Part shown: positions 1-64,000 of the stretch, in pieces
Layout: each line of letters opens with the position of its first letter
Numbering within the stretch: position 1 is the stretch's first letter
Source of the DNA: Halobacterium hubeiense
GTDB lineage: Archaea; Halobacteriota; Halobacteria; Halobacteriales; Halobacteriaceae
DNA: 64,000 nucleotides
Direction: 5' to 3'
Assembly: GCF_001488575.1 (NCBI RefSeq)
Contig: NZ_LN831302.1
Location: forward strand, 372,001 to 436,000
Notes under the pieces: generated by a model
Told to the model about the DNA's origin: nothing
The model's input: only the letters and a program-made list of their open reading frames with translations
The model's database searches: none
Program-made: the position numbers and the translations under genes

Positions 1-33
1 CGTTCGCGGCTGCGCTCCGCACGGAGGCCGACG

Positions 34-810
34 ATGGTTGAGGCGTTCGCCGTCGCCTCCGGGAAGGGAGGCACCGGGAAGACGACGAACACGCTCGCGC
101 TCGGGATGGCGCTCGCCGAGGACTACGACGTGACGGTCGTGGACGCCGACACCGGGATGGCGAATCTCCTCTTCCACGCCGGACTCGCGGACGTGGACGT
201 GACCCTCCACGACCTCCTCGTCGCGGACACCGACGCCGCGGTCTCGGACGCCGTCTACGAGCGCTACGGGATGCGCGTCGTCCCCTGCGGCACGGGCCTG
301 GGCGACTTCCGCGCGGCGGACCCGGCCCGACTCCGCGACGTCGTCGCCGTCCTCGCCGCCGACACGGACGTCCTCCTCTTGGATTCGCCGGCGACGCTGG
401 CGAGCCGCAGCGCCGTCCTCCCCATCGTCCTCGCGGACCGCGCGGTGCTGGTCGTCCAGCCGACGATTCCCGCCATCTCGGACGCGCTCAAGGTCCAGGA
501 GTACGCGACGTCGTACGGCACGGGCGTCGCGGGCACGCTCTACAACAAGGTCCAGGGCCCCGAGGCGGTCGAGCGCGTCGCCGCGAAGTCCGGCCGGTAC
601 TTCGAGGGCGAGACGCTGGGAACCGTCCCCGAGGCCGAGGCGGTCCGGGCCGCGCGCCCCTCGGCGTCGCCGAGCCGGCCTTCGACGTTGGCCTCCCAGA
701 TGCGGGACTTGCACTCGTCGATGAGTTCGTCGTCGCCGGGGAGGCGGTCGGGTTCGCGGACCGCGTACTTGGTGTCGAAGGCGTCCCGGCCGAGCACGCG
801 CTCGCGGTAG
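34..810 (+). CDS. ParA/MinD-like P-loop ATPase, 3' end replaced
   Basis: Deviant Walker A box KGGTGKTT at residues 11-18, the Walker A' motif VVDADTGMANL at about 35-45 and a Walker B strand VLLLDSPATL near 113-122 identify a SIMIBI ATPase of the ParA/MinD/CpaE type. Such proteins place partition or pilus/secretion machines at the membrane. Family-like sequence stops at about residue 209 (base 660). The remaining 49 residues are Ser/Arg-rich and are simply the antisense reading of the opposing ATPase gene, so the native C-terminus is lost. It faces a VirB11/TadA-like remnant, which fits a CpaE/TadZ role, but that is inference. The ATG at 34 is the only sensible start, 33 bases from the window edge. 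The protein may be non-functional or altered. Confidence 0.75.
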   Translation: MVEAFAVASGKGGTGKTTNTLALGMALAEDYDVTVVDADTGMANLLFHAGLADVDVTLHDLLVADTDAAVSDAVYERYGMRVVPCGTGLGDFRAADPARLRDVVAVLAADTDVLLLDSPATLASRSAVLPIVLADRAVLVVQPTIPAISDALKVQEYATSYGTGVAGTLYNKVQGPEAVERVAAKSGRYFEGETLGTVPEAEAVRAARPSASPSRPSTLASQMRDLHSSMSSSSPGRRSGSRTAYLVSKASRPSTRSR

Positions 811-1388
811 ACGACCACCGGGACGTCGAAGTCCCTGAAGGGGACGGTGTAGCGGGCGACGCGCTCGGAGAGGAAGCGGTCGAGGTGCGGCGGGTCGGTG
901 GGCAGGTCGGTGACGGCGGGCGCGTACTCGCTGGTGTGCACCACGAGGGAGTCGGCCGCGGCGTCCGCGACTTCGACGCCGTCGTCGAGCGCGAGCGGCG
1001 TGAGGTCGCCGAGCCCCCGGAGGTCGCAGAGCACGTGGAACTCGACGCGGCGGCGGGCGGCCCGCGAGCAGTCGGTGAGGCGCGCGACCACGCGGCGGTG
1101 TTTCTCCCCGAGGCCGGCGGCGACCCGTTCTCGCGTCCCCTCCCGGGTGCGCGGCCGGGCGAGGTGGGCGTCCGCGAAGTAGTCGGTGACGCGGGCGAGC
1201 GCGGTCTCGTCGCCGGTCCCGAGCGGCGGCGTGCGGACGTCGTAGGTGAACTCGACGTCCCGCTCGGCGACGGTGACGACGACGCCGGGGTGGACTTCGT
1301 ACTGGCTGCGGACTTCGGGTGCGTACCACGCGTCCGTGTCGTCCGGTGGCACCGGCGACGGCACCGCGTGGTCGGCGCGTGCGGACAT
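540..1388 (-). pseudogene. N-terminal fragment of VirB11/TadA-type secretion ATPase
   Basis: Residues 1-240 resemble the N-terminal part of haloarchaeal type II/IV secretion or pilus ATPases: an EFTYDVRTPPL segment near 46, ALARVTDYF near 63, a LGDLTPLALDD segment near 126 and ELIDECKSRIWEANVEG near 221-237. Full-length relatives are more than twice as long. The P-loop, Asp box, Walker B and His box that make the motor are all absent. From about base 668 the frame runs antisense through the 3' end of the ParA gene and ends in meaningless Ser/Arg sequence. The gene is therefore truncated and probably dead. Assignment to the family rests on remembered N-terminal similarity, not on catalytic motifs. 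Confidence 0.6.
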
Positions 1389-1500
1389 TACGAGCTACTG
1401 GTTCGTTACTAAATTTAAACTTTCACGATTCACACCAAATACGGGTGAGTCGAGTGAACTGTTCGCAAGACCTATACTCCGGACTTCGTAAACGCCGCCA

Positions 1501-2451
1501 GTGGACCGTAATCGACGCGCCCTCGTCGTCGCCCTCCTCTGCGTGGTCGCGGTGTCGTTGGCGGCCGCGACGCTCGCGAACCCCCAACAGCCCGCCGGTG
1601 GCACCGGGTTCGGCGACGGCGGCTCGGACCCCAGCGGCACCGCCACGCAGTCCGGGGACGGCGGCGACGGACTCGACAATCCGACGCCGGCCGACGGTAC
1701 GGGGCCGCTCGCCCTCCAGCCAGCCTGTGTCCCCGCGCTCGCGTCGCCGGGCGTCGGTTTCGCGCTCCTCGGGTTGGCGCTGTTGCTCGGCTTCGTCGCG
1801 TACCGCCGCGACGGCATCGTGCCCGCGGTCATCGTCGTGTTCGTCACGTCTACGGTGCTGTTCCCGGCGTGGTTGCTGGTCAGCGCCTGTGGCGACTTCG
1901 GGACCGACTCGCCCACCGACAGCGGTCTCATCCCCGAACTCCCGTCCGGGCCGTCCGCCGGCGGCCAAGCCGGTAGCGGGGGCGGCAGCGAACTGCTGTT
2001 CTCGCCGCCGACCGTGCTGCTCGGCCTGCTCGCGGTCGCCGTGCTGCTCGGCTTCGTCGCGTTCCGCGCGACCGGCGACGACGAACCGCCCGAGCGCGAG
2101 CCCGTCCCCGAGCCGGCGTCCGAATCCGACGACGAGACGCTCGGTGCGCTCGGCAGCGTCGCCGGCGACGCCGCCGACCGCATCGCCGCCGACGCCGACG
2201 TCGAGAACGAGGTGTACCGCGCGTGGCGGGAGATGACCGATCACCTCGACGTCGCCAACCCCGAGACAAGCACGCCCGCGGAGTTCGCGACTGCCGCCAG
2301 TGACGCCGGGATGGCTCGCGAGCACGTCGACGAGCTCACCCGCCTCTTCCGGTCGGTCCGGTACGGCGGCGCCGAGGCGACCGAGGACCGCGAGCAGCGC
2401 GCGCTGGCGGCGCTACGCGCCATCGAGGCCTCCTACGGGGGTGACGAGTAG
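1501..2451 (+). CDS. membrane protein with C-terminal DUF4129 domain
   Basis: GTG start. A hydrophobic N-terminal segment (residues about 7-26) is followed by a Gly/Ser/Asp-rich linker, then membrane segments near 79-97, 101-122 and 163-182. The soluble acidic C-terminus (about 215-316), with ENEVYRAWREMTDHL and STPAEFATAASDAG, is the DUF4129 type usually found at the tail of transglutaminase-like membrane proteins. It overlaps the next gene by one base (TAG/GTG) and is first in a four-gene unit with a DUF58 protein. Neighbouring MoxR and DUF58 genes suggest a role in assembling or maturing a cell-surface or membrane complex; the exact job is unknown. Confidence 0.75.
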   Translation: MDRNRRALVVALLCVVAVSLAAATLANPQQPAGGTGFGDGGSDPSGTATQSGDGGDGLDNPTPADGTGPLALQPACVPALASPGVGFALLGLALLLGFVAYRRDGIVPAVIVVFVTSTVLFPAWLLVSACGDFGTDSPTDSGLIPELPSGPSAGGQAGSGGGSELLFSPPTVLLGLLAVAVLLGFVAFRATGDDEPPEREPVPEPASESDDETLGALGSVAGDAADRIAADADVENEVYRAWREMTDHLDVANPETSTPAEFATAASDAGMAREHVDELTRLFRSVRYGGAEATEDREQRALAALRAIEASYGGDE

Positions 2452-3026
2452 TGCTGCGCCGCGTCCTGCTCGCGCTCGGGGTCGCGTTCACCGCGCTCGG
2501 GGTCGCGGTCGCGGCCGCGCCCTCGATTGCGACGACGTTGCGACTGCCCGACGTGCCCCGGCTCGTCGTCGCCGTGCTCGCGGTCGTGTTCGCGCTCGCC
2601 ACTCACGCCGCACGGAAGGCGGTGGACTTCCGCGACCCCGACGAGGCGGCCGTGCGCGCGTCCGGCCTCGAAGACCGCTACGAGCCGCCGCGGCCCGGCG
2701 CCGAAATCGACGCGGAACTCGCGCTCGGCCCGCGGGACGGACCATCGAGCGCCGACTCCCGCGTCCGCGAGCGGTTGCGCCTGCTGGCGGTGCGCGTGCT
2801 CTCCGACGCCGAGGGGTGGTCCGAGGACGAGGCCCACCGCCGCCTCGACGACGGGACGTGGACCGACGACCGCACCGCCGCCGCGCTGTTCTCCGAGGAC
2901 GTCGACCCGGCTGCGCGCCACCTCGTCGCCTCGTTCGCGGGCATCGAGTCCACCCGCGAGCGCGAAGTCAGGCACGCGCTCGCCGAACTACAGCGCCGCT
3001 CGGGCGCCGGCGTCGGAGGTGACTGA
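2451..3026 (+). CDS. small membrane protein, DUF7269-like
   Basis: This 191-residue protein starts with GTG overlapping the stop of the previous gene. It has two N-terminal hydrophobic helices (about 4-22 and 30-48) followed by a charged cytoplasmic region that contains VRERLRLLAVRVLSDAEGWSEDEA. It always appears to sit between DUF4129 and DUF58 genes in haloarchaea, as it does here. No enzymatic motif is visible. The name DUF7269 is from memory of the usual neighbour and is less certain than the gene itself. Confidence 0.7.
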   Translation: MLRRVLLALGVAFTALGVAVAAAPSIATTLRLPDVPRLVVAVLAVVFALATHAARKAVDFRDPDEAAVRASGLEDRYEPPRPGAEIDAELALGPRDGPSSADSRVRERLRLLAVRVLSDAEGWSEDEAHRRLDDGTWTDDRTAAALFSEDVDPAARHLVASFAGIESTREREVRHALAELQRRSGAGVGGD

Positions 3027-3027
3027 C

Positions 3028-4389
3028 GTGGGCGCGACCACCGCGGAGACCGCCGACGCCTCGCCCGACGCGGACGGCGCGCCCGACGGCGATTCCGAGA
3101 CGGAGGTGGCCACGGCGCTCGCGGACGTGACGACGCGGGAGACGAACCGCTGGCGCGGCGTCACCGCGCTCTCGCTGCTCGCGGCCGCGGTCGGCACCGC
3201 GTCGGGGTCGCCCACCGCGCTCCTGATCGCGGTGCTCGGCGTCGCGTACGCCGCCTACGGCGCGCTGTTCGCGGCGCCGTCGCCGTCGCTTGCCGTCGAG
3301 CGCACGGTGCACGCCGACGACCCCGAGCCCGGCGACGAGGTCGAAGTGACGCTCTCCGTGACGAACGACGGCGCGTTCCGCCCCGACCTCCGCGTCGTCG
3401 ACGACGTGCCCGCGGGCGTCGAAGTGGTCGACGGTTCGCCCCGGCTCGCGACCGCGCTCCGCGCGGGGAAGACGGCGACGTTGCGGTACACCGTCGAGAT
3501 GCGCCGCGGCGAACACGACTTCGACGCGGTGCAGGTCAGGGCGCGCGACCTCAGCGGCGCCCGCGAGAGCGAAGCCACGGTCCACACGGCGTCGACGGTC
3601 GCGTCGGTCCCGCCGCTCCCCGAGCTGTCGTCGTTCCCGCTGCGCGAGCAGACCGTCCAGCGCGTCGGCCGCGTCCCCACCTCGCAGGGCGGGTCCGGCG
3701 TGGAGTTCCACGCGAGCCGCGAGTACCGGTCCGGGGACCCGCTCTCGCGCGTGGACTGGAAGCGGCTCGCGCGCACCGGCGACCTCTCGACGGTGCAGTA
3801 CCGCGAGGAGCGCGCCGCCACCGTCGTCGCCGTCGTGGACGGCCGCGACGCCGCACACGTCGCCGACGCGGACGGCGAGAACGCCGTCGAGTACGGCGTC
3901 GAAGCCGCGGGCGCGGTCTCGTCGGCGTTGCTGGACGCGGGGAATCGCGTCGGCGTCGCCGCGTTCGGCCCGCACTGGGAGTGGCTCGCGCCCGGCTCCG
4001 GCCGCGACCACCGCGCCCGGCTCCGAGACGCGCTCGCCCGCGGCCGGGGGTTCGCCGCGCGCGAACCCGACCGCCGGTTCCTCGGCGCGCTCGTATTCCG
4101 CCGGCTCCGCAAGCACCTCCCGGCGGACGCGCAGGTCGTGTTCTGCTCGCCGCTCGCGGACGACGACGCCGCCGAGTACGTCCGCCGCCTCGAAGCCGGC
4201 GGCAACCCGGTGACGGTGGTGTCGCCGGACGTGACGGGTTCGGAGACGCTCGGCCAGCAGGTCGCGCGCGTCGAGCGCGCCACCCGGATTCGGTCGCTGC
4301 GGCGCGCGGGCGTCCGCGTCGTCGACTGGCCGGCCGACGAGTCGCTCCCGGTCGCCGTCGCCACCGCCACCCGGGGGTGGTCACAGTGA
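3028..4389 (+). CDS. DUF58 domain protein
   Basis: A GTG start at 3028 lies one base after the upstream TGA, giving 453 residues. An acidic N-terminus precedes two membrane helices (about 47-80), then an extracellular-type beta domain (VERTVHADDPEPGDEVEVTLSV). The DUF58 signature EYRSGDPLSRVDWKRLARTG follows at about 230-250, then a von Willebrand A-like fold (VVAVVDGRDAAHV). DUF58 proteins work with MoxR AAA+ ATPases, probably as substrate adaptors or metal-binding partners. The 3' end overlaps the next gene (GTGA). Reading further upstream in this frame only adds the antisense of the neighbour, so the short start is preferred. Confidence 0.88.
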   Translation: MGATTAETADASPDADGAPDGDSETEVATALADVTTRETNRWRGVTALSLLAAAVGTASGSPTALLIAVLGVAYAAYGALFAAPSPSLAVERTVHADDPEPGDEVEVTLSVTNDGAFRPDLRVVDDVPAGVEVVDGSPRLATALRAGKTATLRYTVEMRRGEHDFDAVQVRARDLSGARESEATVHTASTVASVPPLPELSSFPLREQTVQRVGRVPTSQGGSGVEFHASREYRSGDPLSRVDWKRLARTGDLSTVQYREERAATVVAVVDGRDAAHVADADGENAVEYGVEAAGAVSSALLDAGNRVGVAAFGPHWEWLAPGSGRDHRARLRDALARGRGFAAREPDRRFLGALVFRRLRKHLPADAQVVFCSPLADDDAAEYVRRLEAGGNPVTVVSPDVTGSETLGQQVARVERATRIRSLRRAGVRVVDWPADESLPVAVATATRGWSQ

Positions 4390-4883
4390 GCGAGTTCGAC
4401 GCGCGCCCGCCGTCGCTGGCGGTCGTCCCCGCGACCGTCGCCGCCGCGCTCGTCGTGCTCCCGGTCGCGGCGGGCTCGACTGTCGGCCTGGTGTTCGCCG
4501 GGCCGGGCGCCGCGGCCGTCGTCTACGGCGCCCGCGACGCCGCCCGACGGTACGTCACGCTCGGCGGCGCGCTCGCGTTCGTCGGCGTCGCCGTCGCCGC
4601 TGCCACTGGCCTCCCGACCGCGCTCGCGCTCATCGCGGGCGTCGCCGCGCTCGTCGCCTACGACACCGGCGAGCACGCCGTGTCGCTCGGGGTCGACGTC
4701 GGCGCGGACGCGCCGGTCGCGCAGTCCGTCGCCGTCCACACCGCGGGCAGCGTCGCGGTCGCGTCGCTGGCCGCCGGCGTCGGGTTCGGCATCTACCAGT
4801 TCGGCCCCGCGAGCCTCCCCGTGACCGGGCTGGTCGCATTGCTGTTCGCGGCCGTCTTCCTCGCCTACGCGCTCGGCGACTGA
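4386..4883 (+). CDS. four-helix membrane protein, DUF7519-like
   Basis: This 165-residue protein has a GTG start overlapping the TGA of the DUF58 gene. It is almost entirely hydrophobic, with predicted helices near 14-32, 36-50, 57-90 and 112-160, and no charged catalytic motif. It closes the DUF4129-DUF58 unit and its last 19 bases overlap the 3' end of the convergent MoxR gene. It is likely a structural partner of the DUF58/MoxR system. The family number is from memory. Confidence 0.7.
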   Translation: MSEFDARPPSLAVVPATVAAALVVLPVAAGSTVGLVFAGPGAAAVVYGARDAARRYVTLGGALAFVGVAVAAATGLPTALALIAGVAALVAYDTGEHAVSLGVDVGADAPVAQSVAVHTAGSVAVASLAAGVGFGIYQFGPASLPVTGLVALLFAAVFLAYALGD

Positions 4884-5833
4884 CCCTCCGCGGTCGGCAC
4901 CGGCACCGAGTCGAGCACGTCGGCGACGACCTCGCGCTTGTCCGTGTTCTCGACCGCGGCGTCCGGCGTCAACACGAGCCGGTGCGCGAGCACGTTCGGC
5001 GCCAGCCGCTTGACGTCCTCCGGGACGACGTACTCGCGGCCGCGGAGCACGGCGCGCGCTCGCGCCGTCTCGAAGAGCCGCTGGGTGCCGCGCGGGCTCA
5101 CGCCCACTTCGACGCGGCGGTCTTCGCGCGTCTCTCGCGCCACTGCGACGACGTACTGGAGGAGGTCGTCGTCCATGCGCACGTCCTCGGCGACCGCGCG
5201 CACCGCCTGCACGCGCTCGGCGTCGAGGACCGGTTCCACGCTCGGACTCCGCGAGGACCGCCCCGCGCGCCGTCGGAGGAGTTCCAGTTCGCCGGCCTCG
5301 TCCGGGTAGCCGATGCCCGCCTTCGCGACGAACCGGTCCATCTGGGCCTCCGGGAGCGGGAACGTTCCCTCCTGCTCGACCGGGTTCTGCGTCGCGATGA
5401 CGAAAAAGGGCTCCGGCAGCTCCATCGTCTCCCCGTCGATGGTCGCCTGCCCCTCCTCCATCGCTTCGAGGAGCGCGGCCTGCGTCTTCGGCGGCGCGCG
5501 GTTGATTTCGTCCGCCAGTAGCACGTTCGCGAACACCGGCCCGGGCTGGAACTCGAACTCCCGGGACTTCTCGTTGAACACGTGCGTCCCCAGCACGTCC
5601 GCCGGCAGCAGGTCCGGCGTGAACTGCACGCGGCTGAACTCGAGGCCGAGCGCGGTCGCGACGCTGCGCGCGGTCAGCGTCTTCCCGGTGCCCGGCACGT
5701 CTTCGAGGAGGACGTGGCCGTCGGCCAAGAACCCGACGAGGACCGTTTCGAGGAAATCGCGGTCGGTCACGACCGCGCGCTCGACTTCGCTCAGGACGGC
5801 GTCGCACTCCTCGCTCGCAGCGGTGACGTCCAT
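4865..5833 (-). CDS. MoxR family AAA+ ATPase
   Basis: Walker A EDVPGTGKT near residue 44-52, Walker B VLLADEINRAPPKTQ near 104-118, sensor 1 VIATQNPVEQEGTFPLPEAQ, an arginine-finger region (MDRF) and the C-terminal lid with VSPRGTQRL mark a MoxR ATPase of usual length (322 residues). These chaperone-like ATPases remodel or insert cofactors into VWA/DUF58 partners, and the partner gene lies convergent here. I chose the ATG at 5833 (MDVTAASEECDA) because family members begin like this. A GTG at 5848 would add five residues. Confidence 0.92.
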   Translation of the reverse strand: MDVTAASEECDAVLSEVERAVVTDRDFLETVLVGFLADGHVLLEDVPGTGKTLTARSVATALGLEFSRVQFTPDLLPADVLGTHVFNEKSREFEFQPGPVFANVLLADEINRAPPKTQAALLEAMEEGQATIDGETMELPEPFFVIATQNPVEQEGTFPLPEAQMDRFVAKAGIGYPDEAGELELLRRRAGRSSRSPSVEPVLDAERVQAVRAVAEDVRMDDDLLQYVVAVARETREDRRVEVGVSPRGTQRLFETARARAVLRGREYVVPEDVKRLAPNVLAHRLVLTPDAAVENTDKREVVADVLDSVPVPTAEGQSPSA

Positions 5834-5934
5834 GGGCGTTCGTGCCACCCGCCGCGTTTAGTGGTATCGGTTGACACGAACTCGCTCCCGCCAACCGTAA
5901 TCCCTAAATCCGACAACGACGTTCTCCCGAACGA

Positions 5935-6019
5935 GCCGAGGTAGCCTAGCCTGGCCAAGGCGGTTGCTTCGAGAGCAACTGTCCTCACGGACTCAGGAGT
6001 TCAAATCTCCTCCTCGGCG
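5935..6019 (+). tRNA. tRNA-Ser (anticodon CGA)
   Basis: The acceptor stem GCCGAGG pairs with CCTCGGC. The D arm is GCC...GGC, the anticodon stem is GTTGC/GCAAC around loop TTCGAGA (anticodon CGA, reading UCG serine codons). A long variable arm (TGTCCTCACGGACTC) marks a class II tRNA, and the T arm is AGGAG-TTCAAAT-CTCCT. The discriminator is G and CCA is not encoded. No intron is seen. Two further copies of its 3' tail lie downstream. Confidence 0.95.
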
Positions 6020-6084
6020 CTTCTCACTTACGTCACCGCCGAGCGACTGTACTGTCGCGAGGCGTGACGCGTCGTGGACGCCGT

Positions 6085-6157
6085 GAGATTTCGAACGAGA
6101 GTAGTCGCAGCCGGCGAGCGAAGCGAGCCGGACCGTCTACTCGTTGTTCAAATCTCC
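6085..6157. repeat. imperfect hairpin between tRNA tail and its first copy
   Basis: The left arm begins GAGATTTCGAACGAG (6085-6099) and the right arm ends CTCGTTGTTCAAATCTC (6141-6157). The ends GAGATTT/AAATCTC pair exactly and the rest pairs with small bulges. An inner CCGGC/GCCGG pair surrounds GAGCGAAGCGA. The right arm is the start of a duplicated tRNA-Ser tail, so the left arm is antisense to the tRNA T arm. Confidence 0.65.
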
Positions 6158-6172
6158 TCCTCGGCGCTTCTC
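6146..6172 (+). repeat. exact copy 1 of the tRNA-Ser 3' tail
   Basis: The 27 bases at 6146-6172 are identical to 5999-6025, covering the T loop, the 3' half of the T arm, the acceptor strand, the discriminator and 6 flanking bases. There is no rest of a tRNA upstream. This is the pattern left when an element integrates at a tRNA 3' end, but no integrase is seen nearby. Confidence 0.85.
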
Positions 6173-6230
6173 CGAGCACACCGTCGCGGACCTCCGGGTC
6201 CGCGACTCGCGCAGGAATCGCGAACGATCG

Positions 6231-6299
6231 GGAGATTTGAACCCTGCAAGACGCAGCACGAACTCAGTGAGTGACCGTCTTGCTCCGGTTCAAATCTCC
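6231..6299. repeat. long two-step inverted repeat (cruciform-forming)
   Basis: Outer arms GGAGATTTGAACC (6231-6243) and GGTTCAAATCTCC (6287-6299) are perfect complements (13 bp). Inner arms GCAAGACG (6246-6253) and CGTCTTGC (6276-6283) are perfect over 8 bp. The loop is 22 bases. The right outer arm is the second copy of the tRNA-Ser tail. Confidence 0.85.
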
Positions 6300-6308
6300 T
6301 CCTCGGCG
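6288..6308 (+). repeat. copy 2 of the tRNA-Ser 3' tail (21 bases)
   Basis: Bases 6288-6308 repeat 5999-6019 exactly, from the T loop to the discriminator base of tRNA-Ser. The identity ends at the tRNA end and does not include the flank shared by copy 1. It sits 142 bases after copy 1, which itself is 147 bases after the tRNA tail, giving a near-regular spacing. Confidence 0.85.
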
Positions 6309-6369
6309 TTTTCACGGAGCTACACCGAGCAGCGACGCGACCGTTCTGCTGCAGGTGGGTTCGACGCTT

Positions 6370-6495
6370 CCTCGAAAGCCCCGGCGCGCTCGGCGTCTGC
6401 GACTCGCTGCGCGCTTCCTTCACTCGCTACGCTCGTTCAGTCCAGTGCTTGCGTCGTCTCGACTGCCGACCGCGCCGCCCTTTTCAGTCCCACCC
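6370..6495. repeat. dispersed intergenic element, copy A
   Basis: This non-coding stretch begins CCTCGAAAGCCCC and contains GCTCGGCG, CTGCGCGC, a CACTCGCTACGCTCG segment, GTGCTTGCG and GCCGACCG, then a CCCTTTTC-like end. The same ordered blocks occur at 49143-49258. It lies in a gene-poor stretch between tRNA-Ser and the LeuA/CimA-like gene. No open frame with haloarchaeal protein character is visible from 6020 to 6579. Confidence 0.6.
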
Positions 6496-6546
6496 TGTGT
6501 TAGAGCGGTTCAGCTAATCGGGCCGGCTCTGAGAATCCAGTAGCGT

Positions 6547-6575
6547 GGTTCGAAGCCCGGGGAGGGTTTCGAACC
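6547..6575. repeat. GGTTCGAA/TTCGAACC inverted repeat after leuA-like gene
   Basis: Eight-base perfect arms (6547-6554 and 6568-6575) surround a G-rich loop directly beyond the stop of the leuA-like gene. The arms match the universal tRNA T-loop consensus, but I could not fold a tRNA around them on either strand. It could serve as a transcription end structure. Confidence 0.5.
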
Positions 6576-6579
6576 CGGG

Positions 6580-8115
6580 TCAGTCGGCGGCCGTCGTCGC
6601 CTCTTGCTCGGGCAGGAGGCGATCGAGGGCGTCGACGACGGCGCTGACGCTGGCGGCGGTGATGTCGCTGTCGCTGGCATCGACGGTGACCGTGCGGTCG
6701 CCGCGGGAGACGGTGACGTGGACGGTGACGACGGCGTCCGTCCCACCAGTAATGGCGTCGACGTGGTACTCGTCGAGGCGGAAGGTGACGTCGCCGAGGG
6801 CGTCGCGGACGGCGGCGATGGCGGCGTCGACGGGGCCGCTGCCGGTGCCGGCCGCGCTGTGCTCCTCGTCGTCCACGCGCAGGCGGACCGACGCCGTGGG
6901 GGTGCCGCCGCCGCTGGCGGCCGTGAGGTCCAGTACTTCGACGCGGCGCTCGCGGTCGCCGCCCTTGACGTCCTCGGCGACGGCGAGCAGGTCGGCGTCG
7001 GTGACGCGCTTGCCGCGCTCGCCGAGTTCGTTCACGCGCTCGACGACCGCGGCGAGTTCGTCGTCGCTGACCTCGACGTCGTGTTCGGCGAGGGCAGCGC
7101 GGACGCCCGCGCGGCCGGCGTGCTTCCCGAGGACGAGCCGGCGCTCGCGTCCGACCGCCTCCGGGGAGTACGGCTCGTACATGCGGTCGTCCTTGAGCGT
7201 GCCGTCGGTGTGGATGCCGGACTCGTGGGCGAACGCGTTCTCGCCGGAGACTGCCTTGTTCGGCGGGAGCGGGACGCCCGTGGCCTCGGCGACGGTCGAG
7301 GCGAGGTCGTAGAGGCGCTCGGTGTCCAGCGGTTCGATGCCGTAGCAGTGCCAGAGCGCGACCGCGACCTCTTCGAGCGCGACGTTGCCGGCGCGCTCGC
7401 CGACGCCGTTGACGGTGGCGTGGACGAGGTCCGCGCCCGCGGAGACGCCCGCGAGCGCGTTCGTCACGGCGAGCCCGAGGTCGTCGTGGGTGTGGACGCT
7501 CACGGGGCCGTAGTCCGCGACGGCGTCCACGAGCTCGTAGACGCGCTCGGGGCTGGCGTGACCGACGGTGTCCGCGACGCAGAAGCGATCCGCGCCCGCG
7601 TCGGCGCTCGCTTCCGCGAGGTCTGCGAGGAACTCGTCGTCGGCGCGGGAGCCGTCCTCGCCGATGACTTCGACCCAGAGGCCGTGGTCGGTCGCGTACT
7701 CCACGAGCTCGCGGGTCGTGTCGAGGACGCTCTCGCGGGTGGTGCCGACTTTCCCCTCGACGTGGCGGTCGCTGGCGGGGACGACGAGGTTCACGCCGTC
7801 GACGTCGCACTCCATCGCGAGGTCCACGTCGCGCTGGATGCCGCGACAGAAGCTCGTGACCGTCGCGTCCAGGTCGAGGCCGGTGACGCGGCGAATCGTC
7901 TCGCGCTCGCCGGCGCTCGTGCACGCGCTGCCGGCTTCGACGACGGAGACGCCGGTGTCGTCGAGCTTGCGCGCGATGGTCGCCTTCTGGTCGGCGGACA
8001 GCGAGATGCCGGGGGCTTGTTCGCCGTCGCGCAGCGTGGTGTCGAGGAACTGTACGTCGGGTGCGCCGCCGTCGAGAGCGGCAGGGAAACTAGTGCCGGA
8101 GAATTTCTCGGCCAG
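6580..8115 (-). CDS. 2-isopropylmalate/(R)-citramalate synthase-like enzyme, start uncertain
   Basis: A DRE-TIM condensing enzyme that joins acetyl-CoA to a 2-oxo acid in leucine or isoleucine synthesis. It has QFLDTTLRDGEQAPG with catalytic Arg/Asp and metal ligand (codons at about 8055-8010), the HTHDDLGLAVTNAL metal site, NGVGERAGNVALEE, the HESGIHTDGTL motif of the linker, and a C-terminal LeuA allosteric dimer domain (TASVRLRVDDEEHSAAGTGSGPVDAA). The open frame begins after a TAA at 8133-8131 and has no ATG, GTG or TTG before the catalytic motif. Only CTG at 8115 is available; the first ATG (7827) and a nearby GTG would delete the motif. Either CTG is used or a +1 shift joins it to the 24-residue frame at 8164. 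Leucine versus citramalate specificity cannot be told by eye. Confidence 0.85.
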   Translation of the reverse strand: MAEKFSGTSFPAALDGGAPDVQFLDTTLRDGEQAPGISLSADQKATIARKLDDTGVSVVEAGSACTSAGERETIRRVTGLDLDATVTSFCRGIQRDVDLAMECDVDGVNLVVPASDRHVEGKVGTTRESVLDTTRELVEYATDHGLWVEVIGEDGSRADDEFLADLAEASADAGADRFCVADTVGHASPERVYELVDAVADYGPVSVHTHDDLGLAVTNALAGVSAGADLVHATVNGVGERAGNVALEEVAVALWHCYGIEPLDTERLYDLASTVAEATGVPLPPNKAVSGENAFAHESGIHTDGTLKDDRMYEPYSPEAVGRERRLVLGKHAGRAGVRAALAEHDVEVSDDELAAVVERVNELGERGKRVTDADLLAVAEDVKGGDRERRVEVLDLTAASGGGTPTASVRLRVDDEEHSAAGTGSGPVDAAIAAVRDALGDVTFRLDEYHVDAITGGTDAVVTVHVTVSRGDRTVTVDASDSDITAASVSAVVDALDRLLPEQEATTAAD

Positions 8116-8164
8116 CCGCCGTGAGGCGACTTACTCTATCCTCCGTGCCGGTGTGGTCCGACAT
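8090..8164 (-). other. 24-codon upstream frame MSDHTGTEDRVS..., leader peptide or true N-terminus
   Basis: An ATG at 8164 opens a 24-residue frame that ends in TAG at 8090 and overlaps the start region of the LeuA/CimA-like gene in another frame. Its sequence (MSDHTGTEDRVSRLTAAGRE) has haloarchaeal protein composition. A single +1 shift inside it would fuse it to the enzyme. It has no run of Leu or Ile codons, so a classical attenuator leader is unlikely. Confidence 0.45.
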
Positions 8165-8226
8165 GGTGTACGTGTGTTGGCGAGCCGCACACGTTTGAAG
8201 GTGTGGGGTGTGACAGTTGTTGCCTG

Positions 8227-8574
8227 TCAATCCGACACCCACACGCGGTCGCCGACGCGCACGTCGTCGGCCGCGCCCGCCGGGAGTTCGACGAGCGTGT
8301 CGCAGCGCGCCTCGCCGCGGCCCGTCCACGCCGAGAGCCGTTCGACGCGCTGGACTTCCTCGTCTTCTATCCAGACGGCGTCGATGGCGAACGGCACGAA
8401 CAGCATGTGGACGTCGCGGCTGGCGGCGCCGTCGAAGTCGAAGACGAGCGCGTAGTCGTCGGGAATCGACAGCCGGAACATCAGGCCGCGGGTCTGCGCG
8501 AACAGCGAGTCGGCGACGTCGACGTCGGACGCGAGCGTCCGGGCGTCGCCGTCGCGTTCGTGGCGGAGGTGCAC
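8227..8574 (-). CDS. DUF192 family protein
   Basis: A 115-residue single-domain protein with the DUF192 hallmarks: ADSLFAQTRGLMFRLSIP (the GLM motif), a VFDFDGAASRDVHMLFVPFAIDAVWIEDEEV core, and a C-terminal ELPAGAADDVRVGDRV strand pair. It lacks a signal peptide, unlike many bacterial relatives. The function of the family is not established. It is transcribed away from the neighbouring HNH-like gene. Confidence 0.85.
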   Translation of the reverse strand: MHLRHERDGDARTLASDVDVADSLFAQTRGLMFRLSIPDDYALVFDFDGAASRDVHMLFVPFAIDAVWIEDEEVQRVERLSAWTGRGEARCDTLVELPAGAADDVRVGDRVWVSD

Positions 8575-8633
8575 ACCCGGAGTCGGCGGCGGGCAGCGAA
8601 AAGCGTTACCCCGTCCGGTCGCTACGCCGGGGC

Positions 8634-9149
8634 GTGAAGAAGACGCCGACCGGGACCGCCGTCGGGGTCGACGACCCCTACGACCACGCCGGCGTCTGCG
8701 ACTACGCGACCGACGACGGGAAGTGCCGGTACGCCTTCGAGCACGGCCAGCACGACCCCGAGTTCGCGGCCGAGCGCCGCGCCGACGACTTCCGGTGCCC
8801 GGTCGCGGACGGCGACTGGGAGTGGGCGGACTGCCCGCACTACCGGTGCCGGCAGCGCGACCGCGAGTGCGCGCGTTGTGGGCTCGAAGAGCGCCGGCAG
8901 GCCCACGACGACGAGCGCCCGCTCCTCGAGGAGCACCACCTCGCGTACGACGACAGCGAGGACGTCGGCCACGAGATTACCGTCTTCCTCTGCCGGTGGT
9001 GTCACGCGAAGGTCCACGACTCGTGGGCGCGCATCGACGACGACGCCAGCCCCGACCCCGAAGCCATCGCGGCCGCGGAGGGCCGCCGCAGCGAGGAGCG
9101 CTCCGAACTCTCCTTCGACACCGCCGCGGAGCGCTTCGACGGCGAGTGA
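8634..9149 (+). CDS. HNH-like zinc-binding protein
   Basis: A GTG start at 8634 gives 171 residues. Cysteine-rich sites appear in sequence: CDYATDDGKC, CPHYRCRQRDRECARCGLEE, and a final LLEEHHLAY...FLCRWCHAKVH. The last resembles the beta-beta-alpha-metal core of HNH nucleases, with paired histidines after EE and a CxxCH end. A second Cys cluster makes an additional structural zinc site likely. Homologues are annotated as domain-of-unknown-function proteins in haloarchaea. Nuclease activity is only a suggestion. Confidence 0.75.
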   Translation: MKKTPTGTAVGVDDPYDHAGVCDYATDDGKCRYAFEHGQHDPEFAAERRADDFRCPVADGDWEWADCPHYRCRQRDRECARCGLEERRQAHDDERPLLEEHHLAYDDSEDVGHEITVFLCRWCHAKVHDSWARIDDDASPDPEAIAAAEGRRSEERSELSFDTAAERFDGE

Positions 9150-9191
9150 GCCGCCCCCGACTGCTAACTGCCTCCGCCCCGAAGGTGTGGT

Positions 9192-9629
9192 ATGAACGAT
9201 ACGCCGTTCCACCTCGGCCACGTCCACCTCAAGGTCCGGGACCTCGACCGCGCGGTCGCGTTCTACGAGGACGTCTTCGACCTCGAACTCACGGAGACGG
9301 AGGGGCGGTTCGCGTTCCTCTCGTGGGGCGAGCACCACCACGACGTCGCGCTGCAAGCGGTCGGCGCGGACGCTCCCGACGCCGGCCGCGGCGTCGGCCT
9401 CTACCACGCCGCCATCGAGGTCGATACCGAGCCCGGGCTGGGCGACGTCTACGACGAGCTCTGCGAGCGCGGCGTCCCCTCGACGCCCGTCGACCACGGC
9501 ATCAGCAAGGCGCTGTACTTCTCGGACACCGCCGGCAACGGCCTCGAAGCGTACGTGGACGCGCGCGACGACCGCGACCTCGCCGAGTGGGACGGCGAGA
9601 ACCGGCGCTTCGACCCGTCGGCGCTGTAA
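9192..9629 (+). CDS. VOC (glyoxalase/dioxygenase) family protein
   Basis: A 145-residue vicinal-oxygen-chelate protein. It has the first beta-alpha-beta unit (HLGHVHLKVRDLDRAVAFYEDVF), a central metal-ligand His (GLYHAAIEV) and a late Glu ligand in GNGLEAYVD. The order His...His...Glu matches extradiol dioxygenase and glyoxalase modules. Substrate is unknown. The next gene, guaA1, appears to have its own promoter. Confidence 0.85.
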   Translation: MNDTPFHLGHVHLKVRDLDRAVAFYEDVFDLELTETEGRFAFLSWGEHHHDVALQAVGADAPDAGRGVGLYHAAIEVDTEPGLGDVYDELCERGVPSTPVDHGISKALYFSDTAGNGLEAYVDARDDRDLAEWDGENRRFDPSAL

Positions 9630-9675
9630 CCGTGAACGAGTGGGTTTTTAGTCGGCAGTCGTGTACCCCGGCCTA

Positions 9676-10227
9676 ATGACACGCATCCTCGTCGTCGACA
9701 ACCACGGTCAGTTCACCCACCTGGAGCACCGGCTGCTCCGGGACATGGACGGGGTGGAGACCGAGACCGTCGACAACACGACGCCACCGGCGGAGCTCGA
9801 CGCCGACGGCCTCGTGCTCTCCGGCGGCCCCGACATGGACGACGTCGGGAACTGCCCCGAGTACCTCGATCTCGACGTGCCGATTCTGGGCATCTGCCTG
9901 GGCATGCAGCTCATCGCGACGGAGCTCGGCGGCCGCGTCGAGTCCGGCGACTACGGCGGCTACGCGGACGTCGACGTCGAGATTCTCGACGACGACGACC
10001 CGCTCGTGGGGTCGCTGGCGCCCGAGACCCGCGTCTGGGCGAGCCACGCCGACGAGGTCGTCGACGTCCCCGAGGGGTTCACCCGCACCGCCCGCAGCGA
10101 CATCTGCGACGTCGAGGCCATCGCGGACACCGACCGCGACCTCTACGGCGTCCAGTGGCACCCCGAGGTCGCCCACACGGAGGAGGGCGAAGCGGTCTTC
10201 GAGAACTTCGTGCGGGTCTGCGAGTAG
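9676..10227 (+). CDS. guaA1: GMP synthase subunit A (glutamine amidotransferase)
   Basis: A class I glutaminase that supplies ammonia to a separate ATP-pyrophosphatase subunit for XMP to GMP conversion. The catalytic Cys lies in GICLGMQL, and His and Glu in YGVQWHPEVAHTEEGE, with SGGP near residue 54. At 183 residues it is the stand-alone archaeal subunit, not the bacterial fusion. I start at the ATG 9676 (MTRILVVDNHG); an ATG five codons earlier is less likely because a TTTTTAG box at about 9643 suits a leaderless transcript. Confidence 0.93.
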   Translation: MTRILVVDNHGQFTHLEHRLLRDMDGVETETVDNTTPPAELDADGLVLSGGPDMDDVGNCPEYLDLDVPILGICLGMQLIATELGGRVESGDYGGYADVDVEILDDDDPLVGSLAPETRVWASHADEVVDVPEGFTRTARSDICDVEAIADTDRDLYGVQWHPEVAHTEEGEAVFENFVRVCE

Positions 10228-10231
10228 GCCG

Positions 10232-12097
10232 ATGACGGAGACGCAGGGCGAACTGGCGAGCCTCTCGAAGTACATCTTCCGCGCGCCCCGGTGGTACACG
10301 ACGGTCGCGCTCTCGCTGGTCATCGCGGCGCTGGCGGGCGTCGCGGCCTTCGACAGCCAGTACGTCCTCGAGGACGCGTGGCAGGGCGTGTTCTTCATCG
10401 GCGTGCCGACGGTCGTCGCGAGCCTCGGCACCACGCCCGTAGACCGCTACTTTGGCGGCCAGCTCACGTACAGCCGGTCGTCGCTTTTGGCGTTCGCCTG
10501 CGAGGTCGTGGTGGTGGTCGTGCTCGTCGCGGCGGGCGTCGTCGCCGCCGTCACCGGCCGGTTCGGGCAGAACTTCGTCTTCGACGCGCTCATCGCGGCG
10601 CTCGGGCTCGTGTTCGCGATACGGTTCCTCGTGGTGCTTGCGGTCTCCCGGGACTCCCCGCTGGTCGCCGCGATTCCCGCGAGCATCCAGACGGTGACCG
10701 CCGGCGTCCTGCTGTTCGTCTACAGCGGCACGATGAACTACCTCATGACCGGCGGCCGCCTCGTGAACGCCTACCTCTCCCGGCCCGCCGAGGCGCCGCC
10801 GGAAATCCAGTACGCGTTCGCGCCCCGCGACTTCGTCCTGCTGGTCTCGCTGACCGCGCTGTACGGCGTCGCCGCCTACGGGCTCGTCGTCGCCATCGAC
10901 CGCCCGTGGAAGCGCAGCCTCGGCGTCAGCGTGCTGGACTTCGTCAGCGGCTTCATCGGCCACATCGCCGAGGGCACCCGCGAACTGGAGGACTTCTTCG
11001 AGCAGATCGGCGAGGAAGCCGTCGTCCCCGTGACGGTGCTGGCGTTCCGCAATCTCGACGACGGCGAGGAGAAAGCCCGGTTCGTGTTGCCGATGATTCA
11101 CCCCGGCCCGATGGGGGAAATCGGCGGCGGGAACCTCCCGCAGCGGGTCGCCGAGTCCGCCACGGGGCTGGCGTTCCCGCCCCACGCCACCGCCGGCCAC
11201 GACTTCAACCTCGTCACGGAGCGCGAGGTTGACACGCTCATCGACGCCGCCGAGCGCGCCCACGCGTCCATCGACTACGCCGACCGCGCGACCCCCGCGG
11301 TCCGCGTCCAGGAGGGCGAGGCGAAACTGCTCGGACAGGCGTTCGGCGACGACGCGCTGCTCGTCTCCACGTTCTCCCCGGAGTTCGCCGACGACGTCGA
11401 GTACGCGGTCGGGCTCTCCGCCACCGCGGAGGCCCGCGTCGAGGGCATGGACGACGTCCTGCTGGCCGACGCGCACAACTGCAACAACGGCCTGCAGGGC
11501 GACGACCTCGGGCACGTCTACCCCGGGAGCAAGCGCTCGTTCGACATGATTCAGGCCGCCGGCGAGGCCGCCCAGCGCCTCCGCGAGGCCGACGAGGACG
11601 TCCTCGAACTCGGCGTCGCGTGGGACCGCACGGCGTGGCGCCCCGAGGACGGCATCGGCCCGCTCGGCGTCCGCGTCGCCGTCCTCGACACCGGCGGCGA
11701 CCGCACCGCGTACGTGCTCGTGGACGGCAACAACATGGAGCCCGGGCTCCGCGAGACCATCGTGGAGGCGCTCGACGGCGTCGACCACGCGGAAGTGATG
11801 ACCACGGACACCCACATCGTCAACACCGTCGAGTCCACGAATCAGGTCGGCGGCGCCATCGACTGGGACGAACTCGTCGACCTCGTCGTCGGCCTCACGG
11901 AGGAGGCGGTCGCCGACCTCGAACCCGTCGAAGCCGGGATGGCCAGCGAGCGCGCGGAGGTCACCGTGTTCGGCAACGACCGCACGGAGACGCTCGCCAG
12001 CCACGCCAACGCCGTCATCGCGATGGGCGGCGCCATCGCCGGCCTCGCCGTGCTCGCCACCGTCGCCATCAGCGTCCTCATCTTCTTCCTGACGTAG
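10232..12097 (+). CDS. DUF2070 membrane protein
   Basis: A 621-residue archaeal protein. Six to seven membrane helices fill residues about 22-225, followed by a large soluble domain (about 245-590) and one C-terminal helix (about 592-620). The soluble domain carries conserved-looking polar motifs MIHPGPMGEIGGGNLP, PPHATAGHDFN, LLADAHNCNN and TTDTHIVN, which look like metal or phosphate ligands. The family has no proven function. It lies four bases after guaA1 and converges on the DUF3194 gene. Confidence 0.85.
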   Translation: MTETQGELASLSKYIFRAPRWYTTVALSLVIAALAGVAAFDSQYVLEDAWQGVFFIGVPTVVASLGTTPVDRYFGGQLTYSRSSLLAFACEVVVVVVLVAAGVVAAVTGRFGQNFVFDALIAALGLVFAIRFLVVLAVSRDSPLVAAIPASIQTVTAGVLLFVYSGTMNYLMTGGRLVNAYLSRPAEAPPEIQYAFAPRDFVLLVSLTALYGVAAYGLVVAIDRPWKRSLGVSVLDFVSGFIGHIAEGTRELEDFFEQIGEEAVVPVTVLAFRNLDDGEEKARFVLPMIHPGPMGEIGGGNLPQRVAESATGLAFPPHATAGHDFNLVTEREVDTLIDAAERAHASIDYADRATPAVRVQEGEAKLLGQAFGDDALLVSTFSPEFADDVEYAVGLSATAEARVEGMDDVLLADAHNCNNGLQGDDLGHVYPGSKRSFDMIQAAGEAAQRLREADEDVLELGVAWDRTAWRPEDGIGPLGVRVAVLDTGGDRTAYVLVDGNNMEPGLRETIVEALDGVDHAEVMTTDTHIVNTVESTNQVGGAIDWDELVDLVVGLTEEAVADLEPVEAGMASERAEVTVFGNDRTETLASHANAVIAMGGAIAGLAVLATVAISVLIFFLT

Positions 12098-12126
12098 CGG
12101 TTGCGGTCGCGACGGCTACCGCTGCG

Positions 12127-12143
12127 CGTTCGTGAAGCGAACG
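12127..12143. terminator. short hairpin between convergent genes
   Basis: CGTTCG and CGAACG arms around TGAAG lie in the 56-base gap between the 3' ends of the DUF2070 and DUF3194 genes. Location suggests a shared transcription end; the stem is only 6 bp. Confidence 0.35.
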
Positions 12144-12153
12144 AGTGAGAAAA

Positions 12154-12405
12154 CTACTCGTCCGCGAACAGGTCGTCGACGGCGCCGCGCGCCGCGAGCG
12201 CGGCGTCATCCGCGACCTGCTCGACGTCGGCGTCGGCGTCCGGCGCGTGGACGTAGACGTCCACGTCGAGTACGCCGTCCTCGAACGTGACAGTGACGTC
12301 GAGATCGTCGACGTCACCGGTCGCGAGCCGCGAGAACACGAGGCCTTCGGCGGCCTCGGCGGCGGCCTCCACGACTTCCTCGTCGGACGGTTCCTCGTCA
12401 GTCAT
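12154..12405 (-). CDS. DUF3194 family protein
   Basis: An 83-residue acidic archaeal protein with the family pattern EVVEAAAEAAEGLVFSRL, LDVTVTFEDGVLDVDVYVHAP and a helical tail. It sits three bases after the prefoldin beta gene, the usual archaeal order, so it probably shares that operon. No catalytic motif and no known function. Confidence 0.85.
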   Translation of the reverse strand: MTDEEPSDEEVVEAAAEAAEGLVFSRLATGDVDDLDVTVTFEDGVLDVDVYVHAPDADADVEQVADDAALAARGAVDDLFADE

Positions 12406-12408
12406 CAG

Positions 12409-12789
12409 TTACGCGCTCGGGCCGCCCATCGGACCGCCGCCGCCGGCACCGCCGAGCATCTCCTGGAGCTCCTCCTGGAGGTCCTCGAACTGCTCCTGCA
12501 CGCGCTCCTCCTGCTTCGAGAGGGTCTCGACGCGGACTTCGAGGTCGTCGACTTTCTCCTCGAGGTCGTCGGCGGCGTCGTCGTAGTCGGTCTCCACGAG
12601 GAGTTCGCCGACCTCGCGGTACATCGTCGCGTCCTCGTCGATGTCGTCGAGGGCGTTGAGGGCGGTCTCGGCGTCCGAGAGCTGGGTCTCGGCCTGCTGC
12701 TTCTGGGCCGCGACCGTCTGCGCTTTCTCCTGAAGGTCCTGTAGCTGCTCGAGCTTCTCCTGTGCTTCCGGCGGCAGATTGCCCTGCAT
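12409..12789 (-). CDS. pfdB: prefoldin subunit beta
   Basis: A 126-residue all-helical protein with two long coiled-coil arms (about 8-48 and 78-112) separated by the beta-hairpin linker [21 protein letters not shown]. This is the archaeal prefoldin beta layout, which forms an alpha2-beta4 jellyfish complex that passes unfolded proteins to the thermosome. The tail is Gly-rich ([11 protein letters not shown]). It lies in the conserved rpl37ae-rpoP-pcc1-pfdB-DUF3194 cluster. Confidence 0.95.
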
Positions 12790-12874
12790 ACGTCTGGGGA
12801 GGCGCGCCCGACAGAAAAACCCCCGTATTACGCTCCGCGCAGCCAGCGCCGCGCGCTCGCCGGCCTCGGACCGC

Positions 12875-13129
12875 TCAGCGGTGCTGGCGGCCGGCGGCAG
12901 CGGCGCGCTCGGCGACCTCCACGAGCGTCAGCCACGTGTTGTTCCCCGCGCGCAGCGCGGTCAGGTCCGCGGCGTCGACGGTCACCGTGACGGTCGCGTC
13001 CTCGCGCTCGACGGCCGCCCGGCTACGGTCGCCCTCGATGTCGCCGGCTTCCACCGCGACGCTGCGCTCGACGGCGCGAGCGACCGCGGGAGAGTCGTAC
13101 TCGAAAACCAGCTCCGTGGCGTGGTCCAC
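12875..13129 (-). CDS. pcc1: KEOPS complex subunit Pcc1
   Basis: An 84-residue protein with the Pcc1 fold: a first strand [19 protein letters not shown], then [28 protein letters not shown], a signature of the dimerising subunit of KEOPS, which makes the universal t6A modification of tRNA. It lies between rpoP and pfdB as in many archaea. Confidence 0.92.
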
Positions 13130-13133
13130 CGGC

Positions 13134-13268
13134 CTAGCGAACGTCGACTTCCTTGACGTCGCGGCTCCGCTCTTTCAGGAGGACGCGGTGCCCGCAGTAC
13201 GGACACCGAACCCCGCCGTACTCGTCGAGTTCGACGTCGCGCTTACAGCGGGAGCACTTGTACGCCAT
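13134..13268 (-). CDS. rpoP: RNA polymerase subunit P
   Basis: A 44-residue zinc-ribbon protein with CSRCKRDV and CPYCGHR, the two Cys pairs that bind zinc in archaeal Rpo12/RpoP. The ATG overlaps the stop codon of the L37Ae gene by one base, and the stop is four bases before pcc1. The same frame stays open upstream inside the rpl37ae gene, but that part is not protein-like. Confidence 0.95.
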
Positions 13269-13582
13269 TATTCCTCGACGGCTTCGACGTCGGCTTCGGC
13301 GTTCGCTTCGCCTTCGTCCTCGCCGAGCGCCGCGCGGATGGAGCGGCTGACGGTGCGTCCGCCCGGCGTCTTGGGCTTGTACGCGCCGCCGGCGTACTTG
13401 TAGTCGCACTTCGAGCACTGCCAGATGCCGGTCCCCTGACGGGAGACGGCGTCGGAACCGCAGTCCGGGCAGGCGTGTTTCTCGTTCATCTCGTCCTCGA
13501 TTTCGGAGACGCGACGCCGAGAGACGCGGCCGTAGCGCGCGCCGAATCGGCCGGCGCTCCCCGTGGAGCCCTTCTTAGCCAT
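13268..13582 (-). CDS. rpl37ae: ribosomal protein L37Ae
   Basis: It starts at the ATG giving [18 protein letters not shown], the standard N-terminus. The C4 zinc finger CPDCGSDAV...WQCSKCDY is present, as is [14 protein letters not shown]. An acidic extension ([17 protein letters not shown]) follows, a haloarchaeal feature. The protein is 104 residues long. It heads the operon with rpoP and pcc1. Earlier in-frame ATGs at 13654 would add 24 residues absent from the family. Confidence 0.95.
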
Positions 13583-13624
13583 AGTGAACGCTTCTACCGT
13601 CGGGGCGCACATAAACGCTACGTT

Positions 13625-13744
13625 GCGTGGCCGACCGTCGGGAGGCCACGTCAATGCGAACGCGGAGCGCAGCGATGCGTGAGCAGCGTGGTCGACCGCA
13701 GGGAGACCACGTTAACGCGAACGGCGAACGGAGTGAGCCGTGAG
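13625..13744. repeat. two tandem 59-bp repeats with conserved hairpin
   Basis: Unit 1 (13625-13683) and unit 2 (13686-13744) match at 46 of 59 positions. Each begins with a stem: GTGGCC...GGCCAC in unit 1 and GTGGTC...GACCAC in unit 2, so the differences in the two arms compensate. They occupy the space between the DUF2103 stop and the rpl37ae start. Confidence 0.8.
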
Positions 13745-13751
13745 TCCCACG

Positions 13752-14474
13752 TCAGTCCCGCAGTTCTTCCTCGTCGAGCGCGTCGTTGAGGTCCGCGCGG
13801 ACGCGCTCGCCGGTGTCGCGGTTCATCGCCGTCGTCACGACGCGGTTCTCCTGCACGCTGGAGCCGTCGCGAATCAGCAGCCGGAGGTTGCCGTTGTCGT
13901 CGGCGCGCGTGACCTTCGCGCGGACGCCCGTCCGCGAGCCGGAGCCGCCGGCGTCGATTGGCCCGGGGATGACCTTCTTCACGTTGGGGTGGTCGGCGAC
14001 GGTGCGAATCGCGCGCTGGCCGTCGCGGTCGCCGATGAGCGTGGAGTGGCGGCCGCCGATTTTCTCGCTTGCGGGCTCGTCGACCACGTCCAGCGAGCGG
14101 TCGCCGCGGCGCTCGACCACCGACTCCACGGGGTTCTCGCGGGGGACGCGGTAGACCTCGTAGTGGAGGTCCGCGCGCACCGCGCGAATGACGTCGTGGT
14201 CGCCCGCGACGAAGACGTCCTCGGGGCGCTTGCGCCGAATTTCGTCGGCGATGCGGCCGGCGAAGTTCCGGAGCTCGACGACGCCGGTCTCGCCGCCCTC
14301 CTCGGGGACGGTGGCGATGTCCGTCTGACCGACGACCTCCTCGTCGTCGAGGAACGTCAGGGTCGCGTGGTCGCGGTCGCAGGCGGCGACGACGGCGTCG
14401 CAGTTGGCGGTGTCGCAGACCAGGCAGTAGTCGCCCGGCTTCCGCAGGGGGGTGCCACACCGCCGACAGTCCAT
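13752..14474 (-). CDS. DUF2103 zinc-binding protein
   Basis: A 240-residue protein with an N-terminal zinc-ribbon-like CRRCGTPL...YCLVCDTANC and a DUF2103 core (about 120-235) containing SEKIGGRHSTLIGDRDGQ, HPNVKKVIPGPI and a final NRDTGERVRADL. DUF2103 is an archaeal family of unknown function that often lies next to L37Ae, as here. The GGRHSTLIG segment suggests nucleotide or nucleic-acid binding, but this is inference. Confidence 0.85.
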   Translation of the reverse strand: MDCRRCGTPLRKPGDYCLVCDTANCDAVVAACDRDHATLTFLDDEEVVGQTDIATVPEEGGETGVVELRNFAGRIADEIRRKRPEDVFVAGDHDVIRAVRADLHYEVYRVPRENPVESVVERRGDRSLDVVDEPASEKIGGRHSTLIGDRDGQRAIRTVADHPNVKKVIPGPIDAGGSGSRTGVRAKVTRADDNGNLRLLIRDGSSVQENRVVTTAMNRDTGERVRADLNDALDEEELRD

Positions 14475-14581
14475 ACTCGGGGAACGGCGTGGGCGCGCAA
14501 AAGCCCGGTGTTTCGCGCGGTGGCGGGGTCTCGTCGGGCCGCCAGTAGCTCTTTGAACGCGGCGACAGTACGGTCGGCGTG

Positions 14582-14914
14582 ATGGCGCCCTCCAGAACGG
14601 CCGCGACGCACGGGCTGACCGTCGTCGTGGTCGCCGCGTTCGTCGGCGTGCTGGGCTGGCACCTCGGGCGGGCCGGGTACAGTTCGGCGCGGCTGGTGTT
14701 GTTCACGGCGCTGGGCGCGAGCGCCATCGCGGGCGCGTCCGGCGTCGTCTCCGGGCGTCCGTTCGTGGCTGCCGGCGGCGCGTGCGTCCTGCTTCTGCTC
14801 GGCTTCTGGCAGGCCGTGCTCTGGCCGTACGTCTTCGCCGTCGCGGGCTTCCTCGTCGTCGCCGCCGCTGTACTCGCGGCTGAGTGCGGTGTGGACGCGC
14901 CCGTCGCCGGGTAG
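14582..14914 (+). CDS. small membrane protein
   Basis: About 110 residues with three or four hydrophobic helices (about 12-30, 38-56, 62-80, 84-102) and no recognised motif. ATG at 14582 follows an in-frame GTG at 14579; both fit. It is transcribed opposite to its neighbours TruD and DUF2103, so it is probably monocistronic. Function unknown. Confidence 0.65.
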   Translation: MAPSRTAATHGLTVVVVAAFVGVLGWHLGRAGYSSARLVLFTALGASAIAGASGVVSGRPFVAAGGACVLLLLGFWQAVLWPYVFAVAGFLVVAAAVLAAECGVDAPVAG

Positions 14915-14915
14915 C

Positions 14916-16220
14916 TCAGAGGTCCAGCGGACTCGTTTTCAGGTACTCGCGCAGGACGACCGTCGCGTAGCTCCCGGAGGGGAGCGCGAACTCGAAGGTC
15001 AGGGGGTCGCGTTCGACCGTGAGGTCGGGGCGGAGCAAAATTGCGCGCCGCGTCCCCGAGGAGTCGAACTCGCCCGGGAGGTCGAAGTCCCCGGGTTCGA
15101 GGTCGAGTTCGCCGAGCACGGCGCGCTCGATTTCCCCGGGTTCTCCTTCCGCCAACTCGGTGTCGGTGCCGACCAGCGGCGCGGTGACGAACGCCCGGCC
15201 GCGGGCGCAGTGGCGCGCCATCACGTCCACGCGGTCGGCGGTGACGCGCTGCTGGCGGCTCGAATCCGGCCGGGCGACGCTCTCGGGGACGTCCGACTCC
15301 GCGAACCACACCACGTCGCCCTCGACGGGCTCGTGGAACGGCAGCCCGCGCTCCATGCGCTCGGCGAGCATCCGGTTGAACGCGTACGATTGGGCGGCGT
15401 GGACGAACAGCCGCTGGAGGTTCGACGGGAACGTCTCGACGGCGTCCCGGAAGCTCCCGCCGTCCGCCAGCTCGTGCAGCATCGTGCGCTCGTAGCGCAG
15501 CCGGTTCGGGAACTTCTCTAGGGCGGCCTCCCAGTCGCGGGTGTCCTCGACGAACCGCCGCGCGCGACTGCTATCCTCCGGTTCGTGCTCGCTGGGCGCG
15601 CCGAGGTACGCCATCGCGGCGCCCTCCCAGTCGCCGCGCAGGATGGCGAGCCCGACCTCGTGGGTGACCGGGCGCTTGCTGCCGAAGCGCTGCTGGCCGA
15701 AGTAATTTGGAACGCCCGGCTCGCCGCCGCCGAACGCCGCGAGGTCCGCGGTGACGGCCTCCGCCTGCCCGGGGTCGTCGGGGTCGCGGACGACGACGCG
15801 GAACTCGTTGCCCGCGAGGTCGCCGAACTCCAGTCCGCGGCCCGCGCGCCCGACGACGTCGATGCCCGCGTCCGAGATGTCGGGGAGGTCCTCGGGCACG
15901 ACGTCGCGGACGGCGAACAGCTGGGTGGTGACCGCGTGGCGGTCTTTCGTCCCCGCCCACGTCACGCGCTCGCGGCTCATCTCTAGGCCGTTCGCGAGCT
16001 CGCGGGCGAAGTCGTTGGTGTCCCACGACGTCAGCGTCGCGCGCAGGACGAGCCACGGGTAGTCGCCGCGGTCGGCGTCCACGGGCTGGGTGTCGAACTC
16101 CTCGATTTCCGTGACGCGGAAGTCCGACGGCGACTCGCGGAGGCGGCCGCCCGTGCCGTCGCTGTCGCTGGCGTAGTACCACATCCCGACCGCGCGCTCC
16201 AATTCGTGGGCCTCGCGCAT
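14916..16220 (-). CDS. truD: tRNA pseudouridine synthase TruD
   Basis: This enzyme converts uridine 13 of tRNA to pseudouridine. It has 434 residues, the usual archaeal length. Motif I is [18 protein letters not shown], the catalytic Asp lies in [14 protein letters not shown], and [20 protein letters not shown] plus [12 protein letters not shown] are family signatures. I start at the ATG 16220 ([16 protein letters not shown]) because the open frame further upstream is antisense-like over pth2. It is two bases downstream of pth2, so both are co-transcribed. Confidence 0.95.
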
Positions 16221-16222
16221 TA

Positions 16223-16561
16223 TCAGAACAGCGGGAGGTCGCCGGTAATCTCGTCCACGTCGGCGTCGGCCGCCGGCCCCACCGCGACGGCCGTGGGCGT
16301 CCCCGGCTCCAACTGCGTGTGGCCGGCGTCCTCGACGAGTCCGGACGGCAGCCCCTTGGCCTTCGCTTCCTCCGCAATCTGGTAGAGTTCGCGCTCGCCG
16401 CTGGCCTTCACGACGACCTTCTTCTGCCCCTGCTGTTTCCACTGACGCTGGGCGCGGTCGTCGGTGTGCTCGTAGGCTTTCAGGGAGGCGTGCGCGACCT
16501 GCGCCGCGAGCTTCCCCTGCCCCATCCCGATGTCCGTTCGGGCGGCGATGACCTGCTTCAT
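16223..16561 (-). CDS. pth2: peptidyl-tRNA hydrolase Pth2
   Basis: A 112-residue archaeal-type hydrolase that frees tRNA from stalled peptidyl-tRNA. It starts [26 protein letters not shown], with the catalytic Lys/His set in [10 protein letters not shown], then [42 protein letters not shown] in the remaining core. Followed two bases later by truD. Confidence 0.95.
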
Positions 16562-16651
16562 GCTGGGGCGTAGCGGCGGCGCGGGCAAAGCGTTGGCTAC
16601 TCGCGGCGGCACGCCGACAAGCATTTGCCGATTCCGCCAGCAGGCCGGGAC

Positions 16652-17266
16652 ATGGCCCCGCGCACGCCGCTCTCCAGACCGCGCCGGTACTTCCAGCAAC
16701 GCGGCTTCGACCTGTGGCCCGCCGTCGCCGCCGTCGGCGTCGCCGCGGTCGCGCTCGCCGCCGCCCTCTACGGGTTCGCCGCGCTGTTCGTGCGCCGGCT
16801 CCGGCAGGCCGGCCACGGCGACGCCGCCAACGAGGTGTGGAGCCTGCTCTCCTCGGAAATCGTCGGGCTCGTGTTCGCGTTCTTCGTCGGTTGGGTTATC
16901 GTCGCCGCCGTCATGCACGCGCTCGGCCGGCTCGTCATCGGCCACGACGGCGAGTTCCGCGAGACGCTCGTGGTCGCCGGCTGGGGGACCGTGCCGTCGA
17001 TTCTCAACACCGTGTTCGCGTTCGCCGTGCTCGCGTTCGCGCTCCAGTCGGCCTCCCTCGACACGCCCGAGGCGTTCGTCCGCCAGTTCCGCTCGACAAT
17101 CGGCTCGACGGGCCTCCTCCGCGGCGCGTTCACGTTCGTCGTCGCGGGCTGGCAGACGTACGTCTACACGGAGGGGCTGTACGTCGAGTTCGACGCCGAC
17201 GAGGGCAGCGCACTCCTCGTCGCCGTCGTCGTCGCGTACGGCGGCTGGCTGCTCAGCCTGTTCTGA
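16652..17266 (+). CDS. Yip1 domain membrane protein
   Basis: About 204 residues from the ATG at 16652 ([14 protein letters not shown]). Five hydrophobic helices follow: near 24-45, 66-86, 100-125, 142-165 and 180-203, with the [27 protein letters not shown] segment typical of Yip1 proteins. An ATG at 16625 would add nine residues. Function in archaea is not known; eukaryotic relatives act in membrane trafficking. Confidence 0.8.
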
Positions 17267-17299
17267 AACCTTTAGGCGCTCGGCCCACCACGACCCGGT

Positions 17300-17887
17300 A
17301 TGATACTCTCCGACCGGGACATCCTCGCGCGGCTCTTCGAGGGCGACCTCGTCGTCGAACCGCTGGACGACGTGGACCTCCAGGTCCAGCCCGCGAGCGT
17401 CGACGTCCGGCTCGGCCGTCGGTTCCTGGAGTTCGAGCGCGCGAACGTCCCCTGCATCCACCCCAACAGAGAAGAGGAAGTCGAGGACTACGTCACCGAG
17501 ACCGTCGTCGACGACGGCGACGAGTTCATCCTCCACCCCGGCGACTTCGTGCTCGGCACCACGAAAGAGCGCGTGGAGGTGCCGCCGGACCTCGTCGCGC
17601 AGGTCGAGGGCCGCTCTTCCTTGGGCCGGCTCGCCGTCGTCGTCCACGCCACGGCCGGCTTCATCGACCCCGGCTTCGAGGGGAAGGTCACGCTCGAACT
17701 CTCCAATCTGGGGAAGGTGCCGGTCGCGCTCACGCCCGACATGCGCATCAGCCAGCTCGTGTTCACGCAACTCTCTAGTCCCGCCGAGCGGCCGTACGGC
17801 GAGGAGCGCGGGTCGAAGTACCAGGACCAGGACGGCCCGCAGGCCAGCCGCATCCGCGGCGACCGCGAGTTCGGGGGCGACCAATGA
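17300..17887 (+). CDS. dcd: dCTP deaminase
   Basis: A trimeric enzyme turning dCTP to dUTP for thymidylate supply. It begins [21 protein letters not shown], with [11 protein letters not shown], the [33 protein letters not shown] core carrying the catalytic Glu, and a C-terminal lid. At 195 residues it is of usual length. Its stop overlaps the start of the ThiN-type regulator (ATGA). Confidence 0.94.
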
Positions 17888-18786
17888 AGTTCATCGAGGA
17901 GGTCGTCGTCGAGGAGTTCCTCCCTACCTTCCGCTCGCTGCTGGCGGCGGACCTCCGCGAGCGCGGGCTCACTCAACACGAGGTCGCGGACCTGCTCGGC
18001 GTCAGCCAGTCCGCGGTCTCGAAGTACGCCCACGGCGAGGTCACGGTCAACGACGCGGTCGCCGGCGACGAGCGCGTCCGCGAGACCGTCGAGCGCGTCG
18101 GCGAGGGACTCGCCAGCGGGGACATGTCGCAGGTGCAGGCGCTCGTCGAGGCGGAGGTGCTGATTCGGCGGCTGTCCGCGCGCGGCGACGTCGTCGCGGA
18201 CCTCCACGAGGCGGCGATGCCGGCGCTCGCGGAGTACGACGGCGACTTCCGCGTCCACGACCCCGAGAGCGAGGTGCGCGTCCGCGAGCGCGTGCTCTCG
18301 TCGGTGCGCCGCGGCGTCCGCATCCTCGAACACGCCAGCGGGTTCGCGACGCTCATCCCTGCGGTCGGCTCGAACCTCGTGGAGTGTACGCCCGACGCCG
18401 ACGGCGTCGAGGATGTCGCGGGCGTCCCCGGCCGGATTCTGGACGTGATGGGGCGCACGGAGATTCCCGCCGACCCCGAGTTCGGCGTCAGCGTCCACGT
18501 CGCGTCAGTCCTGTTGGCCGCCCGGGACGCCGGCAGCGACGCTCGCGCGTGCCTGAACGTCCACTACGACCCAGATATCGTCGAGGAACTGGAGTCGCTC
18601 GGCTACGAGGCCGTCGAGTTCGACCCGGAAGGAGAGGCTTCCGCGGACGCGCTCCGTCCCGTCGTCCGGGACCACCCGGAGGCGGACGTGCTCTACCAGA
18701 CCGGCGGCTTCGGCGTCGAGCCTATCGTCTACGTGCTCGCGGACAGCGCGCCGGCGGCCGCCGAGATGGCGCGCGAGCTACTGTGA
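17884..18786 (+). CDS. transcriptional regulator with HTH and ThiN domain
   Basis: 300 residues: an N-terminal helix-turn-helix ([23 protein letters not shown], about 29-51), a linker, then a ThiN-like domain (about 130-300) with [23 protein letters not shown] and [15 protein letters not shown]. ThiN binds or makes thiamine phosphate; fused to an HTH it acts as a thiamine-sensing repressor in archaea (ThiR). It overlaps dcd by four bases and converges on the next gene with a 9-base overlap. Confidence 0.85.
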
Positions 18787-19542
18787 GGGGGCGGTCGCCA
18801 GCCCCGCGGGGCCGCCGTCGAGTCGCGCGCGGACGCCGTCGCCGGCGCGGTCGAAGGCGGGGTCGGCGTCCGGCTGCACCGCCAGCACGGCGATTGCCGC
18901 GGGGAGCGTGACTGCGGCGTCGGCGACCCGGACCGCGGGGTCGAACCGCCAGCCGTCGACGGTCTCCGCGGGCGCCTCGACGAGGTTCGCGCCCGCGACC
19001 CTCGCGAACGCGTCGCCGACGGTGGACGCGTCCGCCGCGAAGTCCGCCCGGTGCGCGGCGTCCGCGAGGACGACCGCCTGCTCGCGGGCCGAGAGCTCGG
19101 CGTCGAGCGTGCGCGCCGTACACCGCAGCAGGACGACGCAGAGGTCGTCGGGGTCGGTGGTGGCTTCCGCGGCCGCGAAGTACGCGTCCAGAATCGTGCG
19201 CTCGGCGTCCTCGTGGCCGGCCGCGCTCAACGCCTCGAACACCGCGCCCGTGACGTCGTGGCAGGCGTCGGGCAGCGAGGGCGAGTCCGCCGGCGGCACG
19301 GGCTCGGTGCGCTCGTGGACGACGAGGTCGTAGTGGGGCGCTCGCGGGTCGTAGCGCTCCAGCGTCCGGCGGTACTCGCGGGCCAACTCGGCGGCCTCGC
19401 GGGCGGTCTCGCGGTCCGCGAACCATAGCCCGCCGACCGGGAACGGGCGCTCGCCGGTGCGCGCGCAGGCGACGTAGAAGCGCCCGTCGTCGCTGGCGAG
19501 GCCGTCGAGGCGCTCGCGCATCGTGCGGAGGTCGTCGCCCAT
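18778..19542 (-). CDS. conserved haloarchaeal protein downstream of cupredoxin lipoprotein
   Basis: 254 residues from the ATG 19542, which overlaps the TGA of the upstream lipoprotein gene, so the two form an operon. The N-terminus MGDDLRTMRERLDGLASDDGRFYVACARTGERPFPVGGLWF is soluble and looks DUF7551-like; the rest is Ala/Asp-rich helical. No catalytic motif is seen. Shared iron-box control with the upstream gene is probable. Confidence 0.7.
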   Translation of the reverse strand: MGDDLRTMRERLDGLASDDGRFYVACARTGERPFPVGGLWFADRETAREAAELAREYRRTLERYDPRAPHYDLVVHERTEPVPPADSPSLPDACHDVTGAVFEALSAAGHEDAERTILDAYFAAAEATTDPDDLCVVLLRCTARTLDAELSAREQAVVLADAAHRADFAADASTVGDAFARVAGANLVEAPAETVDGWRFDPAVRVADAAVTLPAAIAVLAVQPDADPAFDRAGDGVRARLDGGPAGLATAPSQ

Positions 19543-21971
19543 CACGATTCCTCCACGACGACCGTCCCGACCATGTCCAGCGTCTCGTGCGGGATGCAGT
19601 AGTAGCCGTGCTCGCCCGCGGTCTCGAACGTATGGACGTACGACTCGCCGGACGTCACCGCACCCTCCCCGTTCTCCCAGCCGCTCGCCGCGGCGTCCTG
19701 GCTCTCGAAGCCGCCGGACGCCCAGTAGGCGGCGTCGTCCGGGACGTCGTCCTCGTAGGCGGTCACGGTGTGGGGTTCGCCGCCCGCGTGCGTCCACGCG
19801 ACTTTGTCGCCGACCTGCACGGTGAGCTCCGCGGGCTCGTACGCCACCGCGGTCATGTCCACGACGTGGTCGGCGTCCTCGGGGACGCCGGAGACGACGT
19901 TCGGACCGCCCGAGAGCTCGGATTCCTCGCTCTCGCCGCTCCCCTCGCCGACCGGCGCCTGCTCGATGGCGCCGACGACCGCGAACTGCGCGCGCAGCGA
20001 CGCGTTCGCCACTGCGTCGACGCTCCCACCGCCGGATTCGAGCGCGCTCGCGTACTCGTCTAGCGCGGACTCGAAGGACTCGTAGGCGCCCTCGTCGGCG
20101 TCAGCCAGCAGGTCGTGGACGCGCGCGGTCTCGAAGGCTTCGTAGGCGTCGCTGACGACGCCCGCGGCCGCCGCGCCGAGTTCGCCGCCCGCCGCGGTGA
20201 CGACCGCGTCCGTCGCGGCAAGCGACTGCTCGAAGAACGACTGCGCGGCCGCGTACGCGTTCGCGTCGCCGCTGGCGGCGTCCTCCACGCTGACCAGCGC
20301 CTCTTCGAAGGCGTGGTAGGTGTCCTCGCTGGCGCCCTCCAGCGCCTCGTGGAAGCCGCCCGCGCCCGCCTCGAAGTGCGCCATCGCGTCGGACGCGACG
20401 GTCGCCGTGCGCTCGCTGTCGCCGGCGGCCGCCAGCGCCGCCGCGTCGAACGCCCGCGCGGACAGGTACGCCGACTCCGCGCCGGCGACGCGCGCCGTGC
20501 TCGCCGCCTGCGTCTCGAAGTCCAATAGCGCGCCGAGCGCGCCGTCCACGTGGTCGGCGACGGTATCCTCGCCGTTCCGCATCGCGTCCGGGAGCGCTTC
20601 GAGGTGGTCGTGCTCGAACGTCTCGTAGAGGCTCTCGCTGGTGGATTCGAGCGCCTCGTGGACGCCGAGCTCGTTCGCCTCGAAGCGCGCGAACAGGTCC
20701 TCGACGAGCGACGCCGCCTCGCCGTCCCCGCGCCGGTAGCGCTCGCGGGCGTCCGCGAGCCGCGCCCGGAAGAACCCGGCTTCCAGAACTGCGGCTTCCG
20801 TGCTCGTCGCCAGCGCCTCGACGCCCGCGACGAGGTTATCGTCCACCTGCGCGAGCGCGTCGGCGACTCCCGAGCCGTCCTGAATGGCGGTCTGGAGGTC
20901 GCGCACGCCGCCCTCGACCCCCTCGTAGGCGTCGTGGTCGGCTTCTTCGAGGGGCTCGTGGGCGGCCGCGCCCTCGAAGTGTTCGAGGACGTCGATGGCG
21001 GCCGTCGCCGCGGCCTCGGTCTGACCGGCGGCCGCGAGCCGCGCCGCGTCGTGGGTGCGGGCGCGGTACGCGGTGAGCGTCGCCGCGTGCGCGAACGACG
21101 CCGCCGGCCCACCGAGCCCCGCGACCGTCGCCGCGTCGTAGGCTCGGGACTGCACGCTCGCGAGGTGGCCCGCGCCCGCCACTCGCTCGCCGCTGACGGC
21201 GTACGCGCCCTCGACCGCCGCTGCCAGCGCTTCGTCCGCGGCGCTTTCGGCGTCCTCGGCGTCGCCGCGCTGGCCGGCAGAGAGCACGTCGCCCAGCGAG
21301 CCCTCGAAGCGCTCGTAGGCGTCGTCGGCGGTGCCTTCGAGCGCGTCGTGGGCGGCGGCGTCCTCGAAGTCCGTGAGCGCAGCGTTCGCCGTGACGCCGG
21401 CGTCCGCCGGCCGGTCGGCGGCCGCCAGCGCCGACGCGGTGGCCGCGCGGTCGCCGAACGCGAGCGCGTCGAGGGCGTTCGCGGGCTGTTCGCCGACGAG
21501 CTCGCGCTGGGCCGCCGCGAGGTGGTCGTCGGCGGTCCGCTGGTGGTCGCGGGCGGCGTCGGCGTCGCCGGCCGCCAGCGCCTCCTGTAAGCTGACGACG
21601 GCGCTCTCGAAGCCCTCGTAGTGCTCCGTGCTGGTGGCCTCCAGCTTCTCGTGGGCGCCGTACTCGCCGCTCGCGCTCTCGAAGTCCTCGAAGACACCCG
21701 CGACGGTGCGTTCGCCGAGGGCGTGCTCCTCCGCGAGCCCGAGCGCGGCGGCGTCTGCGAGCCGCGCCCGGTAGACGTTCCACTGTGCGGCGACGGCCGC
21801 GTTCACGCCGACGTCCCCGCCGGCGTTCTCGGTCGTTTCGGTGGCGGGCTCGGTCGTCGCGGGGTCGTCGGTCGACTGGTCGCTGTCGGTGCTATCGGCG
21901 TTACAGCCCGCGAGCCCGAGGGACGCGAGGGTGGCGCCAGTGGCTTTCAGGAACGTTCTTCGGTCGCGCAT
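19542..21971 (-). CDS. Tat-exported lipoprotein: six DUF5059-like repeats and a cupredoxin domain
   Basis: 809 residues. The N-terminus has a twin-arginine signal (RDRRTFLKATGATLASLGLAGC) with lipobox LAGC, Cys23 being the likely lipid anchor. A Thr/Asp linker follows. Six helical repeats each end in a FE-x(4-8)-H[ED]xL...Y..[FV]E motif, with His at 107, 208, 338, 438, 541 and 619; a YRAR/FRAR motif recurs near 67, 302 and 401. The C-terminal cupredoxin (about 705-809) has copper ligands His734 (EPHTVT), Cys792, His795 and Met800, as in halocyanin. An iron-box palindrome overlaps the promoter. It probably acts in redox or metal handling at the outer membrane face; the repeat function is unknown. 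Confidence 0.85.
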   Translation of the reverse strand: MRDRRTFLKATGATLASLGLAGCNADSTDSDQSTDDPATTEPATETTENAGGDVGVNAAVAAQWNVYRARLADAAALGLAEEHALGERTVAGVFEDFESASGEYGAHEKLEATSTEHYEGFESAVVSLQEALAAGDADAARDHQRTADDHLAAAQRELVGEQPANALDALAFGDRAATASALAAADRPADAGVTANAALTDFEDAAAHDALEGTADDAYERFEGSLGDVLSAGQRGDAEDAESAADEALAAAVEGAYAVSGERVAGAGHLASVQSRAYDAATVAGLGGPAASFAHAATLTAYRARTHDAARLAAAGQTEAAATAAIDVLEHFEGAAAHEPLEEADHDAYEGVEGGVRDLQTAIQDGSGVADALAQVDDNLVAGVEALATSTEAAVLEAGFFRARLADARERYRRGDGEAASLVEDLFARFEANELGVHEALESTSESLYETFEHDHLEALPDAMRNGEDTVADHVDGALGALLDFETQAASTARVAGAESAYLSARAFDAAALAAAGDSERTATVASDAMAHFEAGAGGFHEALEGASEDTYHAFEEALVSVEDAASGDANAYAAAQSFFEQSLAATDAVVTAAGGELGAAAAGVVSDAYEAFETARVHDLLADADEGAYESFESALDEYASALESGGGSVDAVANASLRAQFAVVGAIEQAPVGEGSGESEESELSGGPNVVSGVPEDADHVVDMTAVAYEPAELTVQVGDKVAWTHAGGEPHTVTAYEDDVPDDAAYWASGGFESQDAAASGWENGEGAVTSGESYVHTFETAGEHGYYCIPHETLDMVGTVVVEES

Positions 21972-21975
21972 ACGG

Positions 21976-21991
21976 TTTAGGCTAACCTAAA
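21976..21991. promoter_or_regulatory. DtxR/Idr-type iron box
   Basis: TTTAGGCTAACCTAAA is an inverted repeat (TTTAGG/CCTAAA) four bases before the lipoprotein start codon. It matches the core of the DtxR-family operator (TTAGGTTAGCCTAA read on the minus strand). Position over the likely transcription start suggests repression by iron-loaded regulator. Confidence 0.75.
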
Positions 21992-22027
21992 GAAGAAAAA
22001 AGCTACCGATTTTTCGGTCGGCCTAAA

Positions 22028-22771
22028 TCAATCGAGGTCGCCTTCTCGAATCCGCTTCTCCGCTGCTTCCAGCGCCGCCTCCCGGTCGAACCCCGCGACG
22101 ATTTCCTCCAGTTCCTTCCGGGAGGCGTCGCGGAGGTCGCGGGCGTGCTCGGTAATCGACGGGAGCGCGCGGATGATGTTGTCCACGACGGGGACAGCGG
22201 CGCTCTGCGCGGACCGCGACATCGGGTTCAGGTCGATTACGAGCTCGGTCTTGCCCATCTTGGCGAGGGCCTCCGCGCGGTCGCCGTCTTCGAGCGGGAC
22301 GAGCACCACGTCCGCGTCGTAGATACCGTCGCGGTCCACCTTCGCGCGCTCGTGTTCGAGGCCCGGAATCCGCGCGTCCGCCTCCAGCCCCTTCACGTCC
22401 TGTGCGCCGTGCTCGCGGAGGTGCTCGGCGATGGCTTCCATTCGCTCGGCGGTGCGGTTGAAGAGGTTCACCTCGACGTCTGCGCCCACCACTTCCGCGA
22501 GCGCGACGACCTCGCCGGGCACGAGCGCCGCGACGTTCCCGTTCACCGACAGCACCGGGTGCTCGGCGAGCAGGAGGTACGCGGCCGCGACGCGCTCGGC
22601 GTTGTCCGCTGACGGAATCGTCTCCTCGCCGAGCAAGTAGTCGAACGCCTCCCCGCGGCCCTGCGCGACCAGCCCCTGCTTCGACGTGATGCCCTTCTCC
22701 ACGCCCGCCTCGATGCGGTGGCGGGTCACCAGCGAGTCGTGGCGCGGGTGGTCGGCGGGAATCTCGGCCAT
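22028..22771 (-). CDS. 4-phosphopantoate--beta-alanine ligase (phosphopantothenate synthetase)
   Basis: 247 residues of the archaeal PPS family (COG1701). It joins 4-phosphopantoate to beta-alanine with ATP in CoA synthesis. Signatures are MAEIPADHPRHDSLVTRHRIEAGVEKGITSKQGLVAQGRGEAFDYLLGEET (split here by function: substrate and ATP contacts), SVNGNVAALVPGE, the NLFNRTAERM segment, and DLNPMSRSAQSA. Its partner pantoate kinase lies 110 bases upstream on the same strand. Confidence 0.92.
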   Translation of the reverse strand: MAEIPADHPRHDSLVTRHRIEAGVEKGITSKQGLVAQGRGEAFDYLLGEETIPSADNAERVAAAYLLLAEHPVLSVNGNVAALVPGEVVALAEVVGADVEVNLFNRTAERMEAIAEHLREHGAQDVKGLEADARIPGLEHERAKVDRDGIYDADVVLVPLEDGDRAEALAKMGKTELVIDLNPMSRSAQSAAVPVVDNIIRALPSITEHARDLRDASRKELEEIVAGFDREAALEAAEKRIREGDLD

Positions 22772-22881
22772 ACTGTCTCTGGCCGCCGGTCGCGCAAAAA
22801 TCGTCCGCTTGCGGGTGGCCGCTACTCGCGGCTCACTGCGTCATCGCTCACTGTAACGTGGTGTGCCGCTGGCGCGCCACG

Positions 22882-23718
22882 CTACGGGTCCAGCGTCGCG
22901 CCCGCCGGATGCACGCGACACACCTCGGGGTCGTAGCCGGCGTCGGAGAGACCGGTCCCGAGCGCGAACACCGTCTCCCCCAGCATCGCCATCGCCGCCT
23001 CGCCGCCCGCGTCGGTGACCGCTTCCACGGCCGCCTCGACGTCGCCGTCCAGCAGGCCCGCCTCCCGCGAGAACTCACGGGAGAGCGCCATGAACCGGGG
23101 GAGCGTCGGGTGCTCGCGGAGCGCCGCGAGTGCGTCTTCGCCCGCCGCCGACAGCGTCGCCGTGTCGCCGCCGATGACGTCGCTCGTCGAGAGGCCGCCG
23201 AAGGAGACGTACTCGACGCGGCCCGCGTCCGGCACGCCGTCGAGGCGACCGTGCGCCGGAGCACCGGGTTTGACGCGAATCGGAACGCCGCCGCGGGCCT
23301 GCGCCACCACGTCCCCGAGTCCGGTGCCGGCTTCGACTTCCGCGGCGTGCGCGACGCTCACGAGGTCGTTCACGGACAGCCCCGCGTCGAAGGCGCTGTT
23401 CGCGGCGAGCGCCGTCCCGAGCGCCATCGCGCCGGAGACGCCGAACCCTGCGCCCAGCGGCAGTTCGGTCTCCGCGGACACCGCCGCCGTCGCGTCGAGC
23501 GCGTCCAGCACGCGCGTCACGCTCTCGACGGCAACCTCGCGGCCGTTCAAGCGCACTCGCGTCTCGTCGCTGGGCTCAACGCGCGTCGTCACGCCCGCCG
23601 AGAGCGTGATGCCGGCGCCCCGCGACCCCGTGCGCTCGGGGGTCTCGGTGCGCTCCACGCTGAAGAACCCGGTCACGTGGCCGGGCGCGAACGCCGTCGC
23701 CGCGTCGCCGTCGCTCAT
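22882..23718 (-). CDS. pantoate kinase (GHMP family)
   Basis: 278 residues. ATP phosphorylates pantoate to 4-phosphopantoate, the archaeal route to CoA. GHMP motifs: FAPGHVTGFFSV at the N-terminus, the phosphate-binding LPLGAGFGVSGAMALGTALA near 85-104, and a C-terminal helix with GLSDAGYDP. Start at ATG 23718 (MSDGDAATAFAPG), since the 20 residues further upstream are not family-like. It precedes the phosphopantothenate synthetase gene. Confidence 0.92.
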   Translation of the reverse strand: MSDGDAATAFAPGHVTGFFSVERTETPERTGSRGAGITLSAGVTTRVEPSDETRVRLNGREVAVESVTRVLDALDATAAVSAETELPLGAGFGVSGAMALGTALAANSAFDAGLSVNDLVSVAHAAEVEAGTGLGDVVAQARGGVPIRVKPGAPAHGRLDGVPDAGRVEYVSFGGLSTSDVIGGDTATLSAAGEDALAALREHPTLPRFMALSREFSREAGLLDGDVEAAVEAVTDAGGEAAMAMLGETVFALGTGLSDAGYDPEVCRVHPAGATLDP

Positions 23719-23807
23719 CCTCTCGGAGTCGGGGGTCGCGCGGATTAAGTGTTGCACTCTCGGCACGCGAACGTTCAAGTGTGTTTACGCCTAAGTACGA
23801 CGTATAC

Positions 23808-24110
23808 GTGCCCTCGATTAGCGCCCGCATCCCCGACGACGAGGAGGAAGCCCTCGCGGAGGTCGCCGACCTACTCGGCGAGGACAAGAGCGCCACCATC
23901 CGGAAAGCGCTCTCGGAGGGACTCCACGACCTCCGCGTGCGCGTCGCTGTCGAACGCTACCAGTCCGGCGACGTCTCCGTCAACGAGGCCGCCCGCATCG
24001 CGGACGTCAGCCTCGGCGAGTGGATGGAAATCGCGCGCGAACACAACCTCACCACTCAACTCTCGCCCGACGACCTCGAATCGGACGCCGACGCCGCGCT
24101 CGACGTATGA
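23808..24110 (+). CDS. UPF0175 family protein, likely antitoxin
   Basis: 100 residues from GTG 23808. It carries an RHH-like N-terminus (SISARIPDDEEEALAEVADLLGEDKSATIRKALSEGL) and the UPF0175 helix (VERYQSGDVSVNEAARIADVSLGEWMEIAREH). A GTG at 23781 would add nine residues. It overlaps the following DUF3368 gene by four bases (ATGA), the usual antitoxin-then-toxin arrangement. Confidence 0.85.
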   Translation: MPSISARIPDDEEEALAEVADLLGEDKSATIRKALSEGLHDLRVRVAVERYQSGDVSVNEAARIADVSLGEWMEIAREHNLTTQLSPDDLESDADAALDV

Positions 24111-24625
24111 GCGATGTCGTGCTCGTCGACGCGACCACGCTCATCGCGCTCGGGAGCGTCGGCCGCGTCGACCTCTTGGCGAACTTCGATGGCGACGTTC
24201 TGGTTCTGGAGACTGTCGTCGACGAGGTAACGACCGAGCCAGCGAGGACGAACGTCTCGACGTTCCTCGGCTCCCAGCAAGTCACCGACAGTGTTTCCGA
24301 GGAGGCCGTCGCGGACGCGCAGCGCCTGCTCGGTGACGAGTGCGTTCACGGTGACGTCGAACTCGTCGCTGGCGTGCGCTCCCACCACGCCGACGACCGT
24401 TCCGTCGCCGTCGTCTCCGACGACCGCCGCGTCCGTGCGGTCGCGGAGGGACTCGGCGCGACGGTCACCGGAACTGTCGGCGTCATCGTTCGCGCGGTTC
24501 ACGAGGGAATGGACCCGGAGAACGCCAAAGCGTTGGTTCGAGAAATCGACAGCCACGGCTTGCACATGACCGGGGAACTCCGCGAAAAAGCGTTCGAGTT
24601 AATCGACGACGCAGCCGGCGATTAG
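24107..24625 (+). CDS. DUF3368/PIN-like protein, likely toxin
   Basis: 172 residues starting MSDVVLVDATTLIALGSVGRVDLL, with the first Asp of a PIN-type acidic site. VSDDRRVRAVAEGLG gives the later acidic pair, and a C-terminal helix bundle follows. DUF3368 proteins are PIN-fold nuclease-like and paired with UPF0175 partners. RNase activity is likely for the family but not shown by this sequence. Translation is coupled to the partner. Confidence 0.82.
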   Translation: MSDVVLVDATTLIALGSVGRVDLLANFDGDVLVLETVVDEVTTEPARTNVSTFLGSQQVTDSVSEEAVADAQRLLGDECVHGDVELVAGVRSHHADDRSVAVVSDDRRVRAVAEGLGATVTGTVGVIVRAVHEGMDPENAKALVREIDSHGLHMTGELREKAFELIDDAAGD

Positions 24626-24668
24626 GGACTCAACCGCTGTCGGTCCTGTGAGACGCGCGGCGTCTCAC

Positions 24669-25973
24669 CTATGGCGACAGCCGCTGCCGGTCGCGCGGGA
24701 AGAGAACCGCTTCCCGGATGTTGTCGAGGTCGAGCATCGTCATGACGAGGCGCTCGACGCCGTACGCCCACCCGGCGTGGGGCGGCATGCCGTACTTGAA
24801 CATCTTCGTGTAGTACTCGAACTGGTCGGGGTCCAGACCCTGCTGCTTGAAGCCCTCGACGAGCGCGTCGTAGCGGTGCTCGCGCTGGCCGCCCGACACC
24901 AGTTCCATGCGCGGGTGCATCAGGTCGAAGCCCTTCGAGAGCTCGGAGTCGTCGTCGTAGTCCTGGATGTAGAACGGCTTGATCTCGCTGGGCCAGTCGG
25001 TGACGAAGTAGTGCCCGCCGACGTCGTCGCCGAGCGCCTTCTCGCCCTCCGTGGGGAGGTCGTCGCCCCAGACGAGCTGCTCGTCGAGTTCGCCGGTGGC
25101 GTTGATGCGCTCGATGGCCTCCTCGTAGGTGAGCCGCGGGAAGTCACCCGAGGGCGCCTCGAACTCGTCGGCGAGGCCGAGGAGTTCGAGTTCCTCCTGA
25201 CAGTTCTCCTCGACCGCGGAGTAGGCGGCCTTCAGCGTGCCCTCGCAGACGTCCATCGCCTCCTCGTGGTCGATGAACGCGGACTCGAAGTCGATCATCG
25301 TCGCCTCGTTGAGGTGGCGCGGCGTGTTGTGCTCCTCTGCGCGGAAGATGGGGCCGACCTCGAAGACGCGTTCGAGCCCGGAGCCCACCATCAGCTGCTT
25401 GAACAGCTGCGGGCTCTGGTTCATGAACGCCTCCTCGCCGAAGTACGTCACGGGGAACAGCTCCGTGCCGCCCTCCGTGCCGGTGGCAACGATTTTCGGC
25501 GTGTTGATCTCCGTGGAACCGACGCTCCGGAAGTACTCGCGGACCGCGCGCAGGACTTCCGCGCGAATCTCGAAGATGGCCTTCGTCTCGGGCTTGCGGG
25601 CGTCCAGCGTGCGGTTGTCCAGCCGCGTCGAGAGGTCGGCGTCGACCTTCCCGGAGGGGTCGAGGGGGAGCTGGGGGTCGGCCTCCGCCATCACTTCGAT
25701 GGAGTCGGGCGTGACCTCGACGCCGGTGGGCGCGCGCTCCTCCTCCTCGACGTCGCCGGTGACCTGGACGACGGACTCGCGCTGGACGTTGATGCCCGTC
25801 TCCACGAGCTCGTCGTCCATCTCGTCCTTCTCGAACTTGACCTGAATCTTCCCGGTCTTGTCTCGGAGGATGAGGAAGGCGATGCCACCGAGGTCGCGCA
25901 CCTCGTGGACCCAGCCAGCGACCGTCGCGTGGTCGCCCGGCTCGGCGTCCGCTGTGAACGTGCGGTCCTTCAT
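24669..25973 (-). CDS. aspS: aspartate--tRNA ligase (archaeal type)
   Basis: 434 residues. An N-terminal OB-fold anticodon domain ([27 protein letters not shown]) precedes the class II catalytic core: motif 2 [22 protein letters not shown] and motif 3 [28 protein letters not shown]. No GAD insertion is present, so it is the archaeal/eukaryotic form. Start at ATG 25973 ([14 protein letters not shown]). Whether it also charges tRNA-Asn cannot be judged here. Confidence 0.95.
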
Positions 25974-26054
25974 ACCACCCGATTCGCGAGGACCGGCCTT
26001 AAACGCCGTCATTTCCGGCGTGGCCGAACCCGGTCGCGTCCGGGGGACGAGGGC

Positions 26055-26759
26055 TCACTCGTGGGCGTCGTTGACGCCGCGAACCGTCTCCGCGACGGCC
26101 TCGACGCCCTCGTCGTGGAGCAGGTCGCCGACGACGATGGTGTCCGCGTGCTCGCCCATCTCGTAGGCGGCGTCGTAGTCGCGGATGCCGCCGCCGTAGA
26201 ACAGCGTCGCGTCGTCGAGCGCGTCCTGCGCCGCGCCGACGACCTCGGTGTCGCCCAGCGTCCCCGAGTACTCGACGTAGACGATGTCCTGGCCGAGCAT
26301 CTTCTCGGCGACCTCCGCGTACGCCGCTACCTCGTCGGCGTCGAGGTCGCAGTCGGCGTCCGTGTACTCGGCGACGCTGGCCTCGTCGTTGAGGACGACG
26401 TACGCCTCCGTGGCGGTGCGCTCCCAGTCGAGGTCGCCGATGCGGACCCACTCCTTGTGCGCGCCCGTAATCCAGAACGGGTCGCCGGCGTTCAGCACGA
26501 CCGGCACGAGGTAGCCGTCGAGGGCGTCGTCCTCGACGACGACTGCGGGATTGGACGGCTCCTGGTACAGCGGCACGTCGTGTTTCCGGCAGGCGTCGAT
26601 GACCCGCCGCATCTTCTCGGTGGTCACGTCCATTGTCCCGCCGATTTCGATGGCGTCGGTGCCCGTCCTGGCGACGTCGTCGAACGTGTCGCCGTCGGCC
26701 AGCGACTTGTCCGGGTCCACCTTGAGCACGTGGTCCCAGTCGTCCCACGGGGTAGTCAT
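26055..26759 (-). CDS. geranylgeranylglyceryl phosphate synthase
   Basis: 234 residues forming a TIM barrel. This makes the first ether bond of archaeal lipids from sn-glycerol-1-phosphate and GGPP. Signatures: [31 protein letters not shown], the phosphate site [10 protein letters not shown], and [29 protein letters not shown]. Monocistronic by spacing, between aspS and tfb. Confidence 0.93.
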
Positions 26760-26863
26760 GTGCCCCCATTAAAATGGCCCGGGCAAAACCCCTTCGATGC
26801 GGGTGGAGTGCCGCCAGCGGCGCCGCTGGGGAGGCTGAGAGCGGAACCGGAGGCGGGGACGGC

Positions 26864-27826
26864 CTAACTGTGGATGCCCATCGCCTCGATCTGCTCCTGG
26901 TAGCGGTTCCGGATGGTGACTTCCGTCACCTGCGCGACGTCCGCGACCTCGCGCTGGGTCTTCTTCTCGTTGCAGAGCAGGGACGCGGCGTAGATTGCGG
27001 CGGCCGCGTAGCCGGTCGGGGACTTGCCCGAGAGCAGTCCCTTCTCGGCGGTCGTCTCGATGATCTCGTTGGCTTTCGCCTGCACTTCCTCGGAGAGTTC
27101 GAGTTCCGAGCAGAACCGGGGCACGTACTTCTTCGGGTCGACGGGCTTCATCTCCAGTCCGAGCTCCTGAGAGATGTAGCGATACGTGCGACCGATCTCC
27201 TTGCGCTCGACCCGGGACACCTCCGAAATCTCCTCGAGGCTCCGGGGGATGCCTTCCTTCCGGCAGGCCGCGTACAGCGCGCTCGTCGCGACGCCCTCGA
27301 TGGAGCGGCCACGAATGAGGTCTTCCTTGAGCGCGCGCCGGTAGATGACCGACGCGACCTCCCGCACCGACCGCGGGACGCCGAGCGCCGACGCCATCCG
27401 GTCGATTTCCGAGAGCGCGAACTGGAGGTTGCGCTCGCCGGCGTCCTTCGTGCGGATGCGCTCCTGCCACTTCCGCAGGCGGTGCATCTGCGAGCGCTTC
27501 TTCGACGAGATGGAACGCCCGTAGGCGTCCTTGTCCTTCCAGTCGATGGTCGTCGTCAGCCCCTTGTCGTGCATCGTCTGCGTGGTCGGTGCACCGACGC
27601 GGGACTTCTCCTGTCGTTCCTGGTGGTTGAACGCGCGCCACTCCGGACCGGGGTCGATCTGCTCCTCCTCGACGACGAGGCCGCAGTCGTTGCAGACCAG
27701 CTCCGCGCGGTCCGAGCTCTTCACGAGGTTGTCAGAGCCGCACTCCGGGCACTCCCGTACGCCCTCCTCGGACTCCTCCTGCTCTGTCGCCGTTTCTCGC
27801 TCCCGCTGGCGAGTGGACCGTGTCAT
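26864..27826 (-). CDS. tfb: transcription initiation factor IIB
   Basis: 320 residues. A zinc ribbon [24 protein letters not shown] (about 25-48), the B-finger/linker [12 protein letters not shown], then two cyclin folds (about 105-200 and 205-315), each with the YAACR/YAASLL-type repeat helices. It recruits RNA polymerase to TBP-bound promoters and contacts the BRE. Haloarchaea carry several TFB paralogues; which one this is cannot be told. Confidence 0.95.
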
Positions 27827-27830
27827 CGCA

Positions 27831-27862
27831 TTTTTATATTAGCGTTTCGCAAACGTTTAAAT
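27831..27862 (-). promoter_or_regulatory. tfb promoter region with AT-rich boxes and palindrome
   Basis: Upstream of the tfb ATG (27826), the minus strand shows TTTAAACG and TATAAAAATG boxes separated by the inverted repeat CGTTT-CGC-AAACG at 27843-27855. The distal TTTAAA is the better-placed TATA box for a start near the ATG. The palindrome could be an operator, but is short. Confidence 0.4.
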
Positions 27863-28005
27863 CCGTTGGCGGTTTGGAACCTCTCACAGACGACACAAGT
27901 AGCCGCTCGAACGCCGCTAAACCGCCGGTAGAGGGCACGAGGCGCCGCTGGACGCGCGTTCTCGGATAGTAACCCATATACGGGAGGGGAGGTGACTTCG
28001 ACTCA

Positions 28006-28602
28006 ATGCCGGTCGTAGAGTGCGACGTCGACGACGCGCGCGAACGACTCGACGCGGCGGGCGCGTCGTTCAGCGAGGGGAACTCCGAGTACGAGCGCTG
28101 GCACGCCGACCTCGGGGACGCCCACGCCGTCGCCTACGACGACAAGCTCGTCGTGCAGGGCGGTACCCCCACGGACATCACTGCCGTCGTCGAACCCGAC
28201 CGCGGCGGCCGCGTGCACGCGTACTTCGACGGCGCGAGCCGCGGCAACCCCGGTCCCGCCGCCGTCGGCTGGGTGTTGGTCTCCGGTGACGGCATCGTCG
28301 CGGAGGGTAGTGAACGCATCGGCCGCGCGACCAACAATCAGGCCGAGTACGAGGCCCTGCTCGCCGTGCTGGAGGCCGCCGCCGAGTTCGGCTTCGACGA
28401 GATCGAGATTCGCGGGGACTCCCAGCTCGTCGAGAAGCAGGTGAAGGGCGCGTGGGACACCAACGACCCCGAACTCCGGGAGAAGCGCGTCCGCGCGCGA
28501 GAACTGCTCGGCCGCTTCGAGGACTGGTCGCTGACCCACGTTCCGAGAGAGGTAAACGACCGCGCCGACGAACTAGCCAACGAAGCCCTCGACGATGACT
28601 GA
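28006..28602 (+). CDS. rnhA: ribonuclease HI
   Basis: 198 residues with an extra N-terminal region of about 65 residues, followed by the catalytic RNase H fold: YFDGASRGNPGPAAVGW (first Asp), NNQAEYEALL (Glu), RGDSQLVEKQVKG (Asp) and VNDRADELANEAL (last Asp). It removes RNA from RNA-DNA hybrids. The stop overlaps the start of the next gene by eight bases. Confidence 0.92.
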   Translation: MPVVECDVDDARERLDAAGASFSEGNSEYERWHADLGDAHAVAYDDKLVVQGGTPTDITAVVEPDRGGRVHAYFDGASRGNPGPAAVGWVLVSGDGIVAEGSERIGRATNNQAEYEALLAVLEAAAEFGFDEIEIRGDSQLVEKQVKGAWDTNDPELREKRVRARELLGRFEDWSLTHVPREVNDRADELANEALDDD

Positions 28603-29176
28603 CCTCCCCGACGACGTAGTCGACGAAGCCGAACGGCTCACTCGCCTCACCCGCGACGCCGTGGACGACGCCGCGGCCGAAGCGTACCGCGAGCGCCGCG
28701 ACGCACTGCTCGCCGACCACGGGTTCGTGCCGCGCGTCCGCGAGCGCGACGACACGCTCGTCTGTTACCCCGGCGACTGGCTCGACGACGACGGCCGCGT
28801 CCAGCTAGACGACGTCGAGGACACCGACCGCGCGGCCGAGGTGTCGCTGTCCGGCCCCGGCGAGCAGGGCGACTACGAGGCGGCCGCCGCGCGCAACGAG
28901 GAACTCGTCGAGCGCGTGCGCGAGCGCCACGGCGACGTCCACGGCGACAACGCCGCGGCGTTCGCGGAGTTCATGAACAACTACTACGCGCGCCCGATGG
29001 ACGCGGCCGACGACCGCGAGCGCGAGGAGTTTCTCGACGAGTACTTCCCGCGGAACGCGTGGCCGACCGACGAGCAGCGCGAGCGCGTCGAGGCGTCGCT
29101 GGACCTGATTTCCGAGGTCGCGGCCGAGGACGGCGACGACTCGGAATCCACCGCCGACCCCGCGCCCGAGCAGTAG
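28595..29176 (+). CDS. rnhA-linked haloarchaeal protein
   Basis: 193 residues, acidic, no membrane segments, DUF7108-like by context. Residues about 1-120 are helical with VCYPGDWLDDDGRVQLDDVEDTDRAAEVSL. A conserved-looking AAFAEFMNNYYARPMDAA follows, then FLDEYFPRNAWPTDEQRERVEASLDLI. Overlapping translation with rnhA suggests a linked role, but none is known. Confidence 0.75.
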   Translation: MTDLPDDVVDEAERLTRLTRDAVDDAAAEAYRERRDALLADHGFVPRVRERDDTLVCYPGDWLDDDGRVQLDDVEDTDRAAEVSLSGPGEQGDYEAAAARNEELVERVRERHGDVHGDNAAAFAEFMNNYYARPMDAADDREREEFLDEYFPRNAWPTDEQRERVEASLDLISEVAAEDGDDSESTADPAPEQ

Positions 29177-29230
29177 GCGGCGCTGCCGCTACGGAACTCG
29201 GCGCGTGAAAAGTTGTGTCTGGAAGAACCG

Positions 29231-29581
29231 TTAGTTCTCGGCGACGATGTCGCGGACCTGCTCCTTGCGGTCCTCGTCGGTGAGGAACTTCGAGAGCGTC
29301 CACTCGAGGTCGTCGAGGACGGCGTCGAAGCCGTCGTCGGTGAGTTCGTACTGGTTCGTGCGCTTGTCGAGCTCGGACTTCTCGACGAGGCCCTTGTTGA
29401 CGAGGTCGTCGAGGTTCGGGTAGAGCCGACCGTGGTTGACTTCCTGGCCGTAGTAGTCTTCGAGTTCGCGCTTGATAGCGAGGCCGTAGCGGGCTTCCTC
29501 GGCGAGTACGGTGAGGATGTTCTTCTGGAACGCAGTCAGGTCGCGCACGTCCGTACGTGCAGCAGGTTGTGCCTCTGACAT
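29231..29581 (-). CDS. PadR-family transcriptional regulator
   Basis: 116 residues: winged helix with LTAFQKNILTVLAEEARYGLAIKRELEDYYGQEVNHGRLYPNLDDLVNKGLVEKSELDKRTNQYELTDDG (helix-turn-helix and wing), then a short dimerising helix. Start at ATG 29581 (MSEAQPAARTDV). The promoter carries TTTAAA at 29606-29611 and an AATT-centred palindrome just upstream, shared with the divergent ppa gene. Confidence 0.9.
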   Translation of the reverse strand: MSEAQPAARTDVRDLTAFQKNILTVLAEEARYGLAIKRELEDYYGQEVNHGRLYPNLDDLVNKGLVEKSELDKRTNQYELTDDGFDAVLDDLEWTLSKFLTDEDRKEQVRDIVAEN

Positions 29582-29616
29582 AGCTAACTGGAAGGCGCGC
29601 ATACATTTAAACACTT

Positions 29617-29626
29617 CTCAATTGAG
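29617..29626. promoter_or_regulatory. CTCAATTGAG palindrome in padR-ppa divergent promoter
   Basis: A perfect 10-bp palindrome within a looser inverted repeat (AACACTT...GGAGTTT), six bases beyond the PadR TATA box. Position suits a regulator site for PadR itself or for ppa. Confidence 0.45.
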
Positions 29627-29687
29627 TGGAGTTTGCCCCGCTCGGGATGCGAAAAGCCTATTTCCGCCCGACAAACACCTGTGCGTC

Positions 29688-30221
29688 ATGGCGAACCTCT
29701 GGGAAGACCTCGAGACCGGACCGGACGCACCCGACGTGATTTACGCGGTCGTCGAGTGCCTGAAAGGCGAGCGCAACAAGTACGAGTACGACAAGGACAT
29801 CCCGGGCGTGGTGCTGGACCGCGTGCTCCACAGCAACGTCCACTACCCCTCGGACTACGGCTTCATCCCGCAGTCGTACTACGACGACGAGGACCCCTTC
29901 GACGTGCTGGTGCTCGTCGAGGACCAGACGTTCCCCGGCTGCGTCATCGAGGCGCGCCCGGTCGCCCTGATGAAGATGGACGACGACGGCGAGCAGGACG
30001 ACAAGGTCATCGCGGTGCCCGACGAGGACCCCCGCTACGACCACATCGACGACCTCGAAGACATCCCCCAGCAGGAACTCGACGAGATCGAGGAGTTCTT
30101 CGAGACGTACAAGAACCTCGAGGCGGGCAAGGAGGTCGAGACGCTGGGCTTCGAGGACGCGGCGGCGGCGAAGGACGCCATTGAGCACGCCCAAGACCTC
30201 TACGACGAGAAGTTCGCGTAA
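29688..30221 (+). CDS. ppa: inorganic pyrophosphatase
   Basis: 177 residues of family I soluble PPase, hydrolysing pyrophosphate with Mg. Signatures: EIPKGERNKYEYDK-like segment here as CLKGERNKYEYDKDI, HYPSDYGFIPQSYYDDEDPFDVLVL (metal-binding Asp cluster) and DEDPRYDHIDDLEDI. Very acidic C-terminal half. Start at ATG 29688 behind a GAAAAGCC-type sequence; upstream in-frame codons overlap the padR promoter. Confidence 0.94.
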   Translation: MANLWEDLETGPDAPDVIYAVVECLKGERNKYEYDKDIPGVVLDRVLHSNVHYPSDYGFIPQSYYDDEDPFDVLVLVEDQTFPGCVIEARPVALMKMDDDGEQDDKVIAVPDEDPRYDHIDDLEDIPQQELDEIEEFFETYKNLEAGKEVETLGFEDAAAAKDAIEHAQDLYDEKFA

Positions 30222-30354
30222 CGCGTCGCCCTGATTCTCCGCTTTTTCGCGCCGACCAGCGGCGGCGATAACCACGGGGTATCAGGCGCCGCCCGGTCGA
30301 TGTGTTATGCGCATGGGTAATTATTTCCGGTGGTGTGCCGTACTATCGAGCGTA

Positions 30355-30480
30355 ATGGCCGCCAGCCACTCACAGTTCGGCGTTCGCCACGTCACCGTCG
30401 TCCCGACGAACTTCCAGTCCGCAGACAGCGACGACGAGGACGGGACAGCCGACGCGAGCGCGACCGATCCCTCCCACTGA
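30355..30480 (+). CDS. 41-residue small protein
   Basis: ATG 30355 to TGA 30480 encodes MAASHSQFGVRHVTVVPTNF followed by an acidic tail ending in DPSH. The N-terminal half is beta-like and non-random, and composition is haloarchaeal. An AT-rich stretch (GGTAATTATTTCC) lies 30-40 bases upstream, and the next gene has its own ACTTAACG box. Function unknown; codon use and context make it a fair candidate for a real gene. Confidence 0.55.
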   Translation: MAASHSQFGVRHVTVVPTNFQSADSDDEDGTADASATDPSH

Positions 30481-30540
30481 GCCGACACCGCGGGCCGCCC
30501 GGGACAACATACTTAACGATTCACGTGGACTCTCGGCGTA

Positions 30541-31650
30541 ATGCTCCCCGAGGTCGGCACGGTCTCGACGCCCGTGCTCGCGCTCGCGGCCGGGGCTGTC
30601 GCGGTCGGCGGCGCCGGCGCCTACGCCCTCACCGCGGTGCTCCGACGCCGCCGAACCGACACCGACGACGAGAACTTCGCGCGGCTCCGCGACACCATCG
30701 CGAGCCTCGAATCCGTCGCGCTCGTCGTCCCCGAGAACCCCAGCGTCGACGCGCTCGCGGCCGCCATCGGGCTCCGCGAACTCTGCAACCAGTGGGGCGT
30801 CACCGCGCGCGTGTTCGCCGAGGACGACGTCACCAGCGACGACGCCAAGGCCTTCTGTAACCTCTTCGACGTCTCCCTCGACGTCGCCGGCAACTCCCTC
30901 GACGACTTCGACGGCGCGGTCGCCGTCGGCGGCGGCGGCACCGTCCCGTCGTTCGCCAACCGGCCGCCCGTCGTCGCCGTCGTCCGCCACCGGCCCGCGG
31001 CGGTCGACCACTCGCTGGTCCTCGACGGCGACGACGCCGGCGCCACTTCCACCATCGTCGCGCGGTTCGTCGAGCGAGCCGGTCTCACGCCCGAACAGGA
31101 CGTCGCCACCGCGCTCCTCTACGGCATCCGCGCGGGCACCCGGGAGTTCCGGCGCGTGCGCTCCCGCGAGGACTTCCGCGCCGCGACCTTCCTCCAGGAG
31201 TTCGCCGACCAGGGGACCATCGACGCGCTGCGCGCGCCCGGCATGAGCGGCGAGACGTTCGACGTCATCGGGCACGCCATCAGGAACCGGGAGCGCCGCG
31301 CGAGCTTCGCGGTCACGAACGTCGGCTCCGTCCCGTCCGTGAGCGCGCTCGAAGAGGCCGCCGACACCCTCCTCCGGCTCGACGGCGTCTCCTCGGCGGC
31401 CGCGTTCGGCGTCCACGAGGACACCGTCGTCACCGCGTGTCGCGCCGACGACGTGCGCACGAGCGCGATGGACGTCCTCTCGTCGGCGTTCGACCAGACG
31501 GACGCGCTCGGCGGCGACGCCGACACCGCGACCGCGCGCGTCCCGCTGGGGCTGTTCAGCCGCGTCAGCTCCGACCAGCAGTCCACGCTCGACGAGCTCA
31601 TCGACGCGAGCACGCGGAAGGCGCTGTTCTCGGCGTTCGAACAGGCCTGA
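30541..31650 (+). CDS. membrane-anchored DHH-like phosphoesterase, catalytic site degenerate
   Basis: 369 residues: one N-terminal helix (about 10-34), then a DHH-type Rossmann domain starting LESVALVVPENPSVDALAAAIGLRELC and a C-terminal DHHA1-like domain (ETFDVIGHAIRNRERRASFAVTNVG...). In active relatives the first motif is DxD-like with metal ligands and a DHH triad follows. Here the first reads NPSVDALA and the DHH position reads GGGGTVPS/VRHRP. Role may be binding rather than cleavage. Confidence 0.75.
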   Translation: MLPEVGTVSTPVLALAAGAVAVGGAGAYALTAVLRRRRTDTDDENFARLRDTIASLESVALVVPENPSVDALAAAIGLRELCNQWGVTARVFAEDDVTSDDAKAFCNLFDVSLDVAGNSLDDFDGAVAVGGGGTVPSFANRPPVVAVVRHRPAAVDHSLVLDGDDAGATSTIVARFVERAGLTPEQDVATALLYGIRAGTREFRRVRSREDFRAATFLQEFADQGTIDALRAPGMSGETFDVIGHAIRNRERRASFAVTNVGSVPSVSALEEAADTLLRLDGVSSAAAFGVHEDTVVTACRADDVRTSAMDVLSSAFDQTDALGGDADTATARVPLGLFSRVSSDQQSTLDELIDASTRKALFSAFEQA

Positions 31651-31653
31651 GCT

Positions 31654-31692
31654 GGCAAACGTGGCTGGTGTCGCGGACACCGGCCAGTTGCC
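31654..31692. terminator. strong hairpin after DHH-like gene
   Basis: TGGCTGGTGTC-GCG-GACACCGGCCA is an 11-bp stem with one G-T pair, extended by GGCAA/TTGCC. It lies between the DHH-like stop (31650) and the next start (31738), so a 3' end or processing signal is plausible. No T tract follows closely. Confidence 0.45.
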
Positions 31693-31737
31693 GCCGTAAG
31701 ACGAACCCTTTTGTGCGTCAGCGGCGACGCGGACTGT

Positions 31738-33084
31738 ATGGGTCTGTTCGACCGACTCCGCGGCGGCGACGGCTCGCGGGTCGCGTTCATCGGCATCGAC
31801 GGCGTCCCGTACAGCCTGATTCGGGACGAGCCCGAGACGTTCCCGAACCTCCACGACGTCATCGAATCGGGCGGCGGCGGCGCCATCGACAGCATCGTCC
31901 CGCCGGAGTCCAGCGCGTGCTGGCCGTCCCTGACGACGGGCGTCAACCCCGGCGAGACCGGCGTCTACGGGTTCCAGGACCGCGAGGTCGGCAGCTACGA
32001 CACGTACGTCCCGATGGGCCGGGACGTGCAGGCCGACCGCGTCTGGGACCGCGTGACCGACGCCGGTCGGGACGCCACCGTCCTCAACGTCCCCGTCACG
32101 TTCCCGCCCCAGCGCAACGTCCAGCGGATGGTCTCGGGGTTCCTCTCCCCGGGCATCGAGAAGGGCTCGCACCCCGAGTCGGTCGGCGACTACCTCGACT
32201 CCATCGGCTACCGCATCGACACGAACGCCAAGCTCGGCCACCAGGACGACAAGTCCGAGTTCATCGCGGACGCCCACGAGACCATCGACGCCCGACACGA
32301 GGCGTTCCTGAACTACGTCCGCGAGGACGACTGGGACCTCTTCTTCGGCGTGTTCATGACGACCGACCGCGTCAACCACTTCCTGTTCAAGGACTACGAG
32401 CAGGACGGCGAGTACAAGCAGGAGTTCCTGGAGTTCTACGAGAAGGTCGACGAGTACATCGGCGAAATCCGCGCGGAGCTGGACGACGACGTGACGCTGG
32501 TCGTCGCCTCCGACCACGGGTTCACCAGCGAGGACTACGAGGTCCACCTCAACCAGTGGCTCGAAGACGAGGGCTGGCTGTCCTTCGAGGACGAGGACCA
32601 TGACAGCCTCGAGGACATCAGCGACGACACGACGGCGTACTCGTTCATCCCAGGGCGCTTCTACGTCAACCTCGAAGACCGCGAGCCGCGCGGGAGCGTC
32701 CCCGAGTCCGAGTACGAGGACGTGCGCGCGGAACTGAAGGAGGAACTGCTCGCGCTGGAGGGGCCGGACGGCCGGCCGGTCGTCGATCGCGTCGTCCCCA
32801 AGGAGGAGGCCTTCGACGGCGCCCACGACGAGATCGCGCCCGACCTCGTCGCCATCCCGAACCACGGCTTCGACCTGAAGGCGGGCTTCTCGGGCGCCGA
32901 CGACGTGTTCAGCGTCGGCCCGCGCAACGGCATGCACTCCTTCGAGAACGCCACGCTGCTCTCAGACGCCGAGGACGTCTCCGTCCCCGAGGGCACCGAC
33001 CTCTTCGACGTCACGCCGACGCTCTTGGACCTCCTCGACGTGGAGTTCGACGCCCGCGAGTTCGACGGCGAGACGCTCGTCTAG
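31738..33084 (+). CDS. alkaline phosphatase superfamily phosphodiesterase/nucleotidase
   Basis: 448 residues, type I phosphodiesterase-like. FIGIDGVPYSLIRD gives the first metal Asp; PPESSACWPSLTTGVNPGETGVYGF contains the nucleophile region; VFMTTDRVNHFLF and VVASDHGF give later metal ligands (Asp-His). N-terminus MGLFDRLRGGDGSRVAF; no signal peptide, so likely cytoplasmic. Natural substrate unknown. Its stop overlaps the end of the convergent cetZ-like gene. Confidence 0.85.
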   Translation: MGLFDRLRGGDGSRVAFIGIDGVPYSLIRDEPETFPNLHDVIESGGGGAIDSIVPPESSACWPSLTTGVNPGETGVYGFQDREVGSYDTYVPMGRDVQADRVWDRVTDAGRDATVLNVPVTFPPQRNVQRMVSGFLSPGIEKGSHPESVGDYLDSIGYRIDTNAKLGHQDDKSEFIADAHETIDARHEAFLNYVREDDWDLFFGVFMTTDRVNHFLFKDYEQDGEYKQEFLEFYEKVDEYIGEIRAELDDDVTLVVASDHGFTSEDYEVHLNQWLEDEGWLSFEDEDHDSLEDISDDTTAYSFIPGRFYVNLEDREPRGSVPESEYEDVRAELKEELLALEGPDGRPVVDRVVPKEEAFDGAHDEIAPDLVAIPNHGFDLKAGFSGADDVFSVGPRNGMHSFENATLLSDAEDVSVPEGTDLFDVTPTLLDLLDVEFDAREFDGETLV

Positions 33085-34154
33085 AGCAGGTCGTCCAGCT
33101 CGTCGTTCTGGAAGTCCTCGGTGGCCTGCTCCTGTTCGACGGTCTCGCTTGCCTCCTTCGCGCGCTCCATGAACTGCTCGATGCGCTCGGAGCGCGAGAT
33201 ACCAGACAGCAACACCAGCACCGCGATCTTGTCCGAGTCCAGCGGGAAGTCACCGCCGCGGACCTGCATACTGCGGGTCTCCTCTTCGACCCACGACCGC
33301 GCCTTCTCGACGCCCTTCCGGGAGACGCGGTCGGCCTCCCCAGCGACGACGACTAGCGCCGCGCCCGCTTCGGTAGTCTCGGGCACGCTCATCCCCGTAA
33401 GCAGGGACTTCCGCGCGGTCGAGGTGACGACGTTGACGTTCTCGCCGGCGTCGGGGGCGGCGTCCGCGCTCGCGAACCCGACCGCGGACATGTTCCCGGA
33501 CTTGAGCGTGTTGATGACCTCGCTGGAGTCGACGACGCTCTCCCCGACGCCCTCGACGTTCTCGCCGGCGGCCAGCAGGATGCCGACGCGGCGCGCGATG
33601 CGCTCGTTGATGGCGTCGAACGCCTCGGTGACGCTCCGCCCGGTCTCGCGCCACGCGTCGTTGTCCACGAGCAGCGTCGAGTCGGCCTCCCGGACGAGCG
33701 TCTTCAGCGACCGGCCGGCGTTGGCCTGATAGATGCCGCCTTCGTCCCGGCCGGGGAGGATGCCGAGCGCGTACACGGGAATCTCGTGGACGCGCTGGAG
33801 TTCCTTCACGAGGACGGGCGCGCCGCCGGAGCCGGTGCCGCCGCCGAGGCCGGCGACGACGAAGATGGCCTCCGTCTGGGCGTCGATGACGCCGTCGAGC
33901 GCGCCGACGACCTCGCGGACGTCGCTCTGCATCACTTCCGCGCCGAGCTCGTTGTCCGCGCCGACGCCGTGGCCTTTCACGCGCTCCTGGCCGATGAGGA
34001 TGGTGTCGATGTCCAGCGGTTCGAGGTCGGCTTTCGCGGTGTTGACTGCGAGTGCGCCACGGACGGCGCCGTAGCCGGCGCGGCGGTCTTCTGCGAGGAG
34101 GGCTTCGGTGACCTTTCCGCCGGCCTGGCCGACGCCGATGAGGGCGGCTTTCAT
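33081..34154 (-). CDS. CetZ-family tubulin/FtsZ homologue
   Basis: 357 residues. The N-terminal MKAALIGVGQAGGKVTEALLAED, the tubulin G-box FVVAGLGGGTGSGGAPVLV near 98-116 and a C-terminal FtsZ-like domain identify the haloarchaeal CetZ group, GTPases involved in cell shape rather than division in characterised cases. ATG 34154 is chosen over an in-frame ATG ten codons earlier because family proteins begin with MK-A-x-IG. Convergent with the phosphodiesterase. Confidence 0.9.
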   Translation of the reverse strand: MKAALIGVGQAGGKVTEALLAEDRRAGYGAVRGALAVNTAKADLEPLDIDTILIGQERVKGHGVGADNELGAEVMQSDVREVVGALDGVIDAQTEAIFVVAGLGGGTGSGGAPVLVKELQRVHEIPVYALGILPGRDEGGIYQANAGRSLKTLVREADSTLLVDNDAWRETGRSVTEAFDAINERIARRVGILLAAGENVEGVGESVVDSSEVINTLKSGNMSAVGFASADAAPDAGENVNVVTSTARKSLLTGMSVPETTEAGAALVVVAGEADRVSRKGVEKARSWVEEETRSMQVRGGDFPLDSDKIAVLVLLSGISRSERIEQFMERAKEASETVEQEQATEDFQNDELDDLL

Positions 34155-34233
34155 ACGCCGTTCATCACGGGGGGAGAGCATCAACGTTGCGCCGTCCCGA
34201 CACTTAAACGGGAGGACGGGACCACCAACCGTC

Positions 34234-34707
34234 GTGTCCCGCGACGACCTCGACGAACGGCTGCGAGCGGTGGAACGCGCGATGACCGACGGCGACGCCG
34301 CGGTCAGCGATCTCTCCGAGGCGGCAGCCGTCCACGACCGCCTCGACGACGTCGAAGCGGAGCTGGCCGACCTCGCGGAGCGACTGGACGCCCTCGACGC
34401 GACCGTGCAGTCGCTGCACGGCTACGTCGGCGACCTCGAAGCCGTCAACGAGCGCGTCCAGCGGCGCGCGGACGCCGCCCGCGAGGCGGTCGAACGTCTC
34501 GAAGCCGAGCAGCGACGACCACCGCAACGCACCCCGAACGCGGAGCGTGCAGACGCCACCGCTTCCGCGGACTCTGCCGATGCGACGGGCACTGCCGCGA
34601 CCGCCGACACTGCCACGCACCGCGACGAGACGACTGCCGACGCCGAGCGCTTCGAGGCGGAGACCGAGGACGACTCGCTGCTCGACCGCGTGCGAGAGTC
34701 GCTGTGA
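34234..34707 (+). CDS. DUF7310-like coiled-coil protein
   Basis: 157 residues from GTG 34234 (VSRDDLDERLRAVERAMTDGD). Heptad-rich coiled coil at about 28-90 (LDDVEAELADLAERLDALDATVQSL), then a low-complexity Ala/Thr/Asp tail ending in DSLLDRVRESL. In haloarchaea this family precedes pilus/secretion ATPase clusters. Here it is followed by a remnant. Overlaps the next frame by four bases (GTGA). Confidence 0.72.
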   Translation: MSRDDLDERLRAVERAMTDGDAAVSDLSEAAAVHDRLDDVEAELADLAERLDALDATVQSLHGYVGDLEAVNERVQRRADAAREAVERLEAEQRRPPQRTPNAERADATASADSADATGTAATADTATHRDETTADAERFEAETEDDSLLDRVRESL

Positions 34708-35429
34708 GCGTCCGCGTCGTGCTCGCGGCATCGCCGCGCTCGTTCACGGAGCGCGAACGCCGAACGGCGACGCGGCGCGCGTTCGAGCGCTGGGACTCCG
34801 TCCACGAACGCGGGAGTGCGGTCGGCAACGGCTCGGCGGCGGCAGCGGCCGCGGCGGAGGCCGCTCGCGTCGCCGACGCCACGCCACGGCAGCGCGACCA
34901 GTTGGCGACGCGGCTCCGAGCGGCCTCCACCGACGTCGTGGACAGCGACGCCGTCCGCGTGGAGAGTGGCGTCGTGCAGGATACGGCTGGTCTCGCCCGC
35001 GACGTCGGGAGCGCCATCGCGGAGAACGCGCTCTCGGAGGCCGGGTCGGTGGCGGCCGAGAAGGCCGCGAAGCGCCTCGGCGCGGCGGACGTCGGCGCGG
35101 TGCCGGCGGGTCTGCCGCTGGCGCCCGTGCCGGGGTTCTGGTACGCGACGGCGAACGCGTGGTCGGTGTCGGTGCGCGGGTCGTACGCCCGGTTCGCGGT
35201 CCGCGCCGACGGCGGCTCGCCGGTCGGCCCCGGCGACGGCACCGCGTACGTCCGGGAGGACGCGAACGTCGCGTTCGACGTCGACGGGGACGGCGACACG
35301 GAGCGCGTCGGGCGCAACGAGTGCGTGTCCTTCGAGGTCGAGGCGACGGTTGGCGTGGTCGTGCCGGCGGGGCCGCGCGGCGTCGGCGACGTGGACGGGA
35401 ACGCCGACGAGCAGTCCGCGGGGTGGTGA
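34704..35429 (+). CDS. C-terminal part of a DUF7286-like surface protein
   Basis: 241 residues. The first nine (VSVRVVLAA) look like the start of a different, membrane-type gene. Residues from about 12 onwards match the C-terminal region of DUF7286-type proteins: GLPLAPVPGFWYATANAWSV, TAYVREDANVAFDVDGDGD, then VVVPAGPRGVGDVDGNADEQS. Full relatives are several times longer and N-terminally membrane-anchored. So the gene is probably a deletion remnant, still open in frame by coupling to the upstream gene. Confidence 0.6.
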   Translation: MSVRVVLAASPRSFTERERRTATRRAFERWDSVHERGSAVGNGSAAAAAAAEAARVADATPRQRDQLATRLRAASTDVVDSDAVRVESGVVQDTAGLARDVGSAIAENALSEAGSVAAEKAAKRLGAADVGAVPAGLPLAPVPGFWYATANAWSVSVRGSYARFAVRADGGSPVGPGDGTAYVREDANVAFDVDGDGDTERVGRNECVSFEVEATVGVVVPAGPRGVGDVDGNADEQSAGW

Positions 35430-35453
35430 GCCGTCGCGGCAAGCGTAGCCTCC

Positions 35454-35912
35454 TTGAACGGCGAGCACGTACGGGAACGCGTGCTAGCCGACGAAATTCA
35501 GGACGCGGAAGCGGTGACCGCCGAGGACGTTCGCGCGGAGTACGAGGCGGCGCTGGCTCGCGTCGTCGAAGCGGAGGGCGTTGACGCCGTCGCCGAGGCG
35601 TCGGGCGTCGACGCAGAGCGACTCGCGGCGCTCGTCGACGGCGAGCGCGTCGAGTTCACCGTCGAGGAGGCCGCGGGCGTGTTCGCGGTCAGCGACGACT
35701 GGCCGGACGCCGAGGGGCTCCTGCTGGAGGTGCGGGACAACCTGATGCTCCAGATGAGTTCGGCCGTGCTGGACGTGGAGGCGCTCGCCAGCGGGCTCGG
35801 CGACGAGTTCGACCCGAAGGAGATTCAGCAGAAAATCGAGGGCCGTCAGCCGATGACGCTCGGCGAGTACGCCCGCATCTACCACCACGTCGCCAGCGAG
35901 AACCCCTACTGA
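35454..35912 (+). CDS. DUF5791 family protein
   Basis: 152 residues from TTG 35454 (or GTG 35481, giving VLADEIQDAEAV). Helical, acidic, with VDAVAEASGVDAERLAALVDGE and FDPKEIQQKIEGRQPMTLGEYARIYHHVASENPY at the C-terminus; the middle reads like an HTH. It may be a small DNA-binding or adaptor protein. Overlaps the epimerase gene by one base (TGATG). Confidence 0.75.
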   Translation: MNGEHVRERVLADEIQDAEAVTAEDVRAEYEAALARVVEAEGVDAVAEASGVDAERLAALVDGERVEFTVEEAAGVFAVSDDWPDAEGLLLEVRDNLMLQMSSAVLDVEALASGLGDEFDPKEIQQKIEGRQPMTLGEYARIYHHVASENPY

Positions 35913-36814
35913 TGGACGTCGCGATTCTGGGCTGCGGGTACGTCGGCCTCGAACTCGGCCGCCAGCTCGCGGCCGCCGGTCACAGTCCCGTCGGCGTCCG
36001 GCGCTCCGAGGATGGCCTCGCGGCGATTCACGACGCGGGCTTCGACGCCGTGCAGGCGGACGTCACCGACGCCGATTCGCTGTCCGCAGTCCCGGACGTG
36101 GACGCCGCGGTGTTCGCGGCGAGTTCGGGCGGCCGCGGCGCGGACGCCGCTCGCGAGGTGTACGTCGAGGGCTTGCGGACGGCAATCGAACACTTCGGCG
36201 CTCGCGAGGACTCCCCGGAGCAGTTCGTGTACACGTCGAGCACGGGCGTCTACGGCGACCACGACGGCGACTGGGTGGACGAGGAGACGCCGCTGGACCC
36301 GACCACGGAGAAGACGGAGGTGCTCGTGGAGGCCGAGCGCGTCACCCGCGAGCGTGCGTCCGACTTCGGGATGGACCCGACCGTCGTGCGGTTCGCGGGG
36401 CTGTACGGCCCGGACCGCTACCGCCTCACGCGCTACCTTGACGGCCCCGTCACCGAGGGCTACCTGAACATGGTCCACCGCGAGGACGCGGTGGGCGTCG
36501 TGCGGTTCGCGCTCACCGACGACGCGGCCGCCGACAGCGAGGTGCTGCTGGCGGTCGACGACGAACCGGTGTCGAAGTGGGAGTTCGCCGACTGGCTCGC
36601 CGAGGCAGCGGGCGTCGAGCACCCCGAGAAGCAGACCGTCGAGGAGCGCCTCGAAGCCGGCGACCTCTCGGAGCCGGCCGAGCGGCGCCTCCGCACGAGC
36701 AAGCGCTGCTCGAACGACCGGCTTCGCGAGCTGGGCTACGAGTTCGCGTACCCGACGTTCCGCGAGGGGTACCGCGCGGCCGTCGAGGCGTTCCGTCGCG
36801 GGGAGTACAAGTAA
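35912..36814 (+). CDS. NAD-dependent epimerase/dehydratase-type protein
   Basis: 300 residues of an extended SDR. The Rossmann motif MDVAILGCGYVGLELGRQLAAAG has the GxGxxG pattern, YTSSTGVYGDHDG holds the catalytic Ser/Tyr site and LYGPDRYRLTRYLDG the loop. It resembles YeeZ/WcaG-like proteins, some of which act on sugar nucleotides or as oxidoreductases. Substrate unknown. Confidence 0.85.
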   Translation: MDVAILGCGYVGLELGRQLAAAGHSPVGVRRSEDGLAAIHDAGFDAVQADVTDADSLSAVPDVDAAVFAASSGGRGADAAREVYVEGLRTAIEHFGAREDSPEQFVYTSSTGVYGDHDGDWVDEETPLDPTTEKTEVLVEAERVTRERASDFGMDPTVVRFAGLYGPDRYRLTRYLDGPVTEGYLNMVHREDAVGVVRFALTDDAAADSEVLLAVDDEPVSKWEFADWLAEAAGVEHPEKQTVEERLEAGDLSEPAERRLRTSKRCSNDRLRELGYEFAYPTFREGYRAAVEAFRRGEYK

Positions 36815-36834
36815 CGCGGCGGCGAAGGCCCGGT

Positions 36835-37923
36835 ATGGCTACTGCTGACGGGACGTTCCAGTACAAGGAGCGCTTCAGCGAGGACAAGGCGCGGACGTAC
36901 TTCCGGAGCGTCCGCGACCGCGCGCTCTCCAGCGTCGGGCTCGGCACGTACCTCGGTGAGCCGACCGACGACGTCGACGACGCCTACTACGAGACGATTC
37001 GCGCGGCCGTCGAGGGCGGCTGCAACGTCGTGGACACGGCCATCAACTACCGCCACCAGCGCAGCGAGCGCGTCGTCGGCCGCGCGCTCGCCGACGCCGA
37101 CGTGGACCGCGAGGAAGTGTTCCTCGCGACGAAGGGCGGGTTCGTGCCGTTCGACGAGTCCCGGCCGGAGGACCCCGGGGAGTTCGTCGCCGAGGAGTAC
37201 GTCGACAGCGGGATTCTGGACACGGACGACCTCGCGCACGGCAGCCACGCCATCGCGCCCGGCTTCATCGAGGACCAGCTGGACCGATCGCTGCGGAACC
37301 TCGGCGTGGACAAGATCGACCTCTACTACGTCCACAACCCCGAGACGCAGCTTGACGCACGGCTCTCCGGCGCGGTCTACGACCAGCTGGAGGCGACCTT
37401 CGAGCGGCTGGAGGAGCGCGTGGCCGCGGGCGACATCGAACACTACGGCGTGGCGACGTGGGAGGCGTTCCGCGTCCCGCGCACCCACGACCACTTCCTC
37501 GACCTCGGGGAAATCATCTCGCGGGCGCGGTCGGCCGCCAAGACCGCCGGGAACACCGCGACGCACCTGCGCGCGATTCAGGTGCCGTTCAACGTCTTCA
37601 TGGCGGACGCGTTCACCGTCCAGTCGCAGGAGGGGCCGGAGGGCGACCAGAGCGTGCTGTGGTACGCCCACGAGGCCGGCCTGAACGTGTTCACGTCCGC
37701 GAGCCTCGCGCAGGGACAGGTGCTGGAGGGCATCCCGGACGAGGTGGACGAGAAGCTCGACGGGGACACGCCCGCCCAGCGCGGCCTGAACTTCGCGCGC
37801 AGCGCGCCCGGCGTCACGTCCGCGCTCGCCGGGACGACCAGCCCCGAGCACGTCCGAGAGAACGTCGCCGCGGGGACGTTCGAGCCGCTGGGCGCGGACG
37901 CCTTCGACGCGGTCTTCGAGTAG
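36835..37923 (+). CDS. aldo/keto reductase
   Basis: 362 residues, a TIM barrel with NADP site. GLGTYLGEPTDD, CNVVDTAINYRHQRSERVVGRAL (catalytic Asp/Tyr), EEVFLATKGG (Lys), and KIDLYYVHNPE (His) give the full tetrad. The C-terminal LRAIQVPFNVF and a late cofactor motif (ALAGTTSPEHVREN) are typical. Larger than common AKRs because of insertions around the active site. Start ATG 36835. Confidence 0.88.
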   Translation: MATADGTFQYKERFSEDKARTYFRSVRDRALSSVGLGTYLGEPTDDVDDAYYETIRAAVEGGCNVVDTAINYRHQRSERVVGRALADADVDREEVFLATKGGFVPFDESRPEDPGEFVAEEYVDSGILDTDDLAHGSHAIAPGFIEDQLDRSLRNLGVDKIDLYYVHNPETQLDARLSGAVYDQLEATFERLEERVAAGDIEHYGVATWEAFRVPRTHDHFLDLGEIISRARSAAKTAGNTATHLRAIQVPFNVFMADAFTVQSQEGPEGDQSVLWYAHEAGLNVFTSASLAQGQVLEGIPDEVDEKLDGDTPAQRGLNFARSAPGVTSALAGTTSPEHVRENVAAGTFEPLGADAFDAVFE

Positions 37924-37962
37924 AACCGTAAGAATTGACCCCGCGAGCCGTCAACTCCGGCC

Positions 37963-39162
37963 GTGTCCGGTACGTCCGCCAGTGACGCGCGCCGCGTCCG
38001 GCTGTTCGGGTCGCTTTGCGCGCTCGTGTTCCTCGTGAACTTCGGGCGCGTCGTGTTCGCGCCGCTGGTCGCGCCCCTGCAGGCCGACTTCGTGACCAGC
38101 GACGCCGCCGTCGGGCTGGTGGCGACGCTGGCGTGGCTGGGGAGCGCGCTCCCGCGGCTACCGACGGGCTGGCTGTTGACGCGCGTCGACCGCCACCACG
38201 TCGTCCTCGGCACGGGCGCGCTCCTCGCCGTCTCCTCCGCGGGGATGACGCTCGCGCCGTCCATCGAGTTCGTGATGGCGGGCGCGTTCCTCGTGGGGGT
38301 CTCGTCGGGCGCGTACTTCGTCGCCGCGAACCCCCTCATCAGCGAGCTGTTCCCCGAGCGCGTCGGCCGCGTCGTCGGCGTCCACGGCACCGCCTCCCAG
38401 TTGGCGGCCGCGCTCGCGCCCGTGCTCGTCGGCCGCGTCCTCCTCGAAGCGTACACGTGGCGCGCGCCGTTCTACCTGCTCTCCGCGGCCGCGGTCGTCG
38501 CCACCGCCGTCATCTACGTGCTCGCCGGCCGCACCGACCTCCCGGCGGCCGGCGCCGCGGACCGCGACCTGCTCGGCGCGATTCGCCGCCAGTACCGGGT
38601 CGTCGTGCTCGGCGTCGTCATCGTCGGCGTTGCGGGCCTCGTCTGGAACGGCTTCTTCAACTTCTACATCAAGTTCCTCACCGAGACCAAGAACATCCCG
38701 AGCAGCACCGCCGAGACCCTGCTCACGGTGGTGTTCGCGGCGGGCGTACCGGCGTTCTGGTACACCGGCCGGCTCGCCGACCGCTTCCGCCACGTACCGC
38801 TGATGCTCGCGGTGCTGGGCGGCTTCGTCGCGTCCCTGCTCGCGATGACGGTCGTCGACAGTGTCGTCGGCGTCGCCGCCGTCTCGGTCGTGCTCGGGTA
38901 CGCCGTCCACAGCCTCTTCCCCGCCATCGACACGTTCCTGCTGGACAGCCTGCCGGACAGCGACCGCGCGAGCGCGTACGCCGGCTACAGCTCGGTGATG
39001 ATGGTCGTGCAGGCGATGGGGAGCGTCGTCGTCGGGACGCTGGTCGGCGCGGGCTTCGGCTACGACGGCGTCTTCCGCGTCTCGGGGGTCGCGCTCGCGG
39101 TGCTGGTCGTCGCGCTGGTCGCGCTCTACCGCGCCGGCCGACTGCCCGCTGGCGCAAGTTAG
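37963..39162 (+). CDS. MFS transporter
   Basis: 399 residues with 12 predicted helices in two halves. The loop after helix 2 reads RLPTGWLLTRVDRHHV, the degenerate G-x3-D-R-x-G-R motif of MFS proteins, and GRLADRFRH after helix 8 is the second copy. GTG start. It may carry nitrate/sugar-like substrates; nothing in the sequence decides. Next gene is a glycosyltransferase. Confidence 0.85.
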   Translation: MSGTSASDARRVRLFGSLCALVFLVNFGRVVFAPLVAPLQADFVTSDAAVGLVATLAWLGSALPRLPTGWLLTRVDRHHVVLGTGALLAVSSAGMTLAPSIEFVMAGAFLVGVSSGAYFVAANPLISELFPERVGRVVGVHGTASQLAAALAPVLVGRVLLEAYTWRAPFYLLSAAAVVATAVIYVLAGRTDLPAAGAADRDLLGAIRRQYRVVVLGVVIVGVAGLVWNGFFNFYIKFLTETKNIPSSTAETLLTVVFAAGVPAFWYTGRLADRFRHVPLMLAVLGGFVASLLAMTVVDSVVGVAAVSVVLGYAVHSLFPAIDTFLLDSLPDSDRASAYAGYSSVMMVVQAMGSVVVGTLVGAGFGYDGVFRVSGVALAVLVVALVALYRAGRLPAGAS

Positions 39163-39188
39163 TTCCCGGCGGCGGCCCGAGCGTGGGT

Positions 39189-40325
39189 ATGGACTACACG
39201 CAGGAGCGCGTGGCGACGCTCCACGACTACGGCGGCGCCGACCCGGCCGCGCCGACGGGCCGGGCGGCCGTCGTCGTCCCGATGACCGACCGCGAGTACG
39301 CCGGGCTCGCCCCGGAGCGCGTGTTCTCCGAGCTGGAGCGCGTCGACCCCGCGGAGGTCGTCGTGCCGCTGCGCGCGCCCGCCGAGCGCGTCCCCGAGTT
39401 CCGTGACTGGCTCGCCGACTTCGACGTGCCCCTCACTGTCTTGTGGTGCGACGGCCCGCGTGTCGAGGCACTGCTGGACGACGCGGGACTGGCGGGCGAG
39501 CGCGGGAAGGGCCGGGACGTCTGGCTGGCGCTCGGCGTCGCCGCGCGCCACGACTACGTCGTCGTCCACGACGCCGACACGACCACGTACGAGGCCCGCG
39601 ACGTGCGGAAGCTCCTGTTCCCGCTCGCGGACGGGTTCGAGTTCTCGAAGGGCTACTACGCGCGCGTCGAGAACGACCGGCTGTACGGCCGGCTCTTTCG
39701 GTTGTTCTACGAGCCGCTCGTGGACGCGCTCGCCGACAGCCACGACCACGAGGTGCTGGACTTTCTGGGGGCGTTCCGGTACGCACTCGCCGGCGAGTGC
39801 GCGATGACCGCGGACCTCGCACGCGGTCTGCGCGTCCAGCGGCGCTGGGGGCTGGAGGTCGGCACGCTGGGTGAGGCGTTCCGGCTCGCGGGCACGGACG
39901 GCGCCGCGCAGGTCGATTTGGGGCGCTACGAGCACGACCACCGCGCAGTCTCCGGGCCGACGGGCCTCTCGGAGATGAGCGAGGGCGTCGGCGCGGCGCT
40001 GTTCCGCGCCGTCGAGGACGCCGGCGTGGAAGTCGACTACGACGCGCTCGCCGAGCGCTACCTCGACGCCGCCGACCGGTTCGTGCGGGCGTACGGCGCG
40101 GACGCCGCGTTCAACGACCTCGACTACGACGGCGAACAGGAGCGCGCGCAGACCCGGACGTACGCCGACGCCATCGCCGAACCCGGCACGGACACGCGGT
40201 TGCCGGCGTGGACTGACACCAGCCTCGACGCCGACGAGGTGGCCGCCGCGGCCGCCGCGGACGCCGAGGAGGCCGCCGCGCGGGCGGGAGGTTCAAGCGA
40301 CTCCGCGACCGACGGGGAGCCGTGA
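39189..40325 (+). CDS. GT81/GT2-like glycosyltransferase
   Basis: 378 residues with a GT-A fold: AAVVVPMTDREY, then HDYVVVHDADTTTYEARDVRKLL with the DxD metal motif, and EVLDFLGAFRYALAGECAMT, RVQRRWGLEVGTLGEA as in glucosyl-3-phosphoglycerate or mannosylglycerate synthases. The product may be a compatible solute or glycolipid part. An Ala/Glu tail of 40 residues is low complexity. Overlaps the next gene (GTGA). Confidence 0.8.
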   Translation: MDYTQERVATLHDYGGADPAAPTGRAAVVVPMTDREYAGLAPERVFSELERVDPAEVVVPLRAPAERVPEFRDWLADFDVPLTVLWCDGPRVEALLDDAGLAGERGKGRDVWLALGVAARHDYVVVHDADTTTYEARDVRKLLFPLADGFEFSKGYYARVENDRLYGRLFRLFYEPLVDALADSHDHEVLDFLGAFRYALAGECAMTADLARGLRVQRRWGLEVGTLGEAFRLAGTDGAAQVDLGRYEHDHRAVSGPTGLSEMSEGVGAALFRAVEDAGVEVDYDALAERYLDAADRFVRAYGADAAFNDLDYDGEQERAQTRTYADAIAEPGTDTRLPAWTDTSLDADEVAAAAAADAEEAAARAGGSSDSATDGEP

Positions 40326-40762
40326 ACGGCGACGAACTCGCTGGCGTCGTGGACCTCTTCGGCGCGCTCACCCGCGACGAACTCCACGACGCGCTCGAAG
40401 AACTGGCGTTCAAGCGCGGCGACGACTTCGACGCCGACGCGGCCGACGAGACCGTGATGGACGCGCTCCGCGACTACTACCTCGTGGCCGTCGACCGCGA
40501 GGGCGGCGACCGCGTGCTCGTCCCCGGGCCGGTCGCGTTCCCGGAACTCCCCGAGAACGCGGTGGACCTCCCGCACATTCTGGACGTCGAACCCCGCGAC
40601 CTCGACCGCGAGACGCTCGCCGCGGCGGTGCGTGCGCGCCTCGAATCGGACGCCGCCGACGCCGACGACGAGCGCGCGCGCTACCTCGTGGACGTGACCT
40701 ACGACGCGGAGGCGTGGGCGCCCGTGGACCTCGCGGACGTCCGCGAGTCGCTGACCGAGTGA
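40322..40762 (+). CDS. conserved haloarchaeal protein, DUF7109-like
   Basis: 146 residues, acidic and helical with short strands: ELAGVVDLFGALTRDELHDALEELAFKRGDDF is followed by ALRDYYLVAVDRE and a GDRVLVPGPVAFPELPENAVDLPHILDVEP segment. The N-terminal half looks like a winged helix. GTG start overlapping the glycosyltransferase stop. Function unknown. Confidence 0.72.
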   Translation: MNGDELAGVVDLFGALTRDELHDALEELAFKRGDDFDADAADETVMDALRDYYLVAVDREGGDRVLVPGPVAFPELPENAVDLPHILDVEPRDLDRETLAAAVRARLESDAADADDERARYLVDVTYDAEAWAPVDLADVRESLTE

Positions 40763-40808
40763 GCGGGACTGCGCGTGAGTTAAGAGTGTCGCGGTGCTTC
40801 CCCCGGAC

Positions 40809-41402
40809 ATGGACCTGTCGCGGGTGGCCGCCCACGAGCCGGAGCGGGTCACCGACGAGGACCGCGACGCTGCGGTGCTCGTTCCCGTCGTCGAGCGCGA
40901 GGACGGCCCGGCGCTGGTGTTCACGAAGCGCGCCGACCACCTCGGCGAACACCCCGGGCAGATGAGCTTCCCGGGCGGCGGCCGCGAGCCCAGCGACGAC
41001 GACCTCCGGGAGACGGCGGCCCGCGAGGCGTACGAGGAAATCAGCCTGCTGCCCGAAGAACTCTCCTACGAGGGACAACTCGACGACATCGCCACCATCA
41101 CCGGGTACTCCGTGACGCCGTTCGTCGCGCGCGTCCCGGACCGCGAGTTCGTCCCCGACGAGCGCGAGGTCGACGAGGTCGTCGTGCTCTCGCTTTCGGA
41201 CCTCACGGACCCCGCCAACTACGAGGTCGAGAAGCGCATCCACCCCTCCTACGGCGAGGCCATCGTCCACTTCTTCCACGTCGACGGCTACACGGTCTGG
41301 GGGGCGACCGCGCGCATCCTCGTGCAGTTTCTGGACCTCGCGTGCGGGTGGACGCCGCCGGACCGCGAGCCCGAGGTCGTCGAGGTCGAGCCGGACGACT
41401 GA
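40809..41402 (+). CDS. NUDIX hydrolase (CoA pyrophosphatase-like)
   Basis: 197 residues. The Nudix box GGGREPSDDDLRETAAREAYEEI has the catalytic Glu set, preceded by EHPGQMSFPGG typical of CoA/acyl-CoA or ADP-ribose hydrolases of the CoAse group. The final Gly of the box is Ser. ATG 40809 (MDLSRVAAHEPERV) is preferred over one five codons earlier. Confidence 0.88.
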   Translation: MDLSRVAAHEPERVTDEDRDAAVLVPVVEREDGPALVFTKRADHLGEHPGQMSFPGGGREPSDDDLRETAAREAYEEISLLPEELSYEGQLDDIATITGYSVTPFVARVPDREFVPDEREVDEVVVLSLSDLTDPANYEVEKRIHPSYGEAIVHFFHVDGYTVWGATARILVQFLDLACGWTPPDREPEVVEVEPDD

Positions 41403-41407
41403 CGCTC

Positions 41408-41575
41408 CTACTCGACGGTGACGAGGAACGTCTTCCCGCCGCGGCGCTCGATGAACGCCTCCTCGTGGGTGTCCGCGTAGGCGGCGACGCCGGCGGCGGT
41501 CATCTCCGAGACGTCGATGCGGCGCTCGGGGCTATCCGCGGTCGACTGCGAGCGGCGTCGGTGCTGCAGTGCCAT
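41408..41575 (-). CDS. 55-residue small protein
   Basis: MALQHRRRSQSTADSPERRI is basic; then DVSEMTAAGVAAYADTHEEAFIERRGGKTFLVTVE forms an amphipathic helix and two strands. It faces the NUDIX gene and ends six bases from it. Composition is protein-like; an ATG at 41611 would add 12 residues. Function unknown. Confidence 0.55.
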   Translation of the reverse strand: MALQHRRRSQSTADSPERRIDVSEMTAAGVAAYADTHEEAFIERRGGKTFLVTVE

Positions 41576-41696
41576 ATCCGGAGTGTCGGCCGCTACCCGC
41601 TTGAACCCCACCCGTGCGCGGTGAAAGTGAAACTGACGGACTGCGCCGGCCTCCGCGGTCCGCGGCAGTTATGCCGGTCGCGGTGCATCCGCCGGC

Positions 41697-42830
41697 ATGG
41701 ACGAGTTCAGCGACGCCGACGACGACCGCGGCGCGGGCCGCTCTATCGCGGTCGTCGGCGCCGGCGCAGTCGGCCTGACCGCGGCTCACGACCTCGCGGC
41801 GCGCGGCGCAGCCGTCACCGTCTACGAGCGCGGCGACGTCGCGGGCGAGAGCACGGGCCGCGCCGCGGGGATTCTCTACGACGCGTACGCCGAGGACGTG
41901 GACGCGCGCATCGCGGGCCGCGCCATCGAGCGCTTCCGCGCGCTCTCGGGCACCGGCGGCTTCGAGTTCCGGGAGACGCCGTACGTCTGGTTCGTCACCG
42001 AGCCCGGCCGGAAAGCCGACGCCATCCGCGAACAAGTCGACGGGATGGTGCGCAACGACCGCCGCGTCGAGCGCGTGGACGCCGACGACCTCGCCGCCGA
42101 GTACCCCGCGCTCCGCACCGAGGACGTGGTGGAAGCCGCCGTCTCCCGGAACGCGGGCGTCGCGGACACCGCGGCGTACGCCGACGCCGTCGCGGAGTTG
42201 GCGGTCGCCGAAGGCGTCGAACTGCGCGAAGGGACGGCCGCGAGCGTCGCGCTCGACCCGCCGCGCGTGAACGGCGACGCCTACGACGCCGTGCTCGTCG
42301 CCGCCGGCGCGCACACCGCTCGCGTGCTCGCGGACGCCGGCGTCTCGGTTCCCCTGAAGCCGTACCGCGTGCAGGCGCTCACCGCCGACTTCTCTGGGGA
42401 GATTCCGACGCTGTACGACGCCACGGAGGGCTACTACGCGCGCCCACACCCCGAGGGCGTGCTCGCCGGCGACGGCACCGAGGAGGTCGAAGCCGACCCC
42501 GAGGCGTACGACCGCGACGGCGACGACTGGTTCGTGGACGCGATGCGCGAGCGGCTCGCCGACCGCGTTCCCGGCTTCGAGCCGGACGTCCACCGCGCGT
42601 GGGCGGGCCTGTGTACCGCCACCCCGGACCGCGACCCGCTGCTCGGCGAACTCGCAGACGGGCTCTACGTCGCCGCCGGCTGGCAGGGCCACGGCTTCAT
42701 GCGCGCGCCAGCGACCGGGGAAGCAATCGCAACAGAAATCCTGGGCGGGGAGGGCGTCCCCGCGTTCGACCCGACGCGCTTCGACGGCGACGAGGTCTTC
42801 GAGGTCGTCGAAGGGATGACCGTCGAGTAA
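41697..42830 (+). CDS. FAD-dependent oxidoreductase (DAO family)
   Basis: 377 residues. The FAD-binding Rossmann motif is SIAVVGAGAVGLTAAHDLAARGAAVTVYERG, with GESTGRAAGI next. C-terminally the GWQGHGFMRAPATGEAIA region closes the FAD site. It resembles glycine/sarcosine or D-amino-acid oxidase-like deaminating enzymes; the substrate pocket cannot be read. ATG 41697. Confidence 0.88.
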   Translation: MDEFSDADDDRGAGRSIAVVGAGAVGLTAAHDLAARGAAVTVYERGDVAGESTGRAAGILYDAYAEDVDARIAGRAIERFRALSGTGGFEFRETPYVWFVTEPGRKADAIREQVDGMVRNDRRVERVDADDLAAEYPALRTEDVVEAAVSRNAGVADTAAYADAVAELAVAEGVELREGTAASVALDPPRVNGDAYDAVLVAAGAHTARVLADAGVSVPLKPYRVQALTADFSGEIPTLYDATEGYYARPHPEGVLAGDGTEEVEADPEAYDRDGDDWFVDAMRERLADRVPGFEPDVHRAWAGLCTATPDRDPLLGELADGLYVAAGWQGHGFMRAPATGEAIATEILGGEGVPAFDPTRFDGDEVFEVVEGMTVE

Positions 42831-43262
42831 CTACTCGTCGTCTTCGTCGTCTTCGGGCGTCGTCACGTCCACGTCGGTGCCCGCGGATTCGTCCTTCGGG
42901 AGGAAGACGTACAGCGCGCCGTTGTCGCGTAGCTCCGCGCGGGCCTCGTCGGCGTCCACGACGGCGTCCGCGGGGAGTTCCGCGCGCCCGTCGAGCTTGA
43001 GGCCGCGGCCCGGGAACACCATCTCGAACTCCTCGCGGAACTCCCGGAACCGGTCCACGCGGACCTCCACGGCGCCGTCCACGTAGTTCACCTGCACGTC
43101 GCTGGCGGTCGCGCCCGGCGCGTCGAACACCACGAGGTACTCGTCGTCGCTCTCCAGCACGTCCACCGGGAGCGGCGACTCCTCCTGCATATGGGAGGCC
43201 GCCCGGCCCAGCCGCTCGAAGACGGCGTCGCCGACGTCCTCGGCGAACTCGCGGACCGTCAT
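42831..43262 (-). CDS. Hsp20/alpha-crystallin family protein
   Basis: 143 residues. Alpha-crystallin domain at about 45-125: PVDVLESDDEYLVVFDAPGATASDVQVNYVDGAVEVRV, followed by LPADAVVDADEARAELRDNGALYVFLPK, the canonical last strands. Very acidic tail. It shares four bases (ATGA) with the zinc-finger gene upstream, so the two are translated together. It is shorter at the N-terminus than bacterial sHSPs. Confidence 0.88.
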   Translation of the reverse strand: MTVREFAEDVGDAVFERLGRAASHMQEESPLPVDVLESDDEYLVVFDAPGATASDVQVNYVDGAVEVRVDRFREFREEFEMVFPGRGLKLDGRAELPADAVVDADEARAELRDNGALYVFLPKDESAGTDVDVTTPEDDEDDE

Positions 43263-43417
43263 AGCTCGATTCGCTCCAGGCAGTCGGTCCCACCACACAG
43301 CGGGCACTGGAGGTCCTCGATAGTGAGGTCCTCGCTGACGTCGTACGTGTAGTGGTTCTCGAACATGTCGAGCTCGCAGTCGTCGCTGGTGCACTTCAGT
43401 TCCTCGGTGGCGGGCAT
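43259..43417 (-). CDS. 52-residue zinc-binding protein, DUF7559-like
   Basis: MPATEELKCTSDDCELDMFE continues with CPLCGGTDCLERIEL at the end. Two pairs of Cys (C9, C14 and C42, C45, plus C50) indicate a zinc ribbon. It precedes and overlaps the Hsp20 gene. Likely a small structural or nucleic-acid-binding protein. Confidence 0.72.
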   Translation of the reverse strand: MPATEELKCTSDDCELDMFENHYTYDVSEDLTIEDLQCPLCGGTDCLERIEL

Positions 43418-43519
43418 ACCCGGTGGTTGGGGCGGCGAGTGCAAAAAGGGGCGGGCCGCGGTGAGAACGACTGCGGGCACACCCCAAGACGAAAGTACTG
43501 CGGCGTCGGTGCGTGAGCC

Positions 43520-44746
43520 ATGGCCTCGGTTCGCGCGCCGCGACTCGTCCTCCTCGCGGGCGTGCTCGCGGGCGTCGCCAACACCGCCCTCTTTCCGCTC
43601 CGGAACCCCGAGCAGGTCGCGCTCGCCACGGACGTCTACTACTACTCGGCGCGCGCCGCGCTCCGCGGCGCGGACTTCTACGCCGTCAACCCGCTCGGGC
43701 AGACCGGCTTCGTCTACCCGCCCGCGGTCGTGCTCGCGTTCGTCCCGCACGCCGCGCTCGGCGACCCCCTGCTCGCGTACGCCCTCCAGTGGCTCCTGAA
43801 CCTCGCCGCGCTCGCCGCGCTCGCCGTGCTCGTCGTCCGCGCCGTCGAGCGAGCGGGTGTCGCGCTAACCCGCTTCGACCGTGCACTCATCACCGCCGCC
43901 GTGTTCCTCGTCGGCCCCGTCGGCGTCAATCTCGTGATGGGGCAGGTGAACCCGCTGCTCGCGCTCGGCCTCGCGGGCGGCGCCGTCCTCCTCGAACGCG
44001 ACCGCGACACCGCCGCCGCCGGCGCGGCGTTCGGTTTGGTCGCGCTCGTGAAACTGTTCCCCGCGCTCGTCGGCGTCTGGCTGCTCCGCCAGCGCGCGTG
44101 GCGCGCCGTCGCGGCCGCGACTGCGACGGGACTCGCGGGCCTCGCCGTCGGCTTGCTCGCGTTCGGCCCGGACGCCTCGGTCACCTACTTCACGGAGACG
44201 CTCGCCGGCGAGAGCGCGGTCGCGTCGTTCGCCGACGGCACCGACTCGACGGCGCCGTACGCCACGATTCGCCGGCAGTTGGCCGCGCTCGCGCCCGGGC
44301 TGCCCGCGTCGTGGCTGCTTCCGGTCGGCGCGCTCGTGCTCGCGCCCGTCTTCGCCGGCGTGAACCGCGCGGTCGGTGACTTCCGGAGCCGGCTCGTCGC
44401 GCTCCAAGGCACGCTGCAAGCCACGCTGTTGCTGCTCCCGCTGGAGCCGTTCTACGCGATTCTCGTCCTGTTTCCGCTGCTCGCGCTGTTGTACGCGCTC
44501 GGCGACGGCTGGCCGCGCCGGCTCCTCCTCGCTGGCGTGCTCCTGCTGTTGGTCCCTATCATGTGGCCGACCATCACCACCGCGATGGCCGTCCTTCCCG
44601 CGGGCGTCGCCGCCGTCCTCCGCGACGCCGCCACCGGCCTGTTCTCGTTCGTCCTCCCGCCGACGGTCGGCGCGTGGCTCGTGCTCGCGGGCTGCCTGCT
44701 CTACCAGCACCGCGCGGCTACGGAGCGGGCGAACGGTTTTGCGTGA
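43520..44746 (+). CDS. GT87 (DUF2029)-type membrane glycosyltransferase
   Basis: 408 residues with about ten helices. YYYSARAALRGADFYAVNPLGQTGFVYPPAVV holds the outer-loop Asp typical of GT-C mannosyltransferases, and LVMGQVNPLLALGL and VALVKLFPALVGVWLL are GT87 signatures. It would use a lipid-linked sugar donor to modify surface glycans or lipids. ATG 43520. Confidence 0.85.
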   Translation: MASVRAPRLVLLAGVLAGVANTALFPLRNPEQVALATDVYYYSARAALRGADFYAVNPLGQTGFVYPPAVVLAFVPHAALGDPLLAYALQWLLNLAALAALAVLVVRAVERAGVALTRFDRALITAAVFLVGPVGVNLVMGQVNPLLALGLAGGAVLLERDRDTAAAGAAFGLVALVKLFPALVGVWLLRQRAWRAVAAATATGLAGLAVGLLAFGPDASVTYFTETLAGESAVASFADGTDSTAPYATIRRQLAALAPGLPASWLLPVGALVLAPVFAGVNRAVGDFRSRLVALQGTLQATLLLLPLEPFYAILVLFPLLALLYALGDGWPRRLLLAGVLLLLVPIMWPTITTAMAVLPAGVAAVLRDAATGLFSFVLPPTVGAWLVLAGCLLYQHRAATERANGFA

Positions 44747-44764
44747 CGGGTGTCAGTTCGCGGT

Positions 44765-45589
44765 ATGGGATTCGAGACCGTCTACGGCGTGGACTTCAGC
44801 GGTGCGCGGGAGGCCGGCGAGAACATCTGGGTCTCGGAGGTGGACGTGACCGGCGACGAGCCGGCGGTGGTCGGTTGTCAGCCCGCGACGGCCGCACTCG
44901 AAGACCACTACGTCGGAGCGACGACGACGGACCGCGAAGCCACGCTCGACGCGCTCGTCTCGTTCGTCGCGTCCCGACCCGCCGAGTCCGTCGTGGGGTT
45001 CGACTTCCCGTTCTCCGTGTCCGAACGCGCCGCTCGCGGCGCGTTTGACGCCGAGACGTGGGAGGAAGTCCTCGATGCGGTCGCGGACTGTGCGGGCGCC
45101 GACGAGTACGCCGAGGCGTGCGCCGAGTGGGCGCGCGAGCACACTGACGGCACCTACCTGAAACGGGACACCGACGAGGAGTGGGGCGCGTTCTCACCGT
45201 ACCACTTCTTCGTGAACGCGCAGGCGTACCACGGGATGGCCGACGTGCTCGCCGAGCTCCGCGACGAGACGACGGTCGTCCCATTCGACGCGCTCCGCGG
45301 CGACCCGGTGGTTGCGGAAGTCTACCCCGCCGCGACATTGGACGTGCTCGGGCTCTGCCGAGAGGGATACAAGGGCGATGACCCGGGCGAACAACGCCGC
45401 CGAAAACGGAATCTGGAGGGGGTCACGGAACGCGCCGACCTGTCCGTTCGGCCCGCAGTCCGCGACCGAATCATCGCCGACAGCGAGGGCGACGCGCTCG
45501 ATAGCCTCGTCGCCGCCGTCGCCGCACTCCGGAACGCCGGCGACTTCGACGACGGCGACAGCGGCGTCGAGGGCCGCATCTACGTGTAG
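44765..45589 (+). CDS. DUF429 family protein
   Basis: 274 residues. N-terminal YGVDFSGAREAGENIWVSEVDV and VVGFDFPFSVSE give the acidic RNase H-like fold of DUF429, with later AEVYPAATLDVLGL and DSEGDALDSLVAAVAA completing an acidic site. Family function unknown, perhaps a nuclease-like enzyme. ATG 44765 chosen (an ATG 5 codons earlier is possible). Confidence 0.85.
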   Translation: MGFETVYGVDFSGAREAGENIWVSEVDVTGDEPAVVGCQPATAALEDHYVGATTTDREATLDALVSFVASRPAESVVGFDFPFSVSERAARGAFDAETWEEVLDAVADCAGADEYAEACAEWAREHTDGTYLKRDTDEEWGAFSPYHFFVNAQAYHGMADVLAELRDETTVVPFDALRGDPVVAEVYPAATLDVLGLCREGYKGDDPGEQRRRKRNLEGVTERADLSVRPAVRDRIIADSEGDALDSLVAAVAALRNAGDFDDGDSGVEGRIYV

Positions 45590-45624
45590 TTACGTTCTTA
45601 CGCGTCGAAGCCCAACGCCGGTGT

Positions 45625-47319
45625 ATGACTGACTCCGCGGAGTTGGACGTGACGCTCGTGGACGGCTACGTCGACGAGCCGGCGCACTTCGGTGTGCCGC
45701 CGTACATCTCCACGTATCCGCGGTACGCGGCCGGCGCGCTCGTGGACGCCGGCGTCCCCGAGGACCAGATTACGTACCACACTATCGACGAGCTCCGCGA
45801 GGAGAAGTCGAAGTTCAACGACGTCGCGGACGCCGACCTCTTCGTCTACGTCGGCGGGATGACCGTCCCCGGGAAGTACGTCGGCGGGACGCCCGCCGAG
45901 CCCGACGAGGTTCGGGAGATGGCGTGGGTCGCGGAGGGCACGAGCATCATGGGCGGGCCGGTGCGATTCGGCGTCGGCGAGGAGAACGCGGGCGCCCAGG
46001 AGATGGAGCGCTCGGACCTCGACTTCGACTTCCTCGCGATGGCGGACGTCGAGGCCGCCGTCTACGACCTCGTGAACAACGGACTGGAGGGGTTCGAGGA
46101 CCGCTACCGGGACAACGAGGAAATCGACCGCTGGGGGGCGAAGGGCGCGTTCGTCGTCGAACAGCACCCCAACTACCCCGACTACCTCATCTGCGAGATG
46201 GAGACCTCGCGGGGCTGCGCGTACCGGTGTTCGTTCTGCACGGAGCCGATGTACGGCGACCCCGGATTCCGGAGCGCCGAGAGCGTCGTGCGGGAGGTCG
46301 GGAACCTCTACGACCACGGCGCCCGGCACTTCCGGCTCGGCCGGCAGGCGGACATCCTCGCGTTCGGCGGGGACGGCGAAGCGCCGAACCCGGACGCGCT
46401 CCGGCGGCTCTACGGCGGCATCCGGGAGGTCGCGCCCGAGTTGGAGACGCTGCACCTCGACAACATGAACCCGGTGACCATCGTGGACTACCCCGAGAAG
46501 TCCCGGGAGGCCATCCGCATCATCGCCGAGCACAACACCGCCGGCGACACCGCGGCGTTCGGCCTCGAATCCGCCGACCCCGTGGTGCAGGAGGAGAACA
46601 ACCTCCTCGTGTCCGCCGAGGAGTGTCTGGAGGCAGTTCGGGTCGTCAACGAGGTCGGCGGCTGGCGTCCCGGCGAGTCACCCGAGGTCGCGCCCACGTA
46701 CGGTGACGAGGCTACCAACCGCCTGCCGAAGATTCTCCCCGGCATCAACCTCGTGCACGGCCTGACCGGCGAGCGCGAGGAGACGTTCGCGCACAACAAG
46801 CGCTTCCTCCAGAACGTCCTGGACGAGGGCCTGATGCTGCGCCGCATCAACATCCGGCAGGTGATGGCGTTCGAGGGCACCGACATGGCCGAGACGGGCG
46901 CCCAGCTCGCCGAGGACCACAAACAGCAGTTCAAGCGCTACAAGCAGGACGTCCGGGAGAACATCGACAACGCGATGCTGAACCGCGTGGTGCCGCCGGG
47001 CACGCTCCTGAAGGACGTCCACCTGGAGTACCACCAGGACGGGAAGACGTTCGGCCGCCAGCTCGGCACGTACTCGCTGCTCGTGGGGATTCCCGGCGAG
47101 CGCGAACTCGGGCGCACCATCGACGTCGCGGTCACCGACCACGGCTACCGGTCGGTCACGGGCGTCCCGCACCCGCTGGACGTCAACGAGGCGTCGATGG
47201 ACGAACTCACCGCGATTCCCGGCATCGGCAAGAGCACCGCCGGCGACCTGCTCGTCGACCGGCCCCACGACTCCGCGCCGAGCGTCGAGGACGCGGACCT
47301 CGCGAAGTTCACGCGGTAA
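45625..47319 (+). CDS. radical SAM protein with C-terminal helix-hairpin-helix (COG1031-like)
   Basis: 564 residues. An N-terminal Rossmann-like cobalamin-binding-type region (about 5-120) precedes the radical SAM core with CAYRCSFCTEP, the CxxxCxxC 4Fe-4S site. The end carries a helix-hairpin-helix: DVNEASMDELTAIPGIGKSTAGDLL. The archaeal family is known but its substrate is not. HhH points to nucleic acid contact. Confidence 0.87.
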   Translation: MTDSAELDVTLVDGYVDEPAHFGVPPYISTYPRYAAGALVDAGVPEDQITYHTIDELREEKSKFNDVADADLFVYVGGMTVPGKYVGGTPAEPDEVREMAWVAEGTSIMGGPVRFGVGEENAGAQEMERSDLDFDFLAMADVEAAVYDLVNNGLEGFEDRYRDNEEIDRWGAKGAFVVEQHPNYPDYLICEMETSRGCAYRCSFCTEPMYGDPGFRSAESVVREVGNLYDHGARHFRLGRQADILAFGGDGEAPNPDALRRLYGGIREVAPELETLHLDNMNPVTIVDYPEKSREAIRIIAEHNTAGDTAAFGLESADPVVQEENNLLVSAEECLEAVRVVNEVGGWRPGESPEVAPTYGDEATNRLPKILPGINLVHGLTGEREETFAHNKRFLQNVLDEGLMLRRINIRQVMAFEGTDMAETGAQLAEDHKQQFKRYKQDVRENIDNAMLNRVVPPGTLLKDVHLEYHQDGKTFGRQLGTYSLLVGIPGERELGRTIDVAVTDHGYRSVTGVPHPLDVNEASMDELTAIPGIGKSTAGDLLVDRPHDSAPSVEDADLAKFTR

Positions 47320-47337
47320 AAGACGGCTGTAGCGCGT

Positions 47338-47742
47338 TCAGTACTCGTCTTCGATGATTTCGCCGACCGCGAAGTTCGATTTGACTTCCGTCACTTCGAT
47401 TTTCACGCGCTCGCCGATTTCGGCGTCCGGCACGATGATGACGTAGCCGCGTTCGACGCGCGCGATGCCGTCGCCCTGCTTGCCGATGTCCTCGATTTCC
47501 ACGTACCGAATCTCGCCCTCCTCCACGGGGGGCTGGGGTTCGGATTCGGCGGGTTCGCTGGTCGCCTCGGTCTCGGTGCTGGCCTCGGCGTCGGCCTGCG
47601 AGATGAGCGCGACGCGGTAGACGTCGCCGGGGTCGACGGAGCCGGCTTCGACTTCGCTCCGCGGGATTTCGACGACGTACTCGTCGTCTTTGACAGTCAC
47701 TTCCGCACTGAACAGACAGAGGAGTTGGTCAGAGATTTCCAT
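47338..47742 (-). CDS. TRAM domain protein
   Basis: 134 residues. The N-terminal half (about 1-70) is acidic and variable; the C-terminal TRAM domain reads IRYVEIEDIGKQGDGIARVERGYVIIVPDAEIGERVKIEVTEVKSNFAVGEII, a beta-barrel RNA-binding module. In methanogens single TRAM proteins act as RNA chaperones; the same role is inferred here. ATG 47742 chosen (25 codons earlier another ATG is less likely). Confidence 0.88.
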   Translation of the reverse strand: MEISDQLLCLFSAEVTVKDDEYVVEIPRSEVEAGSVDPGDVYRVALISQADAEASTETEATSEPAESEPQPPVEEGEIRYVEIEDIGKQGDGIARVERGYVIIVPDAEIGERVKIEVTEVKSNFAVGEIIEDEY

Positions 47743-47823
47743 GACAGGCCTCCATTCGTGCGTGTCGGCCCCGTGACTTAATCGTTGCCACGGTCGCGGC
47801 GCGGGCGCGGCAGTCACCCGTGG

Positions 47824-48324
47824 TCAGTAGAAGTCCGGCTTCCCGCGGTCGCGTGGCGCCGCGTCCCGGAGCTTGGTGACCTCCGTTGGTGCCCGGTGCC
47901 GCACGATGACCACGTCGTAGCTGTCGTCGGCGGCCACCGAGCTGCCGACGCTCCCCAGTCCTGTCACCATGCGGCCAGCGTTCTCGCTGCCGACGAACAC
48001 CATCGAGGCGTCCTCGTCGCGGGCCACCTGTTTCAGTCTGGTCGTGACGGCGCCCATCGGCGCCCGCTTGTCGACGACTTCGTGTCGGAAGTCGACGTCG
48101 GGCGCGAGGTCGGTCACCTGCTCGTGGAGCCGGCCCACGACCGCGTTCAGGTCGAACGCTTCGTCAGCTCCGAGCCAGTCGCGCTCGCGCGCGTACCGCT
48201 CGTTCCCGTCCGGGACGACGACCACTGCCAGCACGCGCTCGTCGAGGACCGTGCTGAACTCGCTCGCTCGAACGAGTGCGGCTTCCGCGAGCGCCGACCC
48301 GTCGAAGGGAACGACGAACGTCAT
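47824..48324 (-). CDS. universal stress protein UspA-like
   Basis: 166 residues of the Usp alpha/beta fold: MTFVVPFDGSALAEAALVRASEFS at the N-terminus, DASMVFVGSENAGRMVTGLGSVGSSVAADDSYDVVIVRH at the C-terminus. The G-x2-G-x9-G(S/T) nucleotide motif is only partly kept (GSENAGRMVTG), so ATP binding is uncertain. Downstream neighbour is the TRAM gene. Confidence 0.88.
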   Translation of the reverse strand: MTFVVPFDGSALAEAALVRASEFSTVLDERVLAVVVVPDGNERYARERDWLGADEAFDLNAVVGRLHEQVTDLAPDVDFRHEVVDKRAPMGAVTTRLKQVARDEDASMVFVGSENAGRMVTGLGSVGSSVAADDSYDVVIVRHRAPTEVTKLRDAAPRDRGKPDFY

Positions 48325-48400
48325 GCGTGTTCGTACGACGGCCTCCTCGAAATGTTCAGAGGAGCTTCCCGGAACGTGGGAACCGGGCCGGCGCTCGCAG

Positions 48401-49057
48401 CTACGGCCTCGTCTCGTAGGCCGTCCCGTCTGGGCGTTTCGCGCCCTCGGAGTCGTGGACGACCGTCTCGTCGGGGGCGGGGTCGGCGGGCTCGTAGTTG
48501 TCCCGGACGGCGATGGCCTCCTCGATGTCGCGGACGGCGCGCTCCTTCAGCGCTTCCGCCAGCGACTCGGCGTTCTCACGGGAGATGTCCCGTCCCAGCC
48601 CCTCGCACTCGTGAGCGCGCACCATCCCCGACTCGTCCACCGCCTCGCCCATCGGCTGGCTCGTCCCGCCGAGCGCGACGCTGAACGGGTACGTCTCGCA
48701 GATGAGCGGGCGGCTGTCGTGGACTGTGCACGCGCCAGTCCCGTCCTTGTCCTCCTCGTAGAACGTGCAGTCCCCGCACGCCGCCGTCTGGAGCGCCCAC
48801 TCGAACGTCTCGCCCGTGCCGTCCTCATCGAGCCCGTACGGCATCGGGCGCGCGACCTCGCGCCAATCCCGCTCTGTCTCGTCCTCCAACTCCCGGACTT
48901 CGCCGGGGAACACGGTCGCCGTGTGCGGGTCGTCGTCCTCGCTCTTGCAACAGGCCCCACACCGCGTGCACTCGAAGCCGATGGCCTCGATGGCGTCCGC
49001 GAGGTCGGCCACGTCGAGGCCCCGAGCGCGTTCGAGTTCGACTTCGAGCTCCTCCAT
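48401..49057 (-). CDS. YkgJ family cysteine cluster protein
   Basis: 218 residues. N-terminal CTRCGACCKSEDDD and later CGDCTFYEEDKDGTGACTVHDSRPLICETYPF carry seven or more Cys that bind zinc or an Fe-S cluster. The family is widespread and uncharacterised. Acidic C-terminal tail. Confidence 0.85.
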   Translation of the reverse strand: MEELEVELERARGLDVADLADAIEAIGFECTRCGACCKSEDDDPHTATVFPGEVRELEDETERDWREVARPMPYGLDEDGTGETFEWALQTAACGDCTFYEEDKDGTGACTVHDSRPLICETYPFSVALGGTSQPMGEAVDESGMVRAHECEGLGRDISRENAESLAEALKERAVRDIEEAIAVRDNYEPADPAPDETVVHDSEGAKRPDGTAYETRP

Positions 49058-49142
49058 GCGCGTGGATTGGCAGTGGGTGCGGAAAAGATTCGCGGGCTAG
49101 GTATCGGTTGGTCTATCCCTCCGTCAGGCTCCGGCTACGACA

Positions 49143-49258
49143 CCTCGAAAGCCCCATCCCGCTCGGCGGCTGCGAACCGCGCTGCGCGCGCTCGCTTCGC
49201 TCGCGTGCTTGCGGGTTCTCGCTCGCCGACCGGTCGGCCCCTTTCGTCCTCCCTACCG
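49143..49258. repeat. dispersed intergenic element, copy B
   Basis: CCTCGAAAGCCCC...GCTCGGCGGCTGCGAA...CTGCGCGC...CGTGCTTGCG...GCCGACCG...CCCCTTTCGTCC matches copy A in block order with a shorter middle. It lies between the YkgJ gene start and the MBL gene end and has no open frame of note. Confidence 0.6.
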
Positions 49259-49271
49259 GCTGGTTCGGCGG

Positions 49272-50045
49272 CTACTGCTCGCCGGCTGGCGGGCGGGCGC
49301 GGTCGCCGTCCCACTCGACGTGGCCTTCGACGGCGAGCTTCTGGAGGTGCGCGCGGACGACCTTCGCGGCGAGGCTGCGGGCGTCGCCGAGCGCCTTCTC
49401 GTAGGCGGCGTCGAGAATCTCCTCGACGGTCTCGGCGCCGGCTTCGACGGCCGCGCGGACGCTGCGCTCGCGGTCGCGGCGGTGGAAGTACGTCTCGCGG
49501 ATGCGCTCGCCGGGGTTCTCGATTGGGTCGCCGTGGCCGGGGTAGATGGCGTCGAAGTCGCGCGCGAGCAGGCGGCGCAGGGACGCGAGGTACGTGCGCA
49601 CGTCGCCGTCGGGCGTGCCGACGAAGACGCTTCCCTCGGCGAACACGAGGTCGCCGGTCACGGCTTCGCCGTCCGCGACGAACGCGACGTGGTCGGGAGC
49701 GTGGCCGGGCGTCGCCAGCACGGAGACGCCGGTGTCGGCGATGGCGTCGCCGGGCCGGAACAGCCGGTCGGGTTCGACGCCGGTCGCGTCCGCGAAGCGC
49801 TCGGCGAACGACGCGTGCGCCCAGACGGTCGCGTCGGCTTCGTCCGCGTAGTCGGCGACTGCGCCGACGTGGTCGGGGTGCGTGTGCGTGACGGCGACGT
49901 GGTTGATGTCGGCCGCGGCGTCGTCGAGGGCGGGCGTGCGAGCGGCGGGGTCGACGAGCAAGCGCTGGTCGTCGCCGAGGACGGCGGCGTTCGTCGCGCC
50001 GCCGGGCACCGGCATCTCCACTGGAACGGCGTAGCGCGCTATCAC
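49272..50045 (-). CDS. MBL-fold metallo-hydrolase
   Basis: 257 residues. The zinc site NHVAVTHTHPDHVGAVADYADEA (HxHxDH) is followed by LATPGHAPDHVAFV, VTGDLVFAEG and IYPGHGDPI. The C-terminal helical domain (HRRDRERSVRAAVEAG) and DGDRARPPAG tail match LACTB2-like nuclease/hydrolase members. Substrate unknown. It lies 37 bases downstream of the HTH gene, on the same strand. Confidence 0.87.
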   Translation of the reverse strand: MIARYAVPVEMPVPGGATNAAVLGDDQRLLVDPAARTPALDDAAADINHVAVTHTHPDHVGAVADYADEADATVWAHASFAERFADATGVEPDRLFRPGDAIADTGVSVLATPGHAPDHVAFVADGEAVTGDLVFAEGSVFVGTPDGDVRTYLASLRRLLARDFDAIYPGHGDPIENPGERIRETYFHRRDRERSVRAAVEAGAETVEEILDAAYEKALGDARSLAAKVVRAHLQKLAVEGHVEWDGDRARPPAGEQ

Positions 50046-50082
50046 GGGTCGGGAGAGGAGCGCCGCGAGGAAAAGTCGGCGG

Positions 50083-50352
50083 TTAGTCCTCGAGGAAGTA
50101 CACCTGCTTGCGGGCGTCCTGGAAGCTGTACCGGGAGCCGACGAGGTCCGCGTCGTCGAGGCGGTTGAGCGCGTACCGGACGGTGCGGTCCGGCAGCAGC
50201 GACTCCTCGGCGAGCTGGCCCTGCGAGAGCGGCGCGTCGATTTCGAGGACTTTCGCGACGAGTTTCGCGCTCGGCGGGAGTTCGCGGAGGCGCTCGCGGA
50301 ACTCTTCGTCGTCCTGAATGAGTGACTGGTGCTCCGTGGCGGACGTGCTCAT
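50083..50352 (-). CDS. winged-helix (MarR-like) regulator
   Basis: 89 residues: PPSAKLVAKVLEIDAPLSQGQLAEESLLPDRTVRYALNRLDDADLV is a winged HTH with recognition helix PDRTVRYALNRL, then SRYSFQDARKQVYFLED as wing. An 8-bp palindrome lies directly upstream of the ATG, so autoregulation is likely. It may also affect the MBL gene beyond it. Confidence 0.85.
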   Translation of the reverse strand: MSTSATEHQSLIQDDEEFRERLRELPPSAKLVAKVLEIDAPLSQGQLAEESLLPDRTVRYALNRLDDADLVGSRYSFQDARKQVYFLED

Positions 50353-50356
50353 GGAA

Positions 50357-50377
50357 CTCCCTCACATACTGAGGGAG
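50357..50377. promoter_or_regulatory. palindromic operator before the winged-helix gene
   Basis: CTCCCTCA-N5-TGAGGGAG is a perfect inverted repeat with 5-base spacer, four bases upstream of the ATG on the minus strand and just downstream of CCTTTACC, a possible TATA element. The arrangement fits repressor binding over the start site. Confidence 0.6.
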
Positions 50378-50565
50378 GTAAAGGTTGTCTACCCGTGGGA
50401 CTATACACCTTATATCGTATAATGGCGCCGTGGGCGAATCTGCCGCCCACCAGCGCCTCGTCGCCCCGAATCATCGCGGGCGCACGTCGGGTCGCGGCAG
50501 CGGCGTTCGTCGCGTGGTTTCCAGTACGGTTTTAACCACCCGCCTCCGAAGTGCAATCGAGAAGC

Positions 50566-51270
50566 GTGAAGGGACAGGAGTGGTACCAGGCCACGGAGGT
50601 CGCCGAGGAGTACGACGAGAAGCGGTTCTCCCGTGGCGGCCGGCTCATCGACCGACGAGAGAAGGAGGCCGTCCTCGACGCGGTGGGGCCGGTCGAAGAC
50701 CAGCGGGTCCTCGAAATCGCGTGCGGTACCGGCCGGTTCACCGTGATGCTCGCCGAGCGCGGCGCCGACATCACGGGGCTGGACATCTCCGGGCCGATGC
50801 TCCAGGAGGGCCGCGAGAAGGCCCAGCGCGCCGGCGTCGAGGACACCATCGAGTTCATGCGCGGCGACGCCGGCCGGCTCCCGTTCCCGGACGACCACTT
50901 CGACACCGTGTTCGCGATGCGATTCTTCCACCTCGCGGACACGCCGACGAAGTTCCTCACGGAGATGGCCCGCGTCTCCAAGGACACCGTGTTCTTCGAC
51001 ACGTTCAACCGGTTCAGCACGCGCTCGCTGTACAACTGGCTGCTCCCGATGGGGTCGCGGCTGTACGGCGACAGCGAGGTCCGCCGGCTCGTCGACGAGG
51101 CGGGGCTGGACCTCGTGAACGACGAACACGACTTCCTCGTCCCGTACGGGTTCTACCGGAAGGTCCCGGACTGGATTGCCGGTCCCGTGCGGAGCGTCGA
51201 CACCGCTCTCGGCGCGACGCCCGCCGGCAAGCCGCTGTCGTCGGTCTCCTACTGGCAGACGACCGTCTGA
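50566..51270 (+). CDS. class I SAM-dependent methyltransferase
   Basis: 234 residues from GTG 50566 (VKGQEWYQATEVAEEYDEKRF); an in-frame GTG at 50551 adds five. Motif I VLEIACGTGRFTVMLAERGAD binds SAM, motif II is LDISGPM, and motif IV is FDTVFAMRFFHL. A UbiE/arsenite or small-molecule type is likely. Next on the strand is a GT2. Confidence 0.85.
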   Translation: MKGQEWYQATEVAEEYDEKRFSRGGRLIDRREKEAVLDAVGPVEDQRVLEIACGTGRFTVMLAERGADITGLDISGPMLQEGREKAQRAGVEDTIEFMRGDAGRLPFPDDHFDTVFAMRFFHLADTPTKFLTEMARVSKDTVFFDTFNRFSTRSLYNWLLPMGSRLYGDSEVRRLVDEAGLDLVNDEHDFLVPYGFYRKVPDWIAGPVRSVDTALGATPAGKPLSSVSYWQTTV

Positions 51271-51359
51271 CGGAAACCCGCGGCTCGTGTGAGTTCGCGG
51301 ACGATTTCGCCGGGTTTCGACCCGGGACGTTTTTACCACCGCGCAGACTCGTGTAGGCT

Positions 51360-52280
51360 ATGGACCTCTCGGTAGTGGTGCCCACGCTCAACGGCCGCGA
51401 CGTGCTCGCTGCGTCGCTGGACGCGCTCGCGGCCCACGCACCCGACGCCGAGGTAATCGTGGTCAACGGCCCGTCCGTTGACGGGACGTCCGGGATGGTG
51501 CGCGACCACGATGCAGTCGACCTCCTTCTGGAAGTCTCCGAGCGGAACCTCAACGCCTCGCGGAACGCCGGCATCGCCGCCGCGGACGGCGACGTCGTCG
51601 CGTTCGTCGGGCAGGACTCCCAGATTCGCGAGGGCTGGGTGGCCGCCGTCGAGGCGGCGCTCGACGACGGCGCCGACGCGGTGACCGGTCCCGTCCACCG
51701 CCGCGTCGAGGGCGGGGTCACCACCGAGTCCGTCGAGACCGCGTCGGTCGCGGGCCGCCACGTCACGTTCTTCGACGGCGGCAACGTCGCGTTCGTCCGC
51801 GACGCGCTCGACGCGCTCGACGGCTTCGACGAGTACCTCCAGACGGGCGCCGCGCGGGACGCCGCCCACCGGCTCGCGGGCATGGACCGCGAGGTGGTGT
51901 GGGGCGCGGACGCGGTCGTGCTGCGCGAGGCGAAAGACGACATCCGCCACCGGCTCCCGGAGGACGCCGAGGAGTCCGCGTGGGGGCTGAAGTACCGGTC
52001 GCTGGCGTACCGGCTCGTGAAGAACTACGGGTTCGGCGCGCGCATCGCCGCCCGAATCGTGAAGTACGCGGTCGGGGACGCGTTCTCCGTGGGCGGCGAC
52101 GTACTCCGCGGCGACGCGAAGCTCTCGGAGTGGGCGGCCGCCGGCAGCGCCGTCGTGCCGAACGTCTGGACCGGCAGTCAGGACGGGATGTCAGCGCGGA
52201 TGGCCGACCGAACTTCTCGACGCAACCCGAACGGCGTCTCCGCGCGCATGGACCGCACGATGGTCCGCCACGACTGCTGA
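51360..52280 (+). CDS. family 2 glycosyltransferase
   Basis: 306 residues. DLSVVVPTLNGRDVLAASLDAL and VIVVNGPSVDGTSGMV give the GT-A start; GDVVAFVGQDSQIREGWV includes the DxD-equivalent; FFDGGNVAFVRDALDALDGFDE follows. It lacks membrane helices but has a basic C-terminal extension with two similar SARM(A)DRT segments. May act with the neighbouring methyltransferase in glycan or lipid modification. Confidence 0.85.
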   Translation: MDLSVVVPTLNGRDVLAASLDALAAHAPDAEVIVVNGPSVDGTSGMVRDHDAVDLLLEVSERNLNASRNAGIAAADGDVVAFVGQDSQIREGWVAAVEAALDDGADAVTGPVHRRVEGGVTTESVETASVAGRHVTFFDGGNVAFVRDALDALDGFDEYLQTGAARDAAHRLAGMDREVVWGADAVVLREAKDDIRHRLPEDAEESAWGLKYRSLAYRLVKNYGFGARIAARIVKYAVGDAFSVGGDVLRGDAKLSEWAAAGSAVVPNVWTGSQDGMSARMADRTSRRNPNGVSARMDRTMVRHDC

Positions 52281-52300
52281 CCGCGCCGCCGCTGTGCGCG

Positions 52301-52417
52301 CTACCGGTGGACCAGTTCTGCGAGGAACGACCCGAGGTTGACGACGGTGTACGCGCCGTACAGCATCACGCCGACGGAGACGGCGAGTATCACCAGCCAC
52401 TCTAACTGTCCGTTCAC
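52301..52417 (-). CDS. 38-residue single-helix membrane protein
   Basis: GTG 52417 to TAG 52301 encodes a peptide starting MNGQLEWLVILAVSVGVMLY and ending SFLAELVHR. One transmembrane helix (about 7-26), acidic N-terminus outside and Arg at the end. Convergent with the glycosyltransferase. Too short for confident naming; composition and clean frame support a real small gene. Confidence 0.5.
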   Translation of the reverse strand: MNGQLEWLVILAVSVGVMLYGAYTVVNLGSFLAELVHR

Positions 52418-52461
52418 GACTGCTGACACTCCCGCCGGCGGAATAGGTCTTCTGTCGGTTC

Positions 52462-53280
52462 TCACTCCCGGTCGAGGCCGGGGACGACCCGCACGGCGTT
52501 CTTCCCGAACACCTTCCGCATCGCGTCCTCGGTGACGTCCAGCGTCAGAATCTCCATGACGGCGACGTTCGGGTGGGTGGCGGGCGCGCCGCTCCCGAAG
52601 ACGACGCGGTCGGGGTGTTCGACGATGGCGTGTTCGAGGAGTTCGCGGTACCGGACCGCCGCGGTGTCCAGATAGAGGTCCTCGTAGGAGTCGAGCAGCG
52701 AGACGGCCTCGTGCATCAGCTCGCGGTCGAGCGGGTGGCCGCCGAAGTGCGCGAGCACGACGGGGAACTCGCGGTCGAGCAGCGTGTCCTCCAGGGTGCT
52801 CGGCGGGAAGCCCTCGCCGCCGTGGACGAGCACCGGGAGGCCAACGTCGTCGAGCACGTCGAGGACGTCCGGCTCGGGGAGGCCGTCGCGGGTCGGGGCG
52901 AGCTTGAAGCCGTGGAAGCGGTCGTCGTAGGCGTACTGTTCGACGTCCTCGGGGGCGGTCTGCCAGTCCGAGCGGTTCGACCGAAGGTTCTTCAGCCGCG
53001 AGGCGGCGCCGTCCCCCGGGTCGCGGGGGCCGTCGATGCGCGCGAACGCGATGAACGGCCGCTGGACGGCCTGCCGGGCGACCGCGTTGTTCGCGCGGAG
53101 GTAGCCCTGTTCGCCCTTCCGCGGCCCGGGGAAGACCACCGAGCGGACGACGCCGGCCTGGTGCATCTCGCGTTCGAGGTCCTCGCCGTCGATAGTGCGG
53201 CCCCGGACTGGGCGCCCCGGGCCGGCGTGGAGCCGCGCGTGCAGGTCCACAATCCGGAACCCGTGCTCCAGTTCGAGCAT
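52462..53280 (-). CDS. amidohydrolase-2-type metal-dependent hydrolase
   Basis: 272 residues forming a TIM barrel: FRIVDLHARLHAGPG (HxH degraded to DLHAR), later LPVLVHGGEG, VVLAHFGGH and RVVFGSGAPATHPN. The metal ligands HxH are partly altered. Substrate unknown. Convergent with the small membrane gene. Confidence 0.82.
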   Translation of the reverse strand: MLELEHGFRIVDLHARLHAGPGRPVRGRTIDGEDLEREMHQAGVVRSVVFPGPRKGEQGYLRANNAVARQAVQRPFIAFARIDGPRDPGDGAASRLKNLRSNRSDWQTAPEDVEQYAYDDRFHGFKLAPTRDGLPEPDVLDVLDDVGLPVLVHGGEGFPPSTLEDTLLDREFPVVLAHFGGHPLDRELMHEAVSLLDSYEDLYLDTAAVRYRELLEHAIVEHPDRVVFGSGAPATHPNVAVMEILTLDVTEDAMRKVFGKNAVRVVPGLDRE

Positions 53281-53321
53281 ACGCGTAGGTCGCCGGCCGG
53301 GTATTTCGGTGTGACGGTGCC

Positions 53322-54077
53322 CTACAGGGAGAGTTCGACGGGGCTTCCGGGGTCGACGCCGAACGCGTCGTCGCCGCGCCCGCGGTTCACGGCGAGTTCG
53401 ACGTTCCCGTGGCTACCGACGGTCACGACGCGCTCGCCGGGGTCGACGTGCGCGTACGAGGGCTCGACCCGCACGCGGTCGCGGTTCACGCGCACGGAGT
53501 CACCGAAGCGGTCCTCGACGACGCGCCCCGGGAGATTCGTGATGGCGTTCCCGAAGCCGTCCACGACCAGCACCTCGCCGCGCAGCACGTCGCCCGTGAG
53601 GTCCGGGTCGGGGAACTCGACGGTCGCGTAGTCCTCGAGCGGCTCGTAGCCCGGGTAGTCGTCGAATACCTCGACGCCGCGCTCGTGGACGTCCGCGGCG
53701 GCGGGCGCGAACACGTCCCGGCCGTGGAACGTCGAACTCGCGGGGTCCTCGACTTCGATTTCGAACACCTCCACGTCCTCGGCGAGCCGTCGCGCCGCGG
53801 GAATCGCGACGCCGTTGTCCGGCGCGACGACGGCGTGACGGCCGGCGCGCACGACCACCGCCTTCCGGTCGGTGCCGACGCCCGGGTCGACGACGACGAG
53901 GTGGACCGCCGGCGGGAAGTACGGCAGCACCTCGCGCAGCCAGAACGCCGTCGCGCGCACGTCCTGCCGCGGGAAGTCGTGCGCGACGTCCACGAGGCGC
54001 GCGTCCGTCGACTGGAGGACCACACCCTTCATCGCCGCCGGGTACGGCGTCCCGAAGTCGGAACTCAGCGTTATCAT
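53322..54077 (-). CDS. SAM hydroxide adenosyltransferase (DUF62-type)
   Basis: 251 residues. Start MITLSSDFGTPYPAAMKGVV with catalytic Asp (SDFG), DPGVGTDRKAVVV, STFHGRDVFAPAAA and the C-terminal beta domain (GNAITNLPG). These enzymes cleave SAM to adenosine and methionine with water, related to fluorinases. ATG 54077; downstream of nadM by a 30-base gap. Confidence 0.9.
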   Translation of the reverse strand: MITLSSDFGTPYPAAMKGVVLQSTDARLVDVAHDFPRQDVRATAFWLREVLPYFPPAVHLVVVDPGVGTDRKAVVVRAGRHAVVAPDNGVAIPAARRLAEDVEVFEIEVEDPASSTFHGRDVFAPAAADVHERGVEVFDDYPGYEPLEDYATVEFPDPDLTGDVLRGEVLVVDGFGNAITNLPGRVVEDRFGDSVRVNRDRVRVEPSYAHVDPGERVVTVGSHGNVELAVNRGRGDDAFGVDPGSPVELSL

Positions 54078-54107
54078 GTCTCGGGCTTGCGGCGCCGTCG
54101 TTGAAAA

Positions 54108-54635
54108 CTACTCGGCGGGGGTGTCGCCCGCGTCCGTGTCGCTGACCTTCTGGATGCGGTCGACGCCGTCTATCTCGTCGATGACGTCCGCGACCGGCTT
54201 CGGAACGAGCTCGCGCCAGTCGCCGCCCTCCGCCATCCGGCGCCGAATCTCGGTGCCCTCGAGGACGTCGCGCTCGAACATCGGGGACTGGCGGACCTCG
54301 ATGCCGGCCTCGTCGAACAGCCGAATCACGAGAGGATTGTTCGAGTACGCCACGTCGAAGTTTGGGCTCATCGACTGGACGTGGCTCACCCAGACCGCGT
54401 TCCGGTCCAAGTCCTCGATGGGGACGGCGTACGTCACGAGGTCGAAGTCCACCAGCGACTTCGTTATCATCATGATGCGCTCGCCCGCGGTGAACGGGTT
54501 CCGGGTGCTGTGGGAGTCGCCGGCGCTCCCGATGCCGACGACGAGCTCGTCGACCTCGGTGGCAATCTGCTCGACGACGCGGTGGTGGCCGTTGTGGTAC
54601 GGCTGGAAGCGACCGATGTAGAACCCGCGGGTCAT
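54108..54635 (-). CDS. nadM: nicotinamide-nucleotide adenylyltransferase
   Basis: 175 residues: YIGRFQPYHNGHHRVVEQIATEVDEL holds the HxGH nucleotidyltransferase motif, and MFERDVLEGTEIRRRM the ISSTxxR-like end. It makes NAD from NMN and ATP. ATG 54635 (MTRGFYIGRF) is preferred because an ATG 11 codons earlier adds non-family sequence. Same strand and close to the SAM hydrolase gene. Confidence 0.93.
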   Translation of the reverse strand: MTRGFYIGRFQPYHNGHHRVVEQIATEVDELVVGIGSAGDSHSTRNPFTAGERIMMITKSLVDFDLVTYAVPIEDLDRNAVWVSHVQSMSPNFDVAYSNNPLVIRLFDEAGIEVRQSPMFERDVLEGTEIRRRMAEGGDWRELVPKPVADVIDEIDGVDRIQKVSDTDAGDTPAE

Positions 54636-54841
54636 TGCCTCAACTCGAAACACCCCGTCAGCGCCCATAAGAATGGCGAGTTCGGCGCCGCCGGCGGGAC
54701 GGCCGCGCTGGCGCCGCTCGCCGAAACCCTGTTCCCGTGATTGAGGCCTCGAAACCGGGTAATACGGCCGGTTAAGCGTTCCATCGAGGGAGAAAGTATA
54801 TCAGTCGCCCGTCCGTGTTTTCACGTGTCGAAACCACTTCT

Positions 54842-56914
54842 ATGAGCAACGAATCGACTGACGACGAGCCCCACCACGACGACCCGGACGCCGACGCCCC
54901 CGAGGAGGGCGAGGAGTCGGCGCCCGAGCCTGCCGAGCCCCTCGACGAGCTTGACGACCTCGGCAGCGAGGTCGGCGTGGAAGGCGACGTCTCGATCAAC
55001 GAGGACGACGCCGAGGACGACCTGCTTGGCGGCCTCGAAATCCCGGACACCTCCGCCATCGAGGTGCCCGACCGGCTGGTCGACCAGGTCATCGGTCAGT
55101 CCGAGGCCCGCGACATCATCATGCGGGCGGCCAAACAGCACCGCCACGTGATGATGATCGGCTCCCCGGGGACGGGGAAGTCGATGCTCGCGAAGGCGAT
55201 GAGCCACCTCCTCCCGAAGGAGAACCTCCAGGACGTTCTCGTCTACAACAACCCGGACGACTCCAACGAGCCGAAAGTCCGGACCGTCCCCGCCGGGAAG
55301 GGCGAACAGATCGTCGAAGCCCACCAGGAGGAAGCCCGCAAGCGCAACCAGATGCGGTCGTTCCTCATGTGGATCATCATCCTGCTCGTCGTGGGCTATG
55401 CGCTGTTCATGGCCCACAACGTCCTGCTGGGCGTGCTCGCGGCCGGCGTCATCTATCTGGCGTTCCGCTACACCGACCGCGGCGGCGACGCGATGGTGCC
55501 GAAGCTCCTCATCAACAACGCCGACAGCCAGACCGCGCCCTTCGAGGACGCCACCGGCGCCCACGCCGGCGCGCTGCTCGGCGACGTCCGCCACGACCCG
55601 TTCCAGTCCGGCGGCATGGGGACGCCGAGCCACGAGCGCGTCGAGGCCGGCGCCATCCAGAAGTCCCACAAGGGCGTGCTGTTCGTCGACGAGATCAACA
55701 CGCTCGACGTCCGCAGCCAGCAGAAGCTCATGACGGCGATTCAGGAGGGCGAGTTCTCCATCACCGGTCAGTCCGAACGCAGTTCGGGCGCGATGGTGCA
55801 GACTGAGCCCGTGCCGTGTGACTTCATCATGGTCGCGGCCGGGAACATGGACGCGATGGAGAACATGCACCCCGCGCTGCGCTCCCGGATTCGGGGGTAC
55901 GGCTACGAGGTGTACATGGACGACACCATCGAGGACACCCCGGAGATGCGCCGGAAGTACGCGCGCTTCGTCGCCCAGGAGGTCGAGAAGGACGGCCAGC
56001 TCCCGCACTTCGACGACGACGCGGTCCGGGAGCTCATCCTCGAGGCGAAGCGCCGCGCCGGCCGCAAGGACCACCTCACGCTCGAACTGCGTGACCTCGG
56101 TGGGCTCGTGCGGGTCGCCGGCGACATCGCGCGGTCGAAGGGCAACGAGCTCACGACCCGCGACGACGTCCTGCAGGCGAAGAAGCGCTCGCGGTCCATC
56201 GAACAGCAGTTCGTGGACAACTACATCGAGCGCCGCAAGGACTACGAGCTGGGCACCTCCGAGCAGGAGGCCGTCGGCCGCGTGAACGGCCTCGCGGTCA
56301 TGGGCGGCGACTCCGGCATCATGCTGCCCGTGATGGCCGAGATTACGCCCGCCCAGAGCCAGGAGGAGGGCCGCATCTACGCGACCGGCCAGCTCAAGGA
56401 GATGGCCGAGGAGGCCGTCGAGAACGTCTCCGCCATCATCAAGAAGTTCAGCGACGAGAACATGTCCGAGAAGGACGTGCACATCCAGTTCGTCCAGACC
56501 GGCGAGGGCGGCGTCGACGGCGACTCCGCCTCCATCACGGTCGCGACGGCGGTCATCAGCGCGCTCGAAGACATCCCCGTCGCGCAGGACCTCGCGATGA
56601 CCGGGAGCCTCTCGGTCCGCGGGGACGTGCTGCCGGTCGGCGGCGTCACGCACAAGATCGAGGCCGCCGCGAAGGCCGGCTGCAAGCGCGTCATCATTCC
56701 GAAGGCCAACGAGCAGGACGTGATGATCGAGGACGAGTACCGGGAGCAGATCGAGATCATCCCGGTCTCGCACATCAGCGAAGTCCTCGACGTCGCGCTC
56801 GTCGGCGAACCCGAGAAGGACTCGCTGGTCGCCCGCCTCAAGTCCATCACCGGCAAGGCCCTCGAAGGCCAGACGGAGTCCGGTACGACCGGCGGCTCGC
56901 CCAGTCCGCAATAG
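54842..56914 (+). CDS. archaeal Lon protease, membrane-bound (LonB)
   Basis: 690 residues. Acidic N-terminus (1-70), Walker A GSPGTGKS at 107-114, two membrane helices inserted in the AAA+ domain (about 175-220, beginning [16 protein letters not shown]), Walker [11 protein letters not shown], sensor, then the protease domain with the Ser-Lys dyad in [19 protein letters not shown] and [25 protein letters not shown]. In haloarchaea this AAA+ protease is essential and controls membrane protein quality. Start ATG 54842. Confidence 0.96.
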
Positions 56915-56918
56915 GACC

Positions 56919-56969
56919 TTTTTGCTGCACTCGTTCGGGCGTTAACGCGCCCTCACTCGCTGGCAAAAA
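56919..56969. terminator. LonB downstream hairpin region
   Basis: TTTTTGC (56919-56925) pairs with GCAAAAA (56963-56969), enclosing a GGGCG/CGCCC inner stem around GTTAACG. A second hairpin GCGCACC-TTC-GGTGCGC lies at 57000-57016. Between 56970 and 57115 I see no gene, only short tandem GCTCGC-type repeats. Confidence 0.55.
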
Positions 56970-57118
56970 GCTACGCTAAAAAGCCTCGCGGCTCCAGTCG
57001 CGCACCTTCGGTGCGCGGTAGTCGCCGCTCGCCCCGCTCGCTCACTCCGTTCGCTCGCGGTGGGTGTTCTCGCTGCTGACCGCCACTTTTCTACGCGCGT
57101 CCCGCGTGCGCCGACGTG

Positions 57119-57784
57119 ATGGCGTACTGGGTCGCGTTCGCGGCGTTCGTACTGCTTGTGACGGCCGGTCTCGTCGCGCTCACGCGAGCGTCTGCGGGCG
57201 TCGTCGGCGAGGGGACCGACGACCTCGCGGCGGGCGAGTTGCTGCTGCAGACGACGCTCTCGCAGGCTGTCGTCGGCGCGTTGCTGGTCGCGGCGCTGTG
57301 GGTGGCGCGGATTCCCCTCGACGCGCTGGGCGTCGCCGTCTCCGCCGAACTCGTCGCAATCGGCGTGGTCGTGGGGCTCGTGCTCGCGCTCGGGAACGAG
57401 GCCGCGATGCGCGTGCTCGACTCGGCGGGACTGGGCTACGACGAGGCGCTCCGGGAGACGCTGACGCCCGAGGAGACCCGCGGCTGGCTGATTCTGTGCT
57501 GTGTCGCGCTACCCGTCGTCGCGGGCTTCGAGGAGCTGTTGTTCCGCGGGATTCTCGTCGGCGCGCTCTCCGCTGGCTTCGGCGTGTCGCCGTGGGTGCT
57601 GGCGGCCGCGTCGAGCGTCGTGTTCGGGGCGGCGCACACCGCGCAGGGCGCGACCGGCGTCGTCGTCACGACGCTACTGGGGTTCGCGCTCGCTGCGGCG
57701 TACGTCCTCACGGGGAGCCTGCTGGTGGTGTTCGTCGCGCACTACGTCGTGAACGCCGCGGAGTTCGCGGCACACGCCCGGTAG
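57119..57784 (+). CDS. CPBP intramembrane metalloprotease
   Basis: 221 residues (GTG 57116 also possible), seven to eight helices. The CPBP/Abi motifs are VVAGFEELLFRGILVGAL (EExxxR) and SSVVFGAAHTAQG plus VFVAHYVVNA (His ligands). Such proteins cleave membrane substrates in relation to prenyl-processing or immunity. Convergent with the MGMT-like gene. Confidence 0.88.
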   Translation: MAYWVAFAAFVLLVTAGLVALTRASAGVVGEGTDDLAAGELLLQTTLSQAVVGALLVAALWVARIPLDALGVAVSAELVAIGVVVGLVLALGNEAAMRVLDSAGLGYDEALRETLTPEETRGWLILCCVALPVVAGFEELLFRGILVGALSAGFGVSPWVLAAASSVVFGAAHTAQGATGVVVTTLLGFALAAAYVLTGSLLVVFVAHYVVNAAEFAAHAR

Positions 57785-58240
57785 TCAGGACTCCAGCGCG
57801 CGCAGGCGGTCCGCGACTTCCGGGGGTGCGCCGCTGGGGCCGTCGCGGACGCGGTGGTCGGGGACGAACAGCGGGACGGGGTTGCTCGCGAGCGCTTCGC
57901 GGGCGGTCTCGCGGGCGTCGCTGTCCTCGGGGTCCGTGTCGGGCACCATCGAGAGGACGCGCTTGACCGTGACGCGCTCGCCGTACGGAATGTTGCGGAC
58001 GGCTTCGAGGACCTCGCGCTGCTTGGTTGGCACCGTCAGACCGACCTCGACGTCGTCGAAGTCGTCCTCAGCGCCGTCGAAGTACGCGTCCACGCGGTCG
58101 AGCAGCGGGTGCTCTGTGTCGGCGTCAGCGGGCGCGCTCTCGGGGAAGGAGACGCTGATGACGCGGTCGCCCGCGACGCCGAGCTGGACGGCTCTGTCGA
58201 GATACGACGACTCGCGCGCGTAGATGCCGGCCGCAGCCAT
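57785..58240 (-). CDS. alkyltransferase-like (MGMT-fold) protein without catalytic Cys
   Basis: 151 residues from ATG 58240 (MAAAGIYARESSYLDRAVQL). MGMT DNA-binding domain: VPTKQREVLEAVRNIPYGERVTVKRV, then ASNPVPLFVPDHRVRDGPSG. The active-site motif PCHR of O6-alkylguanine transferases reads PDHR at 127-130, so the acceptor Cys is replaced by Asp. It may bind alkylated DNA without repairing it, like ATL proteins. Confidence 0.88.
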   Translation of the reverse strand: MAAAGIYARESSYLDRAVQLGVAGDRVISVSFPESAPADADTEHPLLDRVDAYFDGAEDDFDDVEVGLTVPTKQREVLEAVRNIPYGERVTVKRVLSMVPDTDPEDSDARETAREALASNPVPLFVPDHRVRDGPSGAPPEVADRLRALES

Positions 58241-58346
58241 GTGTCCACGCAGGGGCGACACGGCCTTGTACGTTCGGCCACCGGTGAGTCGAGCGGTCTC
58301 CGGGCGCCCGGACGGCCCCACCGACGCAAGGCTTATGTGCAAACTA

Positions 58347-58360
58347 GTGCATTAATGCAC
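58347..58360. promoter_or_regulatory. trp operator palindrome GTGCATTAATGCAC
   Basis: A perfect 14-bp palindrome five bases before the trpC ATG (58365), with a further half site TGTGCA just upstream and TTATGT (58334) as a possible TATA box. Position over the start of transcription suggests repression of trpCBA, perhaps by a tryptophan-sensing regulator. Confidence 0.7.
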
Positions 58361-58364
58361 AATA

Positions 58365-59120
58365 ATGGACGAAAGTGACGGGCTCGCGCCGGCGGTGCAG
58401 TCCATCCTCGACGCGGCCCGCGAGCGAGAACCGGCCGGCGGCCGGGTGTCGGTGTCCCCGCGGTTGCTGCCGGACGCGCTCGCGGCCGCCGAGGCGGACG
58501 GCCGCGCGCCCACGATTGCGGAAGTGAAACCGACCAGCCCCACCACGGAGGGCGAGCGCGAGGACGACCCGGTCGCGCTCGCCGAGCAGATGGTCGCGGG
58601 CGGCGCGGCCGCGCTCTCCGTGCTCACCGAGCCCGAGCACTTCGGCGGCAGCCCCGCGAACCTCCGCGAGATTCGGGACGCCGTGGACGTGCCCGTGCTC
58701 CGGAAGGACTTCCTGCTGCGGGAAGCCCAGTTGGACGCCGTGGAGGCCGACGTGGTCCTGCTCATCGCGCGCTTCCTCGGCGACGACCTCGAACCGATGC
58801 TCGACGCCGCACGCGAGCGCGGCTTTCAGGCGCTCGTGGAGGTTCACGACCGCACGGAACTCGACCGCGCGGTCGAAGCGGGCGCGGACGTCATCGGCGT
58901 GAACAACCGCGACCTCGCCAAACTGGAGGTGGACCTCTCGACGTTCGAGGACGTGGCGCCCCACGTCCCCGAGGACGTGACGCTGATTGCGGAGAGCGGC
59001 GTGAGCACGCCTGCGGACGTCCGGCGGATGCGAGCGGCGGGCGCGGACGGCCTGCTCGTCGGAAGCGCCATCATGGACGGCGACGTAACCGAGAACACAC
59101 GCACACTGGTGAACGCATGA
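58365..59120 (+). CDS. trpC: indole-3-glycerol phosphate synthase
   Basis: 251 residues, TIM barrel. [15 protein letters not shown] (catalytic Lys), [28 protein letters not shown] (Lys, Glu), [28 protein letters not shown] and [12 protein letters not shown] are the standard motifs. The end overlaps trpB by four bases, first gene of the trpCBA unit. A leaderless start under the palindromic operator is likely. Confidence 0.95.
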
Positions 59121-60424
59121 GTGGAAATCAGGAGTCGACGACGGGCGCACAGTCGGGGACGCGGGCCGGGAAGTTCGGCGACTACGGCGGCCAGTACGTC
59201 CCCGAAGTGTTGATGCCGGCGGTTGAGGAGCTGGCGGACGCCTACCAGCGCTACGTCCTCGAGAACGAGGACGGCTTCGTGGACGACTTCCGCCAGCGCA
59301 TCCGGGAGTTCGGCGGGCGACCCACCCCCCTCTCGCACGCCGAGAACCTCTCGGAGCGCTACGGCTTCGACGTCTACCTCAAGCGCGAGGACCTGCTGCA
59401 CGGCGGCGCGCACAAGCTCAACAACGCGCTCGGGCAGGTGTTGCTCGCGAAGTACATGGGCAAGGAGCGCATCGTCGCCGAGACCGGCGCCGGCCAGCAC
59501 GGCACCGCGACCGCGATGGCCTGTGCGTACCTCGACATGCCCTGCGAGATTTACATGGGCCGCACGGACGTCAACCGCCAGCGGCCGAACGTCTTCCGGA
59601 TGCGCATCCACGATGCCGAGGTCAACCCCGTTGACGTCGGGTCGGGCACGCTCAAGGAGGCAATCAACGAGACGATGCGGGACTGGGCGACGAACGTCGA
59701 GGACACCCACTACGTCATCGGCTCCGTGGTGGGGCCCCACCCGTTCCCGGCGATGGTCCGGGATTTCCAGTCGGTCATCAGCGAGGAGATGCGCGAGCAG
59801 TCCCGCGAGAAACTCGGCGGCCTCCCGGAGGCGGTCATCGCGTGCGCGGGCGGCGGGTCGAACACGATGGGCGCGTTCTCCGCGTTCGTCGGCAGCGCAG
59901 AACTCCCGGGTGCGCCCGAGGGGACGCACGAGCCCGCGCCGGACGTGGACCTGCTCGCCGTCGAGGCCGGCGGCTCCAGCCTCGGCGTGGACAAGGCGGA
60001 GGGGTACGCGCCGAACTCCGCGAGCCTCTCGACGGGGACGGAGGGCGTCCTCCACGGCGCGCGCACGAAGCTCCTCCAGACGGAGGAGGGCCAAATCGTC
60101 GAGTCCCACTCCGTGAGCGCGGGGCTGGACTACGCGGGCGTCGGCCCGGAGCTGGCGCACCTCGTGGACGAGGGCCGCATCGAGCCCGTGAACGTCGACG
60201 ACGACGCCGCGCTCGAAGCGTTCCACCGGCTCTCCCGCGAGGAGGGCATCATCCCCGCGCTCGAATCGAGTCACGCCGTCGCCTACTTAGAGGAGTACGA
60301 AGGTGACGGCCCCGTGGTGGTGAACGTCTCCGGGCGCGGCGACAAGGACCTCGACACGGTCATCGAGGAGTCCACCGCGCGCGACGTCGCCGGCGCGCCC
60401 ACGATGGAGGTGTTCGAGGAGTGA
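59117..60424 (+). CDS. trpB: tryptophan synthase beta subunit
   Basis: 435 residues. [17 protein letters not shown]-like start, PLP lysine in [32 protein letters not shown], and [15 protein letters not shown]. It condenses indole with serine. The TrpB1 type, matched with trpA next. An N-terminal 20-residue extension is usual in haloarchaea. Confidence 0.96.
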
Positions 60425-61251
60425 CCCGCAGCGAGATTCGCGACGCGTTCGCCGACGAACCCGCGCTCGTCTCCTACGTCGCCGCCGGCGACCCGAGCGC
60501 GGAAGCCACGAAGGAGTACGTGCAGGCGCTCGTGGACGGCGGCACGGACGTCGTGGAACTCGGCCTGCCGTTCTCGGAGCCTGTCGCGGAGGGCACCACG
60601 ATTCAGAACGCCATCAAGCGCGCGCTCGACGCCGGGATGACGCCGGACGCCTACCTCGACCTCGTGCGCGAGCTGGACGTCGAGGTGCCGGTCGTCTGCA
60701 TGACGTACTACAACCTCATCTACCAGTACGGTAGCGAGCCCGGCCCCGAGGAGTTCGTCGAAGCGGCCGCGGACGCGGGTATCTCCGGGTTCGTCGTCCC
60801 CGACCTCCCCGTGAACGAGTCCGAGGCGATGTACGAGGCGTGCCGCGAGCACGGTCTCGACCTGATTTTCATCGTGGCGCCGACGACGACGCCCGAGCGC
60901 CTCGAATCGATGCTCGACCGCACCACCGGGTTCGTCTACGTGCAGGGGCGCCTCGGCACGACGGGCGCCCGCGACGAGGTGAGCGCGGACACGCCCGAGG
61001 CGCTCGAACGCCTGCAGGACGCCGACGTCCCGAAGGCCGTCGGGTTCGGCATCTCGTCGGGCGAGCAGGCCCGCGAGGTCGTCGCCAGCGGCGCCGACGG
61101 CGTCATCGTCGGGAGCGCGTACGTGGACATCATCGCCGAGGGCGTCGAGGACGACCTCTCCACGGCGGAGGTGGCCGACCGCCTCGAAGCGCTCGCCGCG
61201 GAACTCAAAGCGGGGGCGCGGAAGGGCCTGCCCGAACCGGAACGCAAATAG
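60421..61251 (+). CDS. trpA: tryptophan synthase alpha subunit
   Basis: 276 residues. YVAAGDPS start, [10 protein letters not shown]-like (catalytic Glu), [11 protein letters not shown] (Asp), [32 protein letters not shown] and [10 protein letters not shown] are the alpha subunit signatures. Releases indole from indoleglycerol phosphate. GTG start overlaps trpB stop. Confidence 0.95.
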
Positions 61252-61275
61252 CCGACCGTTTGCTACTCACTACCA

Positions 61276-62070
61276 ATGACACCAGGGAAGACAGCGCGAC
61301 TCGACCGCATCGGCCGGGATGGCCGATTCGTCACCATCCCGATGGACCACGGAATCACACTCGGCGCGGTAGACGGCCTCGTCGACATCGAATCCACCAT
61401 CGACGACGTCACGAGCAGCGGCGCCGACGCCGTCCTCACCCAGAAGGGCATCGCGCCCCGCGTCCACGAGAACAACAACGACGCCGGCTACATCGTCCAC
61501 CTCAACGCATCCACGTCTATCGGCCCCGACTCCAACGACAAGCGCATGACCGGCACCGTCGAGGAAGCGGTGCGGGCGGGCGCCGACGCCGTCTCCTTCC
61601 ACATCAACGTCGGTAGCGACCACGAACCCGACCAGATTACGCAGCTCGCGGAAGTCGTCGACGACGCCCACGACCTCGGGATGCCCGTGCTCGCGATGGC
61701 GTACGCCCGCGGCCCGGGCGTCGACGAGCACGACGCCGAGAGCCTCGGGCACGCCGTCCGGCTCGCGGAGGAACTCGGCGCGGACCTCGTGAAGACCGCC
61801 TACTCGGGGAGCCGCGAGAGCTTCGAGCGCGTCGTCGAGTCCACGAGCAAACCGGTCATCATCGCCGGCGGCAGCCCCGACGGCGACCGCGAGACCCTCC
61901 AGGACGTCCGCGACGCGATAGACGCCGGCGCCGCCGGCGTCTCCACTGGTCGCACTGTCTTCCAGCACGACGACCCCGGCGCGATGACCGCCGCCATCGC
62001 CGCCGTGGTCCACGAGGACGCCACGCCCGACGAGGCGCTCCGCGAGGCCGGCCTCCCCATCGAAGCCTGA
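61276..62070 (+). CDS. ADH synthase (2-amino-3,7-dideoxy-D-threo-hept-6-ulosonate synthase)
   Basis: 264 residues of the DhnA/class I aldolase family. VTIPMDHGITLGAVDGL, GIAPRVHENN and ADLVKTAYSG with catalytic Lys; KPVIIAGGSP. It makes the precursor that replaces DAHP in archaea. It lies 24 bases after trpA, so aromatic synthesis is clustered. Confidence 0.93.
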   Translation: MTPGKTARLDRIGRDGRFVTIPMDHGITLGAVDGLVDIESTIDDVTSSGADAVLTQKGIAPRVHENNNDAGYIVHLNASTSIGPDSNDKRMTGTVEEAVRAGADAVSFHINVGSDHEPDQITQLAEVVDDAHDLGMPVLAMAYARGPGVDEHDAESLGHAVRLAEELGADLVKTAYSGSRESFERVVESTSKPVIIAGGSPDGDRETLQDVRDAIDAGAAGVSTGRTVFQHDDPGAMTAAIAAVVHEDATPDEALREAGLPIEA

Positions 62071-62098
62071 TAGCTCGTCGCTCTCGTTCTCCTCGCGT

Positions 62099-62398
62099 TC
62101 AGATATCGGCGTACGCGACCTGCCACGCCGCCGGGAGGGCGTCGAGGGCGCTCCGGAACTCCGTGGTGGCGAGCCCGTAGAACTTCTCGCGGCCGACCGC
62201 CGTCCGCACGCGCACGACGACCGTGTGGTCGGTCGCCTCGAAGGCGGTCAGCGAGCCGCCGCCCGCGCGTTCCAGGTGCGCGCACTCGGGCTTCCGGTCG
62301 ACGAGTTCGCTCCCGAGGTCCCAGCTGAGCGATTCCGCGGCGTCCAGCGGGAACGGGACGCGCTCGCTCATGAAGCGGCCCTGTCCACTCGTTGCCAT
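62099..62398 (-). CDS. 99-residue conserved haloarchaeal protein
   Basis: ATG 62398 is preferred over one at 62437: a GGAGGT ribosome-binding site lies eight bases upstream, and TTTATACT sits about 25-30 bases before. The sequence is beta-rich: ESLSWDLGSELVDRKPECAHLERAGGGSLTAFEATDHTVVVRVRTAVGREKFYGLATTEF. Function unknown. Confidence 0.7.
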   Translation of the reverse strand: MATSGQGRFMSERVPFPLDAAESLSWDLGSELVDRKPECAHLERAGGGSLTAFEATDHTVVVRVRTAVGREKFYGLATTEFRSALDALPAAWQVAYADI

Positions 62399-62510
62399 AC
62401 CACGACCTCCGTAGTTCAGCAGTATAAATCGTGTCATATCGGCACACGCGCCGCCAGCAAGTACGGGGCGCTCCGGTACGCTTTAGGCCGCACCACGTCT
62501 CCATCCGGCA

Positions 62511-63677
62511 ATGACACGGTCCGTCTGGCTGAAAGCCGACGACGCGGTCGGAGACTGGGAGACGCGCAAGCGACGCATCACGGCCGGCCTCGAAGCCGGC
62601 GTCGACTGGGTGCTCGTCGACGCCGCGGACGTCGAGCGCGTCCGCGAACTCGGGTCGGTGAACGTCGCGGCGTTCCGCACGGACGACGGCGACGTCATCG
62701 AGGAAGCCGACAGCGAGGCGGCCGCCGAGCCGGACGCGTACGTCGTCGGGAAGGACGGCGAAGGCGACGGCACGGTCGACCTGCCGGAGGACTTCTCGGG
62801 GAGCGCGGACCTCTCGGCGGTCCGCCGCGGGAACGCCGACGCCGCCTACGTCCGCATCCTCGACGAGCGCTACGAGGCGTTCGCCGAGGAGGCCGCACAG
62901 GACGCCGAGCACACCATCGTCGTCGGCGAGGACTGGACCATCATCCCGCTGGAGAACCTCATCGCGCGCATCGGCGAGGAGACCACGCTCGTCGCGGGCG
63001 TCGAGTCCGCCGCCGAGGCCGAGACCGCCTTCGAGACGCTGGACATCGGCGCCGACGCCGTACTGCTGGACAGCGGCGACCCCGACGAGATTCGCCGCAC
63101 CGTGCAGGCGCGGGACGCCGCCGAGCGCGAGCGCCTCGACCTCGCGTGGGTCACCGTCACAGAAGTTGAAGAGGCCGGGAGCGCGGACCGCGTCTGCGTC
63201 GACACGGGCAGCCTGATGGACGACGACGAGGGGATGCTCGTCGGCTCCATGAGCCGCGGGCTGTTCTTCGTGCACGCCGAGACCGCCGAGTCGCCGTACG
63301 TCGCCTCGCGGCCGTTCCGCGTGAACGCCGGCGCCGTCCACGCCTACGTGCGGACGCCCGACGGCGGCACGAAGTACCTCGCAGAGCTCTCTAGTGGCGA
63401 CGAGGTGCAGGTCGTCGACCGCGAGGGCCACACGCGGACCGCGGTGGTCGGGCGCGCGAAAATCGAGAAGCGGCCGATGTTCCGCGTCGAGGCCGAGACC
63501 GAGTCCGGCGACCGCATCGAGACGCTGCTCCAGAACGCCGAGACCATCAAGGTCTCCACGCGCGAGGGCCGCACCGCCGTCACGGACCTCGACGAGGGCG
63601 ACGAGATCCTGGCCTACCTCGAAGAGGGCGGCCGCCACTTCGGCGAAGCCATCGACGAGCGCATCATCGAACAGTAG
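62511..63677 (+). CDS. 3-dehydroquinate synthase II
   Basis: 388 residues of the archaeal AroB' family. MTRSVWLKADDAVGDWETRKRR start; GEDWTIIPLENLIA, EVEEAGSADRVCVDTGSLM, GLFFVHAETAESPYVASRPFRVNAGAVHAYVR and PDGGTKYLAEL are characteristic. It turns ADH into 3-dehydroquinate using NAD. Together with the ADH synthase gene this gives the archaeal route. Confidence 0.95.
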   Translation: MTRSVWLKADDAVGDWETRKRRITAGLEAGVDWVLVDAADVERVRELGSVNVAAFRTDDGDVIEEADSEAAAEPDAYVVGKDGEGDGTVDLPEDFSGSADLSAVRRGNADAAYVRILDERYEAFAEEAAQDAEHTIVVGEDWTIIPLENLIARIGEETTLVAGVESAAEAETAFETLDIGADAVLLDSGDPDEIRRTVQARDAAERERLDLAWVTVTEVEEAGSADRVCVDTGSLMDDDEGMLVGSMSRGLFFVHAETAESPYVASRPFRVNAGAVHAYVRTPDGGTKYLAELSSGDEVQVVDREGHTRTAVVGRAKIEKRPMFRVEAETESGDRIETLLQNAETIKVSTREGRTAVTDLDEGDEILAYLEEGGRHFGEAIDERIIEQ

Positions 63678-64000
63678 TCACGCGGAGTCGGCGTCGTCGG
63701 GGGCGTCGAACCGCGTCGTACACCACGGACAGAAGTCGAGGTCGCTGTCGAGTTCTTTGCCGCACTCCGGACACTCGGCCGGTTCGCCGTCAGCGTCCGC
63801 GCCGGTGGCTGCGCCGACGTTGCCGGGCGTCGGCACGCGCTCGGCGACGGCGCTCGCCGTGTCTCGCACCGCGACGAGGTACGCGTCGACGACGTTCAGC
63901 ACGCGAATCACCAGCAGGCTGAGCGTCACTTCTGGTCCGAGGTTCTCGCTGGCTTCCATCAGGCCCGCGAGGCCGTCGGTCTGGAACGCCTGGTACGCCG
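63678..64000 (-). CDS. zinc-ribbon protein, continues past the window edge
   Basis: The C-terminus holds CPECGKELDSDLDFCPWCTTRF, a two-pair zinc ribbon. Upstream are VTLSLLVIRVLNVVDAYLVAV (amphipathic/membrane-like). An internal ATG at 63959 exists, but the frame stays open to 64000 with protein-like AYQAFQTDGLAGLMEAS, so the real start is outside. Partial. Confidence 0.75.
   Translation of the reverse strand, partial: AYQAFQTDGLAGLMEASENLGPEVTLSLLVIRVLNVVDAYLVAVRDTASAVAERVPTPGNVGAATGADADGEPAECPECGKELDSDLDFCPWCTTRFDAPDDADSA

Follow-up and report, generated by a model that had tools for sequence, protein, structure and literature searches.

Two iron boxes stand ahead of the gene for an 809-amino-acid lipoprotein in the window (the whole 64,000-nucleotide stretch of Halobacterium hubeiense DNA that was analysed), and the boxed site is genuine, well beyond what chance would give. 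We consider it likely that this paired DtxR-family operator puts a stand-alone unit in the iron regulon, and that the surface protein encoded there is EfeO-like by analogy. The features of the site are listed here in the order of the minus strand.

22028 to 22771, minus strand: upstream neighbour, 4-phosphopantoate--beta-alanine ligase (CoA synthesis), outside the system
22012 to 22027, no strand assigned: distal iron box, 36 bp further from the gene than the proximal one and imperfect, its 14-bp core deviating at one position
21992 to 22011, minus strand: spacer between the boxes, putatively BRE/TATA-like from the composition of 74 aligned promoters
21976 to 21991, no strand assigned: proximal iron box (predicted operator), TTTAGGCTAACCTAAA, between the TATA-like element and the start codon
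19542 to 21971, minus strand: 809-aa Tat lipoprotein, DUF5059 at residues 59-673 (six helical repeats) and a C-terminal cupredoxin at 704-807
18778 to 19545, minus strand: overlapping downstream gene with DUF7552 and DUF7551, its start overlapping the end of the lipoprotein gene

The paired boxes and their promoter

The DtxR-type iron-box consensus, which we take to be the palindrome TTAGGNNNNCCTAA, is matched exactly at 21977-21990. The proximal box that holds it ends 4 nt short of the lipoprotein start codon and covers the predicted transcription start. A preliminary description of this DNA had reported a DtxR-core match at 21976-21991, and the match stands at exactly that position: 100 dinucleotide-shuffled versions of the window yielded no match to the 16-mer TTTAGGCTAACCTAAA, even with up to three mismatches permitted (expected 0.00). 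The same description placed the box over the start region of the lipoprotein gene and over its downstream gene, and here it was mistaken. Counted from the ATG (21971, minus strand), the box occupies -20 to -5 and is wholly upstream of the coding sequence; the DUF7552/DUF7551 gene does overlap the lipoprotein gene, but at its far 3' end, 2.4 kb from the box. The description also missed the second box, beyond the TATA-like region, which reads TTTAGGCCGACCGAAA on the minus strand. At no more than one mismatch, the pattern TTAGGN4CCTAA occurs twice in the window, both times at this site, versus 0.10 occurrences expected.

The spacer contains a T-run (21996-22001) centred about 27 nt ahead of the lipoprotein ATG, and a TATA element some 27 nt before the ATG is where one is expected for a leaderless haloarchaeal transcript. 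A scan for bacterial sigma-70 promoters found none, a result that is irrelevant to archaea. We infer that a metal-loaded repressor binds here and represses; DtxR-type dimers would probably do so by covering the TATA region and the transcription start. When iron is plentiful, metal-loaded dimers of the Idr/SirR type would sit on the boxes that flank BRE/TATA and over the transcription start, and the bound dimers would keep TBP/TFB and RNA polymerase from assembling. When iron is scarce, the repressor would depart and a leaderless, or nearly leaderless, mRNA would be made.

Conservation of the boxes and the iron-box set of the genome

DUF5059 is present in 77 of 292 sampled Halobacteria genomes, and in 27 of 77 genera. 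The comparison set comprised 74 loci from 73 other genomes plus the window, 75 genes in all, with starts chosen by a script rule; three of the 77 genomes (G095, G145 and G189), whose genes are fragments or degenerate, are not in it. An exact box lies within 200 nt upstream in 69 of the 75 genes and a box with at most one mismatch in all 75, a count in which many rows come from few genera and rows of the same genus are not independent. Over the rest of the 74 loci, exact boxes number 30 per 920,395 positions and the reversed pattern 0, a background rate at which about 0.5 exact boxes would be expected in the 75 upstream windows. The comparison strongly supports what the preliminary description had proposed, an iron-type (DtxR-family) operator for the lipoprotein gene. 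Short palindromes do arise in AT-rich intergenic DNA, and two of the 100 window shuffles reached two matches to TTAGGN4CCTAA at one mismatch or less. Nevertheless, a chance origin of the box, whose probability we regard as negligible, is refuted by the shuffles, in which none of the full 16-mers was expected, and by its retention in every promoter of the family.

Across DUF5059 promoters the start of the proximal box ranges from -17 to -22. A second box lies 33-37 bp further upstream in 64 of 74 aligned promoters (two mismatches allowed; L101 left out). It is missing at that spacing from L093, L095, L104, L107, L115, L124, L125, L126, L128 and L129, and L093, L095 and L104 have an alternative box near -140. 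In the 64 promoters with both, the boxes bracket the BRE/TATA-like region, with conserved CGAA/TT-rich sequence in the spacer. The half-sites TTAGG and CCTAA are retained and the four bases between them vary, a pattern that speaks for recognition by a protein. These features bear on another account, in which the inverted repeats belong to the upstream CoA-synthesis operon as a terminator or hairpin and are read by no regulator. At 22005-22022 a weak hairpin resembling a terminator, T-run included, is indeed scored (two such hairpins found, 0.9 expected in shuffles), but a hairpin would tolerate compensated changes, whereas the TTAGG/CCTAA sequence itself is kept in 75 genes; moreover, the CoA gene is present in just three of the other 74 loci (L062, L078 and L128) and the box is retained regardless. 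We regard this account as very improbable.

The gene at L101 (about 5120) appears to be frameshifted early in its coding region and its iron box is intact; its start was mis-picked by the script and, read from the DNA, the box is at -18. The gene at L119 contains an N run. A further exact box just past the DUF5059 stop was noted at L067:7329-7342 and at equivalent positions in the same genus (among L058-L076), where the next sizeable ORF encodes an HhH-GPD DNA-repair protein.

There is no conserved gene neighbourhood around DUF5059: no family accompanies it in more than 19 of 73 clustered loci (L101 and the window left out), so the box travels with the DUF5059 gene. This clustering excluded ORFs that were short, basic or rich in Arg, a filter through which permeases could be lost. 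In Natrinema/Haloterrigena-type loci the DUF5059 gene stands behind genes for a FecCD permease and for Peripla_BP_2 lipoproteins, which are themselves boxed.

The genome of H. hubeiense itself (3.13 Mb, four contigs) contains 18 exact matches to TTAGGN4CCTAA, versus one for the reversed control pattern. The window box is one of the 18; the others are listed by contig (C1 or C2). Fourteen proteins adjacent to boxes were scanned for domains, with boxes between genes assigned by distance.

C1:81743, C1:1953574, C2:101881, C2:311461 and the pair C2:315710/315746: Peripla_BP_2 lipoproteins, five genes with six boxes in all
C1:84164: FecCD permease
C1:85143: ABC ATPase
C1:1030314: SBP_bac_8 lipoprotein
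C1:226660/226694: box pair, CARDB protein
C1:681538: CopD-like membrane protein
C1:1031532/1031561: box pair, RGP-like protein
C1:1146889: Gluconate_2-dh3 protein
C2:102861: HVO_A0261-type regulator
C2:316948: paralogue of the DUF7552/DUF7551 gene of the window, some 260 nt past the box

Nine of the 18 boxes thus stand ahead of parts of iron/siderophore-type ABC transporters (FecCD, ABC_tran, Peripla_BP_2, SBP_bac_8), and it is the same box, ahead of FecCD, ABC ATPase and substrate-binding genes, that further supports an iron-type operator at the lipoprotein gene. At least two DtxR-family proteins with both Fe_dep_repress and Fe_dep_repr_C are encoded in the genome, one of them also with FeoA; two further loci are clearly above the cut-off for the DNA-binding domain and one more is marginally above it. 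The site resembles haloarchaeal DtxR-family iron regulons, in which a palindromic box likewise stands at promoters of siderophore/iron-type ABC transporters and DtxR-family repressors are encoded, and differs from them in its target, a DUF5059-cupredoxin lipoprotein. The 'ferR' signal reportedly goes back to Leyn and Rodionov in 2015. The fhu genes are said to bear it in excerpts of PMC11349517, which give three regulators of this family for Hfx. volcanii, and an excerpt of PMC6978704 presents four DtxR regulators (Idr1, Idr2, SirR and TroR) as the known haloarchaeal iron network.

One regulator of this kind raises the matter of the metal. SirR of Halobacterium sp. NRC-1 is reported in a portion of PMC3600143 to depend on Mn(II), so that the metal sensed could be manganese for one regulator, and the boxes might then be read by a Mn-sensing DtxR-family protein (SirR/TroR type) that places the gene in a manganese response. 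We hold this to be improbable: the transporter parts behind half of the boxes belong to siderophore/iron-type families (FecCD, Peripla_BP_2 and similar), and no known Mn-transporter family was matched among the 14 scanned box-neighbouring genes.

Three of the boxed genes deserve separate mention. The CopD-like (copper) membrane protein (L018:4578-5525, C1:681577-682524) has its exact box 39 nt upstream and adds another gene of copper type to the iron regulon; a box with at most one mismatch lies near the start in 8 of its 19 closest matches, own protein included. The CARDB-domain surface protein has two exact boxes 34 bp apart at L017:4661-4708 and at L133:11571-11618, and they enclose a TATA-like stretch just as the two boxes of the window site do. 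The start of the Gluconate_2-dh3 gene adjoins an iron box in two genera (L020:3890 and L118:11874), which suggests an iron-regulated dehydrogenase.

The lipoprotein and its comparison with EfeO and halocyanins

The preliminary description had called the product a cupredoxin lipoprotein, an identity confirmed by its Pfam domains (DUF5059 and Copper-bind, with no M75 match over the whole protein), its Tat/lipobox signal and its plastocyanin-like fold. Among the named relatives listed, the nearest is that of Halobacterium salinarum DSM 3754, with 62% identity over the protein. The AlphaFold2 model (mean pLDDT 89.2, pTM 0.64) presents, after a disordered leader, a long succession of helices and then a C-terminal beta domain, which superimposes on plastocyanin (2plt) with Z 15.1 and an rmsd of 1.0 over 91 residues. 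Taking H, C, H, M as the ligand pattern of type-1 copper, we find H734, C792, H795 and M800 invariant in 55 of 55 aligned proteins. The strict motif CxPHx4M is present in 67 of the 75 genes, and the misses include the frameshifted gene and the one with the N run. These conserved ligands suggest that the label of copper protein is apt.

The helical domain contains six copies of the motif FE...H...Y..[FVYI]E, versus a mean of 0.0005 and a maximum of 1 in 2,000 shuffles. In the 55 aligned proteins, residues E98, H107, E111, Y118 and E122 hardly vary, if at all, and the same holds for the equivalent positions of repeats 3 to 6; in four repeats the long helix before this set also has a conserved Asp (D73, D308, D407 and D509). 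Repeat 2 is degenerate and lacks the invariant ligands. Six loci encode a shorter form (about 500 aa), whose two aligned members correspond to repeats one and two plus the final repeat. Because the fold search with the full-length protein was filled by cupredoxins, residues 51-389 were folded alone (mean pLDDT 91.8). A search of the PDB with this model gave no significant match (none at E of 0.001 or below; best E 0.34), with an imelysin entry in eighth place (E 0.70) in a list of generic helical bundles, so that it is the conservation of residues alone that points to an iron-binding role for the domain. The similarity to 3u8v, a metal-binding protein of small size (Z 11.5, rmsd 2.0 over 83), was given no weight, since helical bundles commonly share arrangements to this degree, and middling VIA-align scores to assorted helical bundles were likewise not taken as evidence. 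The E/H/E/Y/E set of each repeat may well bind iron, and the cupredoxin may pass electrons to or from the iron bound there.

EfeO, of the ferrous-iron uptake system EfeUOB, combines a cupredoxin with a helical iron-binding domain. EfeO/EfeM and the DUF5059 protein share an extracytoplasmic location, a cupredoxin with an all-helical domain and conserved His, Glu, Tyr and Asp. The Site III ligands of EfeM, given as Tyr, His, Glu, Glu and Asp in an excerpt of PMC9174327, resemble the set conserved in the DUF5059 repeats. In contrast, the order of the domains in EfeO is reversed relative to the DUF5059 protein, and in place of the M75 motif HxxE the repeats have His and Glu four apart (for example H107/E111). 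Homology to EfeO was considered and finds no support in sequence profiles. No Peptidase_M75 domain turned up in residues 51-389, for which matches at E up to 10 comprised DUF5059 and an insignificant GrpE alone; HxxE is absent; the FTR1 permease (EfeU) is found in none of 284 Halobacteria genomes, own included, and M75 in none of the 276 Halobacteria genomes searched. The absence of M75 and FTR1, the different spacing of the motif and the reversed order of domains argue for analogy and not for membership in the family.

The protein may accordingly be likened to EfeO as an analogous, not homologous, surface lipoprotein that binds iron and has a redox function. Tat export and the lipid anchor would place it outside the membrane, where the helical repeats would hold iron and the copper centre would exchange electrons with that iron; the lipoprotein would do at the surface what EfeO does in bacteria and supply uptake systems with iron. 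That the paired boxes are retained at most related genes of other species suggests a part for it in withstanding iron shortage. Against this best explanation counts the proteome of iron-starved H. volcanii, where the table of changes of at least 10-fold, as it stands in the excerpt of PMC11349517, has no halocyanin or DUF5059 protein.

The main rival keeps the same operator and makes the cupredoxin a copper electron carrier that replaces iron electron-transfer proteins under iron shortage, with the repeats as a stalk or docking platform devoid of iron. The cupredoxin is indeed closest to plastocyanin; it shares with halocyanin/plastocyanin-type cupredoxins a Copper-bind match above the Pfam cut-off, the plastocyanin fold and the H/C/H/M ligands. 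Part of PMC8305020 describes halocyanin as the haloarchaeal one-electron carrier in place of cytochrome c, and in a portion of PMC9240420 the annotation of the DUF5059 protein from Hfx. mediterranei is halocyanin HcpG. Respiratory and iron proteins drop in iron-starved Hfx. volcanii, according to the same excerpt of PMC11349517. However, the lipoprotein scores below the NCBIfam cut-offs for halocyanin (TIGR03102; 32 versus 93.8 bits) and plastocyanin (59.2 versus 87.85), and it differs from both in the 620-residue helical domain in front. A domain of that size, with the E/H/E/Y/E set kept in each repeat, is needless for a simple carrier, and the neighbours in some species are FecCD permeases and siderophore-type binding lipoproteins, not oxidases. 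Such a replacement of iron proteins is possible but in our view doubtful.

The downstream gene and the wider setting

The preliminary description had also proposed an operon. The gene overlap is present in the window, and the DUF7552/DUF7551 gene is likely on the same transcript as the lipoprotein; the arrangement is less general than had been stated, as DUF7552/DUF7551 follows DUF5059 in only 9 of the 74 other loci. DUF7551 is matched in 163 of 284 genomes, and in 9 of the best 30 loci among these 163 matched genomes a box lies within 300 nt upstream of the gene, which thus looks iron-linked in part of its range. The boxed DUF7552 paralogue was noted at L023:9949-10226. The short frame directly behind its box stops after 30 codons, so that what separates box and paralogue would be a small gene or the remains of one.

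The type of regulator, the box and the iron regulons of haloarchaea were already known. New here, as read from sequence comparison, are the bracket of two boxes, its near-universal conservation with DUF5059 and the ligand pattern of the repeats. No tie of DUF5059 or halocyanin to iron regulation appeared in the literature searched, and the main regulon papers lay outside it; the DUF5059 target may already stand in published regulon tables. These results tie DUF5059, a widespread archaeal family of unknown function, to iron physiology and offer a possible reason for a 'halocyanin' that tracks iron rather than copper. The two-box architecture is amenable to test in a tractable host, as Haloferax volcanii has DUF5059.

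The site also raises the question of whether archaea evolved a copper-coupled surface iron system of their own. In yeast, copper supply is part of iron acquisition through Fet3/Ftr1. More tentatively, and with the chances rather against it, the DUF5059-cupredoxin lipoproteins might be an independently evolved counterpart of EfeO, with five or six similar iron sites per molecule coupled to a copper redox centre, without FTR1 or M75, and under a paired DtxR operator that brackets the TATA; together with the iron-boxed CopD-like protein, they would make copper supply a part of archaeal iron acquisition.

Elsewhere in the window, at 23781-24625, a gene for a UPF0175 protein is followed by an overlapping ORF, possibly a toxin-antitoxin-like pair in which the overlapping ORF presumably resembles a PIN-type partner.
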